A stretch of 44,212 nt of DNA from positions 1-44,212 of the IMG/VR virus record IMGVR_UViG_3300035698_008040; one strand, given 5' to 3'. The translations under genes and the position numbers were made by a program. The DNA comes from a virus. Positions 1-44,212 of the stretch are shown piece by piece. Each line of letters opens with the position of its first letter. The stretch's first letter is position 1. The notes beneath the pieces are model-generated. The model had not been told where the DNA came from and made no database searches. It was given only the letters and a program-made list of their open reading frames with translations.

Positions 1-18
1 AACAGAACAGAAATCGTA

Positions 19-687
19 ATGGCTTTCCACAGATTTGATAATATGGAACGAGTTGAAGAATTTACTGCACCCCACCTTGAACATCAAAGGAAGTTTGAAA
101 TGCGAAGCCTTTGGTTTGAGTTTTTAAGTAAGGTGATAATGTACAATCAAGACAACAAGACAATGAAACTTAAACGTCAGACCATTGAAGTACTTACCAA
201 TATTGAACTTTATGTCTGCATTTGGCAACAGATAGCGCAACCTTATAATGGAACTAAAAACAGCCAGGATTGCGGTAGATTTTTTAACTTGTTTTATGAA
301 GTTTGTCACACAAATGAACTTGAACGTGACTTGGCAGAAGCAATGGATAAATTCTGTGTTAAGTTACATGAAGAGTGTGTACCATTGACAGAAAAATTTC
401 CGAAAAATGATTACCTTAATACAAACCATGAAAGACGATTAATGGATAGTGAAGCAGAAGATTTCAAAACATGGGCTGACAAAATGGAAAAGCAGTTCAT
501 TGAAACATATCATCTCGACCGCTATAATGAGGGCGGTGGTTATTGTATGATAGAATTTGTGGAATGCGACGACGAGAAGATATACGTCATGGTTACTGAT
601 GGCTATGCTAACACAGGCAAAGAAACCGTAATGAAAAACATTGAGAACTTGGAAATATGGAGACATAACCTGGAGTGGGTTAAATAG
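19..687 (+). CDS. hypothetical protein, possibly 5'-truncated
   Basis: Not recognised. The 222-residue product is charged and rich in aromatic residues, with no signal peptide or membrane segment. The C-terminal third (about 160-205) looks like a small beta-rich part. The reading frame is open back to base 1 and no ribosome binding site precedes the ATG at 19, so the real start may lie left of the window or at the in-frame ATG at 43. It is followed by a promoter at 693-733, so it probably ends the preceding transcription unit. Confidence 0.65.
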   Translation: MAFHRFDNMERVEEFTAPHLEHQRKFEMRSLWFEFLSKVIMYNQDNKTMKLKRQTIEVLTNIELYVCIWQQIAQPYNGTKNSQDCGRFFNLFYEVCHTNELERDLAEAMDKFCVKLHEECVPLTEKFPKNDYLNTNHERRLMDSEAEDFKTWADKMEKQFIETYHLDRYNEGGGYCMIEFVECDDEKIYVMVTDGYANTGKETVMKNIENLEIWRHNLEWVK

Positions 688-692
688 TTTTA

Positions 693-733
693 TTGAATAC
701 AGCCTTTACAAAGTACTCAAACTGTAGTATGTT
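693..733 (+). promoter_or_regulatory. promoter, TTGAAC-family
   Basis: TTGAAT, 6 bp, TTTACA (705-710), 17 bp, TATGTT (728-733). It lies in the gap after the first gene and would drive the cluster starting at 770. The TTGAAT box 6 bp upstream of the -35 is shared with other promoters of this window. Confidence 0.65.
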
Positions 734-769
734 ATGTATAGTTTTAAAAAATAATATAGGGCGGTATAA

Positions 770-937
770 ATGATAGTGCGGATTAAATACGACCACAAAG
801 AATATATAGCTAGAGTCGCAGGATTAAAGCAAAAGTATCCTAGCGTGTGGATAAAAGAGATTTGCAGGGCTATCCCGTTTAGCTGGAACAGTGTAGAAAG
901 AGCAGTCAACGACGGAATAATATTGCGAGGAAATTAA
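770..937 (+). CDS. small helix-turn-helix-like protein
   Basis: 55 residues. Residues about 14-50 read like a small DNA-binding helical bundle: a helix around LKQKYPSVWIKEICRAI, a turn at PFSW, then a recognition-like helix NSVERAVNDGI. That suggests, but does not prove, a transcription regulator. It starts about 37 bases after the -10 box of the promoter at 693-733, so it is the first gene of that unit, with GGGCGG as the likely ribosome binding site. The next gene starts 3 bases after its stop. Confidence 0.55.
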   Translation: MIVRIKYDHKEYIARVAGLKQKYPSVWIKEICRAIPFSWNSVERAVNDGIILRGN

Positions 938-939
938 TT

Positions 940-1161
940 ATGAATATCTGTGAAAACGCAAAGCTTACAAAAAACATCAACAAGCTGAAAATTATTCAAG
1001 AAGACATAATAAATCTTTTTGACATTGAAGAAAGAAGACATGCAAGATTAAAAGACAAACAAAAGATATGTAGATGTGAATTTGCTTTAGAATACTTAGA
1101 AGAAGCAAAAGACGGTTTCACAGATTTAGTCGATAACTTAGAAGAAGCGAGGAGTATTTAG
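940..1161 (+). CDS. small coiled-coil protein
   Basis: 73 residues, almost entirely predicted alpha-helix with heptad-like spacing (KLKIIQEDIINLF and LEYLEEAKDGFTDLVDNLEEA) and two Cys near residues 45-47. No family recognised. The binding site GAGGAA sits 8-9 bases before the ATG, and the gene lies between two genes at 2-base spacing, so it is cotranscribed with them. Confidence 0.6.
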   Translation: MNICENAKLTKNINKLKIIQEDIINLFDIEERRHARLKDKQKICRCEFALEYLEEAKDGFTDLVDNLEEARSI

Positions 1162-1163
1162 AA

Positions 1164-1361
1164 ATGGCTAAACATACAACGGTCATAAAAGGAAATAACC
1201 ATGAAATTTGTGAGTATTGTAACAAGAAAGGTGATTTACGACCCTATGGAAAAAACGGTGAATGGATTTGTTTTACTTGTGGTATGAAAAATGAAAAAGA
1301 AACTAAGAAAGCATTTGCTGGAATAGCTAACAAAGGTAATCTTGTCATTGATGCTAGATGA
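1164..1361 (+). CDS. small zinc-ribbon protein
   Basis: 65 residues with two Cys pairs, CEYC (about 17-20) and CFTC (about 37-40), spaced as in a treble-clef or zinc-ribbon knuckle (CxxC-N16-CxxC). The basic N-terminus would suit nucleic-acid binding. GGAG lies upstream of the start. It is one of many Cys4 mini-proteins in this phage; partner and substrate are unknown. Confidence 0.6.
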   Translation: MAKHTTVIKGNNHEICEYCNKKGDLRPYGKNGEWICFTCGMKNEKETKKAFAGIANKGNLVIDAR

Positions 1362-1387
1362 CATTAACAAAGAAAAGAGAGAGAATA

Positions 1388-1729
1388 ATGCCTAACAAAA
1401 TTTATAAGTCGGAAGACATACTTGGAAACGAAGACATTCTAAGTGAAGTATGGGAAAAGGGTGAAATTTCTTATCAATTAGCCGACGGTGAGCTCCAATG
1501 GTTAGATTATATTCACGGAAAGTACAGTATAGCAGATTACATTGAAAATAATTCCGATACAGATGAAGACGATAATGTAATTGTTGTCATGAACCAAAAC
1601 AAAATGATTAAAGCTCTAGATGAAGATAATAATAATGCTGGTAAAGCTGTGATGTTGGCTGACGATACAGCACTACAGGCAATATTCTTTTACGGTTACC
1701 AAGAAAAGGGAGGCGAAGAAGATGAATGA
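1388..1729 (+). CDS. hypothetical acidic protein
   Basis: Not recognised. The frame opens at an ATG at 1358 that overlaps the previous stop, but GAGAGA lies just before the ATG at 1388, which gives a 113-residue product and is preferred. The middle is very acidic (NNSDTDEDDN, about 57-66). It contains one of the ten GAGCTCCA words of the window (1490-1497). The end overlaps the next gene by 8 bases, suggesting translational coupling. Confidence 0.55.
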   Translation: MPNKIYKSEDILGNEDILSEVWEKGEISYQLADGELQWLDYIHGKYSIADYIENNSDTDEDDNVIVVMNQNKMIKALDEDNNNAGKAVMLADDTALQAIFFYGYQEKGGEEDE

Positions 1730-2213
1730 GCTATCCGCAGACGGATTAAAAAAACGTGAATTTTTACAGGCTGTCAAAAACGGCAGTAAGGTTGAAGTGT
1801 TTTTTACTGAAAATCCAGAGCGTGGTCAACATTGGTTAGATTCTACTAAAAAAACAGGTTGGTATCCGTTAGTAAAAAATGAAGAAATACAAGAAAGTTA
1901 TCCTGTAAAGGTTGCTAAATTAATAGAACACTTTGGTATTGAAAAGTACCGCCTTGCAAAAGAAGAATCAATGAAATTTGTATTGCGGAGTAAGGTAAGT
2001 ACACCAGCAGGATTTGTAATTCCTAATATATTAACTTGTTTGTCAAGGATTACAGCTTGTGATAAAAGTGAAGATATCATAACTAAATGTTGGGTTCCTG
2101 GAGACCGAGACCATTATTATTATCAGAAAGAGGAGCTTGATATTATCGACACCAGTTGGGATAAAAAAACTGGTAAGTACATATTTACTTATAAATTTAT
2201 AAAGGGAAAATAA
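1722..2213 (+). CDS. hypothetical protein
   Basis: 163 residues, soluble, mixed alpha/beta, no motif I can name. A strong GGAGG precedes the start, which lies inside the end of the previous gene. The C-terminal part has an aromatic patch (DHYYYQKEE). It is the last gene before the next promoter at about 2216-2244, so it closes the first short operon of the window. Confidence 0.6.
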   Translation: MNELSADGLKKREFLQAVKNGSKVEVFFTENPERGQHWLDSTKKTGWYPLVKNEEIQESYPVKVAKLIEHFGIEKYRLAKEESMKFVLRSKVSTPAGFVIPNILTCLSRITACDKSEDIITKCWVPGDRDHYYYQKEELDIIDTSWDKKTGKYIFTYKFIKGK

Positions 2214-2244
2214 GGTTTACAAAACACTCAAAGGGCGTTACCTT
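2204..2244 (+). promoter_or_regulatory. weak promoter
   Basis: TTTACA (2216-2221), 17 bp, TACCTT (2239-2244). GGGAAA occupies the place of the TTGAAC element 6 bp upstream of the -35. It matches the other promoters less well than they match each other, but sits in the right place before the gene at 2279. Confidence 0.4.
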
Positions 2245-2278
2245 ATATTATAAATAACCCATAACAAGGAAGTATACA

Positions 2279-2494
2279 ATGGAAGAAGTTAAAGTCGGTG
2301 ATGTAGTAAAAAATGCAGATGGTGTTAAAGCAACCGTGATTAAGGTTACAGACGACGAAATTACCATTAAGCATAATTCGCTGAATAACCTGAAAAGGCA
2401 TTGCTTCACAGAAAAACAGGCAATGGAACTGTACAATACTGAACCCACTTTACCGCTTGACGGTTTTTGGGAACATTGGACAGTAGTACGATAG
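2279..2494 (+). CDS. small SH3-like (KOW/Tudor-type) protein
   Basis: 71 residues starting EEVKVGDVVKNADGVKATV, the pattern of a small SH3-like beta barrel: KVGDxV, a glycine turn, then alternating beta residues (VTDDEITIKH). Similar openings occur in the genes at 4764, 17844 and 25730. The C-terminus ends with an aromatic WEHWTVV. AAGGAAG precedes the start. Function unknown. Confidence 0.55.
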   Translation: MEEVKVGDVVKNADGVKATVIKVTDDEITIKHNSLNNLKRHCFTEKQAMELYNTEPTLPLDGFWEHWTVVR

Positions 2495-2554
2495 CCGTAC
2501 GAGCTATTTTAAAGGCTTGTTAGTAGTTAACCAGTACAAAACCACAAAACCAGC

Positions 2555-2581
2555 CATAAGGCTATTCAAAGTAGCCTTATG
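2555..2581 (+). other. perfect 10-bp hairpin before the DUF2958 gene
   Basis: CATAAGGCTA and TAGCCTTATG are exact inverted repeats around a 7-base loop. No T-run follows, and the hairpin ends about 16 bases before the next ATG. It looks like a leader hairpin (RNA stability, RNase processing, or control of start-site access) rather than an intrinsic terminator. Confidence 0.5.
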
Positions 2582-2597
2582 AGCAAGGGTAGGACAA

Positions 2598-2987
2598 ATG
2601 AACAAGTTATTGTTTAAATTTATTGGTAAAGGTCAAATGCTTACGATGCTTGGAAGTATTGCAGGTTCTGACGGTACATTTTTTAAAGAAAAAATTGCCG
2701 AACTTGGAAAGCTTGTTGAAACCATGCCTAAAACTTATGAACAAGGCGACAAGGGCGAAGATTCAATTGTCCACTTACACTATTTTACTTCTGACTTTGA
2801 TTGGTACATTACAGAACGTGATGTAAGTGAAGACCAGCTACAGGCTTTTGGATTAGCTTGTATGCAATGTAGTGAGCTTGGATATATAAGCATTGCAGAT
2901 ATCATAACACACGGTGGGGAATTGGATTTACATTGGACAGTTAAAACATTACGAGATGTCCGTGAACAAGTAAAAGTAAGAGGTTAA
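2598..2987 (+). CDS. DUF2958-like protein
   Basis: 129 residues matching, from memory, the DUF2958 pattern. A beta strand ending LHYF leads to DWYITE (about 70-75), then FGL, then ELGYISIADI (about 91-100), then a final LDLHW. DUF2958 proteins are small and found mainly on phages, plasmids and integrative elements; no biochemical activity is established. It follows the hairpin at 2555-2581 and is 3 bases from the next gene. Confidence 0.6.
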   Translation: MNKLLFKFIGKGQMLTMLGSIAGSDGTFFKEKIAELGKLVETMPKTYEQGDKGEDSIVHLHYFTSDFDWYITERDVSEDQLQAFGLACMQCSELGYISIADIITHGGELDLHWTVKTLRDVREQVKVRG

Positions 2988-2990
2988 GAA

Positions 2991-3275
2991 ATGAGTAAGC
3001 GATTTCCTGTAGTGGTTGACAAGAAAGCATTTGTCAAGAGCTCCAAACACACCTACGTTGAAAGTGAAATACCTAATACAATTATTGTAAGTTATGGAGA
3101 TGTGTTAAAGATTCGTCGTGAAAAGAACTTCACACGTTTAGGAAAGGTTAAAGAAATCAATAATGGTATGGTCGTAACAGACAGATATAGAACTCTAGAC
3201 CTTAACAAAGTAATTTGTGTCGGTGAAAGACATTATTGCGGTGGAAACTCTTGGTTACTTGAACATAAGAAATAA
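2991..3275 (+). CDS. hypothetical protein
   Basis: 94 residues, basic, beta-rich (NTIIVSYGDVLKIRREKN and GMVVTDRYRTLDL), compatible with a small barrel. No family recognised. AGAGG precedes the ATG. It contains GAGCTCCA at 3038-3045, there read in the Ser-Ser-Lys frame rather than the Glu-Leu frame of other copies. Confidence 0.55.
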   Translation: MSKRFPVVVDKKAFVKSSKHTYVESEIPNTIIVSYGDVLKIRREKNFTRLGKVKEINNGMVVTDRYRTLDLNKVICVGERHYCGGNSWLLEHKK

Positions 3276-3280
3276 GTTTA

Positions 3281-3321
3281 TGGAAATTGCTATAGACAAC
3301 CTGTTCAAGTAGCTGTATATT
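3281..3321 (+). promoter_or_regulatory. promoter, TTGAAC-family (variant)
   Basis: TGGAAA, 6 bp, TAGACA (3293-3298), 17 bp, TATATT (3316-3321). It lies in an 81-base gap before the gene at 3357. Confidence 0.5.
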
Positions 3322-3356
3322 TACCTTATAATAACCACAAAACAAAGGGCAAGACA

Positions 3357-3683
3357 ATGGATTTAATGAAGACATTTGGCAGGTTTAATGTGCGAGTATT
3401 ACAGCAAGGTGATACTTATGGTTTAAGAGATTGTTTGACACATGACAAACCTGCTCCAACCGTTGAATTTTATGACACAAAACACCAGAAAGCAGGTGAA
3501 TGGGCTAGAGGTCAGTTTGTTAGCCGATACTGCTTGTCAACGATTTTAGAAAGACCTGCTAACGGCAGATTCTGCCGTCTGTCTTTAGTAGGCTATGAAC
3601 CTGCGTGGACTGTGAATGCTTATCAAATGAAAAGAATTGACACATGGCTTAGAAGCTTAGATTTGGAGGTTACAAATGACTGA
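3357..3683 (+). CDS. conserved hypothetical protein (plasmid/phage type)
   Basis: 108 residues. The order GDTYGLRDCL, then VEFYD, then GQFVSRYCLSTIL, then PAWTV and a terminal RIDTWL resembles a conserved hypothetical protein I associate with plasmids and integrative elements, often near DUF2958 genes. I cannot name the family or give a function. It is the first gene after the promoter at 3281-3321; its end overlaps the next gene by 8 bases. Confidence 0.55.
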   Translation: MDLMKTFGRFNVRVLQQGDTYGLRDCLTHDKPAPTVEFYDTKHQKAGEWARGQFVSRYCLSTILERPANGRFCRLSLVGYEPAWTVNAYQMKRIDTWLRSLDLEVTND

Positions 3684-3939
3684 GCAATTACCGAGCCCAA
3701 TGCGGGTATTAAGAAGTTTTCTGATATTAAAGTACGGCGAACCTGTTTGGATTAATTTTAAGGACTTGGCTGAAAGGGCAAGCGGTAACACAGTTGAATA
3801 CTATGCCGAAACAATTGTACCTGAACATTATATTACTTGTATTATACCTGAATGTAAAAGACAAACAACGAAAGCGTGTTTTATAGCAATTAACGAGAAA
3901 TGGAAAACACATTGGAAAAACTACAACGAGGACAGGTAA
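3676..3939 (+). CDS. member of the LREW/NYG paralog family (divergent)
   Basis: 87 residues. RVLRSFLILKYGEPVWINFKD aligns with the N-terminal part of the genes at 20099 (YLREWIRKNYGTEAWENFK) and 22990 (ILREWFLANYDEEVWEKFK). The C-terminal half keeps the pattern of a hydrophobic strand followed by a KW pair (AINEKWKTHW). GGAGG precedes the start inside the previous gene. Function unknown; three copies in one phage suggest a useful binding module. Confidence 0.6.
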   Translation: MTEQLPSPMRVLRSFLILKYGEPVWINFKDLAERASGNTVEYYAETIVPEHYITCIIPECKRQTTKACFIAINEKWKTHWKNYNEDR

Positions 3940-3940
3940 A

Positions 3941-4093
3941 ATGAAGATGGTGAAAATTGATGGTAAGATGTGGGATGTACATAAGCCCTTTTTTATAAAA
4001 GCGAACGGTAAAGAACTCCAAGCTGGTAGTTATAATGCGGCTGGTGAAATGGCTGAAAAATATACTAATCCACCAAAAGTCTACCAAAAATAG
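3941..4093 (+). CDS. small basic protein
   Basis: 50 residues beginning MKMVKIDGKMWDV, no domain recognised. The start is 1 base after the previous stop and GGACAGG precedes it. The uninterrupted frame at operon spacing is the only support. Confidence 0.45.
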   Translation: MKMVKIDGKMWDVHKPFFIKANGKELQAGSYNAAGEMAEKYTNPPKVYQK

Positions 4094-4102
4094 GTGAATA
4101 AA

Positions 4103-4441
4103 ATGGAAACAATACACGGCATTGAAAAAATAACTAAAAAAGAATTACAGGAACTACATAAAGCTAAGAAAATAAATAGGTTATTTACTGTATGGGATGA
4201 GCGATTGGAAAAGGTAGTCGAACACGTTGCGAAATTTGATGTGTCTGGATTTTCCGGTGTTGAAGTTAATTATTGTGATATGTCAAATAAGACCAATGAA
4301 ATTGTTTGCATGGCATTTAAGCACATGCAGAATGGGAAAACACTTTACTTTTTGTTAACTGTATATGATAACAAGAAAAATGAATTACCTAGTGATAACA
4401 ACATTACAGAAAACATTGTAGTATATATACTAAAGGAATAG
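4103..4441 (+). CDS. hypothetical protein
   Basis: 112 residues from the ATG at 4103, chosen because AGGTG lies 6 bases upstream; the same frame also has a GTG at 4094, directly after the previous stop. Basic helical N-terminus (ITKKELQELHKAKKINR), then a beta-rich part (MAFKHMQNGKTLYFLLTVYD) like a small antiparallel sheet. Not recognised. Confidence 0.55.
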   Translation: METIHGIEKITKKELQELHKAKKINRLFTVWDERLEKVVEHVAKFDVSGFSGVEVNYCDMSNKTNEIVCMAFKHMQNGKTLYFLLTVYDNKKNELPSDNNITENIVVYILKE

Positions 4442-4444
4442 AAT

Positions 4445-4759
4445 ATGACCAATGCTGAAAAGATTCTACGTTTAACTTTTGACCCAGAACCAATGAGTCT
4501 GTTTGGAATAGGTACGGAAGAATTGACTGGTGCAATGGTTTTCTGTTCAAACATAAGAAAACATTTTAATAAACACATTGATTCATTTAATGGACTAACA
4601 TTTTTTAATTCAATAACCGGTACTATGCAAATAGAAAAATTGTTAAACATGAAGACTACTTATTTCATGAGAAGATTTGATAATCCATTAGAAAGACTTG
4701 GTGCTGAAAGGATGCATAAACATATAAAAGTGAAATTTAATAAAATAACAAAGGAATAA
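4445..4759 (+). CDS. hypothetical protein
   Basis: 104 residues, basic C-terminus, helical, no Cys motif and no membrane segment. AAGGAATAG precedes the ATG, 3 bases after the previous stop, so it belongs to the same operon. No relative recognised. Confidence 0.55.
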   Translation: MTNAEKILRLTFDPEPMSLFGIGTEELTGAMVFCSNIRKHFNKHIDSFNGLTFFNSITGTMQIEKLLNMKTTYFMRRFDNPLERLGAERMHKHIKVKFNKITKE

Positions 4760-4763
4760 ACTT

Positions 4764-5348
4764 ATGTTAGAAGAAATAGCAAAGGCAATACATGGATTTA
4801 ATGAACATAATAGCCAAAGACCTAATGAAATTTTAATGACTGAAAAAACATTTGACGAATTGATTGCTGGCGAGGACAAGAGACAACAAGAAGACTACGA
4901 AAGAGCCAAAAGAAACTCACCGTTTCCAGAGCTCCATAAGGCTCCTGAATTATTAAGCCAAAAAATAAACGCAAAAGGTGGAACTTGTACAGTGTATGGT
5001 CTGAAAATAATTATAGTTGAAGAACAAGAAGACAAGTGTGTAATCCGCTATAGGAAGCCAGTTGTAATAACAGACGAAATTAGACAGTTGTCAAAGCGAT
5101 ATAAAAATATAAGCAAATTCAAAGTCGGAGACATTGTTCAATGTATTAATGTTTCCAGAAGTGCTGGCGGTAAAGTTGGAGTTATCAGTCGAGTTAGTGG
5201 AGAACCTTATGGTGAAGAAGAGCAAGACGAAGACGTTGATGAAACTGAAGAACTTGAATTTTACAATATAGATGATTATGAAATTGACTTTGGAAATGGT
5301 AGCACAGAAGCATGGTTTAAAGATGAAGAGCTTGAATTACTAAAATAG
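4764..5348 (+). CDS. hypothetical protein with SH3-like C-terminal domain
   Basis: 194 residues. The N-terminal 45 residues are helical and charged. Residues 70-110 look like a small beta domain (GGTCTVYGLKIIIVEE). From about residue 118 the pattern KFKVGDIVQCINVSRSAGGK matches an SH3/KOW-like barrel opening, interrupted by an acidic insert (EEEQDEDVDETEE). GAGCTCCA lies at 4929-4936. Function unknown. Confidence 0.55.
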   Translation: MLEEIAKAIHGFNEHNSQRPNEILMTEKTFDELIAGEDKRQQEDYERAKRNSPFPELHKAPELLSQKINAKGGTCTVYGLKIIIVEEQEDKCVIRYRKPVVITDEIRQLSKRYKNISKFKVGDIVQCINVSRSAGGKVGVISRVSGEPYGEEEQDEDVDETEELEFYNIDDYEIDFGNGSTEAWFKDEELELLK

Positions 5349-5358
5349 GAAAGTTAAT

Positions 5359-5775
5359 TTGAAATGTTTTAAATGTAAAACTCAAGATACCTACCGCACA
5401 CTTTTCAAAGGTGTGATAATTGATAAATGTCCGGAATGTGATGGTGTTTTTCTGGACATAAATGAGTTTGATAAAATAAAACTCAATAAGCCTCTTGATA
5501 TGGAAGATGTTTGGTTTGAAGAATACGCCGAAGCTTTAAAAGAACGACGACAAAAAGAATTGAGAAGTGCTTATAATTTCTGCCCGAAATGTAATGGTGC
5601 GATGTTACCCTATGTTGTGAATAAAATAATGCTTGATGTTTGTCATGATTGCGGTGGTACATACTACGACAAGGGTGAGTTAGAAAAACATCTTATGCTC
5701 ATGGAACCGAAAGTGTTTTTAGTAGTAATAAAAGGTTTCTTTAACTTTCTACACAAGGCAAAAAATAGTGAATAA
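5359..5775 (+). CDS. double TFIIB-type zinc-ribbon protein
   Basis: 138 residues with two similar modules. The first has CFKCK, then IDKCPECDGVFLDINEFDKI (about 21-40). The second has CPKCNGAMLPY, then LDVCHDCGGTYYDKGELEKH (about 93-112). This is the zf-TFIIB arrangement: CxxC, a beta hairpin, then CxxC[DG]GxxxDxxEL. Such proteins are thought to bind zinc; their partner is unknown. The start codon is TTG, with AGGAAAG before it. The end overlaps the HAD gene by 8 bases. Confidence 0.7.
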   Translation: MKCFKCKTQDTYRTLFKGVIIDKCPECDGVFLDINEFDKIKLNKPLDMEDVWFEEYAEALKERRQKELRSAYNFCPKCNGAMLPYVVNKIMLDVCHDCGGTYYDKGELEKHLMLMEPKVFLVVIKGFFNFLHKAKNSE

Positions 5776-6127
5776 AATTTTAGCATTTGATTTTGACGGT
5801 ACTATGGTAGAAGACGACTTTCCAAACATAGGTAAGTGGATGCCTGAAGCACTTGAAACAATACACGACTTAAAAAAAGCAGGATATATCTTTATACTGT
5901 GGACAAATAGAACTGTACACTACCTTGACGAAGCAGTTGAACATTGTAAACTACACGGTATTGAATTTGATGCAGTTAATGACCATTATTCCGGATTGGG
6001 AGAAATGTTTCCTGAAATATTTAAACTTGGCAAACCTAGTCGCAAAATATGGTTTGATTACGTTTTTGAGGATAAAGACCCTAGAGGTTTTTGTGGCTGG
6101 CAAAAGGTTAGGGAAATACTACTATAA
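5768..6127 (+). CDS. HAD-superfamily phosphatase
   Basis: 119 residues, start GTG overlapping the previous gene. HAD motif I is FDFDGT (about 7-12, catalytic Asp pair), motif II is WTNR (about 45-48), and motif III/IV candidates are GKPSRK and FEDKDPR near the C-terminus. The length fits a minimal HAD phosphatase without a large cap, so a small phosphorylated substrate (nucleotide, sugar or nucleic-acid end) is likely. Similar small HADs occur in phage nucleotide or DNA-end metabolism; the substrate cannot be told from sequence. Confidence 0.75.
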   Translation: MNKILAFDFDGTMVEDDFPNIGKWMPEALETIHDLKKAGYIFILWTNRTVHYLDEAVEHCKLHGIEFDAVNDHYSGLGEMFPEIFKLGKPSRKIWFDYVFEDKDPRGFCGWQKVREILL

Positions 6128-6134
6128 AAGTTTG

Positions 6135-6175
6135 TTGAACGCAAGCTTTACAATACACTCACACACCTGTATGTT
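6135..6175 (+). promoter_or_regulatory. promoter, TTGAAC-family
   Basis: TTGAAC, GCAAGC, TTTACA (6147-6152), 17 bp, TATGTT (6170-6175). A clear member of the family; drives the gene at 6211. Confidence 0.7.
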
Positions 6176-6210
6176 ACCTTATAAATAAATTATTAACAAA
6201 TGGTAACAAC

Positions 6211-6543
6211 ATGAAATACGAATACGTTAGCATTGAAGACAATAAGTTAGCGAAACTTATTGAAGACAAAATTAAAGGTTCTGGATTTGACTACGAATTT
6301 GAATGGACAACCAAAGGCGATATCTTAAGACTTAAGACAGGCTATCACGTTATAAACGATAACGGAACGTATGTTGGTCGAACACCTGTTGCGGTTTGGT
6401 TTGACGTGAATAAACCCGAAGACTTTGTACTACGAATTAACAACAATCCTTTTAGATGCTGTTATGGTTTAAAAGAATATGCTGAAGACACGGTGTACAA
6501 TGCGATTTTACAATGGCAGGCACTACCAGAAAACAACCAGTAA
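6211..6543 (+). CDS. hypothetical protein
   Basis: 110 residues, soluble alpha/beta. Strand-like segments FEWTTKGDILRLKTGYHVI and PVAVWFDVN, one CC pair near residue 72. Only a weak ribosome binding site is seen (GGTAAC). It forms a single-gene unit between two promoters (6135 and 6551). Not recognised. Confidence 0.55.
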   Translation: MKYEYVSIEDNKLAKLIEDKIKGSGFDYEFEWTTKGDILRLKTGYHVINDNGTYVGRTPVAVWFDVNKPEDFVLRINNNPFRCCYGLKEYAEDTVYNAILQWQALPENNQ

Positions 6544-6550
6544 ATGTTTG

Positions 6551-6591
6551 TTGAAGACAGGCTTGACACTACACTCATTTTGTACTATATT
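6551..6591 (+). promoter_or_regulatory. strong promoter, TTGAAC-family
   Basis: TTGAAG, ACAGGC, TTGACA (6563-6568, consensus), 17 bp, TATATT (6586-6591). One of the strongest promoters in the window, followed by an approximately 85-base leader to the gene at 6682. Confidence 0.75.
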
Positions 6592-6681
6592 ATTAACAGC
6601 AACAAATAAAAAGGTAATAGCAATTACCAGAGTTAGCGACACGAGGTTGCTAATTGAATAACAAGTAACAAGGAGGCAGAA

Positions 6682-7287
6682 ATGTCTAAAAAAAACAAGG
6701 GCAAGAAAAGCGTAGTTGTCGGAGCAAAACAGGAAGCAGTAGCGAAAACTGGAACAGTGAAAGCTGACCCAAAAATCCTGCTGGCAATCCACAATTCCAG
6801 TGCTTACAAAAAAGCACCGAAAGACAAACAGTCGGAGCTCCAAGCAAAGCTGTTGGAAAATGTCGCAAAGGTGAAATGTCCTGTTTATGACGTTACCACT
6901 ATGAAGAAGAACAAGCAAGTCTTCGCCAGCGTTCTCGGTCTGATTAGCCACACACGAAAAGAAAGTGTCGTGGGAAACAAAAATTATCAGATTATGGCTT
7001 CGTTCGGTATGTACTACGGAAAAGATGGTACGTTCTGTACTGAATTTTTTGGCAAACACACGATGTACTTGCCTTACGTTAAGGAAAATGTCGCAAGGCT
7101 TTCGGGTTGGGTGTGGAAGTCAATTGCTAAAGCCAAAGCTGAAAACTGGAAAGACATTATCGCGAAATACGCTAAAGTGAACAAAGTGTCGCAAGTCGAA
7201 GTCGTGAATGGTCTGCGTAAATACCTTGCGACATGCAAGCAGAAGCAAGCTACGATTGTTGTAGCTACCCTGCAAGAAGTCGCATAG
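6682..7287 (+). CDS. Lys/Ala-rich protein, highly expressed type, paralog of the gene at 15112
   Basis: 201 residues with a Lys/Ala/Val-rich low-complexity N-terminus (about 1-30), then a helical body. Its second half aligns with the product of 15112-15801: ASFGMYYGKDG versus ASFGVYFGTSG, then a shared pattern ending AKYAKVNKVSQ versus NTYAKASGQK. It has a strong promoter (6551), AAGGAGG, richer codons (CTG, GTC, GTT) than its neighbours, and its own terminator (7309). This is how an abundant early or structural protein would look. The basic tail suggests nucleic-acid binding; no family recognised. Confidence 0.7.
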   Translation: MSKKNKGKKSVVVGAKQEAVAKTGTVKADPKILLAIHNSSAYKKAPKDKQSELQAKLLENVAKVKCPVYDVTTMKKNKQVFASVLGLISHTRKESVVGNKNYQIMASFGMYYGKDGTFCTEFFGKHTMYLPYVKENVARLSGWVWKSIAKAKAENWKDIIAKYAKVNKVSQVEVVNGLRKYLATCKQKQATIVVATLQEVA

Positions 7288-7308
7288 TTTTTAACGGTGC
7301 AAAACATA

Positions 7309-7333
7309 GGGCAGGGTAAAACCTGCCCTTTTG
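7309..7333 (+). terminator. intrinsic terminator
   Basis: GGGCAGG and CCTGCCC form a 7-bp GC stem around a 6-base loop, followed by TTTTG. Directly downstream of the Lys/Ala-rich protein gene. Confidence 0.8.
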
Positions 7334-7372
7334 TGCGCTTAAGAGCGTTTTAATGTAACACAAGGTATAGCC

Positions 7373-7534
7373 ATGAAAAAACCGACCGACGAGCAAGAAG
7401 CTGACATGTTGGAAATAATTGAAAATTCCAAGAATCAAGAAGAAGCAAAAACAAACCTAGTCAAAAAATACGGTAGAGATGTTGAAGCCACTGCAAATGT
7501 ACAGATAGCATTTATGGAAATGCTACACAGATAA
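7373..7534 (+). CDS. small helical acidic protein
   Basis: 53 residues, strongly charged and helical (EQEADMLEIIENSKNQEEAK, then a second helix VEATANVQIAFMEML). AAGGTATAG precedes the ATG. No obvious promoter lies between the terminator at 7309-7333 and this gene, so it may be reached by read-through. The next gene starts 8 bases after its stop. Confidence 0.5.
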   Translation: MKKPTDEQEADMLEIIENSKNQEEAKTNLVKKYGRDVEATANVQIAFMEMLHR

Positions 7535-7542
7535 GGGGAAGC

Positions 7543-8175
7543 ATGAAAAAGGAAAAATATAACATTGGTGGAAATCGTTACCGCTTTGATAATATAAATA
7601 CAATTTTGAAAGGTTGGGTACTCCTGTATTCTAATGAAGATAACAGTATGTACGGAGCGTGGGCTAATCCAACGACACGTGAAACAATGACGTTTACTGA
7701 GGGTGATGTCTGCCATAAAACAAAAATGTCAAAAAGACAGTTTAAAGAAGATATCCAATCATGGGCTAAGTTTCACCGTAAGAATAAAAGTGCCTGTTAT
7801 GTGAATTGTTATGCAAATAAGGTAGCACAGAAGAAGTTTGTTGCTATGGATTTAGGACACTTAATAAAGAAAAGTTACTTTGACATAAGAGATAAGAAGT
7901 CTTTGAAAACTTCTGAATACATTGTAATAATAAACAAAAAGAAATTTGCCAAGCATACCAATATGGATATCGAAGACGTGGAAATCGACCACTTAATGAA
8001 AATAGGGGAAACAATTAAAGTAATGGGTAAGAACAAATTTTGCAAATATGGTCAGATTGTAGAAATGCGTTCTAACGGTGAAGCAAGTACAAGTACAGGA
8101 AATAAAACCGATTTGTCCTACCTGTCAATAGTTGGAAAGGAAAATGATTGTTGGCTGTTAGATGACATGTATTAA
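7543..8175 (+). CDS. hypothetical protein
   Basis: 210 residues. Beta-rich N-terminal part (about 1-50) with aromatic residues, then a basic middle (QKKFVAMDLGHLIKKSYFDI) and a C-terminal region with the MKIGETIKVMGKNKFCKYGQIVE pattern of a KOW-like turn. AAGGGGAAG precedes the ATG. No family recognised. Confidence 0.6.
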   Translation: MKKEKYNIGGNRYRFDNINTILKGWVLLYSNEDNSMYGAWANPTTRETMTFTEGDVCHKTKMSKRQFKEDIQSWAKFHRKNKSACYVNCYANKVAQKKFVAMDLGHLIKKSYFDIRDKKSLKTSEYIVIINKKKFAKHTNMDIEDVEIDHLMKIGETIKVMGKNKFCKYGQIVEMRSNGEASTSTGNKTDLSYLSIVGKENDCWLLDDMY

Positions 8176-8197
8176 AAACCAGTAAAGGAGACAAACA

Positions 8198-8743
8198 ATG
8201 AAAAACATGTTAGTTTTGATTATGTTGTGCTTTGTGTTTTTATGCAGAGCGGAAGAAAAGGTCGATGTTATAAATGAATTGTTAAGCATGAAAAAGGAAA
8301 TATCTATACTGAAATACAAAGTCCATCGACTTGAAACTGAAAAGCTTAAAATTGAAAAGCTTAAAGAAGTTGAAGAAAATAGTCTGAAAGTGGTAACAGT
8401 TGAGAGTCTAAAGTATAAAGCAGATGTCAAAAGACTCAATAAATTGATTAAGTTTGCAGACAATAAAGTAAAACACTATGAGTCGAAAGTCAGAAACGCA
8501 AAGTATATGATTGTAACCTTTGATCAATCAGACAGAAAGGGCTGGCGATATCGTAGTTCTGCAAAGGCAAGTCCGCTTAGAAATATGAAAGACCTGCCTA
8601 GAAAATGGAGTAAGCGAAAAATACAACTTGTTTATATATCAAAAAATGAAAAGAAAATGAAAGTTAAAAAAGAATATATGGAAATTGTAGCGGAAACAAA
8701 ACAAAATAAAAGGGATTTAGAAAGTCAACTGCGAGCATTGTAA
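8198..8743 (+). CDS. exported coiled-coil protein
   Basis: 181 residues. An N-terminal signal peptide is clear: MKNM, a hydrophobic core LVLIMLCFVFLC, then a likely cleavage point near CRAEE (about 17-20). The rest is a long, very basic coiled coil (residues about 20-95 and 140-181) around a short segment with GWRY. Export from an early-region gene suggests action in the cell envelope, for example superinfection exclusion or membrane remodelling, but that is inference. AAGGAGA precedes the ATG. The next promoter begins 6 bases after its stop. Confidence 0.65.
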   Translation: MKNMLVLIMLCFVFLCRAEEKVDVINELLSMKKEISILKYKVHRLETEKLKIEKLKEVEENSLKVVTVESLKYKADVKRLNKLIKFADNKVKHYESKVRNAKYMIVTFDQSDRKGWRYRSSAKASPLRNMKDLPRKWSKRKIQLVYISKNEKKMKVKKEYMEIVAETKQNKRDLESQLRAL

Positions 8744-8749
8744 GGTTTA

Positions 8750-8790
8750 TTGAACACAACCTTTACAGTTTGTTCACGGTAAGGTATATT
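8750..8790 (+). promoter_or_regulatory. promoter, TTGAAC-family
   Basis: TTGAAC, ACAACC, TTTACA (8762-8767), 17 bp, TATATT (8785-8790). Drives the run of genes from 8825 to 11130. Confidence 0.75.
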
Positions 8791-8824
8791 AACTTTACAA
8801 TAAACAGCAACAAGGGAAAATAAA

Positions 8825-9184
8825 ATGCTGATTAACGGAACATATAATACTGATACAGTCTACACAGCAGTATGGGATGGATTTGCTAGAGTCAGACTAC
8901 TTAAAGAAACTGATGTTGGAATACTTGTTGGTCGCTGTAAAGAAGATGGTGAACTGAAAAACGGTCAATATGATTTTACTTGTGTTCCTGGAGTTGATAA
9001 AATTCAGGAAGACGAAAACATGTTGCAATTCCACAAAGAAGACGATGATGATAATGCGCCAACAAAAGACGAACTAATTGCGTCTGCCGAAATGATAGCG
9101 GAAGCTAAAGCGTTTTGGAAGTCCGTGGAACGTTTCGGTAAAGTTAGAAACAGATGGACATACCAAAAAGTCAAGGAATATTAA
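8825..9184 (+). CDS. hypothetical protein
   Basis: 119 residues: a beta-rich N-terminal half (TVYTAVWDGFARVRLL), an acidic linker (KEDDDDNAP, about 71-79), then a helix ending in basic residues. First gene after the promoter at 8750-8790. Its stop is directly followed by the next ATG. Not recognised. Confidence 0.55.
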   Translation: MLINGTYNTDTVYTAVWDGFARVRLLKETDVGILVGRCKEDGELKNGQYDFTCVPGVDKIQEDENMLQFHKEDDDDNAPTKDELIASAEMIAEAKAFWKSVERFGKVRNRWTYQKVKEY

Positions 9185-9634
9185 ATGAATAAAACAATAA
9201 AGCCTAAAGTGACGAACCGACGTGTTGTTGAATTTATACATGAACACGGTCAACAACCTGGAGCATATTACCGCTGTATCCACACTGGACAGCTATATTT
9301 TCGTATGCAAATAACGCAAGGCGGTAAAGAAATCAACAGGTGGCATACTGCCACTAGAGATGGTGAGCCCAATTGTCCTATTAGAATAGGTCTTAAATTT
9401 TACAAACTACTTAAACGAAAAATTGTTAGGATATTTGAAGTGCAGGAAGTTACTGATAAAGTTACCAGTACAGGCAGTATAACTAGGAGTACAAAACCTA
9501 CTATACCAGAGGTGCTGTGTGAATTGGCTAGGCTTTTACCCTTAGTTAGTACCGCAAATGTGGCTAAACTTGCTCACATGGTGTCTTGTGAGCAGTCAAA
9601 TAGGCTTAGAACTAATAACTTTATTAAACCTTAA
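9185..9634 (+). CDS. hypothetical basic protein
   Basis: 149 residues, pI clearly basic. The N-terminal half is beta-like (PGAYYRCIHTGQLYFRMQI); the C-terminal helical part is rich in Leu/Ala (VLCELARLLPLVSTANVAKLAHMV). No catalytic motif seen. It starts directly after the previous stop, with AAGGAATAT before the ATG. Confidence 0.55.
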   Translation: MNKTIKPKVTNRRVVEFIHEHGQQPGAYYRCIHTGQLYFRMQITQGGKEINRWHTATRDGEPNCPIRIGLKFYKLLKRKIVRIFEVQEVTDKVTSTGSITRSTKPTIPEVLCELARLLPLVSTANVAKLAHMVSCEQSNRLRTNNFIKP

Positions 9635-9643
9635 GATATACAC

Positions 9644-10138
9644 ATGAAAAAGGGTGACAAATTCAATATGTTTACTGCAATTAATTTCTGCACGACCAAT
9701 AAGAACTGGAAACACTTTTGGTCGTTTAGATGTGAATGCGGTAAGAGAAGTATCAAAGATATTAGTCATGTGAAAAGCGGACACACAAAATCTTGTGGTT
9801 GTCTTAATGAGCCCATTGATATAACGGGAACAAGGTTTAATATGCTCACCGGTATGTGTTTTAATAGATATTATAAGAAAGTGCCTTACTGGTGGTTTAG
9901 ATGTGATTGTGGAAAACCAATAGTATTACATAAGAATAACGTGACAGCAGGAAATATAAAATCGTGTGGCTGTGCCGACAAGAGAAAGAAGAAAAGAAGT
10001 AAAAGTTTTTATGACAACATAGATGTGAAGAAGTTTGCAAAAGGTGAGCTCCATATAGTGTGTGCTCCACGTGGCACAGGTAAAACAAACTTTATGAAAA
10101 AGGTAAAAGTCGAATTTGAAAAGGAGCAACAAAAATGA
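9644..10138 (+). CDS. tandem CDCG/SCGC zinc-domain protein (AP2/HNH-endonuclease N-terminal type)
   Basis: 164 residues made of two similar zinc modules. Each begins with a KFNMFT/RFNMLT turn (7-11 and 64-69), then WSFRCECGK / WWFRCDCGK (27-34 and 83-91), then KSCGC (49-53 and 106-110). Ligand Cys are 30, 32, 51, 53 and 87, 89, 108, 110. This is the N-terminal domain usually found in phage AP2/HNH homing endonucleases, here without the nuclease. The C-terminus holds a Walker-A-like APRGTGKT (141-148) with no ATPase after it. GAGCTCCA lies at 10046-10053. Likely a DNA-binding remnant or a repurposed regulator. Confidence 0.65.
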   Translation: MKKGDKFNMFTAINFCTTNKNWKHFWSFRCECGKRSIKDISHVKSGHTKSCGCLNEPIDITGTRFNMLTGMCFNRYYKKVPYWWFRCDCGKPIVLHKNNVTAGNIKSCGCADKRKKKRSKSFYDNIDVKKFAKGELHIVCAPRGTGKTNFMKKVKVEFEKEQQK

Positions 10139-10431
10139 TTGATGGATATAAAAAACAAGACTTTGAAAGGTCGTGTGCAAATTGTAAGTTTCGTGCATGG
10201 TTGTATCTTAATAGTAAATATTCAATACATTGTACAAAAAACAATGTGAATAAACCAGTCGATAAGATTGGTGTATGTCCTAATCATGAACATAATACTT
10301 GCTTCACTTGCAGATATATAATATATGATGGCGGTTATTATTGGTGTGATAGATGTGAAGATAGGTCAATGGTTAGTACTGAAGATAAAGCCTGTAAAAA
10401 GTGGCGCAAGAAAAAGGAGTTATGTAAATAA
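10135..10431 (+). CDS. cysteine-rich zinc-binding-like protein
   Basis: 98 residues with many Cys: CANC (about 14-17), a Cys near 33, C near 48, CFTC (about 56-59), CDRC (about 71-74), and two near the C-terminus. The spacing suggests two small zinc clusters. It overlaps the previous gene by 4 bases (ATGA) and has AAGGAG before it. Function unknown. Confidence 0.55.
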   Translation: MIDGYKKQDFERSCANCKFRAWLYLNSKYSIHCTKNNVNKPVDKIGVCPNHEHNTCFTCRYIIYDGGYYWCDRCEDRSMVSTEDKACKKWRKKKELCK

Positions 10432-10637
10432 TGAAAGATAAAATCTTAATTATTATATTAATATTTTTAATCTGGTCTGCGACTGTTTGGTGGATTGGAT
10501 ATTATGTCGGGTATAAAGCCCAGATTGAGGAAAACATTAAATATAATGTAATGAATAAAAATGGTACATGGAAGCAAAAGTTTTGGTTAGCAAAAGATTT
10601 TGTTAAGCATTCCAATAAACAGCAGAGGAAAAAATAA
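10431..10637 (+). CDS. single-span membrane protein
   Basis: 68 residues. KDK, then a hydrophobic span of about 24 residues (ILIIILIFLIWSATVWWIGYYVG, about 5-27), then a basic soluble tail. Predicted N-in or N-anchor inner-membrane protein. It overlaps its neighbours by 1 base on both sides, so it is translated within the operon. No family recognised. Confidence 0.6.
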   Translation: MKDKILIIILIFLIWSATVWWIGYYVGYKAQIEENIKYNVMNKNGTWKQKFWLAKDFVKHSNKQQRKK

Positions 10638-10831
10638 TGTTAAAGATAATAGGCTTTCCAACATTTAAGAAAAACTGTACGCATTTAGACAAGTGTGAAA
10701 CAGACCAATGTAATCACAAAAAACACGGACATTATGATAGGCATTGTGACGAAAAAGGCTGTCCTGTGTGGAGAAAACTACAAAATAAATTCAGAACAAA
10801 CTTGACAGCAACAAGGGGAAGACAATGGTAA
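10637..10831 (+). CDS. Cys/His-rich small protein
   Basis: 64 residues. CTHLDKCETDQCNHKKHGHY (about 14-33) followed by HCDEKGC (about 36-42) supplies at least five Cys and five His, enough for two zinc sites. The start overlaps the upstream stop by 1 base and AGAGGAAA precedes it. The end overlaps the next gene. Confidence 0.55.
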   Translation: MLKIIGFPTFKKNCTHLDKCETDQCNHKKHGHYDRHCDEKGCPVWRKLQNKFRTNLTATRGRQW

Positions 10832-11130
10832 ACGAAAGGATTTTCATAACTTGTCCTGCATGTGGTGTTAGGTATGATATTACAGAAGACCATTCAAAAA
10901 CATGTGTACTTACAATATATCCAACAAGGGAACAAAAGACAATGGGAAACAAACATCTGTGTATGGTAACAGCTAGTATAGACTGGGAAGATGAAGACTT
11001 TAAATTTACAGCCGAAGTAAGTGAACGTAGAGAAGACTATGGAAATGGTTATATGCTCTACCAAAGCAATGTATGTATAACCGTGAATGCTGGTGACCGC
11101 ATATTAACAAAAGAGTCGAACAATGCCTAA
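10825..11130 (+). CDS. hypothetical protein with N-terminal zinc knuckle
   Basis: 101 residues. ITCPACGVRYDITEDHSKTC (about 8-27) supplies three Cys and one His in a zinc-knuckle spacing; the rest is beta-rich (CMVTASIDWEDEDFKFTAEV). AAGGGGAAG precedes the ATG. Last gene before the noncoding segment that starts at 11131. Confidence 0.55.
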   Translation: MVNERIFITCPACGVRYDITEDHSKTCVLTIYPTREQKTMGNKHLCMVTASIDWEDEDFKFTAEVSERREDYGNGYMLYQSNVCITVNAGDRILTKESNNA

Positions 11131-11136
11131 AGTAAA

Positions 11137-11176
11137 CCGAACGAGCGGTTGACAATAAAATCACAGGGTATATGTT
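11137..11176 (+). promoter_or_regulatory. promoter, TTGAAC-family
   Basis: CCGAAC, 6 bp, TTGACA (11149-11154), 16 bp, TATGTT (11171-11176). The transcript would start near 11183, yet only a terminator follows at 11251-11290. Confidence 0.65.
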
Positions 11177-11182
11177 AATACT

Positions 11183-11290
11183 ATAATAAAAAACAAAAGA
11201 CAAACAGTAGGATTGAAAATAAAGCAGTACATGAACTAGACCCCTTTGTAAAGAAGTGAGCATAAATAACAATATGTTTGCTTCTTTTTT
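11183..11290 (+). ncRNA. putative small noncoding RNA
   Basis: The stretch lies between a good promoter (11137-11176) and a clear intrinsic terminator (11251-11290) and holds no ORF longer than a few codons. The expected transcript is about 105-110 bases. No known RNA family recognised. It could instead be the leader or attenuator of a longer transcript. Confidence 0.35.
11251..11290 (+). terminator. intrinsic terminator
   Basis: A 14-bp stem with G-U wobbles between 11251-11264 and 11272-11285, directly followed by a T-run. The 3' arm itself ends in TTCTTTTTT. Confidence 0.65.
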
Positions 11291-11300
11291 ATGTATTTCT

Positions 11301-11402
11301 GTGAGCTCCATAAGTATCTGGCTGGATTTGAATTAGTACAGTACTTGGATTGATGGAGGGAGAATTTGGTTTTGTGAATCCCAGTATATAGATATTGAAT
11401 TC
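11301..11402 (+). repeat. GAGCTCC/GAATCCC noncoding element, copy 1
   Basis: GTGAGCTCCATAAGT at 11301, purine-rich GGAGGGAGAATTTGG near 11356, TTTGTGAATCCCAGTAT near 11372 (GAATCCC exactly 73 bases after GAGCTCC) and GATATTGAATTC at 11391. It begins 11 bases after a terminator. Closest match is copy 2 at 14477-14598. Confidence 0.6.
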
Positions 11403-11453
11403 GAAACAGTATAAAGCGTTCCTTAAACATTATATAGTAAACGGATTTAAAAC

Positions 11454-11482
11454 TTGCACTTATACTCAAGACAGCTTATATT
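11454..11482 (+). promoter_or_regulatory. promoter without the upstream element
   Basis: TTGCAC (11454-11459), 17 bp, TATATT (11477-11482), about 60 bases before the coding start at 11542. No TTGAAC-like box at -53. Confidence 0.6.
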
Positions 11483-11541
11483 ATATTAAAGGCAAAACAC
11501 TAGGTTGAGCCAAAGTAATAAAGAACAAAGGGTGAAAAGCA

Positions 11542-11666
11542 TGAGTTACTTAGCAATAGCGTTGATAGTAAGTTTTTTGGTGATGTGGTTTGTACCACAC
11601 CATAAGAAAGCTGAACTTCGCCACAGTCGAAAACCAATGACTATGAGTAAGGGGGTCTGGAAATGA
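11542..11666 (+). CDS. small membrane protein needing a -1 frameshift (or broken gene)
   Basis: From the ATG at 11542, MSYLAIALIVSFL is read and then a TGA follows at 11581. Just before it lies the heptamer T-TTT-TTG (11574-11580), a classic -1 slippery sequence. Slippage gives SFLVMWFVPHHKKAELRHS and continues to the TGA at 11664-11666, a 41-residue single-span membrane protein with a basic tail. A sensible protein on both sides of the slip argues for one gene. It could be programmed frameshifting, a T-run mutation or a sequence error. GGGTG precedes the ATG. Confidence 0.45.
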
Positions 11667-12001
11667 AAAAGCGTGAAGTATTAGTATACCACCGAAACAG
11701 ACTGGCTCCTTACCATGCACCAGTTCCGACAAAATTAGACTTAACTGATTTTCAATGTGTAGCAAAGTTAGAGTTTGACAGTGATATGTACACAGAGAAC
11801 CAAGCACTTAATCAAGCTTACTTGCTTACAAACAACATTGAAAAAAGTTGGCATAATTCGCAAAATAGCGATTTTACCGTGAAGCCGGTGATTGGTCAAC
11901 GTTCCACATCAATGGGTGATGTATTGGCTATGTCAAGCAGTGAGGGAATGACATTCCATTGTGTTGTTAGTATTGGATTTAATAAATTGGAGCTTGGATA
12001 A
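11663..12001 (+). CDS. hypothetical protein
   Basis: 112 residues, basic N-terminus (KKREVLVYHRNRLAPYH), mixed alpha/beta, a glycine/serine-rich strand near the end (MSSSEGMTFHCVVSIGFN). GGGGG precedes the ATG, which overlaps the end of the frameshifted gene by 4 bases. The end overlaps the next start by 1 base. Not recognised. Confidence 0.55.
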   Translation: MKKREVLVYHRNRLAPYHAPVPTKLDLTDFQCVAKLEFDSDMYTENQALNQAYLLTNNIEKSWHNSQNSDFTVKPVIGQRSTSMGDVLAMSSSEGMTFHCVVSIGFNKLELG

Positions 12002-12219
12002 TGTGTACAACAAAAGAATTATGGAAGCGTTCACGTGATATAGCAAGAAGTACAACCCAATATTGCAGACGATTAAACCTGCAAGTGGAAGACAAAGAAG
12101 AAGAACTCAAACTACTTAAGGAACGTGTGCGAGCAAGTCAAGACATAAGAAATACAAAAAGCAATAGAATAGTTGAAAAGATACATGAACAAATAATAGC
12201 ACAAATTGGGAAACTTTGA
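12001..12219 (+). CDS. small coiled-coil protein
   Basis: 72 residues, nearly all helix, heptad-like (LQVEDKEEELKLLKERVRAS) with basic ends. Single-base overlap with the preceding gene. TTGGAG lies before the start. No family recognised. Confidence 0.55.
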   Translation: MCTTKELWKRSRDIARSTTQYCRRLNLQVEDKEEELKLLKERVRASQDIRNTKSNRIVEKIHEQIIAQIGKL

Positions 12220-12243
12220 TTGGGAAGAACAGGGAGGTTAAAG

Positions 12244-12402
12244 TTGGCTAAGAACTATAAATTCACGTTTAGCTGTGGTGAAAGCATTAAGTTGGAGTTC
12301 GACACCGACCAAGAAGCTGTAGGCTATGTGTCAGAACTGGAAAGAAAAACTGGCGGTAGTGTGATGGAAGTTCGTGACCTAGATGGTGAATGTATCTACT
12401 AG
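12244..12402 (+). CDS. small hypothetical protein, TTG start
   Basis: The frame is open from a TTG at 12220, but a strong AGGGAGG at 12231-12237 points to the TTG at 12244, giving 52 residues (MAKNYKFTFSCGESIKLEF). Small beta/alpha protein with DTDQEAVGYVSELERKTGG in the middle. Last gene before the promoter at 12427. Confidence 0.5.
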   Translation: MAKNYKFTFSCGESIKLEFDTDQEAVGYVSELERKTGGSVMEVRDLDGECIY

Positions 12403-12426
12403 CTCCTTAAACTTTTAAAATAAGGC

Positions 12427-12455
12427 TTGTGTAAACAATCCTAAAGGCTTATATT
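12427..12455 (+). promoter_or_regulatory. promoter without the upstream element
   Basis: TTGTGT (12427-12432), 17 bp, TATATT (12450-12455), before the gene at 12514. The -35 is weak. Confidence 0.45.
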
Positions 12456-12513
12456 AAAGTATAGTAAGTAAGGTAAAGAAACTTAATGCAGGATAAACAA
12501 AGGGCGGTTTAAA

Positions 12514-12852
12514 ATGGGCACAAGAAGCTGGAACAGTAATACGAAAGGTAGCACGTTTGCGATGGTTAGCAATACTGCTAGAATGGACAGAGCTTTGAAT
12601 TGGTTGGGTTACAAAAAGTGTGAGTGTGGTCATGGAGTAATTGACGACCTGCTGAAAAAGCACAAAAAGTGTAACTTGGTGAAACAAATACTTGAATATG
12701 CTGGCAGGAAAGTGCTGATTATTAGCATGGTGCGGTATTACAAAGTGAAAGGTGGTAAAGTGAGTGCCTTTTACATGATACGATTTAATTGTGGTAGTAC
12801 GGTCTTGATTAACAGTGAAAACTTTTTAATAAGTGCGATGTCATTTGCATAG
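12514..12852 (+). CDS. hypothetical protein with Cys cluster
   Basis: 112 residues. Ser/Thr/Asn-rich N-terminus, then KKCECGHGVIDDLLKKHKKC (about 34-53) with three Cys and two His in possible zinc spacing, then a beta-rich half (VLIISMVRYYKVKGGKVSAF). AAAGGGCGG precedes the ATG. Not recognised. Confidence 0.55.
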   Translation: MGTRSWNSNTKGSTFAMVSNTARMDRALNWLGYKKCECGHGVIDDLLKKHKKCNLVKQILEYAGRKVLIISMVRYYKVKGGKVSAFYMIRFNCGSTVLINSENFLISAMSFA

Positions 12853-12862
12853 GGAGTAGGAT

Positions 12863-12973
12863 ATGAGTTGGTTATTAGACAGACCTGATATATTATTATT
12901 TGGAACCGGAACGGCAATAATATTTACTATGCACATGATAAATAAGTATAAAAGTCGGAGGAAGAAAAAATGA
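12863..12973 (+). CDS. 36-residue membrane micro-protein
   Basis: MSWLLDRPDILLFGTGTAII, then FTMHMINKYKSRRKKK. One hydrophobic span (about 10-24) with a strongly basic C-terminus, the layout of a small inner-membrane protein with the tail in the cytoplasm. GGGAGTAGG precedes the ATG. The stop overlaps the next ATG by 3 bases. Confidence 0.5.
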   Translation: MSWLLDRPDILLFGTGTAIIFTMHMINKYKSRRKKK

Positions 12974-13188
12974 CTAGAGCTGAACACATGGAATTTTGTA
13001 AGAAACGTGCGCTGGAATACATTAAGTATAATGACTTAGATGGAGCATTCCAGTCAATGATGTCAGATTTAATTAAGCATGACGAAACAAGAACACATCC
13101 GGGAATGATGATGGGAATGCAGTTGAAGATGGGTGGCATGTTGAATACATCAGCACAAATGAAGAAGTTTATAGAAGACTTCAATTAG
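12970..13188 (+). CDS. small Met-rich protein
   Basis: 72 residues. Helical, with a Met/Gly-rich stretch HPGMMMGMQLKMGGMLN (about 43-59). CGGAGGAAG precedes the ATG. Last gene before the terminator at 13203. No function recognised. Confidence 0.55.
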   Translation: MTRAEHMEFCKKRALEYIKYNDLDGAFQSMMSDLIKHDETRTHPGMMMGMQLKMGGMLNTSAQMKKFIEDFN

Positions 13189-13202
13189 ATTAACCCCTTT
13201 GG

Positions 13203-13248
13203 AGCTATCAGGATTTGACAATAAGGTTGAGTCTTGATAGCTTTTTTA
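13203..13248 (+). terminator. intrinsic terminator
   Basis: AGCTATCA (13203-13210) pairs with TGATAGCT (13235-13242), extended to about 12 bp by wobble pairs, and is followed by TTTTTT. Confidence 0.75.
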
Positions 13249-13259
13249 ATACAAACATT

Positions 13260-13345
13260 GTGAGCTCCATTAAGTAGAACAGAAAAATACAGTAAGTGTG
13301 ATATAGAAATTGACAATGGCGTAATTTGATTTATTGAATCTACAG
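13260..13345 (+). repeat. GAGCTCC/GAATCCC noncoding element, copy 3
   Basis: GTGAGCTCCATTAAGTAG at 13260-13277, beginning 12 bases after a terminator. The second box has decayed to GAATCTACAGTAT at 13336, 74 bases after GAGCTCC, and a GATT-AATC hairpin is retained. The TTGACA promoter at 13368 follows. Confidence 0.55.
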
Positions 13346-13355
13346 TATAGGTAAA

Positions 13356-13396
13356 ATGAATAAGTGTTTGACAATAAAATCACGTAGGTGTATATT
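13356..13396 (+). promoter_or_regulatory. strong promoter, TTGAAC-family
   Basis: ATGAAT, 6 bp, TTGACA (13368-13373), 17 bp, TATATT (13391-13396). The spacer begins ATAAAATCAC exactly like that of the promoter at 11149, so the two are related copies. Confidence 0.7.
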
Positions 13397-13429
13397 ATAT
13401 TATAAACAACAAATAAAGGGAGTAAGATA

Positions 13430-13660
13430 ATGAGTGTAAACATGGTACAGATATCTATTGCCACTAAAAAACGTAAGTTGATTGCAACAGCTAAAAAGAA
13501 AGGACTGTGGGAAAACTTCGGACAGAATGAAGTACGGAAATTGCAAGATGTCTATGTAGATATTAGTAGTTATACTGACGAAATGAATAAAATAAGGGAA
13601 TGTATATCACAATTTAATAATTGGTGTATGAATTTTGATTTAAGTCAACTAAAGGAATAG
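13430..13660 (+). CDS. small helical protein
   Basis: 76 residues, helical, basic first half (ATKKRKLIATAKKKGLWENF), Cys near 61 and 68. First gene after the strong promoter at 13356. AAAGGGAG precedes the start. Not recognised. Confidence 0.55.
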   Translation: MSVNMVQISIATKKRKLIATAKKKGLWENFGQNEVRKLQDVYVDISSYTDEMNKIRECISQFNNWCMNFDLSQLKE

Positions 13661-13663
13661 GAT

Positions 13664-13807
13664 ATGATTTGTTATAGATGTGAAATGGTTGGTGTAAATC
13701 CAAATGACATGAAAGAATTGTCAAAAGATGAGTGGTTGGGAATGTGCGTTGATTGTATGATATTAAGTTGTTTGGGTAGTGTACTCACGGTCGTGGTCAC
13801 AGAGTAG
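13664..13807 (+). CDS. 47-residue zinc-knuckle protein
   Basis: MICYRCEMVGVNPNDMKELS, then CVDCMILSCLG. CxxC at residues 3-6 and CxxC at about 28-31 form a minimal zinc ribbon; a short hydrophobic tail follows. AAGGAATAGG precedes the ATG, 3 bases after the previous stop. Last gene before the 1.3-kb gene-free block. Confidence 0.5.
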   Translation: MICYRCEMVGVNPNDMKELSKDEWLGMCVDCMILSCLGSVLTVVVTE

Positions 13808-14312
13808 AAAAGAATCTTCTGAATGAGTAGGTCTAGGCTAGAGGAAATAGTAGTATTGGAGTCGAGTAAAAAACTGCGTTAAAGAAGAGAAGTATAGAAG
13901 AAGATAGTGTAATCCCTACAGAGATTCCTATAAAGGTAAGGAAAGGTAAGGAAGTAATAGGGTAAAATCTAGGCAGGGGTAGGGGGGAGTTGATTACCAA
14001 TTTCTCCATCACCAAATAACATAACATCATTTTTTAAGAAAGATGTTTTATTGTTCTAATCTCGAGGGCTAGAACGATGAACCAGAACAAACAACTCGAC
14101 TCCACCAGGAACTGATTGAGCCACCTTTTGACCGCTTAAATGACTCGTTCACGACGTGAATATGAGCCTTTATTACCACAATCTTTCATCAAAAAGAACT
14201 GAAAAAGAGACTGATTTCAAGCAAAAACCCTGATTAATTGAGATAAAGTGAGGAAAAACAGTGAATTCCACTCATAAACTGTGAATTCATACTCAACTCC
14301 TGAGGGGAAACG

Positions 14313-14332
14313 TGATATGGAATTCTATATCA
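14313..14332. other. 20-base dyad (operator-like)
   Basis: TGATATGGAATTCTATATCA is symmetric around GAATTC except for one G/T position. No gene overlaps it. A dimeric DNA-binding protein is the obvious reader; none can be assigned. Confidence 0.45.
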
Positions 14333-14476
14333 AACAGAGCACGTCCTTATATGGCTAGGTGCGGTAATATTCTTGCCTTTTGAGGGTAACACAGTTCACT
14401 CCTTATTTGCTTTGTTTGACTCATATTTCGCATTACGTAATTTTATCTAAATAAGAGCGTTTTTAGTCAAAATTTG

Positions 14477-14598
14477 CTGAGCTCCATTAAATAGGACATG
14501 AAGTCTGATTTACACGAGTTCCGTCTCACTGGGAGAGGATTTTTGTTTACTGAATCCCAATACCATGAGTGAACACACGTCAATATGATACTGAATTC
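14477..14598 (+). repeat. GAGCTCC/GAATCCC noncoding element, copy 2
   Basis: CTGAGCTCCATTAAATAG at 14477, GGGAGAGGATTTTTG at 14531, CTGAATCCCAATA from 14550 (73 bases after GAGCTCC), then GATACTGAATTC at 14587. GGATT and AATCC around the second box can pair. A TTTGACT/AGTCAAA inverted repeat (14415-14471) precedes it. Confidence 0.6.
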
Positions 14599-14649
14599 AA
14601 AGAATTGAACATGAACTCATAAATGAGTGAGTCTTTTATTGTTAATTCC

Positions 14650-14735
14650 GTGAGCTCCATAAAGACAGGGGGAGTGAGGGGAGCATAAGTACCATGAGTG
14701 AGGGAATGAGAGAAAGATGTATGTGAGCCGGATTG
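14650..14735 (+). repeat. GAGCTCC noncoding element, copy 4 (degenerate)
   Basis: GTGAGCTCCATAAAGACAGG at 14650, then a purine-rich stretch and TGTGAGCCGGATTGC around 14722, where GAGCC again falls 73 bases after GAGCTCC. A small hairpin with a T-run (14613-14640) precedes it. Confidence 0.4.
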
Positions 14736-14985
14736 CTACTTATCACATGGGATTGATTATGCGACGTTCGTTAGTGAAGACTAACTTAACATGTGGATTA
14801 TGATTATGCGACATTAGGAAAATGAATTCAGGACTCTTGGATTTTTATTATTGACATGCAAAAATCCACAAGAACAGACAAAATACGGGAAATCCAACAA
14901 ATAGCAGGGCAGGAACGGGAATACAGTTTATTTGACCTCGGCTCATAAAAAAGCTTATTAATTTATATATATTTTAATAAAAAGC

Positions 14986-15014
14986 TTGCTTTATGTTATT
15001 TTATACACTATAAT
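14986..15014 (+). promoter_or_regulatory. promoter without the upstream element
   Basis: TTGCTT (14986-14991), 17 bp, TATAAT (15009-15014, consensus). It follows an AT-rich segment and has a leader of about 90 bases before the gene at 15112. Confidence 0.6.
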
Positions 15015-15111
15015 TATAATACGCACTAAATTGTAACCAAAAAGACAAAGGGCAAAAGCAGGGCAAAACAAACAGTATAAACAATAACAAATAAAACAAA
15101 GGGTAAATATT

Positions 15112-15801
15112 ATGTCAAAGCAAAACAAAACAACAAGTAAAGCCGTTACTACTACTAAAGCAGTAAAAGCAGACACTAAAAGTAAAGCCGTTGCAACCTT
15201 TAACAAAAAAGACTTTTTGGCTAGTTGCGTAAAAAGTAATACACCTGCTTGGCTTGCAAGCCTGTTTGTTAAGTCCTATACTATGCAGGGCGGTTGCAAG
15301 CCTTTATCAAGCGGTCAAGCGGTCAATAACTGCAACCGTTTACACCTTGCAGGTATTACAGACAAAATACAGTTAAACAGTATTACAGGCAAGGGCTATA
15401 ACAAGCAAGCCATTGCACAAATATTGTTTTATGTTTGCAAAGCACAAAGTACAGCTATTAAAAGCAAAGCTGTACTTGCAACGCTTGCAAGTTTTGGCGT
15501 TTATTTTGGTACAAGTGGACTGCTTGTAAAACAAGCCATTAATGGCATTATACCGTTATACCTTGACAAGGCAGGGATTAAGCAATGCGACGGCAATAAA
15601 TGGTGTACAAGCTTGTTAAAACAAGCGCAGAATGACGGCTTATTTGTTAGCAAAGTTATAAACACATATGCAAAAGCAAGCGGTCAAAAAGCAAACGCCA
15701 TATTGACGGCATTGCAGGCACATACAGCAAAACAAGCTAGTATTGCAAGCAATGACAAGGCGTTACTAAAAGGCGCATTTGCAAGCGTCAAAATAGCCTA
15801 A
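15112..15801 (+). CDS. Lys/Ala-rich protein, paralog of the gene at 6682
   Basis: 229 residues with a Lys/Thr/Ala low-complexity N-terminus (1-30), then a helical, Ala-rich body with eight or so Cys. ASFGVYFGTSG (about 126-136) and the C-terminal NTYAKASGQKANAILTALQA align with the product of 6682-7287. It has a private promoter (14986) with consensus -10, a long leader, and a strong terminator directly after it. The unit resembles that of its paralog, as for an abundant phage protein. No family recognised. Confidence 0.7.
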   Translation: MSKQNKTTSKAVTTTKAVKADTKSKAVATFNKKDFLASCVKSNTPAWLASLFVKSYTMQGGCKPLSSGQAVNNCNRLHLAGITDKIQLNSITGKGYNKQAIAQILFYVCKAQSTAIKSKAVLATLASFGVYFGTSGLLVKQAINGIIPLYLDKAGIKQCDGNKWCTSLLKQAQNDGLFVSKVINTYAKASGQKANAILTALQAHTAKQASIASNDKALLKGAFASVKIA

Positions 15802-15813
15802 TACAAGGTAAGC

Positions 15814-15848
15814 TAGGCGGTGGACTAAACCCCCCCGCCTATTTTTTT
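15814..15848 (+). terminator. intrinsic terminator
   Basis: TAGGCGG (15814-15820) and CCGCCTA (15835-15841) form a GC-rich stem followed by a T-run (15842-15848). Ends the transcript of the gene at 15112. Confidence 0.8.
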
Positions 15849-16055
15849 GTATTTTTTTTAGTTAATTGTATACACACCCCAAATCTAAATGCGATGTAAT
15901 TTTTTCGAAATTGACTTTTTACCTCTTATTCATACACTCAGGTTCCGTCATATACAACTTATTTTGCTCCTCCTCAACTGGAGGAAGCACGCTCGGCAAT
16001 GAACTGGAGCACTGGATTACTGATACAGGGTGCATAAATTGGAGCGAAAGAGGCT

Positions 16056-16140
16056 GGATAGCTCAGCATTTAAAGTGGTCGCCTGTATCGCACCCCTTGA
16101 TAACTGAAAAGTGAAGTCGACTCGTTCCAAAATATGCTCG
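16056..16140 (+). repeat. intergenic element A (tRNA-D-arm-like start)
   Basis: GGATAGCTCAGCATTTAAAG followed by TGGTCGCCTGTA matches element B (16809-16880) at most of its first 30 positions, and both later have an ACTGAAAA run. The 3' end AAATATGCTCG can pair imperfectly with CTCAGCATTT. Located upstream of a promoter, like B. Not a functional tRNA (no acceptor or T-arm pairing found). Confidence 0.45.
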
Positions 16141-16201
16141 AAAAAAATTATGGATATGATAATGTATGCAAAAATGAATACATGAACACGAGTATAATAA
16201 A

Positions 16202-16241
16202 CTGAACATATAGTTGACAAATTAAATGATTGTGGTATATT
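16202..16241 (+). promoter_or_regulatory. promoter, TTGAAC-family
   Basis: CTGAAC, ATATAG, TTGACA (16214-16219), 16 bp, TATATT (16236-16241). Drives the genes from 16267. Confidence 0.75.
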
Positions 16242-16266
16242 ATACATAACAAACAAAATAGGATAT

Positions 16267-16464
16267 ATGAGCATGAGTATAACAGATAAAGTGAAACGGA
16301 ACATGAGGGCTAACAGCGAACCCCAAGCAAGTGAAGACAAGGAAAGAAATAAATGTCCACACGGACACAAGTTCGCTGAGGAATGGTCTGAATTTGACAT
16401 TTGTCTCGGTGGTTGTAAAATTGAAGATGAGTGCGAAGAAACATGGGTCAAGAGGTTTGGATAA
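16267..16464 (+). CDS. CPxGHxF zinc-ribbon protein
   Basis: 65 residues. Basic N-terminus, then CPHGHKFAEEWSEFDICLGG and CKIEDEC: Cys/His spacing of a small zinc site. The gene at 22771 has the same layout (CPFGHRFGLDFDLFLDCNLC, then KI and a further Cys), so the two are paralogs. GGATAT precedes the ATG; a second in-frame ATG lies at 16273. Confidence 0.6.
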   Translation: MSMSITDKVKRNMRANSEPQASEDKERNKCPHGHKFAEEWSEFDICLGGCKIEDECEETWVKRFG

Positions 16465-16808
16465 TGAGTAAATATAAACACAAAGCTGAAGACATTGTAC
16501 AAATTTGTAGCAAAGAATGGATAACAAAACACAAACCGATAATAGAAAGATTTGGAGTGAACACGAATGTAAATTACAAACTCAAAAACGGAAGACTGTT
16601 TAATAATCGTTATATCAATTATTGCGGTGAGACGATGGTGATTGAAGAAGTTTGGAATGAGTGGTTTTGTAAGGACTGTGGATACAGTTTGAAAGATTTA
16701 CCTGAAACTGGAATGGGGTGGTATGATGAAATGTTTGAAACGAAGTGGAGTTTAAGACTTCAAAGGATAAAGGATTTCATACGTAAGATAATGGCTTATG
16801 AAACATGA
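16464..16808 (+). CDS. hypothetical protein
   Basis: 114 residues from the ATG that overlaps the previous stop (TAATG); the frame is open further up, but that part overlaps the previous gene. CKDC (about 70-73) with another Cys at about 53 could form a zinc site. Basic C-terminus (RLQRIKDFIRKIMAYET). Element B starts directly after its stop. Confidence 0.55.
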   Translation: MSKYKHKAEDIVQICSKEWITKHKPIIERFGVNTNVNYKLKNGRLFNNRYINYCGETMVIEEVWNEWFCKDCGYSLKDLPETGMGWYDEMFETKWSLRLQRIKDFIRKIMAYET

Positions 16809-16880
16809 GGTAGCTCAGTATTGAATGTGGTCGTTTGTACTCCGACGTACTGAAAATGAAAACACAAGTATACTGAGCTA
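16809..16880 (+). repeat. intergenic element B with 11-bp closing stem
   Basis: TAGCTCAGTAT (16811-16821) and ATACTGAGCTA (16870-16880) are exact inverted repeats enclosing about 48 bases, with an inner GTCG/CGAC hairpin. Its 5' half matches element A at 16056. No T-run follows on either strand, so not an ordinary terminator. A promoter begins 10 bases downstream. Confidence 0.5.
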
Positions 16881-16889
16881 AAGAACATA

Positions 16890-16918
16890 TTGTAACATGG
16901 AAGTTGGTGTTATATAAT
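16890..16918 (+). promoter_or_regulatory. promoter (consensus -10)
   Basis: TTGTAA (16890-16895), 17 bp, TATAAT (16913-16918). GAAC lies upstream but with a 3-bp instead of a 6-bp gap. Starts the long run of genes from 16941. Confidence 0.55.
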
Positions 16919-16940
16919 AACACAATAAAAGGACATAAAA

Positions 16941-17207
16941 ATGAGTAGAGAAAACAAATTATTAGCATCAGCACTTGAGGTAAAAACAACTAATAAAAGA
17001 TTGACAGTTGCAAGGATTGCTTATGGTGAACACATTGGGGATTGGGTCATAAAAACATGTCGCTATAGCTCACCATTCACACATACAGCACATCACCGTA
17101 TAACTGATTCAGCTATGACTAATATTGTAGCGATGGTAGCTAAAATAAGAGAGGGTGATGTAGAACCTGCTAAAGTACTTGAATCGATACCAATTGAATT
17201 AATATAA
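16941..17207 (+). CDS. hypothetical protein
   Basis: 88 residues, compact alpha/beta. Beta hairpin around RLTVARIAYGEHIGDWVIKT, two short helices after it. AAAGGACAT precedes the ATG. First gene after the promoter at 16890. Not recognised. Confidence 0.55.
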   Translation: MSRENKLLASALEVKTTNKRLTVARIAYGEHIGDWVIKTCRYSSPFTHTAHHRITDSAMTNIVAMVAKIREGDVEPAKVLESIPIELI

Positions 17208-17220
17208 AGGATGAATGATT

Positions 17221-17847
17221 ATGTTTAGTGTCAGACAAAAAAGAGAAATATCAGGCAAGATTCAGGCAATATTGAGAGAAACTGCTCACCCTGAACTACC
17301 GAAAGGCGAAATACAATTTAAACTTAATGTTGCTGGAGCCGAAGATTGGTCTTATGCTGAAATTCGAAACAATGGACAAGTGATTGAACCCTCTGTAAAT
17401 CCTCATAATGAAATAATGGATAATAAAACAAATAAATATACTAAAAGTGAAAATCACCCTAGTAAAATAGAAACACGTAATGTAAAATTTAACAGTACCG
17501 AAGATGAACCTATTAATAAAGCTACCAAAAAATTACTTGATGTGTGGAATAAAGAAGAACAAGAGGAAAATAGATACCGCATATCACATGAAGAATATAA
17601 GGAAGCTGTTAAATCATGTTGTAAGGCAATTGGGTCACCAAAATTGGAATTGGTAAACATTAAATTACTTCACCATTTACAACTTGGCAAACATGAAGAC
17701 AGTAATATATTTCAACATGTTAACGATGGTGATTACTTTGTCAATACGTGGAATTTAGATGGTCATAACCACGATGTTTATGATAATAAATATTTTAGGA
17801 TTCCATTAAGTATATTTGATAAAATAAAAGGGACACATGAATCATGA
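17221..17847 (+). CDS. conserved phage hypothetical protein
   Basis: The ATG at 17221 (208 residues) is preferred over that at 17215 because AAAGGA lies 9 rather than 3 bases upstream. The N-terminal 55 residues (KREISGKIQAILRETAHPEL, then KGEIQFKL, then AEDWSYAEIRNNG) look like a conserved N-terminal module of phage hypothetical proteins, from memory only. A charged linker and a C-terminal domain with HLQLGKHEDSN follow. Function unknown. Confidence 0.6.
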   Translation: MFSVRQKREISGKIQAILRETAHPELPKGEIQFKLNVAGAEDWSYAEIRNNGQVIEPSVNPHNEIMDNKTNKYTKSENHPSKIETRNVKFNSTEDEPINKATKKLLDVWNKEEQEENRYRISHEEYKEAVKSCCKAIGSPKLELVNIKLLHHLQLGKHEDSNIFQHVNDGDYFVNTWNLDGHNHDVYDNKYFRIPLSIFDKIKGTHES

Positions 17848-18278
17848 GTAAATTTAAGATTGGTGACAGAGTAAGGGTTTGTGAAGACTTAAAATTACAT
17901 GTGCAATATGGACATGTATTACTTTGTAAGCAAATGGCTGAACTTAAAGGAAAAATTGTCACAATACGAAATTATGTGCATGGAAGACCTGAAGAATACC
18001 TGATTGAAAAATGTCCTTATACATGGGCTGGTGAAATGTTTAAAGAATTAAGTGTTGCAACTAAACTCACGCTCATATATGAACACAAGGCGGAAGATGG
18101 TCAAATTATTGAAGTTATAAAAAACTTATTGTCAATAATTGAATATGGTCTTGTTGAAAAACCTAATCATGATTGTAACAACCCAGATAGTATGTGTGAT
18201 TCAGAATGTATGATTTATGCAGACCAATATAGAATACTTGACAAGGCACAGAAAATAATAACATTAAATAAAGGATAA
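17844..18278 (+). CDS. SH3-like phage protein with Cys tail
   Basis: 144 residues. KFKIGDRVRVCEDL, then MAELKGKIVTIRNY, then EEYLIEK and AGEMFKEL follow a beta-barrel pattern common in small phage proteins that I cannot name. The C-terminal part holds CNNPDSMCDSECM, a possible metal site. It overlaps the previous gene by 4 bases. Confidence 0.55.
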   Translation: MSKFKIGDRVRVCEDLKLHVQYGHVLLCKQMAELKGKIVTIRNYVHGRPEEYLIEKCPYTWAGEMFKELSVATKLTLIYEHKAEDGQIIEVIKNLLSIIEYGLVEKPNHDCNNPDSMCDSECMIYADQYRILDKAQKIITLNKG

Positions 18279-18284
18279 ATAATC

Positions 18285-18620
18285 ATGATTTGTGTTATAT
18301 GTAAAGGTAAAGGAACTTATAAACATCATCGCATGATTTTGACAGAAGCTTTAGTTCCGTCATACACCACCATTGAACTGAAAAAATGTGAGCTATGTAA
18401 AGGTTTGGGATGTTATAATTTCAGAGATTCCATTAAAGAATCTGTATTGAATGTCTTATACCAGTTCGAAGATGATGTTGTTGAAAGTCTTTCAACAACA
18501 AAACCACCGAAAGACAACGCTGGATATCGCTACCAGCACAATCCAACTTTTAACGCTAAAGTTAATATAATGACCAATGAACTAATGCGAATAATGCCAG
18601 AAAAACTTTTTAAGGAATAA
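18285..18620 (+). CDS. DnaJ-type CxxCxGxG zinc protein
   Basis: 111 residues. CVICKGKGTY (3-12) and CELCKGLGCY (about 38-47) are the two half-sites of a DnaJ-like zinc finger. The rest is a charged helical tail. AAAGGATAA precedes the ATG. In the operon with its neighbours at 2-7 base spacing. Confidence 0.6.
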   Translation: MICVICKGKGTYKHHRMILTEALVPSYTTIELKKCELCKGLGCYNFRDSIKESVLNVLYQFEDDVVESLSTTKPPKDNAGYRYQHNPTFNAKVNIMTNELMRIMPEKLFKE

Positions 18621-18622
18621 TT

Positions 18623-19063
18623 ATGCACACAAGTAAATCGTTTGATGTAAAAGTTGAAGTGTTCCACAAAGGAAAGTTGTACACCGCAGAAAGAAAATTC
18701 AATCCAGAAGCAGGGTCGGCAAGCCACCCCGATTTTAATAATGGTTGCCATCACATTGACAATATACAATGTGTTGCTGATGTGCTATCAGGCTACATTA
18801 GAGAGCAAGTAAAGACCAATCTTGATACTTATGCGCTGGCTATAAGTCGCAAGCTGTACAATGCAATAATGAGAGATGAAAAATGGTGTGATTACGTCTT
18901 TCACAGTGAAGCAGGAATAAACTTAAACCTCGACACACTTCCACATAATGGAATGTCTTTAGATGGAAAATCAGTTTGGGGTGGATACATACTCTTGCTG
19001 GTTAAAGGTTATAGAGGGAAAACAAAATACTTACAATTAACTATAGATATAAAAAAGGAATAA
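18623..19063 (+). CDS. hypothetical protein
   Basis: 146 residues, beta-rich N-terminal part (FDVKVEVFHKGKLYTAERKF), helical middle (VLSGYIREQVKTNLDTYALA), no motif recognised. AAGGAATAA precedes the ATG, 2 bases after the previous stop. Confidence 0.55.
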   Translation: MHTSKSFDVKVEVFHKGKLYTAERKFNPEAGSASHPDFNNGCHHIDNIQCVADVLSGYIREQVKTNLDTYALAISRKLYNAIMRDEKWCDYVFHSEAGINLNLDTLPHNGMSLDGKSVWGGYILLLVKGYRGKTKYLQLTIDIKKE

Positions 19064-19069
19064 ATAATT

Positions 19070-19552
19070 ATGTTTGAACCAACTTACAGACAACACCAGA
19101 TATTGAGATATATCGCGAAAAACGGAATAACTAACATCAACGATAAAGATAACCCAAACATAGAACTGTATTGGGAATTAGTAAGAGCCAAGTATCTGAA
19201 AAATTTTATTGGTCGTGGTATATATGATTGGCGGTTTGATATCACTGAAAAAGGTGAAAAATATCTTGAAAGCGTAATTGAAAAAGTAAAAGCAGAACCG
19301 TTTCCAATAGAAGACTTCAATAAATTGTCTGAATTTGGTCTAATTGTTGAAATAAATAGAAAGGTTCTACACCCACTCGGGCTGGCATTGTGCTATAAAC
19401 CCGACACAGGCATGTCAGATGGTGCTTATGTGTCGGACGATTACGTGTGGGAGTATGACAAAGCAACTTTAAAAGAAGACCGTGTAAAGTATAAAGCCTT
19501 TATTAAAAATAGAATTGAAATACTAAAAGAATTACTTAAAGACGAGGAATAA
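19070..19552 (+). CDS. winged-helix-like protein
   Basis: 160 residues. The first 65 fit a winged helix: YRQHQILRYIAKNG (helix 1), IELYWELVRAKYLKN (recognition region), FDITEKGEKYLESV (wing and helix 3; TEKGEKYL is typical of such domains). A second part (85-160) is unrecognised. Likely DNA- or RNA-binding, perhaps a regulator. AAAGGAATA precedes the ATG. Confidence 0.55.
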   Translation: MFEPTYRQHQILRYIAKNGITNINDKDNPNIELYWELVRAKYLKNFIGRGIYDWRFDITEKGEKYLESVIEKVKAEPFPIEDFNKLSEFGLIVEINRKVLHPLGLALCYKPDTGMSDGAYVSDDYVWEYDKATLKEDRVKYKAFIKNRIEILKELLKDEE

Positions 19553-19554
19553 TA

Positions 19555-19770
19555 ATGAGTAGTAACATCTTTATAACACTATGTCATGAAAACAACGTTA
19601 GGGCGGTTGAAGTTGTCGCTGTTCCTAGAGTAGGAGACATTATTTGGTATGATGATATAAAATATGAAGTGATTCGTGTAGAATTTCATGTACATACTGC
19701 TGAACACATGAAAACATCGCCTAGAGACTTCCCTTATGTAGATGTTTATGTAAAAAAGACAGGAGGTTAA
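19555..19770 (+). CDS. small beta-rich protein
   Basis: 71 residues. VVAVPRVGDIIWYDDIKYEV suggests a small SH3- or cradle-loop-like barrel. GAGGAATAA precedes the ATG, 2 bases from the previous stop. No family recognised. Confidence 0.55.
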   Translation: MSSNIFITLCHENNVRAVEVVAVPRVGDIIWYDDIKYEVIRVEFHVHTAEHMKTSPRDFPYVDVYVKKTGG

Positions 19771-19772
19771 TT

Positions 19773-20102
19773 ATGGATTTTATCACTCTCATACTCGTTT
19801 TTCAATTTTGTGTAATTATTTTTCTAATAATTAAATATAAACAAATGGCAGGAAAACAAGCAGTTTCTAAGCGACAGGAAACAATAACAGAATTAACAGT
19901 TAGGTTTTATTGGGGATATGACACAGAAGTATTAACAATAGATAAACATAATGTTGCAATTCCCTTAATTGGCAATATAATTACAATGGATTACGAAGTT
20001 TTTGCCGGACAACCATACGTCGAGACAGGAAAGGTGTGTGGATATATGTTAGACCATGACGAAAAGACAATCACAGTATATATTGACGGAACGCCACTAT
20101 GA
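19773..20102 (+). CDS. membrane-anchored small protein
   Basis: 109 residues. One N-terminal membrane span (FITLILVFQFCVIIFLIIKY, about 3-22), then a basic stretch and a beta-rich soluble domain (about 38-109). Likely anchored with the domain in the cytoplasm (positive residues follow the span). AGGAGG precedes the ATG. Confidence 0.6.
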   Translation: MDFITLILVFQFCVIIFLIIKYKQMAGKQAVSKRQETITELTVRFYWGYDTEVLTIDKHNVAIPLIGNIITMDYEVFAGQPYVETGKVCGYMLDHDEKTITVYIDGTPL

Positions 20103-20377
20103 ACATGAAAAGAATAGAAGACTTAAAGCCAAGCACTAAAATAAAATATCTACGTGAGTGGATAAGAAAAAATTACGGCACTGAAGCATGGGAAAATTTT
20201 AAAAACAATACTACACATTCAGGCAAAATGAAAGTTATTAAAACTATGCACATAGGAGACATAATGTGTTTTGCATTTTCATGGGGAGCTCCAGATACAG
20301 TTGGAACAAGGCGTTATTGGGCTTTAATGAGCGGAAAGTGGTATACGTATGTGTGTAATAGATGGAACTGTTGGTAA
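20099..20377 (+). CDS. member of the LREW/NYG paralog family
   Basis: 92 residues (a second ATG lies at 20105). KIKYLREWIRKNYGTEAWEN, then an AFSWGAP strand and YWALMSGKWYTYV, match the gene at 22990 in order and spacing and, less well, that at 3676. GAGCTCCA lies at 20286-20293 in a third reading frame. Overlaps the previous gene by 4 bases. Function unknown. Confidence 0.65.
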   Translation: MNMKRIEDLKPSTKIKYLREWIRKNYGTEAWENFKNNTTHSGKMKVIKTMHIGDIMCFAFSWGAPDTVGTRRYWALMSGKWYTYVCNRWNCW

Positions 20378-20382
20378 ATAAA

Positions 20383-20423
20383 CTGAACCCAAGCTTGCAA
20401 TGCATATTTCACAATAGTATATT
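20383..20423 (+). promoter_or_regulatory. promoter, TTGAAC-family
   Basis: CTGAAC, CCAAGC, TTGCAA (20395-20400), 17 bp, TATATT (20418-20423). Drives the genes from 20451. Confidence 0.7.
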
Positions 20424-20450
20424 GTATTACAAATAAAATAAGGTGTAAAC

Positions 20451-20804
20451 ATGACAAAGAATGAAGCTAAAAGGTTGGCTGTATTAAAATGGCAGTGGAT
20501 ATTGAATAATTGGGATTATAAAAAAAATTATCATAGTAACGATGAACAACTTAAAATATCTAATCCAGAAATTGTAAGGTTGCGTTCCAGTTGTAGTTTT
20601 TGTGAAGCTTATCAAGTTGATGCTGATTGTCATAATTGTCCGCTGAAAGAAAAACGCTATACTTGTTGTTGGGAATTTAATCAATGGAATCATTGTGCAA
20701 GGTTACAGGAAGCAGAACCAGCAAGTGAACACGCTAGAAACATGTTGAATAAGATACTAATATTAACCCCTGAAAATGGTAACGAAGAAATAATAAGAAA
20801 ATAA
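20451..20804 (+). CDS. Cys-rich phage protein
   Basis: 117 residues. SSCSFCEAYQVDADCHNCPL (about 47-66) and then CC (about 73-74) and C (about 84) resemble a Cys pattern I associate with hypothetical proteins of other phages. The N-terminus is helical (AKRLAVLKWQWILNNW). Probably zinc-binding; role unknown. AAGGTG precedes the ATG. Confidence 0.55.
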   Translation: MTKNEAKRLAVLKWQWILNNWDYKKNYHSNDEQLKISNPEIVRLRSSCSFCEAYQVDADCHNCPLKEKRYTCCWEFNQWNHCARLQEAEPASEHARNMLNKILILTPENGNEEIIRK

Positions 20805-20815
20805 AGGATACAGCT

Positions 20816-21328
20816 ATGATTAAGAATACAATAATAGGCGATGTTAATGACAATGAGGATTTATTTGTTGTTGATACAAATAGTAATAGACCACACGAAA
20901 TACGAGTAGGTATATTGCAGAATGGAAAGCTAAATGCTGTTTTAGTTGATGCTGATGAATTTATATGTTTAATGGATACAGTTGATAAAAATATAAGTGA
21001 AAACCTAAAAGCAGAAAAGGAACTAAACAAAGAACTAAACGCAAAAGTAAAAGAAGCATGGATGGGAAATGGTGGTGGTTCTTTGATTACACCACTAGGT
21101 GATATAACTATTACTAAGGATAGAGACGGGATACATATAACAGAAAAGAAAATTAAACCAAGTGATGTAAACGTAAAAATAAACAACCTTGAGAAGTTTA
21201 ATGAAGAATTCACAAAACAGGGTGAGATAGCTCCTACATGTACATGTACTAAATGTTTGAGAAGAGCTAATTGTAAACATGCGTTTGACTTATATAATGT
21301 AGCTGGCGATTGTCTCGCTAATAAATAA
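20816..21328 (+). CDS. hypothetical protein with C-terminal Cys cluster
   Basis: 170 residues. The N-terminal 60 are beta-rich (HEIRVGILQNGKLNAVLVDA), a helix of KEL-type repeats follows (KAEKELNKELNAKVKEA, about 65-81), and the C-terminus holds CTCTKCLRRANC, then H and a final C. Possibly a DNA-binding zinc tail. AAAGGATAC precedes the ATG. Confidence 0.55.
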   Translation: MIKNTIIGDVNDNEDLFVVDTNSNRPHEIRVGILQNGKLNAVLVDADEFICLMDTVDKNISENLKAEKELNKELNAKVKEAWMGNGGGSLITPLGDITITKDRDGIHITEKKIKPSDVNVKINNLEKFNEEFTKQGEIAPTCTCTKCLRRANCKHAFDLYNVAGDCLANK

Positions 21329-21337
21329 GGACATAAA

Positions 21338-21565
21338 ATGATACAGATATCACAACCAAAAATACCACTAATACCACATGTGCCACAGGAGCCTCAGCTT
21401 CTTATGTCTAAGCAAAATATAGACTTTATGCAGTATATGGACAAAATGCTTAATAAACTACTTTATGAGCGTCTTAAGGATTATAATGAAGCTCTCTTAA
21501 GGGTTAATTTTGTCAAACATAGAGAATTTGACCCAAATAAGCCAATAATACAAATAAAATTATAA
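21338..21565 (+). CDS. small proline-rich N-terminal protein
   Basis: 75 residues. The Pro-rich start (QPKIPLIPHVPQEPQLL) is followed by one amphipathic helix region. No family. AAGGACAT precedes the ATG. Confidence 0.5.
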   Translation: MIQISQPKIPLIPHVPQEPQLLMSKQNIDFMQYMDKMLNKLLYERLKDYNEALLRVNFVKHREFDPNKPIIQIKL

Positions 21566-21575
21566 GGAGTAAAAT

Positions 21576-21668
21576 ATGTTTTTTATTAAAACAGTAAAGA
21601 AATTGAAAGAAAATGTCACGTTGTTGAAGTCTCAAGTCAATGAAGCGTGGAATACCTACAGGCTTTAA
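21576..21668 (+). CDS. 30-residue micro-protein
   Basis: MFFIKTVKKLKENVTLLKSQ, then VNEAWNTYRL: one amphipathic helix. AAGGAG lies 8 bases upstream of the ATG. The end overlaps the next gene by 29 bases. It may be a leader for translational coupling rather than a protein with its own role. Confidence 0.4.
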   Translation: MFFIKTVKKLKENVTLLKSQVNEAWNTYRL

Positions 21669-21885
21669 GATTATTGTAACTGGATATTGGAGAGGTTTTG
21701 GTTGCTGTGATGTTTTAATTAAGAGGCAGGACGAATCCGACCATGGAAGATATAGGTTACTCATAAAAGACAAACAATTTGCGATTGGGAATTTTGACGA
21801 CTTAGTGTTAAACGGAAAATGGTTTTTGAGTGTACCGCAATTAGTAGAATATCTTATAAATATAATATTTAACAAGGAGTCGTAA
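21640..21885 (+). CDS. hypothetical protein
   Basis: 81 residues, beta-rich (GFKIIVTGYWRGFGCCDVLI and YRLLIKDKQFAIGNF) with a final helix. It starts inside the preceding micro-gene without a good ribosome binding site, so coupling is likely. Sits directly before the deformylase gene. Confidence 0.5.
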   Translation: MKRGIPTGFKIIVTGYWRGFGCCDVLIKRQDESDHGRYRLLIKDKQFAIGNFDDLVLNGKWFLSVPQLVEYLINIIFNKES

Positions 21886-21886
21886 A

Positions 21887-22480
21887 GTGAATCCGGCGCA
21901 AAAATTTGACAAAGCTGTAACAATAAGTAAGGGATTGGTGGTGACAGACATCAGTAAATTAAGGGTTGTTTCAGAACCACTAAAAACAAGGCATGGAGTA
22001 AAGGCTGTAGTTGAAAAAATCAAAGAAGCTATGAAGCACACTTGGGTTGATGGTGTTGGTTTAACTGCTATCCAGATTGGTATTCCAAAAAGAATAGCTT
22101 ACCTGAAATTTGATGATGGTCAAGAAGTTACATTAATTAATCCTGTCATTACAAAGTTCAGTGGTGACCTGCTACTTGAAAAAGAGGGTTGTTTGTCGAT
22201 TCCAGATGCTTGGACTCCTGTTGTTAGAAATTCCGAAATAACTGTTATAGTTGATGGCTTGAATGGAAAAGAAAGGGTCTTTACAAACTTTAAAGCCCGA
22301 GCAATACAACACGAAATTGATTTAATGGATGGAATTTTAAACATTGATAAAAAAGCAAAACTTATCAAGAAAAGGCATACAAACACTACTCCAGGCGAAG
22401 ACAGGTCTAACCGATACAAGAAACGTAGAGATAAAGCTAAAGCCCAGAAAAAATCACGTAAGAAAAACAGGAAGAAATAA
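21887..22480 (+). CDS. def: peptide deformylase-like protein with altered metal site
   Basis: 197 residues, GTG start with AAGGAG before it. All three deformylase motifs are in order: GVGLTAIQ (56-63), EGCLS (100-104, Cys102 a metal ligand) and QHEIDLMDG (141-149). In active enzymes motif III is HExxH, the two His binding the metal and Glu being catalytic. Here His142 and Glu143 are kept but the second His is Leu146. A Lys/Arg-rich tail (about 160-197) replaces the usual C-terminal helix. Phage deformylases normally trim formyl groups from nascent proteins; this copy may be inactive, use another ligand, or only bind ribosomes. Confidence 0.8.
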   Translation: MNPAQKFDKAVTISKGLVVTDISKLRVVSEPLKTRHGVKAVVEKIKEAMKHTWVDGVGLTAIQIGIPKRIAYLKFDDGQEVTLINPVITKFSGDLLLEKEGCLSIPDAWTPVVRNSEITVIVDGLNGKERVFTNFKARAIQHEIDLMDGILNIDKKAKLIKKRHTNTTPGEDRSNRYKKRRDKAKAQKKSRKKNRKK

Positions 22481-22764
22481 TGATATATGTTGACGAACCA
22501 GTTAATTATGGCTCAATCAGAAACACACGCTGGAAACATTCTTCACATTTACTGGCTGACAGTGAAGAAGAATTACTTAAATTTGCTAAGAAAATAGGTC
22601 TTCCACTAGGTTGGTTTCAAAAACATAAAATTAAATATCTATGTCACTTTGATTTATCTAACAAGTGGCGAAAAATTGCTATTGAAAATGGTGCTGTTGA
22701 AATGAAAGTACGTGACGTTGTGAAAAAATTAATGAATGCACATAAAACTAAAACAGGAAAATAG
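22480..22764 (+). CDS. DUF4031-like protein
   Basis: 94 residues. MIYVDEPVNYGSIRNTRWKH, ADSEEELLKFAKKIGL, WFQKHKIKYLCHFDLSNKWR and AIENGAVEM match the DUF4031 outline: a short beta start, W/H, LxxFAxxIG, WFQ, HYD/HFDLS, A..GA. No activity is established for the family. Overlaps the previous stop by 1 base; AGGAAGAA precedes it. Confidence 0.65.
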   Translation: MIYVDEPVNYGSIRNTRWKHSSHLLADSEEELLKFAKKIGLPLGWFQKHKIKYLCHFDLSNKWRKIAIENGAVEMKVRDVVKKLMNAHKTKTGK

Positions 22765-22770
22765 ACACCA

Positions 22771-22989
22771 ATGGCTATAATGAACACAAACCAAACAGTT
22801 GGAAAAGCCTTTGGTGAAAGATGGCAAAGAGCCTTTCGTGGTAAAAATAAAGAACGTGAAAGAATGCGTGAACAGCAATGTCCCTTTGGTCATAGGTTTG
22901 GACTTGATTTTGATTTATTTCTTGATTGCAACCTATGTAAAATTAAAGTAAATGAAACATGTCTAGAGGCTCACAAGGAAAAAACTTAA
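22771..22989 (+). CDS. CPxGHxF zinc-ribbon protein
   Basis: 72 residues. Basic helical N-terminus with RERMREQQ, then CPFGHRFGLDFDLFLDCNLC, KI and a final C. Same layout as the gene at 16267. The stop is directly followed by the next ATG. A nucleic-acid-binding adaptor is one possibility. Confidence 0.55.
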   Translation: MAIMNTNQTVGKAFGERWQRAFRGKNKERERMREQQCPFGHRFGLDFDLFLDCNLCKIKVNETCLEAHKEKT

Positions 22990-23265
22990 ATGACAAACGA
23001 ATACAAGATTAAGATTTTGCGTGAATGGTTTTTAGCTAACTATGATGAAGAAGTGTGGGAAAAATTTAAGTACAGACTTTCAATAAATAAAGGATATGAA
23101 TGTAGTTCTTTAGATAACCTGTCAACAAATCGTGATATGGAAATGTTTATATATAGTGCTTTTAATTGGGAAAAGACAATTGAAAAGTCTAAATATTGGA
23201 TGGCTATACATAACAAGTGGTCTATGTATGTAAAGGAAAATAAAACTAAGGGAAGATTTAAATGA
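22990..23265 (+). CDS. member of the LREW/NYG paralog family
   Basis: 91 residues. YKIKILREWFLANYDEEVWE, then FIYSAFNWEKT and YWMAIHNKWSMYV, align with the gene at 20099 along the whole length. Starts directly after the previous stop; AAGGAAAAA precedes it. Function unknown. Confidence 0.65.
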   Translation: MTNEYKIKILREWFLANYDEEVWEKFKYRLSINKGYECSSLDNLSTNRDMEMFIYSAFNWEKTIEKSKYWMAIHNKWSMYVKENKTKGRFK

Positions 23266-23486
23266 AAGAAATTAATAATAAGAAAATGGCAGTAAAGTTA
23301 ATGTCGCTAAACATGAGCGATAAAAAGAGAACATATTGTGGCTGGACTCATTGTTGTCCAACTAAGAAAGATAAATCAATAACATGCAAAAGATGTCCTG
23401 CTGATAATTCCACTAAAAAAGTTTCTTACGTTGAAGCTATAAAGTGGTGGGAAGAAGCAAGGCGAACTAAAAAACAAGGAGAGTAG
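23262..23486 (+). CDS. Cys-rich small protein
   Basis: 74 residues. CGWTHCCPTKKDKSITCKRC (about 26-45) gives a zinc-knuckle-like cluster with five Cys and one His between basic flanks. It overlaps the previous gene by 4 bases. AAGGGAAG precedes it. Confidence 0.55.
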   Translation: MKEINNKKMAVKLMSLNMSDKKRTYCGWTHCCPTKKDKSITCKRCPADNSTKKVSYVEAIKWWEEARRTKKQGE

Positions 23487-23487
23487 G

Positions 23488-23622
23488 ATGACTAAGGAAA
23501 AGGAAATGGTAGAAAAGGTTTCTGGCTGGTATGCGTTAATTGGAATATCAGTAATTGGATTAGCTTGTTGGAAACTTATTGAGATGGCTGTATCCTGTTG
23601 GAATTATTATTGTTTTTCATAA
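23488..23622 (+). CDS. 44-residue membrane protein
   Basis: MTKEKEMVEKVSGWYALIGI, then SVIGLACWKLIEMAV and a Cys/Trp/Tyr tail. One membrane span (about 14-28) followed by an amphipathic part. AAGGAGAGTAGG precedes the ATG. Confidence 0.5.
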   Translation: MTKEKEMVEKVSGWYALIGISVIGLACWKLIEMAVSCWNYYCFS

Positions 23623-23740
23623 TGGTAAATGGCTTATTTACAGTTCATGTATGGACTATCCAGAACCTGTGTGGGAAGACAGTTTATTAATTCACACCGG
23701 AAAAAATAGTCCACTTAGAATAAATGGAGTGGTACAATAA
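23579..23740 (+). CDS. overlapping small protein, TTG start
   Basis: 53 residues if started at TTG 23579: MRWLYPVGIIIVFHNGKWLI, then YSSCMDYPEPVWEDSLLIHT and a short tail. It overlaps the previous gene by 44 bases in another frame, and its stop shares a base with the next ATG. GGAAA lies 3 bases before the TTG. A later start cannot be excluded, because the first 20 codons are shared sequence. Confidence 0.4.
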   Translation: MRWLYPVGIIIVFHNGKWLIYSSCMDYPEPVWEDSLLIHTGKNSPLRINGVVQ

Positions 23741-24204
23741 TGGAAACTATAAAAGAATATCTTAATGAAATACTTTATTTCTACGCAATAGCTGTATCAA
23801 TAGCTGGTTTTATACAATCGTTAATATTTATTAAAAAGGGGAAGTTAATCAAGGTTTTAATTAAAATTGTTTCGCAACAGAAATATGATTTAGGAGAATA
23901 TGCTAAAGTCGTTAATTGTAGTGCAAGGCAGTCATTTGAATACGACCCTGTTAAAGCTCAGTGTAGACAAGTCGGAACTTCTACTGGATTAGCTATGTCT
24001 GTAATTGGAAGAGCTATGCTGTTTCCTGGAATAGAAATTGTAATAAAAGACCATTGTGGAACACATGCTTCCGATATACTTTTGTATGATAAGGTATGGG
24101 AGATGATTTTATCAAGTAAACTTTCACATTTTAGTCTATGTAAAAGAACAATGACTATAAGATATGATATTGAGTTAAAGGATGAAACATGTCTGAAAAA
24201 ATAA
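23740..24204 (+). CDS. membrane-anchored hypothetical protein
   Basis: 154 residues. An N-terminal span (ILYFYAIAVSIAGFIQSLIF, about 11-30), then a basic stretch and a soluble domain with several Cys. No family recognised. It shares one base with the previous stop and overlaps the next gene by 16 bases. Confidence 0.55.
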   Translation: METIKEYLNEILYFYAIAVSIAGFIQSLIFIKKGKLIKVLIKIVSQQKYDLGEYAKVVNCSARQSFEYDPVKAQCRQVGTSTGLAMSVIGRAMLFPGIEIVIKDHCGTHASDILLYDKVWEMILSSKLSHFSLCKRTMTIRYDIELKDETCLKK

Positions 24205-24416
24205 TGGAAATGAAAGAGGAAGAGTTTAAGGCGTGGATTAGAATTTTTAAAAGTCCTAGTTACTTAGAAATTGAAATAGCAGAAGACGAGTTAAAAATAT
24301 TAATAGAATATCCAGTTGTGATCTTGGCAGTTAGTGATGATTATAATTTTTTATGCAAGGAGTATCAAAAATATAATCAATGGTTAAATGACGTGAAAAA
24401 AGAAAGGAAATTGTAA
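24189..24416 (+). CDS. small hypothetical protein
   Basis: 75 residues, acidic and helical (IMEMKEEEFKAWIRIFK) with a strand (LKILIEYPVVILAV). The start lies inside the previous gene, with AAGGA 6 bases upstream. Single-base overlap with the next start. Confidence 0.5.
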   Translation: MSEKIMEMKEEEFKAWIRIFKSPSYLEIEIAEDELKILIEYPVVILAVSDDYNFLCKEYQKYNQWLNDVKKERKL

Positions 24417-24718
24417 TGAAAAAGGTTGTCATATATGGTAACAATGTAAATGCTTTGTCTGATGCAAAGTTAATCGAAGCTGTTAGATTGGCTTTAAATA
24501 TGTCTGAAGATACAGTTGTCGATATAGACCGTATGCGTGAAGATGAAGAATTAGAATTAATCCATCCACCTGCTGGTTGTAATAGTTATTACGCTCTTAT
24601 GAATATGCTATTGGCTAGGGTTTGTAATGTTGACACCGTATTAATGTCGCCACGCTTCAGCCTTGACAAGGGGCTTGTAGATGAATGGTTTATGGATGAA
24701 ATATCTTGTACTACTTAG
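24416..24718 (+). CDS. hypothetical alpha/beta protein
   Basis: 100 residues. KKVVIYGNNVNALSDAKLIE looks like a beta strand and helix start of a Rossmann-like fold, but no cofactor motif follows. VDTVLMSPRFSLDKGLVDEW forms a second unit. AAGGAAA precedes the ATG. Confidence 0.5.
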   Translation: MKKVVIYGNNVNALSDAKLIEAVRLALNMSEDTVVDIDRMREDEELELIHPPAGCNSYYALMNMLLARVCNVDTVLMSPRFSLDKGLVDEWFMDEISCTT

Positions 24719-24727
24719 GGGATAAGA

Positions 24728-25054
24728 ATGACAAAAAAAAGACCAAAAGAATTTCACGGATATTGCAAATGTGATGTCTGTTGTACTGAAAATATTTGGT
24801 GTGATTCACTCAAACATTCATATAAAATATTACATTTTGAAAGAATTTGTGAAAAATGTAATAAAGCTATATCCAAAGAATCTGGTTTAGATAGTTTTGG
24901 TAAGAAAGATGAATGGCAAATTGTTCAAGCAAAAGCTACCGCCTTATCCATACACGCAAAACATTTAAAAGCTGAACATATCTACAGGCTTAAGTGTGAT
25001 AATACTTATACTATTATAGGTAAAATACTTAAAGCACTAGGATTTATAAAATGA
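24728..25054 (+). CDS. Cys-rich zinc-ribbon protein
   Basis: 108 residues. CKCDVCCTENIWC (about 12-24) and CEKC (about 40-43) make a probable zinc site, followed by a basic helical part. GGGGATAA precedes the ATG. Overlaps the next gene by 4 bases. Confidence 0.55.
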   Translation: MTKKRPKEFHGYCKCDVCCTENIWCDSLKHSYKILHFERICEKCNKAISKESGLDSFGKKDEWQIVQAKATALSIHAKHLKAEHIYRLKCDNTYTIIGKILKALGFIK

Positions 25055-25263
25055 AAAATAGATGTAAGAAATGCTTCTTTGAACACGACAGAGTTTGCAG
25101 TAAAGATTTTATTGGAAAAAGAATGATTGCAGTTATGCCGACAAAATGTACTAGAGCATTACGTGACGAAAACAAATGTGGAAAATTACAAAAATGCTTT
25201 CGGTCACATCTTGAAAGTGAAACAATAGTAAAAGAGTTTGAAGTAAGTGGGGGAATGGCGTGA
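25051..25263 (+). CDS. Cys-rich small protein
   Basis: 70 residues. MKNRCKKCFFEHDRVCSKDF gives CxxC and a third Cys; two more Cys (about 30 and 44) follow, then a basic helix. Possible single zinc site. Overlaps by 4 bases upstream and 1 base downstream. Confidence 0.5.
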   Translation: MKNRCKKCFFEHDRVCSKDFIGKRMIAVMPTKCTRALRDENKCGKLQKCFRSHLESETIVKEFEVSGGMA

Positions 25264-25370
25264 TGGCTGTCAACTATCCTAAGAAATTTAGAATTGGTTA
25301 TTGTCTTGGATGTAAAAGGATTAGGCTTGTATGTAACAGTACAAATTTGTGTAGAGATTGTAAAAAATAA
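25263..25370 (+). CDS. 35-residue zinc-ribbon micro-protein
   Basis: MAVNYPKKFRIGYCLGCKRI, then RLVCNSTNLCRDCKK. CxxC at 14-17 and CRDC-type at about 30-33, with a Cys between, is a minimal zinc ribbon. Its ATG shares a base with the previous stop. Confidence 0.5.
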   Translation: MAVNYPKKFRIGYCLGCKRIRLVCNSTNLCRDCKK

Positions 25371-25383
25371 CTAAAGGAACAGT

Positions 25384-25680
25384 ATGAAAAAGTTTAAGAT
25401 TGGTATTGATTATTTGTGTTACTTGGCAATGATTTTTATTCCTGTTGTGTCTGTGTTGCTAAAGCCAGAATTTCCGTTTGTTTTTGGTTGTTGGGTTGGC
25501 TGTGGTTTTATTTCTTTATTGGTGATTGTCTTTACCGACGGTTATAAAAATCTTGATGATGATGATTGTGTGGAAATTGCTTTTGCTGTCATACTTGGAT
25601 ATATATCACTGTTATTTTTTATTGCTGTTCACTGGTATGAATTTTGTGGGGAAGCACCAAGAAAAAGGTGGCAAAATTAA
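25384..25680 (+). CDS. three-span membrane protein
   Basis: 98 residues. Three hydrophobic segments: about 9-29 (LCYLAMIFIPVVSVLLK), 30-50 (FVFGCWVGCGFISLLVIVF) and 64-83 (VEIAFAVILGYISLLFFIAV). The loop between spans two and three holds GYKNLDDDDC. AAAGGAACAG precedes the ATG. Function unknown. Confidence 0.6.
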   Translation: MKKFKIGIDYLCYLAMIFIPVVSVLLKPEFPFVFGCWVGCGFISLLVIVFTDGYKNLDDDDCVEIAFAVILGYISLLFFIAVHWYEFCGEAPRKRWQN

Positions 25681-25687
25681 ATAAACT

Positions 25688-25708
25688 AATCCACAATAAA
25701 GTGGATTA
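25688..25708 (+). other. hairpin before the gene at 25730
   Basis: TAATCCAC and GTGGATTA pair perfectly around AATAAA. No T-run follows; the next ribosome binding site is 15 bases downstream, as with the hairpin at 2555-2581. Confidence 0.45.
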
Positions 25709-25729
25709 ACAATAATAAAAGGAGCTATA

Positions 25730-26023
25730 ATGGCTAAAGAAAGCGCAGTACAAAAACACGTTGCAATATTAGGTTTTAAAGCTAAAGACAAAATTACCAA
25801 TGTTGAGGGTATTATTACTTCTATCAACTTTGACTTGTATGGATGTATTCAAACATTAATACAACCGCCAGCAGATAAAGACGGAAAAATTCCAAACACA
25901 TGCTGGTTTGATGTAACTCGAATTGAGTTATTAAGTAAGAAACCTGTTATGGATAAACCTGATTTTGATAAAGGTTATATTGCTGACGGAAAGAAAGGTT
26001 GTGCTGAAAAACCAACTCCTTAG
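25730..26023 (+). CDS. small SH3-like protein
   Basis: 97 residues. GFKAKDKITNVEGIITSINF resembles a small beta barrel with a VEGIIT turn, as in phage SH3-like hypothetical proteins. AAAGGAGC precedes the ATG. A hairpin lies upstream and a strong terminator follows, so it ends the long transcript from about 16.9-20.4 kb. Confidence 0.55.
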   Translation: MAKESAVQKHVAILGFKAKDKITNVEGIITSINFDLYGCIQTLIQPPADKDGKIPNTCWFDVTRIELLSKKPVMDKPDFDKGYIADGKKGCAEKPTP

Positions 26024-26038
26024 CAATCGTATTTAAAA

Positions 26039-26067
26039 AGGGGTGCTAACACACCCCTATTTTTTTT
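26039..26067 (+). terminator. intrinsic terminator
   Basis: AGGGGTG (26039-26045) and CACCCCT (26052-26058) with a 6-base loop, then eight T (26060-26067). Confidence 0.85.
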
Positions 26068-26092
26068 AATCAAGTTTAGAAAGGAGATTAAG

Positions 26093-26401
26093 GTGACTAG
26101 AGAAGAATACTTATTAACCCTCATCATTAAAGAATCGTCAGAAATGCAAAAGGCGATTTGTAAAGCAATAGAATTTGGAATGGAAGATGGCTACAATCCA
26201 AAAGCTGATGGTAAAGGTAAAATTGTTACAAATAAACAATACATAATAGATAAATTTATTGACCTTGTTGGGATTGTTGATGTATTAAGTGATGAAGCCA
26301 TATTAAATATATCCGACTTTGAAAAACAAGTCAATGACAAAAAAGAACGAGTACATAAATCCTTAAGACGATATGACGAAATTCATAAGTCCAAACAATA
26401 A
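26093..26401 (+). CDS. MazG-like NTP pyrophosphohydrolase
   Basis: 102 residues, GTG start with AAGGAG 6 bases upstream. The outline fits phage MazG-like all-alpha NTP pyrophosphatases: LIIKESSEMQKAICKAIEFG (9-28), then an insert, then NKQYIIDKFIDLVGIVDVL (about 47-65) where acidic residues bind the metal. The family hydrolyses (d)NTPs to monophosphates. Pairing with dUTPase suggests nucleotide-pool control. The acidic set is thinner than in classical MazG, so activity is uncertain. Confidence 0.55.
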   Translation: MTREEYLLTLIIKESSEMQKAICKAIEFGMEDGYNPKADGKGKIVTNKQYIIDKFIDLVGIVDVLSDEAILNISDFEKQVNDKKERVHKSLRRYDEIHKSKQ

Positions 26402-26425
26402 AAGTCAAAGCCAATGGAGGTTATT

Positions 26426-26866
26426 ATGACTGAACAAATTGTAGTAAAGTATGTAGGTAGTAATCCACTTGTGCAAAAGCACGAGGGAGATGCAGGTATG
26501 GACTTAAGGTCTGTAAAGCGAATAGTGCTTACCCCAATGGAACGAATTGTTGTTCCGACCAATTTGTATGTTGAAATTCCTATTGGTTACGAGGGTCAAG
26601 TAAGACCTCGTAGTGGTATGTCAATCAAACATGGTGTTACTGTCATCAATGCTCCTGGAACTATTGATGCTGGCTACAGAGGTGAAGTTGGCGTTGCGCT
26701 CATTAACTTAAACTGTAATGATTTTGTTATTGAAATAGGTGACAGGATTGCACAGCTTGTTATCTGTCCTGTCGCTAACGTGTTTCTTGTCAAAGCTGAA
26801 ACACGTGAAGAACTATCCGATACAACACGTGGTGATGGTGGTTTTGGTAGCACAGGTCACAGTTAA
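26426..26866 (+). CDS. dut: dUTP diphosphatase
   Basis: 146 residues from the ATG at 26426 (GGAGG at 26416-26420); the frame also has an ATG at 26414. It hydrolyses dUTP to dUMP and pyrophosphate. All five trimeric dUTPase motifs are present: DAGMDL, PRSGM, the GTIDAGYRG region, RIAQLVI and the C-terminal [10 protein letters not shown]. The length is usual for the family. It keeps dUTP out of DNA and feeds thymidylate, of interest beside a putative thymine-modification gene at 29376. Terminator follows. Confidence 0.95.
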
Positions 26867-26885
26867 TAAATACCGATTAGCTTTA

Positions 26886-26918
26886 AACCCTTGTAGAGCA
26901 ATTCTACAAGGGTTTTTT
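26886..26918 (+). terminator. intrinsic terminator
   Basis: AACCCTTGTAGA (26886-26897) and TCTACAAGGGTT (26903-26914) form a perfect 12-bp stem followed by a T-run. Sits between the convergent dUTPase and ligase units. Confidence 0.85.
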
Positions 26919-26977
26919 ATTGTCTGTGGTGTTTGGCAGGGGGTTTTAAAGTATGTTTAAGACGATTCGGAGGGGAT

Positions 26978-27157
26978 TTAAAAAATATTAAAGCAGTCAG
27001 AACACATATAATATACATATTCACCGCTATCTTTTACAAGGCGTACATTTTCCAACTTAATAGAATGACACATAGGACATTTCTTACTGAACAGAGAATG
27101 ACATGTAGGACATTTCCTATTAAATAAATCTTTTAATATTTTAAATATTTTATTCAT
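26978..27157 (-). CDS. small zinc-ribbon protein downstream of ligase
   Basis: 59 residues on the minus strand: a helical basic start (MNKIFKILKDLFNRK), CPTC (16-19), CPMC (26-29), then CSDC (about 53-56). Two or three CxxC pairs indicate one or two zinc sites. Its start overlaps the end of the ligase gene by 8 bases, so it belongs to the ligase operon. No separate ribosome binding site is obvious, suggesting coupled translation. Confidence 0.6.
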   Translation of the reverse strand: MNKIFKILKDLFNRKCPTCHSLFSKKCPMCHSIKLENVRLVKDSGEYVYYMCSDCFNIF

Positions 27158-29012
27158 TTATCATTGCCATAAACTGTTCTTCTGTTAATACTGTTGTACC
27201 GTTACTTTTTGCTTTAGATATTTTGGCTGGTACAGCACCATCACCAATAACTAAAAAGCTAAGACTTTTGTTTATACTGGTGAAGTTACCGCCAGCACCG
27301 ACAACAAGCTTCTCAATTTCCTTACGAGGAATGCTTACCTTGCCTGTACATGCAAAAGACTTTCCAGATAAGTTTCCAAAGATTTCTTCTACATTTTTTA
27401 CTGAAACTTCTCTAAGTAATCCACTCAAATCCGTATTACTTAAATATTTAATAATCCCATCTGCGGTTATGTGTCCTATTCCATCCATTGCTAATAATTC
27501 TTCACCGCCAGTAATATGTAAAGCAAGGAAATTGTCAATAGTTTTATATTTATTAGCAAGAAGCTTTGAAGTTGATTCACCTGTTTCTTTTATACCAAGT
27601 CCACAGATAAATCTCCATAGTTCAACATCAACCATTTGGCTTAATGTCTTATAATAGTTTGCTACTTTTAAATCACCCCAACCATCTAAAGAAAGGAGTT
27701 GTTCTCTAGTAACTTCAAAAATATCTTCAATGCGTTTTATGTATCCATATTCAACAAGACTGTATATAGTAGCTTCACCAATACCCTTGACATCAGTGGA
27801 TTGTATAAAATGTACAATAGAATTAGCCAGCCTAGAAAAACAGTTAAGATTAGTACAGAATAAATCATGGTTTACTTTTTGTAACGTAGACTTACAATCC
27901 GGACAAAAGGACGGTTCTGTGATGTGAATACCGTCTGGAGCCTTTTCATGTACTGCTTCTATTTTAGGGATGATATCGCCACGCTTAGAAACTGTAACAA
28001 TATCATTAATATGTAAGTCAAGTTCTCTGATTTTACTAAAGTTAGCTAAAGAGGGTCTGCTTACTTGGCTACCGTCAATAAAAACAGGCTCTAGCACAGC
28101 TATCGGAGCTATTTGTCCTGTCCTGCCGACTTGCAGGGCAACCCCTAACAACATAGTGTTCTTGGTCTCTGGAGGAAACTTGTATGCTATTTGTCCTTTA
28201 CAGTTAAGACCGACAATACCACAGCCCTTTCTCGATTTATTACTGTTGATGGAAACAACTAAGCCATCAGTTCTGTAATTAAGCCTATTTCTTTTACTTG
28301 TTAATTTTCTAATAAGCTTTTTGGTGAAACCGCCTGTATGTTGTTTAACTGTTTCAAGTCCAGCTAATTTAAGAACTTTGCGTTCCGTTGTTAACCACTT
28401 ATGCAAGTCTTCACCATTTATAGACAGTAATCTGTAAGCTTTAAAAGAAATTTTCTTATCTTTGCAGTCCATTGGATTTTTAGATTGTAATATTCCAGAT
28501 ACAGCGTTGCGTTCATTTTTATAATTAAGCTTTGACAAATGTTCTTCAAAAAAGTCTTTAGGAATATAAGCTTCGCCACGCACTTCACCACTGATTCTTT
28601 TGTTAAGTACTTTTGGAATGTCGTCACATTGCATAATACAATCAGTTATGTCTTGTCCAGTATAACCATCACCACGAGTTACTGCTTTAAATAAAATACC
28701 GTGTCTGTATTTTAATCCAATAGCACAACCATCAATTTTCCAAGACCATACTATATCAAATGTAGGAAAAAACCATTTAAGATATTCTTTAAAGGTTGTT
28801 GCTTTATTAATAGAACCCATAGGTGTATCGTGTTCAACCTTGACACCGTAAGACGGTAAACAACCGACCACAAGTAATGTTTTTGAATCCGGCTTGCGTA
28901 GACGTAATTTTAAAACAAGCTTATCAAATTTGATGTCGGAAATTTCTGGGTTCTCGTTAAAGTATAAATTATTGTGGTACAATATAAGTTTTTCTAAGTC
29001 TTTAGTGTTCAT
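27150..29012 (-). CDS. ligA: NAD-dependent DNA ligase (LigA)
   Basis: 620 residues, nearly full length (bacterial LigA about 670). It seals nicks using NAD+. Domain order: NMN-binding Ia (HNNLYFNENPEISDIKFDKL, about 13-32), adenylation domain with WKIDG (91-95, Lys92 the AMP-accepting residue), OB fold (GRTGQIAPIA region), Cys4 zinc finger (CPDC and CTNLNC), tandem helix-hairpin-helix (GIGEATIYSL and GIGHITADGI type), and a C-terminal BRCT domain (LSGKSFACTGKVSIPRKEIE). All parts look intact, so it should be active in phage replication or repair. GGAGG lies about 11 bases before the ATG. Confidence 0.97.
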   Translation of the reverse strand: MNTKDLEKLILYHNNLYFNENPEISDIKFDKLVLKLRLRKPDSKTLLVVGCLPSYGVKVEHDTPMGSINKATTFKEYLKWFFPTFDIVWSWKIDGCAIGLKYRHGILFKAVTRGDGYTGQDITDCIMQCDDIPKVLNKRISGEVRGEAYIPKDFFEEHLSKLNYKNERNAVSGILQSKNPMDCKDKKISFKAYRLLSINGEDLHKWLTTERKVLKLAGLETVKQHTGGFTKKLIRKLTSKRNRLNYRTDGLVVSINSNKSRKGCGIVGLNCKGQIAYKFPPETKNTMLLGVALQVGRTGQIAPIAVLEPVFIDGSQVSRPSLANFSKIRELDLHINDIVTVSKRGDIIPKIEAVHEKAPDGIHITEPSFCPDCKSTLQKVNHDLFCTNLNCFSRLANSIVHFIQSTDVKGIGEATIYSLVEYGYIKRIEDIFEVTREQLLSLDGWGDLKVANYYKTLSQMVDVELWRFICGLGIKETGESTSKLLANKYKTIDNFLALHITGGEELLAMDGIGHITADGIIKYLSNTDLSGLLREVSVKNVEEIFGNLSGKSFACTGKVSIPRKEIEKLVVGAGGNFTSINKSLSFLVIGDGAVPAKISKAKSNGTTVLTEEQFMAMINE

Positions 29013-29018
29013 AATATC

Positions 29019-29186
29019 TTATTCCTCCACAACTACAAAGTCTTCGTTTGGTAAAAATAAATTGTCGAAGTCTTTATCTTTAGATGATTTAAAAATTGCT
29101 CCATGACAACCATTGTATTCTTTTTCTTTCATCGAGTCGACTTCAACTACAATAACTTCTTCACCGGTTGATATTTTAATTTTCAT
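29019..29186 (-). CDS. small acidic protein upstream of ligase
   Basis: 55 residues: MKIKISTGEEVIVVEVDSMK, then YNGCHGAIFKSSKDKD and an acidic end. It looks like a small beta-strand protein, not recognised. It starts 22 bases after the minus-strand terminator at 29208-29241 and ends 6 bases before the ligase ATG. Confidence 0.5.
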   Translation of the reverse strand: MKIKISTGEEVIVVEVDSMKEKEYNGCHGAIFKSSKDKDFDNLFLPNEDFVVVEE

Positions 29187-29207
29187 AGTTCACCATTAGT
29201 TAGAGTT

Positions 29208-29241
29208 AGAAAAAATAGGGCGACCAATGCAGAATCGCCCC
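29208..29241 (-). terminator. intrinsic terminator or attenuator on the minus strand
   Basis: GGGCGA/TCGCCC stem with an 11-base loop, followed on the minus strand by a run of T (seen as A at 29208-29216). It lies between a minus-strand promoter (29356-29396) and the ligase operon. Confidence 0.75.
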
Positions 29242-29349
29242 AAATCATGATGCTCTCGTTGGCATGGACATTCACGGACATCCAATAAAGGGCTTTGTTA
29301 AAATGTGTTCGGATAGGACAAGAACAAACCACACCGACCGCCAAAGCAT
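29242..29349 (-). other. untranslated leader between promoter and attenuator
   Basis: From the promoter start point (about 29349) to the terminator hairpin there is no supported gene. GGACAT occurs twice here on the plus strand (29267, 29276). A transcript of about 140 bases would end at the terminator unless it reads through into the ligase operon. Confidence 0.4.
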
Positions 29350-29355
29350 ACATAA

Positions 29356-29396
29356 ACTATACACCACTAAGGGCATTAAGACAAGTCAAGCTTCAA
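29356..29396 (-). promoter_or_regulatory. promoter, TTGAAC-family, minus strand
   Basis: Minus-strand reading: TTGAAG (29391-29396), 6 bp, TTGTCT (29379-29384), 17 bp, TATAGT (29356-29361). It overlaps the 3' end of the upstream gene and points to the ligase operon. Confidence 0.6.
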
Positions 29397-30584
29397 CTTA
29401 ATTTTAGTAAGGGCTTGTTTAAGCTCTTCTGTATTAGTTGCTGTTGGAAAATTAGACTTTTTACTTGAAAGGATTTTGGAACGCTTGTAAAACTTTTCAT
29501 AAACCTTTTTATTTACTTCAATCAAAGTATCACCAGTTTTTTTGTCAATAACACAATTGTGATTTTGTACATCTTTATCATAAAGCATTCTCACTTTACC
29601 GTGTCCTCTTGATTGTAAGAAGTATTTAGAATATTCACAAAGACTGTGTTCAATACTTCTTAGACCAAGACTGTTTTTGACTGGTTCGTGTTTATTGTAA
29701 AACTGAAACTTTAATCCGTATTTCTTGAACTTTTTGTGTTGAGTTTTTAATAACTTAACAATTTTATCATACTGTTCTTTAGATGGAGTACTTGGGTACA
29801 TAATACGAATACCCTCTTTAGCTCCGGGACCGATGTTGGCAAAGTCGTTGGTAGTAAACGGTATGAGTCCACTATAACACAAGTCACAATAAATTTCATA
29901 AGCAGTAAAGTCACCAACACTTCTAGGTTCTTTAAGTAGTTTGTGAAATTTTTGACCAAACTCACGACCAACTTCTTCATTATGTTCTGTTGTGTCGTAT
30001 TCTGCAAACAGTTTCATAATGGCTTTAGTGGAATCGTTTACCTTATTACATAAATCAAGTACGGAAATAAGATACCCCTCTGCTTTAGTTAGTCCTTTTG
30101 GAGTAGGACAAGTTAAGTGAGCGGAAGTTGTTACAGGTTTAGTTTCATTGCGCTTATAAATGAACTTGCAAAACTTTTTAAAATTGAATTTGCCAAAGGT
30201 CATGGGTAAACCAGTTTCTTCAAATGTTTCAATTCTATTAGCCAAGCGGTATAAAGTAATCTTAAATATAAGGTCACGCATAAGTTTAAAATTATTTCTC
30301 TGATTGCCACTATTATGAAAATCAATGGTTGGAGTAATAATGTTTTGATAGCACCATATACTTCCACGGTCTAACTGGCGATACACATTGGTATATTTAG
30401 TAACCTGTAAAACTGGATTTTCAGTCCACTGGTCACGAGGTAATTTATGAATGAATCTATTTACCCATATATTGTGTCTGTCAGTGATAAACTTAAAAAA
30501 GTCTTCACAGTTTTCATCGCTAAACTTAATTGACTCAGATGGATATAGAGTGTCTCTATAATCTCTCATTGGTTTTCTTGGCAT
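29376..30584 (-). CDS. 5-hmdU DNA kinase helical-domain / thymine-hypermodification family protein
   Basis: 402 residues. TENPVLQVTKYTNVYRQLDR (54-73) followed by GSIWCYQNII matches, from memory, the signature of the helical domain called HMUDK_hel or alpha-glutamyl/putrescinyl-thymine pyrophosphorylase, a DNA-glycosylase-derived fold found in phages with hypermodified thymine. A later NDFANIGPGAKEGIRI (about 263) fits its helix-hairpin-helix (GPGA). No P-loop kinase is attached, so it is the stand-alone form. Expected role: acting on modified thymine bases in phage DNA. It ends near the promoter of the ligase operon; dUTPase is nearby. Confidence 0.6.
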   Translation of the reverse strand: MPRKPMRDYRDTLYPSESIKFSDENCEDFFKFITDRHNIWVNRFIHKLPRDQWTENPVLQVTKYTNVYRQLDRGSIWCYQNIITPTIDFHNSGNQRNNFKLMRDLIFKITLYRLANRIETFEETGLPMTFGKFNFKKFCKFIYKRNETKPVTTSAHLTCPTPKGLTKAEGYLISVLDLCNKVNDSTKAIMKLFAEYDTTEHNEEVGREFGQKFHKLLKEPRSVGDFTAYEIYCDLCYSGLIPFTTNDFANIGPGAKEGIRIMYPSTPSKEQYDKIVKLLKTQHKKFKKYGLKFQFYNKHEPVKNSLGLRSIEHSLCEYSKYFLQSRGHGKVRMLYDKDVQNHNCVIDKKTGDTLIEVNKKVYEKFYKRSKILSSKKSNFPTATNTEELKQALTKIKLKLDLS

Positions 30585-30618
30585 AATATTGTTTCCCGTT
30601 TAGATTTTATTAACGCTC

Positions 30619-30846
30619 CTATTTTTCTATTAAAGTTAAATCCACATAAAATTCATCACCGAGTTTTATTCCCTCAAGAGAATCATTTGTGACATTCACT
30701 TCAAGTTGTCCGCTTGGGGTACAGTTAAAAAACTTATCGTTTTCTGCTGAACCACTTGACACAGGAAGCATTTTGACCTGCATTCCAGTATCACCCTGAT
30801 AACCTCTTTCCATTTTAGAAACAAACATTTTGCATCTTGTTTTCAT
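30619..30846 (-). CDS. conserved small phage protein
   Basis: 75 residues. It ends with FFNCTPSGQLEVNVTN, then LKLGDEFYVDLTLIE-like sequence, a pattern of a beta-rich small protein seen in many unrelated phages (charged start, YTPSGxLxxxIDN core, GxxYYLDFT end). No function is known to me. The spacing of 11 bases after the upstream gene puts it in the same minus-strand operon. Confidence 0.55.
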   Translation of the reverse strand: MKTRCKMFVSKMERGYQGDTGMQVKMLPVSSGSAENDKFFNCTPSGQLEVNVTNDSLEGIKLGDEFYVDLTLIEK

Positions 30847-30857
30847 TGTAGTATTCC

Positions 30858-31124
30858 TTATTTTACATTAATAGACATATAGCCTTTTCCACGACAGATA
30901 GGACAAAGTTTTAAGTATGAATAAAACCTGTTACGTTTTTGAACAGTAACCTTTTTAAATCCTTTACCGTTGCAATATGTACACTTAACTCTATTCACAG
31001 TTGAAGAACCTTTCTTTGTTCTACTAAAGACTGCCCTATCGGTTAGAATATAGTCTTTCTTTTCCGAATATCCCGTTAATACAAGCACGGATAAAACAAT
31101 AATAAGTAATGCTTTTTTTAACAT
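30858..31124 (-). CDS. exported DnaJ-type zinc-finger protein
   Basis: 88 residues. Signal peptide: MLKK, then LLIIVLSVLVLTGYS (5-20). The mature part has CTYCNGKGF (about 48-56) and CPICRGKGY (about 74-82), the two half-sites of a CxxCxGxG zinc finger. A zinc finger on an exported protein is unusual; the signal could also act as a membrane anchor. GGAGG precedes the ATG. First gene of the minus-strand operon. Confidence 0.6.
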   Translation of the reverse strand: MLKKALLIIVLSVLVLTGYSEKKDYILTDRAVFSRTKKGSSTVNRVKCTYCNGKGFKKVTVQKRNRFYSYLKLCPICRGKGYMSINVK

Positions 31125-31153
31125 GATAAACCTCCATTTTTAGTTTATAATAT

Positions 31154-31194
31154 AATATACACTTTTTATGCTGTTAAAGCAATACTAAGTTCAT
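31154..31194 (-). promoter_or_regulatory. promoter, TTGAAC-family, minus strand
   Basis: Minus-strand reading: ATGAAC (31189-31194), 6 bp, TTGCTT (31177-31182), 17 bp, TATATT (31154-31159). Drives the operon from 31124 down. It shows the upstream element on the opposite strand to most other copies. Confidence 0.7.
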
Positions 31195-31278
31195 TTTATT
31201 ATTATATTATTAGAATAATAATATAAAACACGTTTTTGTTGAGTATTGAGACGTAATGTCTGTATGAATACACTTGAA

Positions 31279-31306
31279 TTGATATAGATAATTATAATAA
31301 TATTAT
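31279..31306 (+). promoter_or_regulatory. possible late promoter
   Basis: TTGATA (31279-31284), 16 bp, TATTAT (31301-31306). It lacks the TTGAAC box, as might be expected of a late promoter. The AT-rich surroundings make the call uncertain. Confidence 0.4.
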
Positions 31307-31327
31307 ATGAATAGCCTATGTTAAAAT

Positions 31328-31346
31328 ACACCCCTTAAGGGGGTGT
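31328..31346. other. hairpin, possible bidirectional terminator
   Basis: ACACCCC and GGGGTGT-type arms around TTAAG form a perfect GC stem. A short T stretch (TTTTAA) follows on the minus strand. It lies between the divergent units, before the structural genes. Confidence 0.45.
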
Positions 31347-31432
31347 TTGTAATATAGATTTATTTGAGGTTAAAGGTAGGTTAGCTCATGGAAAGATTAT
31401 ATATAATAACTGATAGATAACGAGGTTACAAA

Positions 31433-32230
31433 ATGAGCAGTAAACAAAACAAAAAAATACATGATAAGTATGGTCATCTTATTAACTATAAAGATATAGA
31501 TGTTCCAGAAGAACATAGATTTAATAAAACCGCTGTTCATTCGCTAAGATGTTTCAAAAAGATTTATCAGCGTGACAGTGAGGGAAACAAAAATAAAGAT
31601 TTACCAAAGCGTAGATGTAAAAAACATGTGATTCCTGGATATTTATATTGTGCTTGTCATGGTGGAAAAAAAAGTGAGATAGTTCATAGTAAAGAGGGAT
31701 TACCATCAACGAGAACAGCCTTAAAAGAATATCGTAAAATATATGACGATAAGCTTGGTTCAACTTTAGAAATTTTTATGAATGACCCAGATATGATTGA
31801 CGTAAAACCGGAATTAGCACAATTACGTACAATCATGAAAAATTATATAGAAACATTTGCTAAAGGCGTGAAAAAAGAAAGCAAGCGTTCATGTATGGGT
31901 GTAATAGAGGGTATCATATATGACGAAGAAACAAACAGGGTGGAAAAGTATGATACCATTGAAGAAATTATACTTAACCAACAGACATTACATAATGGCG
32001 CAGTAGTTGATAGAATTATAAGGTTGACAAAAGCAATTTCTGATGTTATATTGCAAATAACAAAAATAGAACAAAGTAAAAACTTTGCATTATCACCAGC
32101 AGGTTTAAAAAGATTTTTACGTATTTTAGCTGACATACATAAAAAGGTAATTACAAACGAAGACGAGTTAGAATCTATAAGAAAGATGATGATGGAAGCT
32201 TCTATAGAAACATCAGCAACGTCAGGATAA
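31433..32230 (+). CDS. putative terminase small subunit
   Basis: 265 residues. The N-terminal part has a Cys/His cluster: RCFKK (about 39), RRCKKHVIPGYLYCACHGGK (about 60-79). A C...H...G..YC..HGG motif is common near the N-terminus of phage terminase-associated proteins. The rest is helical (about 95-255), as expected of an oligomerising small terminase, with EQSKNFALSPAGLKRFL near the end. Position, directly before the large terminase, is the main argument. It would recognise the packaging site. Confidence 0.55.
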   Translation: MSSKQNKKIHDKYGHLINYKDIDVPEEHRFNKTAVHSLRCFKKIYQRDSEGNKNKDLPKRRCKKHVIPGYLYCACHGGKKSEIVHSKEGLPSTRTALKEYRKIYDDKLGSTLEIFMNDPDMIDVKPELAQLRTIMKNYIETFAKGVKKESKRSCMGVIEGIIYDEETNRVEKYDTIEEIILNQQTLHNGAVVDRIIRLTKAISDVILQITKIEQSKNFALSPAGLKRFLRILADIHKKVITNEDELESIRKMMMEASIETSATSG

Positions 32231-32232
32231 AA

Positions 32233-32445
32233 ATGACTAGGTTACAAAGATGTCTTAAAGGATACTACTATGCGGATTGTAAGAATGATACCGCTAGGAA
32301 AAAATTGTTTCAAGACAGGATAGATAAATACCCTAGAAAAAAAATAAAGTCAGAATCTTATAAACTTTCAGAGAACACGAAAAGCCTTTTGTTTGAATGT
32401 TGGTTAAAATCACTTTCCTTTGTGGGAGTATTAAATGGCGAATAA
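32233..32445 (+). CDS. small basic protein between terminase genes
   Basis: 70 residues, very basic in the middle (DRIDKYPRKKIKSESYKL). It starts 2 bases after the small terminase gene and overlaps the large terminase gene by 11 bases. Not recognised; a packaging accessory role is possible from position only. Confidence 0.55.
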   Translation: MTRLQRCLKGYYYADCKNDTARKKLFQDRIDKYPRKKIKSESYKLSENTKSLLFECWLKSLSFVGVLNGE

Positions 32446-35400
32446 AAGAAAGGTCGTTGAAAAAATAAATCCGTTTGCAGAACTTGCAGACAATCTGGGT
32501 GGGAGTGCTGGTTTTGGTGCATATCTTTTAGAACCGATAGTTGGTGTACAGGAGTTTATAGAAAGCCCAAAGTTTTTAAACCAGAAATGGAATGGAAAAC
32601 GTGGCTGTAGACCAGAAATGTTGAAGATTGCCATAAAGGTTTCAAAAGATAGCGTTAGAGAAGTAATGTTACTGCTTGGTAAAGGATGTTTGGCTGGTAG
32701 TTCACAAATTGCTTTAGCTAATGGTTCCGTTTGTAGAATTGATAAGTTATATAAAAAGTTTGGCAATAAACCGATAAGGGTCATAAACCATGATGTAAAT
32801 ACAAATAAGTCTTTAGTATCAAACGCAGTAGTTAAATACTCAGGATTAAAAAAGACTTATAAAATAAGATTACGTAACGGCTATGAGTTTGAAGCGACCA
32901 TGAATCATAAAATGCCTACTTTTTGGGGAAATAGAAAAATAAAAGATTTAAGTGTTGGTGACACATTGTTAATATCTAAAAATCAAAGCAACATAGCAAA
33001 GGATTATAATAAATGTGAATCGTTGTCAAATGAGGAAGCTAGGTTTTTAGGTTATATGGTAGGTGATGGATATACTGGTAGACTTGGCTTAAAAAGATTT
33101 TGCTTTACAAATGGTGATAAAGAAGTTTTGAAAGATTTTTTACGTTGTTTAAAAACAATTGACCCAAATGGAAATCCACATTTGGATGTGAGAAGTACAA
33201 AAACAATGGTTTGGTTTGGTAATAGTAGATTTCCAAATGCAACTAATTTAATTTTATTGTGCGGATTGCATGGTAAAAAATCAAAAACAAAGCATATTCC
33301 AATATTGGTAAGAAAATCAAGTCAAGAAGTTATAGGTAATTTTATTGTTGGATATTGGATGTCTGATGGAGAATGCAATATTCAACATGGTAAAAAGCGT
33401 GATGAAATATATTATGATATTTCAAGTATAAGTAAGCGTTTGATTTTTGGACTACGTGATTTGTTGTTAAAGCTTGGTGTAGATTCTAAGATAAGACGTT
33501 GGTGTCAAGATGTGAATTCTGGAACAAAAATTTATAAAGATTATAAAGGATATTCGTTATCATTTTCTGGTGATACAAATGTGGAAAACTTTGGGGAATT
33601 TGTTAAATTAATATCTTACAAAGGTGAAAATCAAAAATACAGTCTATCTTTAAAATCAGAATTAACAACTGCCCTGTGTAGATTTTTTCCAGACAAGCTT
33701 TCTGCTGAGATTAGAAGTGAGTTAGATAAAAAGGTTTCAGCTACAGAAAGAAATCGACTTACTGGTAGAGGTAAAAAAATAAATATTGATAGATATGATT
33801 GGTTTAAAAATTTACTTGATAATGAAAAGGATATTTTAAATGGCGATGTCGGTTATTCTGAAATTGTTTCAATAGAACCAGTAAAAGAAAAGGATGTGTA
33901 TGATATTACCATATTGTGCGGTGAAAATGATAATTTAAGAAATTATGTGGCAGATGGAATAATCGTTGGTAATTCAGGTAAAGACTATATATCGGCAGTA
34001 TTACACTTGTACGGTATTTATAAAGCCCTTTGTTATAGTAGCCCACAAGCTTACTATGGATTAGCTCCAGGAAGTCCTATATACTTTGTTAATACCGCTC
34101 GTAATGACACACAGGCTAAAAAGGTATTCTTCACACAGTTTAAAGGTATGCTTTTAAATTGTGTATGGTTTGAGGGCAAGTATGAAGAACCTAGTTCCAA
34201 TGAAGTTCGCTTCGATAAAGGAGTTGTTGCTTTAAGTGTGAACAGTCAAGCTTTCGGGTGGTTAGGGTTTAATACGATACAATGGGTAGGTGATGAGTTA
34301 GCCTTTTTCTTAGAAAACGATACTGACGAGGGTTCTGACTCAAGAGCAGAAGAATGTTGGCAAGCTGCTTACGGAAGTTGTCAGACACGTTTTCCACAAC
34401 ATTACAAGATGATTGGAATTACTACACCACGTTTTGATGATGACTTTGTAATGCGTAAATGTAGGGAATTAAAAAACCGTAAAGATGGTTTCTTCCTGCA
34501 GAAACCAACATGGGAAATACATCCGGGATTAACCAAGAAAGATTTTGAAAATGAATTTATAAGAGATTACCGTAGAACAATGCGTGACTTTGGAGCTAAA
34601 CCAATGGGTTTAATGGAGGGATTCTTTGGTGACCCAGATTTTATTGAAAATAATGTTAGAGCTGAATGTAAAATGTGTCCTGTATATAAAAAACGTAAAG
34701 ATACACAAGATATGTACGAGTGTGAAGAATATGAAGAATGTACACAAAACCCATATAGAGGCAATGGAAAGTTTTCAAGCTGGTTTCATCCAGACCCAGA
34801 AGCAGAATATCATTTACATTTTGACTTGTCAAAAAGTAAAGACTTTTTAGGAATGACCCTCGGACATTCTGACGATGTCGTTTTAGTGGAAAGGTCTTTA
34901 GGTGAAGTAATGGCAATGGCTGAAATAGACAAAAAGGGTATGAAAATAAGTGAAGAAGATATGATGCGAGAAAAGCCATTAATTATTATTGATATGTTTG
35001 GTTTTATAAATCCGAGAAGCAAGAGAGACGACAATTTAACAAGAAATAGTGAACTGTATTATGATGGCATATTTAAACACATAGTAGTATACTTAAAACT
35101 AAATCTTGGGTTTAACATTGTTATGATAACATTTGACTCCTATCAATCTCATTATTTTAAACAAAACTGTGAAGATTTAGGTATAGAAGTTACTCTAATC
35201 TCTACTGATAGGACAGATGAAGTTCCCACACAGGCAAAGGTAGCTTTTAATGAAAACAGGATAAATTATCCTTATTGTAAGAAGCTGTGCAAAGAGGGGA
35301 AAGAACTCATGATTAAAAATGGTAAAAAGGTTGACCACCCGAAGAAAGGTTGTTTTGTTGCTGAACAAGAAATATATCTACCAATGTTTGACGACACTAT

Positions 35401-35866
35401 GAATTTCGAAGCACTAACGGATAAATTTTTAGGTGAAAGTTTTCATGTGATATCTTACGACAAAAAGCGAAATATTTTTGTCGTAGCGGAAGCATATCAT
35501 TCGCGAGTGACAAAAACAGTTGAAGAATATGTTGAAATACGATTATTGAATGGTGCTTATATAAGGTGTACACTTGACCACCCAATAATGATAGGAACAG
35601 GCAAGTACATGGAAGCTGTTCATTTATTACCAACTGATACATTAAAAGGTTATGAAAATAAGGTTGTTGAAAGTGTTAATCGTGTAAAGTGTTTAAAAAG
35701 AAAGATGTATGACATAACAGTTCCAGTTTATAATAATTTCATGTTAGGTAATGGCGTGATAGTTCACAATTCAAAAGATATTTGGGATTCAGCAAGTTGT
35801 GTTATAAAGACGCTAGAAGATGAAACAACTAACGGAAGTGGATTTGTTGATTTAACCACTGAATAG
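32435..35866 (+). CDS. terL: terminase large subunit precursor with two inteins
   Basis: 1143 residues as translated; removing two inteins (85-513 and 973-1112) leaves 574, the usual TerL size. It pumps DNA into procapsids (ATPase) and cuts it (RNase-H-like nuclease). After splicing the Walker A reads GKGSGKD, spanning the first junction; Walker B is IQWVGDELAFF. Nuclease acidic residues: HFDLSKSKD, TFDSYQSHYF and SKDIWDSAS, the last right after the second junction. A Cys-containing insert (CKMCPVYKKRKD) lies before the nuclease. Both inteins must splice for activity. Confidence 0.93.
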   Translation: MANKRKVVEKINPFAELADNLGGSAGFGAYLLEPIVGVQEFIESPKFLNQKWNGKRGCRPEMLKIAIKVSKDSVREVMLLLGKGCLAGSSQIALANGSVCRIDKLYKKFGNKPIRVINHDVNTNKSLVSNAVVKYSGLKKTYKIRLRNGYEFEATMNHKMPTFWGNRKIKDLSVGDTLLISKNQSNIAKDYNKCESLSNEEARFLGYMVGDGYTGRLGLKRFCFTNGDKEVLKDFLRCLKTIDPNGNPHLDVRSTKTMVWFGNSRFPNATNLILLCGLHGKKSKTKHIPILVRKSSQEVIGNFIVGYWMSDGECNIQHGKKRDEIYYDISSISKRLIFGLRDLLLKLGVDSKIRRWCQDVNSGTKIYKDYKGYSLSFSGDTNVENFGEFVKLISYKGENQKYSLSLKSELTTALCRFFPDKLSAEIRSELDKKVSATERNRLTGRGKKINIDRYDWFKNLLDNEKDILNGDVGYSEIVSIEPVKEKDVYDITILCGENDNLRNYVADGIIVGNSGKDYISAVLHLYGIYKALCYSSPQAYYGLAPGSPIYFVNTARNDTQAKKVFFTQFKGMLLNCVWFEGKYEEPSSNEVRFDKGVVALSVNSQAFGWLGFNTIQWVGDELAFFLENDTDEGSDSRAEECWQAAYGSCQTRFPQHYKMIGITTPRFDDDFVMRKCRELKNRKDGFFLQKPTWEIHPGLTKKDFENEFIRDYRRTMRDFGAKPMGLMEGFFGDPDFIENNVRAECKMCPVYKKRKDTQDMYECEEYEECTQNPYRGNGKFSSWFHPDPEAEYHLHFDLSKSKDFLGMTLGHSDDVVLVERSLGEVMAMAEIDKKGMKISEEDMMREKPLIIIDMFGFINPRSKRDDNLTRNSELYYDGIFKHIVVYLKLNLGFNIVMITFDSYQSHYFKQNCEDLGIEVTLISTDRTDEVPTQAKVAFNENRINYPYCKKLCKEGKELMIKNGKKVDHPKKGCFVAEQEIYLPMFDDTMNFEALTDKFLGESFHVISYDKKRNIFVVAEAYHSRVTKTVEEYVEIRLLNGAYIRCTLDHPIMIGTGKYMEAVHLLPTDTLKGYENKVVESVNRVKCLKRKMYDITVPVYNNFMLGNGVIVHNSKDIWDSASCVIKTLEDETTNGSGFVDLTTE
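32687..33973 (+). other. intein 1 (large, LAGLIDADG-containing) in the Walker A loop
   Basis: 429 residues. Cys1 (CLAGSSQIAL), TxxH as ATMNH (intein 70-74), C-terminal YDITILCGE, then YVADGIIVGN ending in Asn, followed by Ser. The penultimate residue is Gly instead of His. Two LAGLIDADG-like helices: FLGYMVGDGY (120-129) and FIVGYWMSDGE (219-229), so it carries a homing endonuclease. It sits between GKG and SGKD of the P-loop. Confidence 0.92.
35351..35770 (+). other. intein 2 (mini-intein) at the nuclease active site
   Basis: 140 residues without endonuclease. Cys1 (CFVAEQEIYL), TxxH as CTLDHP, C-terminal YDITVPVYNNF then MLGNGVIVHN, followed by Ser of SKDIWDS. Exteins join as HPKKG-SKDIWD, directly at the third metal-binding Asp of the nuclease. 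Confidence 0.92.
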
Positions 35867-35874
35867 GTAAAAAC

Positions 35875-37428
35875 ATGGCTAAGAAAGTAGTAGCGCACGA
35901 CATAATAAAGGTGAAGAAATATGAAACCAAAAACGCTTCTGGTTTTATTGAAAACTACGTTCAAGACAATTGCGTTATTCCACAGACAATAAAAATTAAT
36001 GACGATACAGCCCTGTCTTTTTATAAAGGCAATGAATGGGTTAATGCTGTGGTGAATCGTATTGTTCTCGACACTGTAAAACATAAGCCACAAGTCACGA
36101 TGCGAGATAAAAGCATTAAGATGAAACCAATTCACGAACGGCAGATAAAGCTGGTCGAAGAATTTTTATATGACCCAAATAGTAATAATGAATCATTCAG
36201 GGAATTGAGACAAAAATATTTAAAAGACCTTTTAGTGGTTGGTAGAGGAACGATTGAAAAAGTTCTTGACAAGAAAAGTGGAATAATCTTAGAACTATAT
36301 TCAGTAATTGCTAAGGATATTATTATAAGAGCAGACAAACACGGTAACCTGAAGAAAAAGGCATACAAGCTTAAGTCTCCAAACCAAAAAGAAAAAGATG
36401 TTGTCTTTTATTCTACCGACGAACTTATTCATACTGTTTATAGACCTACTACTTTGAGTATATATGGTGAAAAACCACTCGACACATTGTCAAATGCTGT
36501 TGCCAGTGATATCATTAGAGCGGCGTATAATACAAATTTCTTTATGAATGGAGCGGAATCTTCTGGAATAATTTCACTTGAGGGAATGTCAAAAAGACAG
36601 TTAAAAGATTTTAATCAATATTGGAAATCAAATCATAAAGGTTATTCAAACGCTCATAAACTGTCAGCGGTTAATGTGCCTGTTAAGTTTGTTAGAATGG
36701 CAATGAACAATAAAGATATGGAATTTTCGGAATACGGTAAAGAACTTAAAAATAAAATTTATGCTGTGTTTGCAATGCAACCTTTTATAATGGGTGACAT
36801 AACAAGTACTACAGGTAAGCTCAACAGTGGACTACAGAAAGAAGTTTATATGGACGGTGCTATAAAACCGTTATTGGAACTTGAAGCCTATACTTACACT
36901 AAAGAAATTGTCCATCAAGGTTTTGGCTTTAAAGAATTGGAAGTAACTTTTCCAGAAGCAAATCTTAGTGATATTGAAACACAGAACAAAATGGACAGAG
37001 AAGACATAATGGCTGGGATTAAAACAATCAACGAAGTACGTGCAATGAGAAAACTTAATCCTGTTCCTTGGGGTGATGCACCAATAGTAATGCCAGGAGG
37101 TAAATTGATTGACCCAAAAACTGGAGCATTGATAGACCCACCTGAAAAGAACAATAGTGACAAAAAACCTAAACCTAAAGACGGTGATGGAAAATCTATT
37201 AACTTGCGGAATGCGATTTATAAAAACATTTGGAATGGCTATAATGGCGACACGATGGTTGAAATGTTAAAAAGAAAGATAAAGGGTAACAGTACAATAA
37301 AACAAACAGTCGCCGAAGAAATTGGGAATGAAATAAAAGAAGTATTGATTAGTTCAAGTGAAGACGGTGATAATACACTTAAGAAAAACATTGAAAGTAT
37401 TGTTAAAAATAGTGAGGTCTTTTTATAA
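35875..37428 (+). CDS. HK97-type portal protein
   Basis: 517 residues. It forms the dodecameric ring through which DNA enters the head. Typical order: an early strand with FYKGNEWVNAVVNRIV (about 43-58), LRQKYLKDLLVVGRGTIEKVL (about 108-128), DELIHTVYRPTTLSIYGEKPL, then FFMNGAESSGIISLEG and MQPFIMGDITSTTGKLNSG. The C-terminus is Lys-rich with a PPEKNNSDKKPKPK linker. It starts 8 bases after TerL and overlaps the protease start by 1 base. Confidence 0.9.
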   Translation: MAKKVVAHDIIKVKKYETKNASGFIENYVQDNCVIPQTIKINDDTALSFYKGNEWVNAVVNRIVLDTVKHKPQVTMRDKSIKMKPIHERQIKLVEEFLYDPNSNNESFRELRQKYLKDLLVVGRGTIEKVLDKKSGIILELYSVIAKDIIIRADKHGNLKKKAYKLKSPNQKEKDVVFYSTDELIHTVYRPTTLSIYGEKPLDTLSNAVASDIIRAAYNTNFFMNGAESSGIISLEGMSKRQLKDFNQYWKSNHKGYSNAHKLSAVNVPVKFVRMAMNNKDMEFSEYGKELKNKIYAVFAMQPFIMGDITSTTGKLNSGLQKEVYMDGAIKPLLELEAYTYTKEIVHQGFGFKELEVTFPEANLSDIETQNKMDREDIMAGIKTINEVRAMRKLNPVPWGDAPIVMPGGKLIDPKTGALIDPPEKNNSDKKPKPKDGDGKSINLRNAIYKNIWNGYNGDTMVEMLKRKIKGNSTIKQTVAEEIGNEIKEVLISSSEDGDNTLKKNIESIVKNSEVFL

Positions 37429-38594
37429 TGACAAAACAACAATTCAAAGTAAAAAAAACTCCAGACCTATTACTTAAGACAAGTAAAGCTGTGGAAAAGG
37501 ACGGAAAAAGAACTGTAGAGGGTTATGCTTCTACAACTAACTTAGACCGTGTTGAAGACATTGTTACAGTCGAAGCTTTAAAGATGGTAGCTAAAAAGAT
37601 TAAGCGTAAAGGTTACAATACTGTATTGTATAATCATAATCGCGATATCGCCATTGGTAAAGTGATTGAAGCAAGGGTTGATAAAAAAGGTTTATTTGTA
37701 AAGGTTCAAATATCTAAAGCAAAGAATGTTGAAGATATCTGGACAAAAATAAAAGAGGGAATTTTAAATTCTTTCTCAATTGGGTATTCACTTGGGGAAT
37801 ACGAATTAGATAAAGATAAAAATGGACGTATTCGTTCATGCCGTATTTTAAGCATGGATTTACATGAAATTTCTATCGTTACTGTTCCGTGTAACACAAG
37901 TTGTAATATAACGAATATAACTGGCAAATCTTTAACAAACAAAGCTAAAGGAGGCTTAAAGATGGCTAAAAGTAAAAAAGCATCATTGAAAGGAATTCTC
38001 AAAGAATTGCTTCCAAGCATCGTAAAAGACCTGATGAAAGAACAGGCTGATGGTGATGCAACTATGACAAAAGAAGCTATTGGTTCTGCTGTCAAAGAAG
38101 CGTTGGTCAGTATGGCTGGAGACGGCAAACTGAAAGTGAAGAAAGTGAAAAAGTCTGCGAAGAAATCTAAGAAAGTTGCTAAGATTCCTGCAACAGATGC
38201 TCCTCTGACCAAAGAAGCAATTGCTTTAATGGTTGCAGACGCTCTTAAAGCTGTAGTTAAAGCTCCAAAGGGTTCTGAAGAAGCACCTCTCACTAAAGAG
38301 GCAATTGCTGGTATCATCAAAGAAGCTATTACTGTTGCGAAAGCTGGAGTTGATTCAGATGGTCGTAAGGGTGCTGGCGAAGAAAATGACGAAGATGGCG
38401 ACGGCGACGACGACGAAGTTCCTAAAAAGGCTTTGAAAGGTGTTGACGACGACGACTCTTGTAAATTCGTTATCCATTGCTTTGAAGAACCTGATGGCGA
38501 TGCAATGAAAGCTTTGACTGAACCTGAACGCAAAACTGCGAACCATATTTTTATGGGTCTGATGCGAGCTGGCGGTCACTATAAAAGCAAATAA
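37428..38594 (+). CDS. HK97-type prohead protease fused to scaffold region
   Basis: 388 residues. The S78-type protease covers about 1-165: RTVEGYASTTNLDRVEDIV, catalytic His70 in YNHNRD, Ser in NSFSIGY (114-120), and HEISIVTVPCN (146-156). It matures capsid proteins after assembly. Residues 179-388 are Lys/Glu/Ala-rich with three APLTKEAI-type repeats (about 215-310) and an acidic stretch, as in scaffolding proteins. An internal start (37962) could make the scaffold alone. Confidence 0.92.
   Translation: MTKQQFKVKKTPDLLLKTSKAVEKDGKRTVEGYASTTNLDRVEDIVTVEALKMVAKKIKRKGYNTVLYNHNRDIAIGKVIEARVDKKGLFVKVQISKAKNVEDIWTKIKEGILNSFSIGYSLGEYELDKDKNGRIRSCRILSMDLHEISIVTVPCNTSCNITNITGKSLTNKAKGGLKMAKSKKASLKGILKELLPSIVKDLMKEQADGDATMTKEAIGSAVKEALVSMAGDGKLKVKKVKKSAKKSKKVAKIPATDAPLTKEAIALMVADALKAVVKAPKGSEEAPLTKEAIAGIIKEAITVAKAGVDSDGRKGAGEENDEDGDGDDDEVPKKALKGVDDDDSCKFVIHCFEEPDGDAMKALTEPERKTANHIFMGLMRAGGHYKSK
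37962..38594 (+). CDS. nested scaffold protein from an internal start
   Basis: In-frame ATG at 37962 (Met179 of the protease) preceded by AAAGGAGG (37947-37954) with a 7-base spacer, far better than any other ribosome binding site inside the gene. The 210-residue product begins MAKSKKASLK and contains TKEAIGSAVKEAL, LTKEAIALMVADAL and LTKEAIAGIIKEAI repeats, an acidic part, and a short C-terminal helix. The layout parallels lambda C/Nu3. It would act as scaffold during head assembly and be cleaved by the protease. Confidence 0.65.
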   Translation: MAKSKKASLKGILKELLPSIVKDLMKEQADGDATMTKEAIGSAVKEALVSMAGDGKLKVKKVKKSAKKSKKVAKIPATDAPLTKEAIALMVADALKAVVKAPKGSEEAPLTKEAIAGIIKEAITVAKAGVDSDGRKGAGEENDEDGDGDDDEVPKKALKGVDDDDSCKFVIHCFEEPDGDAMKALTEPERKTANHIFMGLMRAGGHYKSK

Positions 38595-38660
38595 TTGTTA
38601 TCGTTCGTAAAGAAAGATATTAATCAATAACATACAATAAACAAAATAAGGAAAAATGTT

Positions 38661-39665
38661 ATGAATCAGGAATTAATCACAAAAGCACTTTCAGTTGCTT
38701 CAGGTGGAAACCTTACTGGTTATCTTCCAGACCCTGTCGTTCGCGAAGTACTCGGTTACATTCGCGATGTCAACGTAATGCGTAATCTTTTGAAGAATGC
38801 GTTTACAATGAAAAGTCGTACTCGTACCAAACCTGTTAAATTGGGTGGTACTTCTGCTTACCATATTCCAGACGGAACTACTGCGGTTATGTCACAGTAT
38901 GACACTGGAACAGTTACTTGGGAAGCCAAGAAACTGATGGTTTATACTCCAATCGACGAAGAAGCCAATGAAGATGTTCCACACAATATGGAATCTGAAA
39001 TCTTGATGGACTTCGGCGAAGCTCTTGGTGAAGCTGAAGAATCTGCCTTTGTTGGTGGTGACCCGACTCATCTCGCTACTGCTCCGACTCCATCTGTCGC
39101 TACAGTTGATAACTGGTTCAAGTTTGACCCACGTTTGATTTGTGAAGGATTGTTTGGTGTTGCAATCAGTACCGATGCTTCAACTTCTGTCGATGCAGGT
39201 GATGCGCTGTTTAATCTGAATAATGTAAATAAAGCTATTTACAATCTCGGTAAATTCGGTCGCTCACGTCGTCGTCTTGTTGGATTGCTTCCATCTGTTC
39301 AAGCTATGTTTGTTCGTCAAGATAGCCATTTCAAAGATGCAAGCGTTTCCGGGCAAGCGTTAGCTTCTTTCATCACTGGAAATCCAAGTGGAAGTCCAGC
39401 GGAAGCACGTGGAATTGTTGGTGTCATTTATGGCATACCTTTCTACGAAGTACCATCTGCTCCAGATGACGTTGTTGCAATCTTCGACAAATCCAGTCCT
39501 GAAATTGGTGACCGTCGTAGAATTAAACTGCGTTCTAAAGAAGTTATTGAAGCAGACCAAGTTAAATATGTTGGAAGTGAACGTGTTGCCTTTAACTACA
39601 ATCGCAGAGATGCGCTCGTGGCTATTGAAAACCTCGCTATCACTGAAGATAGTTCTTCTTCTTAA
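38661..39665 (+). CDS. major capsid protein, HK97-fold type
   Basis: 334 residues, the shell protein of the head. LPDPVVREVLGYIRDVNVMR (N-arm and spine helix region), YHIPDGTTAVMSQYDTGTVT (E-loop region), WEAKKLMVYTPIDEEANED, and a C-terminal AFNYNRRDALVAIENLAI match the HK97-like fold. Position after protease and scaffold, AAGGAA before the ATG, and richer codons than most neighbours support abundance. A strong terminator follows. Confidence 0.88.
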   Translation: MNQELITKALSVASGGNLTGYLPDPVVREVLGYIRDVNVMRNLLKNAFTMKSRTRTKPVKLGGTSAYHIPDGTTAVMSQYDTGTVTWEAKKLMVYTPIDEEANEDVPHNMESEILMDFGEALGEAEESAFVGGDPTHLATAPTPSVATVDNWFKFDPRLICEGLFGVAISTDASTSVDAGDALFNLNNVNKAIYNLGKFGRSRRRLVGLLPSVQAMFVRQDSHFKDASVSGQALASFITGNPSGSPAEARGIVGVIYGIPFYEVPSAPDDVVAIFDKSSPEIGDRRRIKLRSKEVIEADQVKYVGSERVAFNYNRRDALVAIENLAITEDSSSS

Positions 39666-39691
39666 GAACATTAAGTTGTTTGAATGCACTG

Positions 39692-39728
39692 AACAGCGTT
39701 ATGAATTTTCATAACGCTGTTTTTTTTT
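39692..39728 (+). terminator. strong intrinsic terminator after the capsid gene
   Basis: AACAGCGTTATGAA and TTCATAACGCTGTT form a 14-bp stem directly followed by eight T. Confidence 0.95.
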
Positions 39729-39753
39729 CATATACAGACAATGGAGCTTTACA

Positions 39754-40689
39754 ATGAAGATACTTATAATTGGTGGTGCTGGTTTTATTGGTGGTGTCCT
39801 AACATCTCAACTGATGACACAAAGGCATGAATGCGACGTGGTGGATGTCGGTTTGTTTGGGATAGATGAAGATTATAAAGATTTTAATGTTGTCAAAGAA
39901 AATTACACACAACATAATCTTGATATGTATGATTGTGTTGTGTGGGCTTGTGACTGTGATACTAAAAAGTTCTTTGATTCTGCTGGACAAGTATTTGAAT
40001 ATGCTAAAAGTTATTCGCAATTAAACCTTGATACTTTTGCGTTAGTTGCAGAAAATTCAAAAAGAATGATTAGTCTTATGACAGATGAAAATTTTATTGA
40101 AGACGGTAATTATAAAAACTTTTTGATGAATAAGAAAAAGGTGGCTGGTAAACTTGGTGTAGAATTAGTGTATGTTAATGAAGTGTTTGGGACGTCTCCT
40201 AGAATGCGTTTTGACACTTTGGTTAATGGTATGGTGTTAAATGCCATACTTTACAGTATGATGTACGTTGAGAGTCCTTTAAATGTAGTGCCAGCTATAG
40301 CCATAAATGCCCTTGTGGATGTTTTAGTGTTAAAAATAGAATCTGGAGACGACGACGATATAAAACCGTACTCTTTTATTTTAAATGAAGCTGGTTACGC
40401 TTCATTAGTAAAAGCAAAGTTTTCTAAGAAAATACCAGTATTTAAAAATATACAGATATTGTTTTCAGAAGAGGAACAAAATAGTACAAGATTTAATGAT
40501 AAAATGCGCTACGCAATGGAAAATTATACCGGAACAGGTTCAGAAGAAGTTGATTTTTTGAACTTTGTACAAAACATAACTGCAAGCTTAAACGCTGGAC
40601 TTATGGTAATGAAAGATAGTTATAATAACGAAAAGATTTATACAGAATTTGTCGAGTATGTAAACACATATAAATTAATGTCAAGGTGA
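39754..40689 (+). CDS. NAD-dependent epimerase/dehydratase-like protein, catalytic Tyr replaced
   Basis: 311 residues of the extended SDR type. Nucleotide-binding GGAGFIGG (7-14) at a Rossmann start; SPRMRFDTLVNGMVLNAIL (148-166) is the substrate-side motif of sugar epimerases. The catalytic YxxxK is not seen; at its place is FLMNK (123-127), Phe instead of Tyr with Lys kept. So it probably binds NAD and perhaps a nucleotide sugar but may not oxidise it normally. It lies between capsid and tail-like genes; a glycosylation or structural role is possible. Confidence 0.75.
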   Translation: MKILIIGGAGFIGGVLTSQLMTQRHECDVVDVGLFGIDEDYKDFNVVKENYTQHNLDMYDCVVWACDCDTKKFFDSAGQVFEYAKSYSQLNLDTFALVAENSKRMISLMTDENFIEDGNYKNFLMNKKKVAGKLGVELVYVNEVFGTSPRMRFDTLVNGMVLNAILYSMMYVESPLNVVPAIAINALVDVLVLKIESGDDDDIKPYSFILNEAGYASLVKAKFSKKIPVFKNIQILFSEEEQNSTRFNDKMRYAMENYTGTGSEEVDFLNFVQNITASLNAGLMVMKDSYNNEKIYTEFVEYVNTYKLMSR

Positions 40690-40693
40690 TTAA

Positions 40694-42232
40694 ATGAGAA
40701 GTCTACTTGGGAAAGGTATTCCAGGCGGTGCTGGAAGTCAGACAATGTACTTAAATTCCAATATACCAACCAATCCAAGTAATGTAGCTATACATTTAAA
40801 ACTTGAGCTACATCTCTCTGCAGATTATTCTGACGACCCAATACCGGAATCCTTTAATACTTCCACTTCACAAACAAATGTTGAAATATTTGCGGGAGAT
40901 GTTTTAGGTTGGATTCCATTTCCAGCAGGTGGAGCACCGCCAGCATATTATGGAAATAAAGTAAGATTTGCGTTACAAAGCGTTGTCATAGGAACATTAT
41001 ATTATAGTAGGATAAGAACTTTATATCTCGAAGAGCCGTCTTCTTCCAGTTCGTCTGTTGAGCCGTCTTCTTCCAGTTCGTCTGTTGAGCCAAGTTCTAG
41101 TAGTTCGTCTGTTGAGCCAAGTTCTAGTAGTTCGTCTGTTGAAGAATCGTCGTCTAGTTCAAGTACTGGTGGTGAAGATTGGTCTACACTTTCAGGTTGG
41201 TATGAGGGAACTTACCCAAATAACAGCTTACTTATCCCAATGATGAGTGCTGTTGCTGTTAATAAATTAACTGGTGGTAGTGGTGTTGACAGTAAAGCTT
41301 ATCACAGGCATGGTAATATCGTAAGAGAATTGGGAAATGAATCAGCTGGAGTTTCTCTTGATTATGATATTATGGAAGCCACTGTATATAAAACGGTTGC
41401 AACGGGAGCAATAACCGGCTGGACATTTACTAACTATCCTAGCGGTTTTCCATTCAAGTTACATGTTACTGGAAACTTTGCGGTTGCTTATGGTACGGAT
41501 GGAACTGGCTCAACCGCAACTCAAGATGGTTTAAAAGTATTTGATGTAGAATACGATGGTACAAATTATCAAATGGTGTGGATAAATAATACCAGTGTCG
41601 CAAGTAGTGAAGAACCATCTTCAAGTGGTAGTGTTTCATCTTCAAGTTCTCCATCTTCAAGTTCTGGCTCGACTCCAAGTTCAAGTAGTGGGAGTGAAAC
41701 ACCTTTAAGCAGTAGTTCGGTTTTATTGGCATCAATAAGCGCAACTGCTTATGATTTACCAGCTTCCACAATAACAAATCCATTTAGTTATGCGGTAAAT
41801 TCTGCTGATATATTGCCTGATTATGATAATTATGCAAATAAGGTTTTGATGTTGAATGCGCCAGCTACATCAGCCGACGTAGAAACTTTACAGTATAACG
41901 ATTATTCTGTACCTGATGTTGATAATCTTAAATTTAAAGTAATACTTCACCCTGAAACAGGAAACAATTGGAATAGTGAAACTTTTGTTATTGGTTCTGA
42001 ATATAAGAAGATGACTCATAATACTGCATGGTCAAGCGTGGTTGATAAAACGCTGGGAACTATAACTGCTCCTAGTTCTGGAAACAATCCGTTAGTAGTG
42101 TGGTTTACTATCTCCTTAACTACTCTCGGTTTTACTGCTGGTGATGAAATACAACAAACTTTCTTTATTAAGGAAACTGGTACTTGGGCTAATGATGCAG
42201 GTCTTGAACGTACTGAAATATGGAGTGACTAA
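40694..42232 (+). CDS. structural protein with serine-rich linkers
   Basis: 512 residues. Beta-rich N-terminal domain (about 1-112), Ser-rich linker 1 (about 113-157, tandem EPSSSSSSV), a second domain (about 158-300), linker 2 (about 305-345, SSSSGS/PSSSS type), and a C-terminal domain (about 346-512). Such multi-domain display with flexible linkers fits a head- or tail-surface protein that binds the host or gut polysaccharide. No domain recognised. Overlaps neither neighbour; 4 bases after the epimerase-like gene. Confidence 0.65.
   Translation: MRSLLGKGIPGGAGSQTMYLNSNIPTNPSNVAIHLKLELHLSADYSDDPIPESFNTSTSQTNVEIFAGDVLGWIPFPAGGAPPAYYGNKVRFALQSVVIGTLYYSRIRTLYLEEPSSSSSSVEPSSSSSSVEPSSSSSSVEPSSSSSSVEESSSSSSTGGEDWSTLSGWYEGTYPNNSLLIPMMSAVAVNKLTGGSGVDSKAYHRHGNIVRELGNESAGVSLDYDIMEATVYKTVATGAITGWTFTNYPSGFPFKLHVTGNFAVAYGTDGTGSTATQDGLKVFDVEYDGTNYQMVWINNTSVASSEEPSSSGSVSSSSSPSSSSGSTPSSSSGSETPLSSSSVLLASISATAYDLPASTITNPFSYAVNSADILPDYDNYANKVLMLNAPATSADVETLQYNDYSVPDVDNLKFKVILHPETGNNWNSETFVIGSEYKKMTHNTAWSSVVDKTLGTITAPSSGNNPLVVWFTISLTTLGFTAGDEIQQTFFIKETGTWANDAGLERTEIWSD
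41033..41140 (+). repeat. 27-bp tandem repeat, four copies
   Basis: Four copies of a 9-codon unit (EPSSSSSSV) at 41033, 41060, 41087 and 41114. Copies 1 and 2 share one set of Ser codons and copies 3 and 4 another (TCT/TCC versus AGT), so the array grew in two steps. Replication slippage could change its length. Confidence 0.9.
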
Positions 42233-42235
42233 TAT

Positions 42236-42898
42236 ATGATACGTAGAAAACCTAATCATTTTCCAATAAATATGAAAGGTCTTGTCGCCTGGTGGTGTTA
42301 CCGCAATACCGGCTCTGTTTCCGCACTCGGTACATGGAAAGATTACAGCGGTAATAACACCGCTTTAACACTTGAAGCTGATGGGGTTGTAGGCAATCAA
42401 GGGCTTAACCTTGACGGCACAGGGGACAGGGCTTCTATTGCCGCACCATCTTCAATTACTTCCATGACTAGAATAACTGTAGCGGCTTGGGTTAAATTGA
42501 ATGATATTGTTAATTATCAAGGCATTGTTACTTGTTATACAAGCTCAAACGTCCAGTTTTCATTGCAATTTAATAATGCCCCACAATGGCGTTTTCGAGT
42601 AGGAAACGGGACAGCAAACAGGATTGGTTATAGCACTGCAATTCCGGCAGTAGGTGAATGGGTGCATGTTGTTGGTACATACGACGGTAGCGATATCCGT
42701 ATATATATAAATGGAGTTGAGGGTCTTGGACAAGCACTTGCAGGAAATTTATCTTTATCCTCCGCGCCTCTTTACATAGGGCATTACAGCTCTGCCGGTG
42801 TCAATATGAATGGAATAATTGACGATGTAAAGATATACAACCGAGCCTTATCCCCCGGTGAAGTAATGCAAAACTATTTAAGAAACATGAGGTCATAA
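42236..42898 (+). CDS. LamG / concanavalin-A-like jellyroll protein
   Basis: 220 residues. Typical laminin-G-like features in order: GLVAWWCY, DYSGNN, LDGTGDRASI (about 63), ITVAAWVKL (about 82), WVHVVGTYDGSDIRIYINGV (about 142-161), LYIGHY and a terminal IIDDVKIYNRALSPGEV (about 194-210). Such domains bind carbohydrate; in a phage this suggests receptor or mucus binding on tail or head. The G+C and codons are richer than in neighbours, hinting at recent acquisition. Confidence 0.85.
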   Translation: MIRRKPNHFPINMKGLVAWWCYRNTGSVSALGTWKDYSGNNTALTLEADGVVGNQGLNLDGTGDRASIAAPSSITSMTRITVAAWVKLNDIVNYQGIVTCYTSSNVQFSLQFNNAPQWRFRVGNGTANRIGYSTAIPAVGEWVHVVGTYDGSDIRIYINGVEGLGQALAGNLSLSSAPLYIGHYSSAGVNMNGIIDDVKIYNRALSPGEVMQNYLRNMRS

Positions 42899-42899
42899 A

Positions 42900-43037
42900 A
42901 TGGAAAAAGTAAAATATTATCAGATAGCGTTTAAGGGCGTTGGAGTTGAGCAAATATACAAAAAACTTGTTTCGCCGACTAGAACGCAAATTGACGAGTT
43001 AAAATATACAGCCGAGAACTACCTTTATATAAAATAA
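42900..43037 (+). CDS. 45-residue small protein
   Basis: MEKVKYYQIAFKGVGVEQIY, then KKLVSPTRTQIDELKYTAEN and a short end. No family. The ATG is 2 bases after the LamG gene, with GAGG before it. The uninterrupted frame and operon spacing are the support. Confidence 0.5.
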   Translation: MEKVKYYQIAFKGVGVEQIYKKLVSPTRTQIDELKYTAENYLYIK

Positions 43038-43068
43038 TAAAGAACATTAGTTAAAAGAGAGGTTAGTT

Positions 43069-43527
43069 ATGGTTAAAGCAATGAAATACTATTTGGGATT
43101 TAAGAATGGTAAGTTTAGTAGATTTATATCTATAAGTATCACTACAGTCAATCAGATGATAGCTAATGGTTATACTATGTTTGGTTATGATACTGAAAGT
43201 AGTATACCAATAAATCCTATTATTGATGGCAGTGAAGTCAGAGAAATGACACAAGCAGAAATAGGCGCAGTTCTTGTAACAAATGCTTTGGCTGTTAATA
43301 GTTTCAATTTCCGGGATATATTAGATGCTTGCAATTTCCTTGAAACAACTATAGGGTTAAGAACTAAGTTAAATGTAATCCTTGCCAATAGTGAGTTTCA
43401 ATTACATTTAATAGGTGCTGGTGGTACTGTTATTTTAAATGACGATATAACGATAGAAGCTTTATCTGTCGCAGGGTTTACGGAAGCAGATAAAGACGCT
43501 ATTAAGTTAAAAATAAAGGGGTTATGA
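43069..43527 (+). CDS. hypothetical structural-region protein
   Basis: 152 residues. An N-terminal beta-rich part (KYYLGFKNGKFSRFISISIT), then a helical part (LDACNFLETTIGLRTKLNVI) and a terminal helix-turn (LSVAGFTEADKDAIKLKIKG). AGAGAGG precedes the ATG. Not recognised. Confidence 0.55.
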   Translation: MVKAMKYYLGFKNGKFSRFISISITTVNQMIANGYTMFGYDTESSIPINPIIDGSEVREMTQAEIGAVLVTNALAVNSFNFRDILDACNFLETTIGLRTKLNVILANSEFQLHLIGAGGTVILNDDITIEALSVAGFTEADKDAIKLKIKGL

Positions 43528-43528
43528 T

Positions 43529-44053
43529 ATGAAAAAGATTTTAACAGTAATATTTTTAATGACTACAATAATTGTCAATGCTTGCTGGTTTACGTCAGAT
43601 GATTGGAAATCTGTTTATTTTACTAGAATAAATGATACAGACTGTACACCAATCTTTGGGGTATATCCTAGTTACACTATGGATAATGAAGTTGGTGGGC
43701 AAGTTTTTCCATTGACCGTATATGTGCATATAATTCCTAGCGTAACAAATGGTCTTCCTATTAAAGAAGTTTTGTTGCAGTGGAAATTTACAACAGGCAC
43801 TAGATGGAAAACTATTTGCACTTTAGCAGACTTTAGTTGGATTTTATCATACAATAGTGGTGTAGTTTTGTTTGGTAGAAAAGGTGTTAATCCAGCAGGA
43901 ATAAAGACAGGAGACAGTTTAGTTTTTCGATTACAAAGTGCTGACGATATATCCGTTAATGCACAAACGGATGTTGATACATCCGTTATAGGATTAAACG
44001 GTTGGGAAAAGTTGTGGCTTTTCTCGGCTACAGTAAAAGGAATAAGGAGATAA
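43529..44053 (+). CDS. exported protein, possible lipoprotein
   Basis: 174 residues. Signal peptide MKKILTVIFLMTTIIVNAC: basic start, hydrophobic core and a Cys at 19 preceded by VNA, close to a lipobox. The mature part is beta-rich (PLTVYVHIIPSV and KEVLLQWKFTTGTRWKTIC). Export in the late region may mean a lysis, envelope or superinfection role. AAAGGGG precedes the ATG. Confidence 0.6.
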   Translation: MKKILTVIFLMTTIIVNACWFTSDDWKSVYFTRINDTDCTPIFGVYPSYTMDNEVGGQVFPLTVYVHIIPSVTNGLPIKEVLLQWKFTTGTRWKTICTLADFSWILSYNSGVVLFGRKGVNPAGIKTGDSLVFRLQSADDISVNAQTDVDTSVIGLNGWEKLWLFSATVKGIRR

Positions 44054-44054
44054 T

Positions 44055-44212
44055 ATGAAATACTTAATACTAATTTTAATGATGTGTAGCTTAGGTTTAT
44101 TTGCGCAGGAAGATTTGCCGACACAAGCAGAACTTGATGCGATGGATGCAGAAAACGAAGTAGTGTTTGTTCTACCTACTATTGTGCTTGCTGAAATAGT
44201 CCACCCGACCAT
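44055..44212 (+). CDS. exported protein, 3'-truncated by the window
   Basis: At least 52 residues: a signal peptide MKYLILILMMCSLGLFAQED with probable cleavage after FA, then an acidic mature start. AAGGAGA lies upstream. It follows the previous gene by 1 base and continues past the end of the window. Confidence 0.55.
   Translation, partial: MKYLILILMMCSLGLFAQEDLPTQAELDAMDAENEVVFVLPTIVLAEIVHPT

Follow-up and report, generated by a model that had tools for sequence, protein, structure and literature searches.

What are the two long segments that interrupt a phage terminase large subunit (TerL), and why do they lie in both of its catalytic centres? The window analyzed here is the 44,212-nt virus record IMGVR_UViG_3300035698_008040 of IMG/VR, over its full length. 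A preliminary description had read the segments as two inteins and placed them at 32687-35770; these coordinates proved to be exact, since intein 1 starts and intein 2 ends at precisely these bases (Table 1).

The terminase gene and its inserted segments

Annotated phage terminases matched the extein down to 5e-41 in tblastn, covering residues ~514 to 973 or beyond of the open reading frame (ORF), and portal, prohead protease and capsid genes lie downstream. Exact parsing of the ORF gave exteins of 84+459+31 aa, i.e. a spliced TerL of 574 aa, as the preliminary description had calculated. In this spliced form, Walker A, the DE of Walker B and the nuclease acids are all present.

Table 1. Coordinates of the TerL gene and of its parts in the window (a caret marks an intein insertion point)
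Feature	Position	Strand	Remarks
TerL precursor ORF	32435..35866	+	1143 aa; two inteins inside
N-extein	32435..32686	+	84 aa; ends ...MLLLGKG, first Walker A half
Intein 1	32687..33973	+	429 aa; class 1; Walker A site GKG^SGKD; LAGLIDADG
Intein 1, block B TxxH	32897..32908	+	TMNH
Intein 1, first LAGLIDADG motif	33047..33073	+	LGYMVGDGY; catalytic-type Asp kept
Intein 1, second LAGLIDADG motif	33347..33373	+	VGYWMSDGE; catalytic-type Asp kept
Intein 1, block G	33953..33973	+	DGIIVGN; Gly where the penultimate His is usual
Middle extein	33974..35350	+	459 aa; SGKD half of Walker A, Walker B VGDE, coupling motif ITTPR, nuclease acids HFDLS and TFDSYQ
Empty site, second nuclease acid	35132..35149	+	FDSYQ^S; 379-aa LAGLIDADG intein there in L017
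Intein 2	35351..35770	+	140-aa mini-intein; class 1; nuclease site HPKKG^SKDIWD
Intein 2, block B TxxH	35570..35581	+	TLDH; nuclease-site intein alignment
C-extein	35771..35866	+	31 aa, SKDIWD... with third nuclease acid, plus stop

Intein 1 (aa 85-513) matched the Pfam domains Intein_splicing (E=1.4e-14) and LAGLIDADG_3 (E=1.2e-12), and the profile of its family matched solved DnaB inteins in the PDB (3e-21). It has the residues of a class 1 intein, namely Cys1, TxxH, a C-terminal Asn (Asn429) and Ser+1, with Gly in place of the penultimate His, which is usual rather than universal in class 1 and was not counted as defining. Both of its LAGLIDADG motifs have an acidic residue. Intein 1 is thus predicted to be a complete mobile element, consisting of a HINT splicing domain and a double-motif LAGLIDADG endonuclease. 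Intein 2 (aa 973-1112) has Cys1, TxxH, a HisAsn end (GVIVHN) and Ser+1. It matched Intein_splicing (E=4.6e-10) and exceeded the cut-offs of both NCBIfam splicing-region models, and the Pfam and NCBIfam profiles found no endonuclease domain in it, as befits a class 1 mini-intein. The profile of its family matched solved DnaE and RadA inteins; no sequence similar to intein 2 was found in plasmids. These domain matches bear out the earlier reading of two inteins of different types. AlphaFold2, run on two-sequence alignments only, gave mean pLDDT values of 28 and 32 for the two inteins, and the HINT fold predicted for both rests on sequence profiles.

We also aligned the window TerL with TerLs from Streptomyces, Rhodococcus, Microbacterium, Gordonia, Bacillus, Thermus and cyanobacterial phages. 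In these proteins, GKGSGKD (or its equivalent) and KxDHPxxGSKDxxDA are uninterrupted (Bacillus phage EZ-2018a, for example, has a contiguous WGKGSGKDF), and the window TerL came into register with them only after removal of both segments. The junctions in Walker A and before SKDIWD are thereby confirmed as first described. The DNA pattern of the empty nuclease site matched at least 120 IMG/VR stretches, which were picked for that empty site and are uninformative on its frequency; all those listed match the TerL profile, and the full-length TerLs among them are mostly ~600 aa long with an unbroken Walker A. Given the E-values of the intein domains and the exact empty sites in relatives, chance can be excluded.

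Other genes in the window include one for a protein with a 5-hmdU DNA kinase helical domain (29376-30584, - strand; Pfam E=4.7e-49), which hints at hypermodified DNA and also gave a weak small-terminase PHROG match. There are further genes for a phage NAD-dependent DNA ligase (27150-29012, - strand), a peptide deformylase (21887-22480, + strand) and a dUTPase (26414-26866, + strand). A head-cluster protein (39754-40689, + strand) gave a weak match to NAD-dependent epimerase (E=0.0065, below the cut-off), and a protein of similar length occupies the same place in the related contig L017 (8735-9673). No RNA family or tRNA was found in the window.

Inteins in related terminases

Neither the middle extein nor intein 1 gave close relatives when used as a query; relatives were reached through searches with the portal protein and with the nuclease-site end, and through DNA patterns. 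The closest, reached via the portal protein search, is IMGVR_UViG_3300035698_007730 (L017, also L198), whose TerL of 1524 aa contains three inteins (L017:299-4873). It is like the window in that two inteins occupy identical residues, one at GKG^SGKD that also ends in GN and one at HPKRG^SKDIWD. It is unlike the window in having a third, a LAGLIDADG intein of 379 aa at FDQFQ^SHYF, the second nuclease acid, where the window has an empty FDSYQSHYF. Another contig, the fragment L018, belongs to a near-identical phage and shares its nuclease-site intein end with L017.

Between the window and L017, identity is 76-77% in the extein, 62% in intein 1 and 58% in intein 2. Given that intein 2 (58%) is less alike than the host protein (76%), it has not been exchanged recently between these two phages. 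The dN/dS values were 0.27 (CI 0.19-0.36) for intein 1, about equal in its splicing and endonuclease parts, 0.28 (CI 0.15-0.47) for intein 2 and 0.11 (CI 0.07-0.15) for the extein, all of them rough because dS is ~1-1.5 and near saturation. Both inteins and the extein are thus under purifying selection.

The N-junction pattern of the nuclease-site intein, HPxxG^C(F/L), matched 76 IMG/VR stretches, nearly all in TerL. After the junctions had been refined, near-copies removed, and the window and the genome contig L230 added, we obtained 53 non-redundant nuclease-site inteins, nearly all in environmental viral contigs. All 53 have Cys1, a T/CxxH block B, an HN end and a following SerLysAsp; the last belonged to the selection of the set, and the HN end did not. 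The Pfam splicing domain is present in 52 of them and HNH_3 in 33, and the lengths range from 135 to 419 aa, with 16 inteins of 170 aa or less. On the tree of these inteins, at least eight changes between mini and large forms are required, three of them forced by starred branches, although this tree is weakly resolved and does not settle loss versus gain of the endonuclease. In genome contigs, the nuclease-site pattern gave 17 matches, and only those in L230 and L231 lie within TerL. The NCBIfam model RtcB_rel_intein2 was matched by all 53 inteins, so the nearest annotated inteins may be in an RtcB-like protein.

The mean pairwise identity was 46% for the splicing parts of these inteins against 27% for their host TerLs, with a Mantel r of 0.38 (p 0.001). 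On the basis of these mean identities, the greater likeness of the inteins suggests movement between distant phages, and the Mantel r suggests that inheritance is partly vertical. In L157 and L195, for example, the full inteins are 53% identical, compared with 34% and 24% for two parts of the TerLs.

Inteins were also found at other TerL sites, where junctions were placed by a script maximising the TerL profile score and checked by eye in part. The Walker A site GKG^SGKD is occupied, with and without an endonuclease, in L017, L220, L221, L222 and L226; the intein of L221 is a mini-intein of 149 aa that is 39% identical to intein 1 of the window and ends in GN. A Lys^Thr site in the P-loop is occupied in L152, L167, L177, L195 and L216, the Walker B site (LDE^) in L177 and L203, the second nuclease acid site in L151, L174, L190, L196 and L198, and linker sites in L177, L195 and L220. 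The two sites occupied in the window each have their own intein family, LAGLIDADG or mini at Walker A and HNH or mini at the nuclease site. A candidate pair at 34355-35047 of the window (score 8.4) and other low-score junction pairs were discarded as false, as was the automatically placed Walker A start in L151, which was misplaced. L151 and L159 have an Asn-starting insert at the GKG^SGKD point (GKG^NFSPKQK...TNN^SGKD), which may be an intein of a class 3-like or other unusual kind, and the second half of the L220 ORF 1597-5406 contains a second, apparently Ser-starting intein (KYE^SLVADTKI...VVHN^CIPP) at the YE^C linker site.

Apart from the window, about 17 contigs have more than one TerL intein, and, again not counting the window, about 11 contigs combine an intein in an ATPase motif with one at the nuclease site. 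That the pairing of types at the two centres, which had been considered striking, is special to this phage is therefore not supported. L151, L195 and L198 have three TerL inteins each. In L177, a TerL of at least 1794 aa (3259-8640) contains four, in the P-loop, at Walker B, in the linker and at the nuclease site, and the contig ends inside the fourth. In the open-access literature, we found no report of a TerL with more than two inteins.

Homing, regulation or decay

We propose that the two inteins of the window TerL, both of class 1, occupy different homing sites, each of which has been used recurrently. Very probably, these are homing inteins lodged in the most conserved catalytic DNA of the gene, the nuclease-site copy being one without an endonuclease. 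Inteins would reside in catalytic motifs because no homing targets are better conserved and because only perfect removal is tolerated there. Each would excise itself by an acyl shift at Cys1, transfer to Ser+1, cyclisation of Asn and an acyl shift to a peptide bond, and the product would be the 574-aa TerL. Before splicing, the ATPase and the nuclease would both be incomplete; the position of the inserts is consistent with the earlier statement that both centres are broken in the unspliced chain. Intein 2 comes from the nuclease-site family, the larger members of which mostly carry HNH, and would have lost an endonuclease instead of having always lacked one. Splicing, its order and homing activity are what we infer here.

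It could also be supposed that the inteins are regulators, with conditional splicing working as a timer or a two-key lock by which TerL would stay inactive up to the late stage of infection, a control proposed by the authors of the Mic1 study (PMC7156551). The interruption of both catalytic centres, the stacking of inteins at additional motifs in related phages and the persistence of endonuclease-free mini-inteins under purifying selection would all agree with such a role. However, the need to splice explains this selection equally well, the nuclease-site intein is absent in the close relatives L221, L222 and L226, and many TerLs of the family are intein-free, so that such control is not generally needed. 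We therefore consider regulation unlikely. Very unlikely, in our estimate, is the wider proposal that inteins in this TerL family use every catalytic motif as a site (Walker A, Walker B, and the second and third nuclease acids) and that stacked mini-inteins are kept as a multi-step maturation lock timing the activation of the motor.

If one or both inteins were splicing-dead, then the gene would be decaying or the phage would use another TerL. This speculation draws on the missing penultimate His of intein 1, whose GN ending had been suspected of slowing its splicing. However, the residue before the last Asn in Walker A inteins is Gly in three phages (the window, L017 and L221), Asn or Glu in two others and His in L220, whereas the 53 nuclease-site inteins all have His there. 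Penultimate Gly and other residues have been found among phage inteins, the penultimate His is dispensable in other inteins, and the RDF intein of a mycobacteriophage splices completely with its native penultimate Gly and more slowly when this Gly is changed to His (PMC5050341). Given its conservation in L017 and L221 and this precedent, we rejected GN as a sign of decay, and slow splicing does not follow from it; in L221, where GN is kept without an endonuclease, its presence would be hard to explain if it abolished splicing. In addition, neither a frameshift nor a stop interrupts the ORF, all splicing residues other than the penultimate one are intact, exteins and inteins are under purifying selection, and a protein search found no second TerL in the 44,212-nt record. 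Loss of splicing is thus highly improbable. Finally, the reading of the segments as ordinary TerL domains, which the preliminary description had named as the outcome that would overturn it, has practically no probability, since we found no point in its support, the intein matches are strong, and intein-free relatives lack both segments and have contiguous GKGSGKD and GSKD.

Comparison with known intein-containing terminases

The two inteins of the window TerL are an instance of known intein biology and are not unique. The comparison usefully extends this by a nuclease-site intein family that recurs at one site and by TerLs with stacked inteins. Together, they make available, at defined residues, alleles that are empty, large, mini or stacked, a natural series that would be useful for testing the homing cycle of invasion, endonuclease loss and persistence, and for finding splicing-competent mini-inteins, including those without the penultimate His.

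In mycobacteriophages, the inteins TerL1-a to -e and TerL6-f are commonest in the P-loop, and their splicing has been shown (PMC5050341). In contrast to the window, all seven terminase sites are in the ATPase domain and none is in the nuclease domain (PMC5050341), and the P-loop site a lies between Lys and Thr rather than at GKG^SGKD. A crAss-like TerL of the Delta group (OBYQ01000140) consists of three in-frame pieces with two inteins (PMC7886860); it can be likened to the window by intein count, and its inteins are described as of the Hint-Hop type, with TAG recoding. We also found a homologous intein before CMDAMRY in the TerL of MW202478 and an intein at GFGK^T in that of Psychrobacillus phage Perkons.

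The TerL of Microcystis cyanophage Mic1 (MN013189) has two inteins, in the ATPase and nuclease domains (PMC7156551), so that a published case likewise argues against a special status of the window. As in the window, a large endonuclease intein in the ATPase domain is combined with a mini-intein that closely precedes the last nuclease acid, and this mini-intein is homologous to the nuclease-site family of the window (profile E=1.7e-10). However, the Mic1 TerL belongs to another branch, the last two residues of its mini-intein are SN, and the insertion sites are different: LLTG^TPKG is in the ATPase domain and not in Walker A, and DHL^CDALRY is nearer to the Asp.
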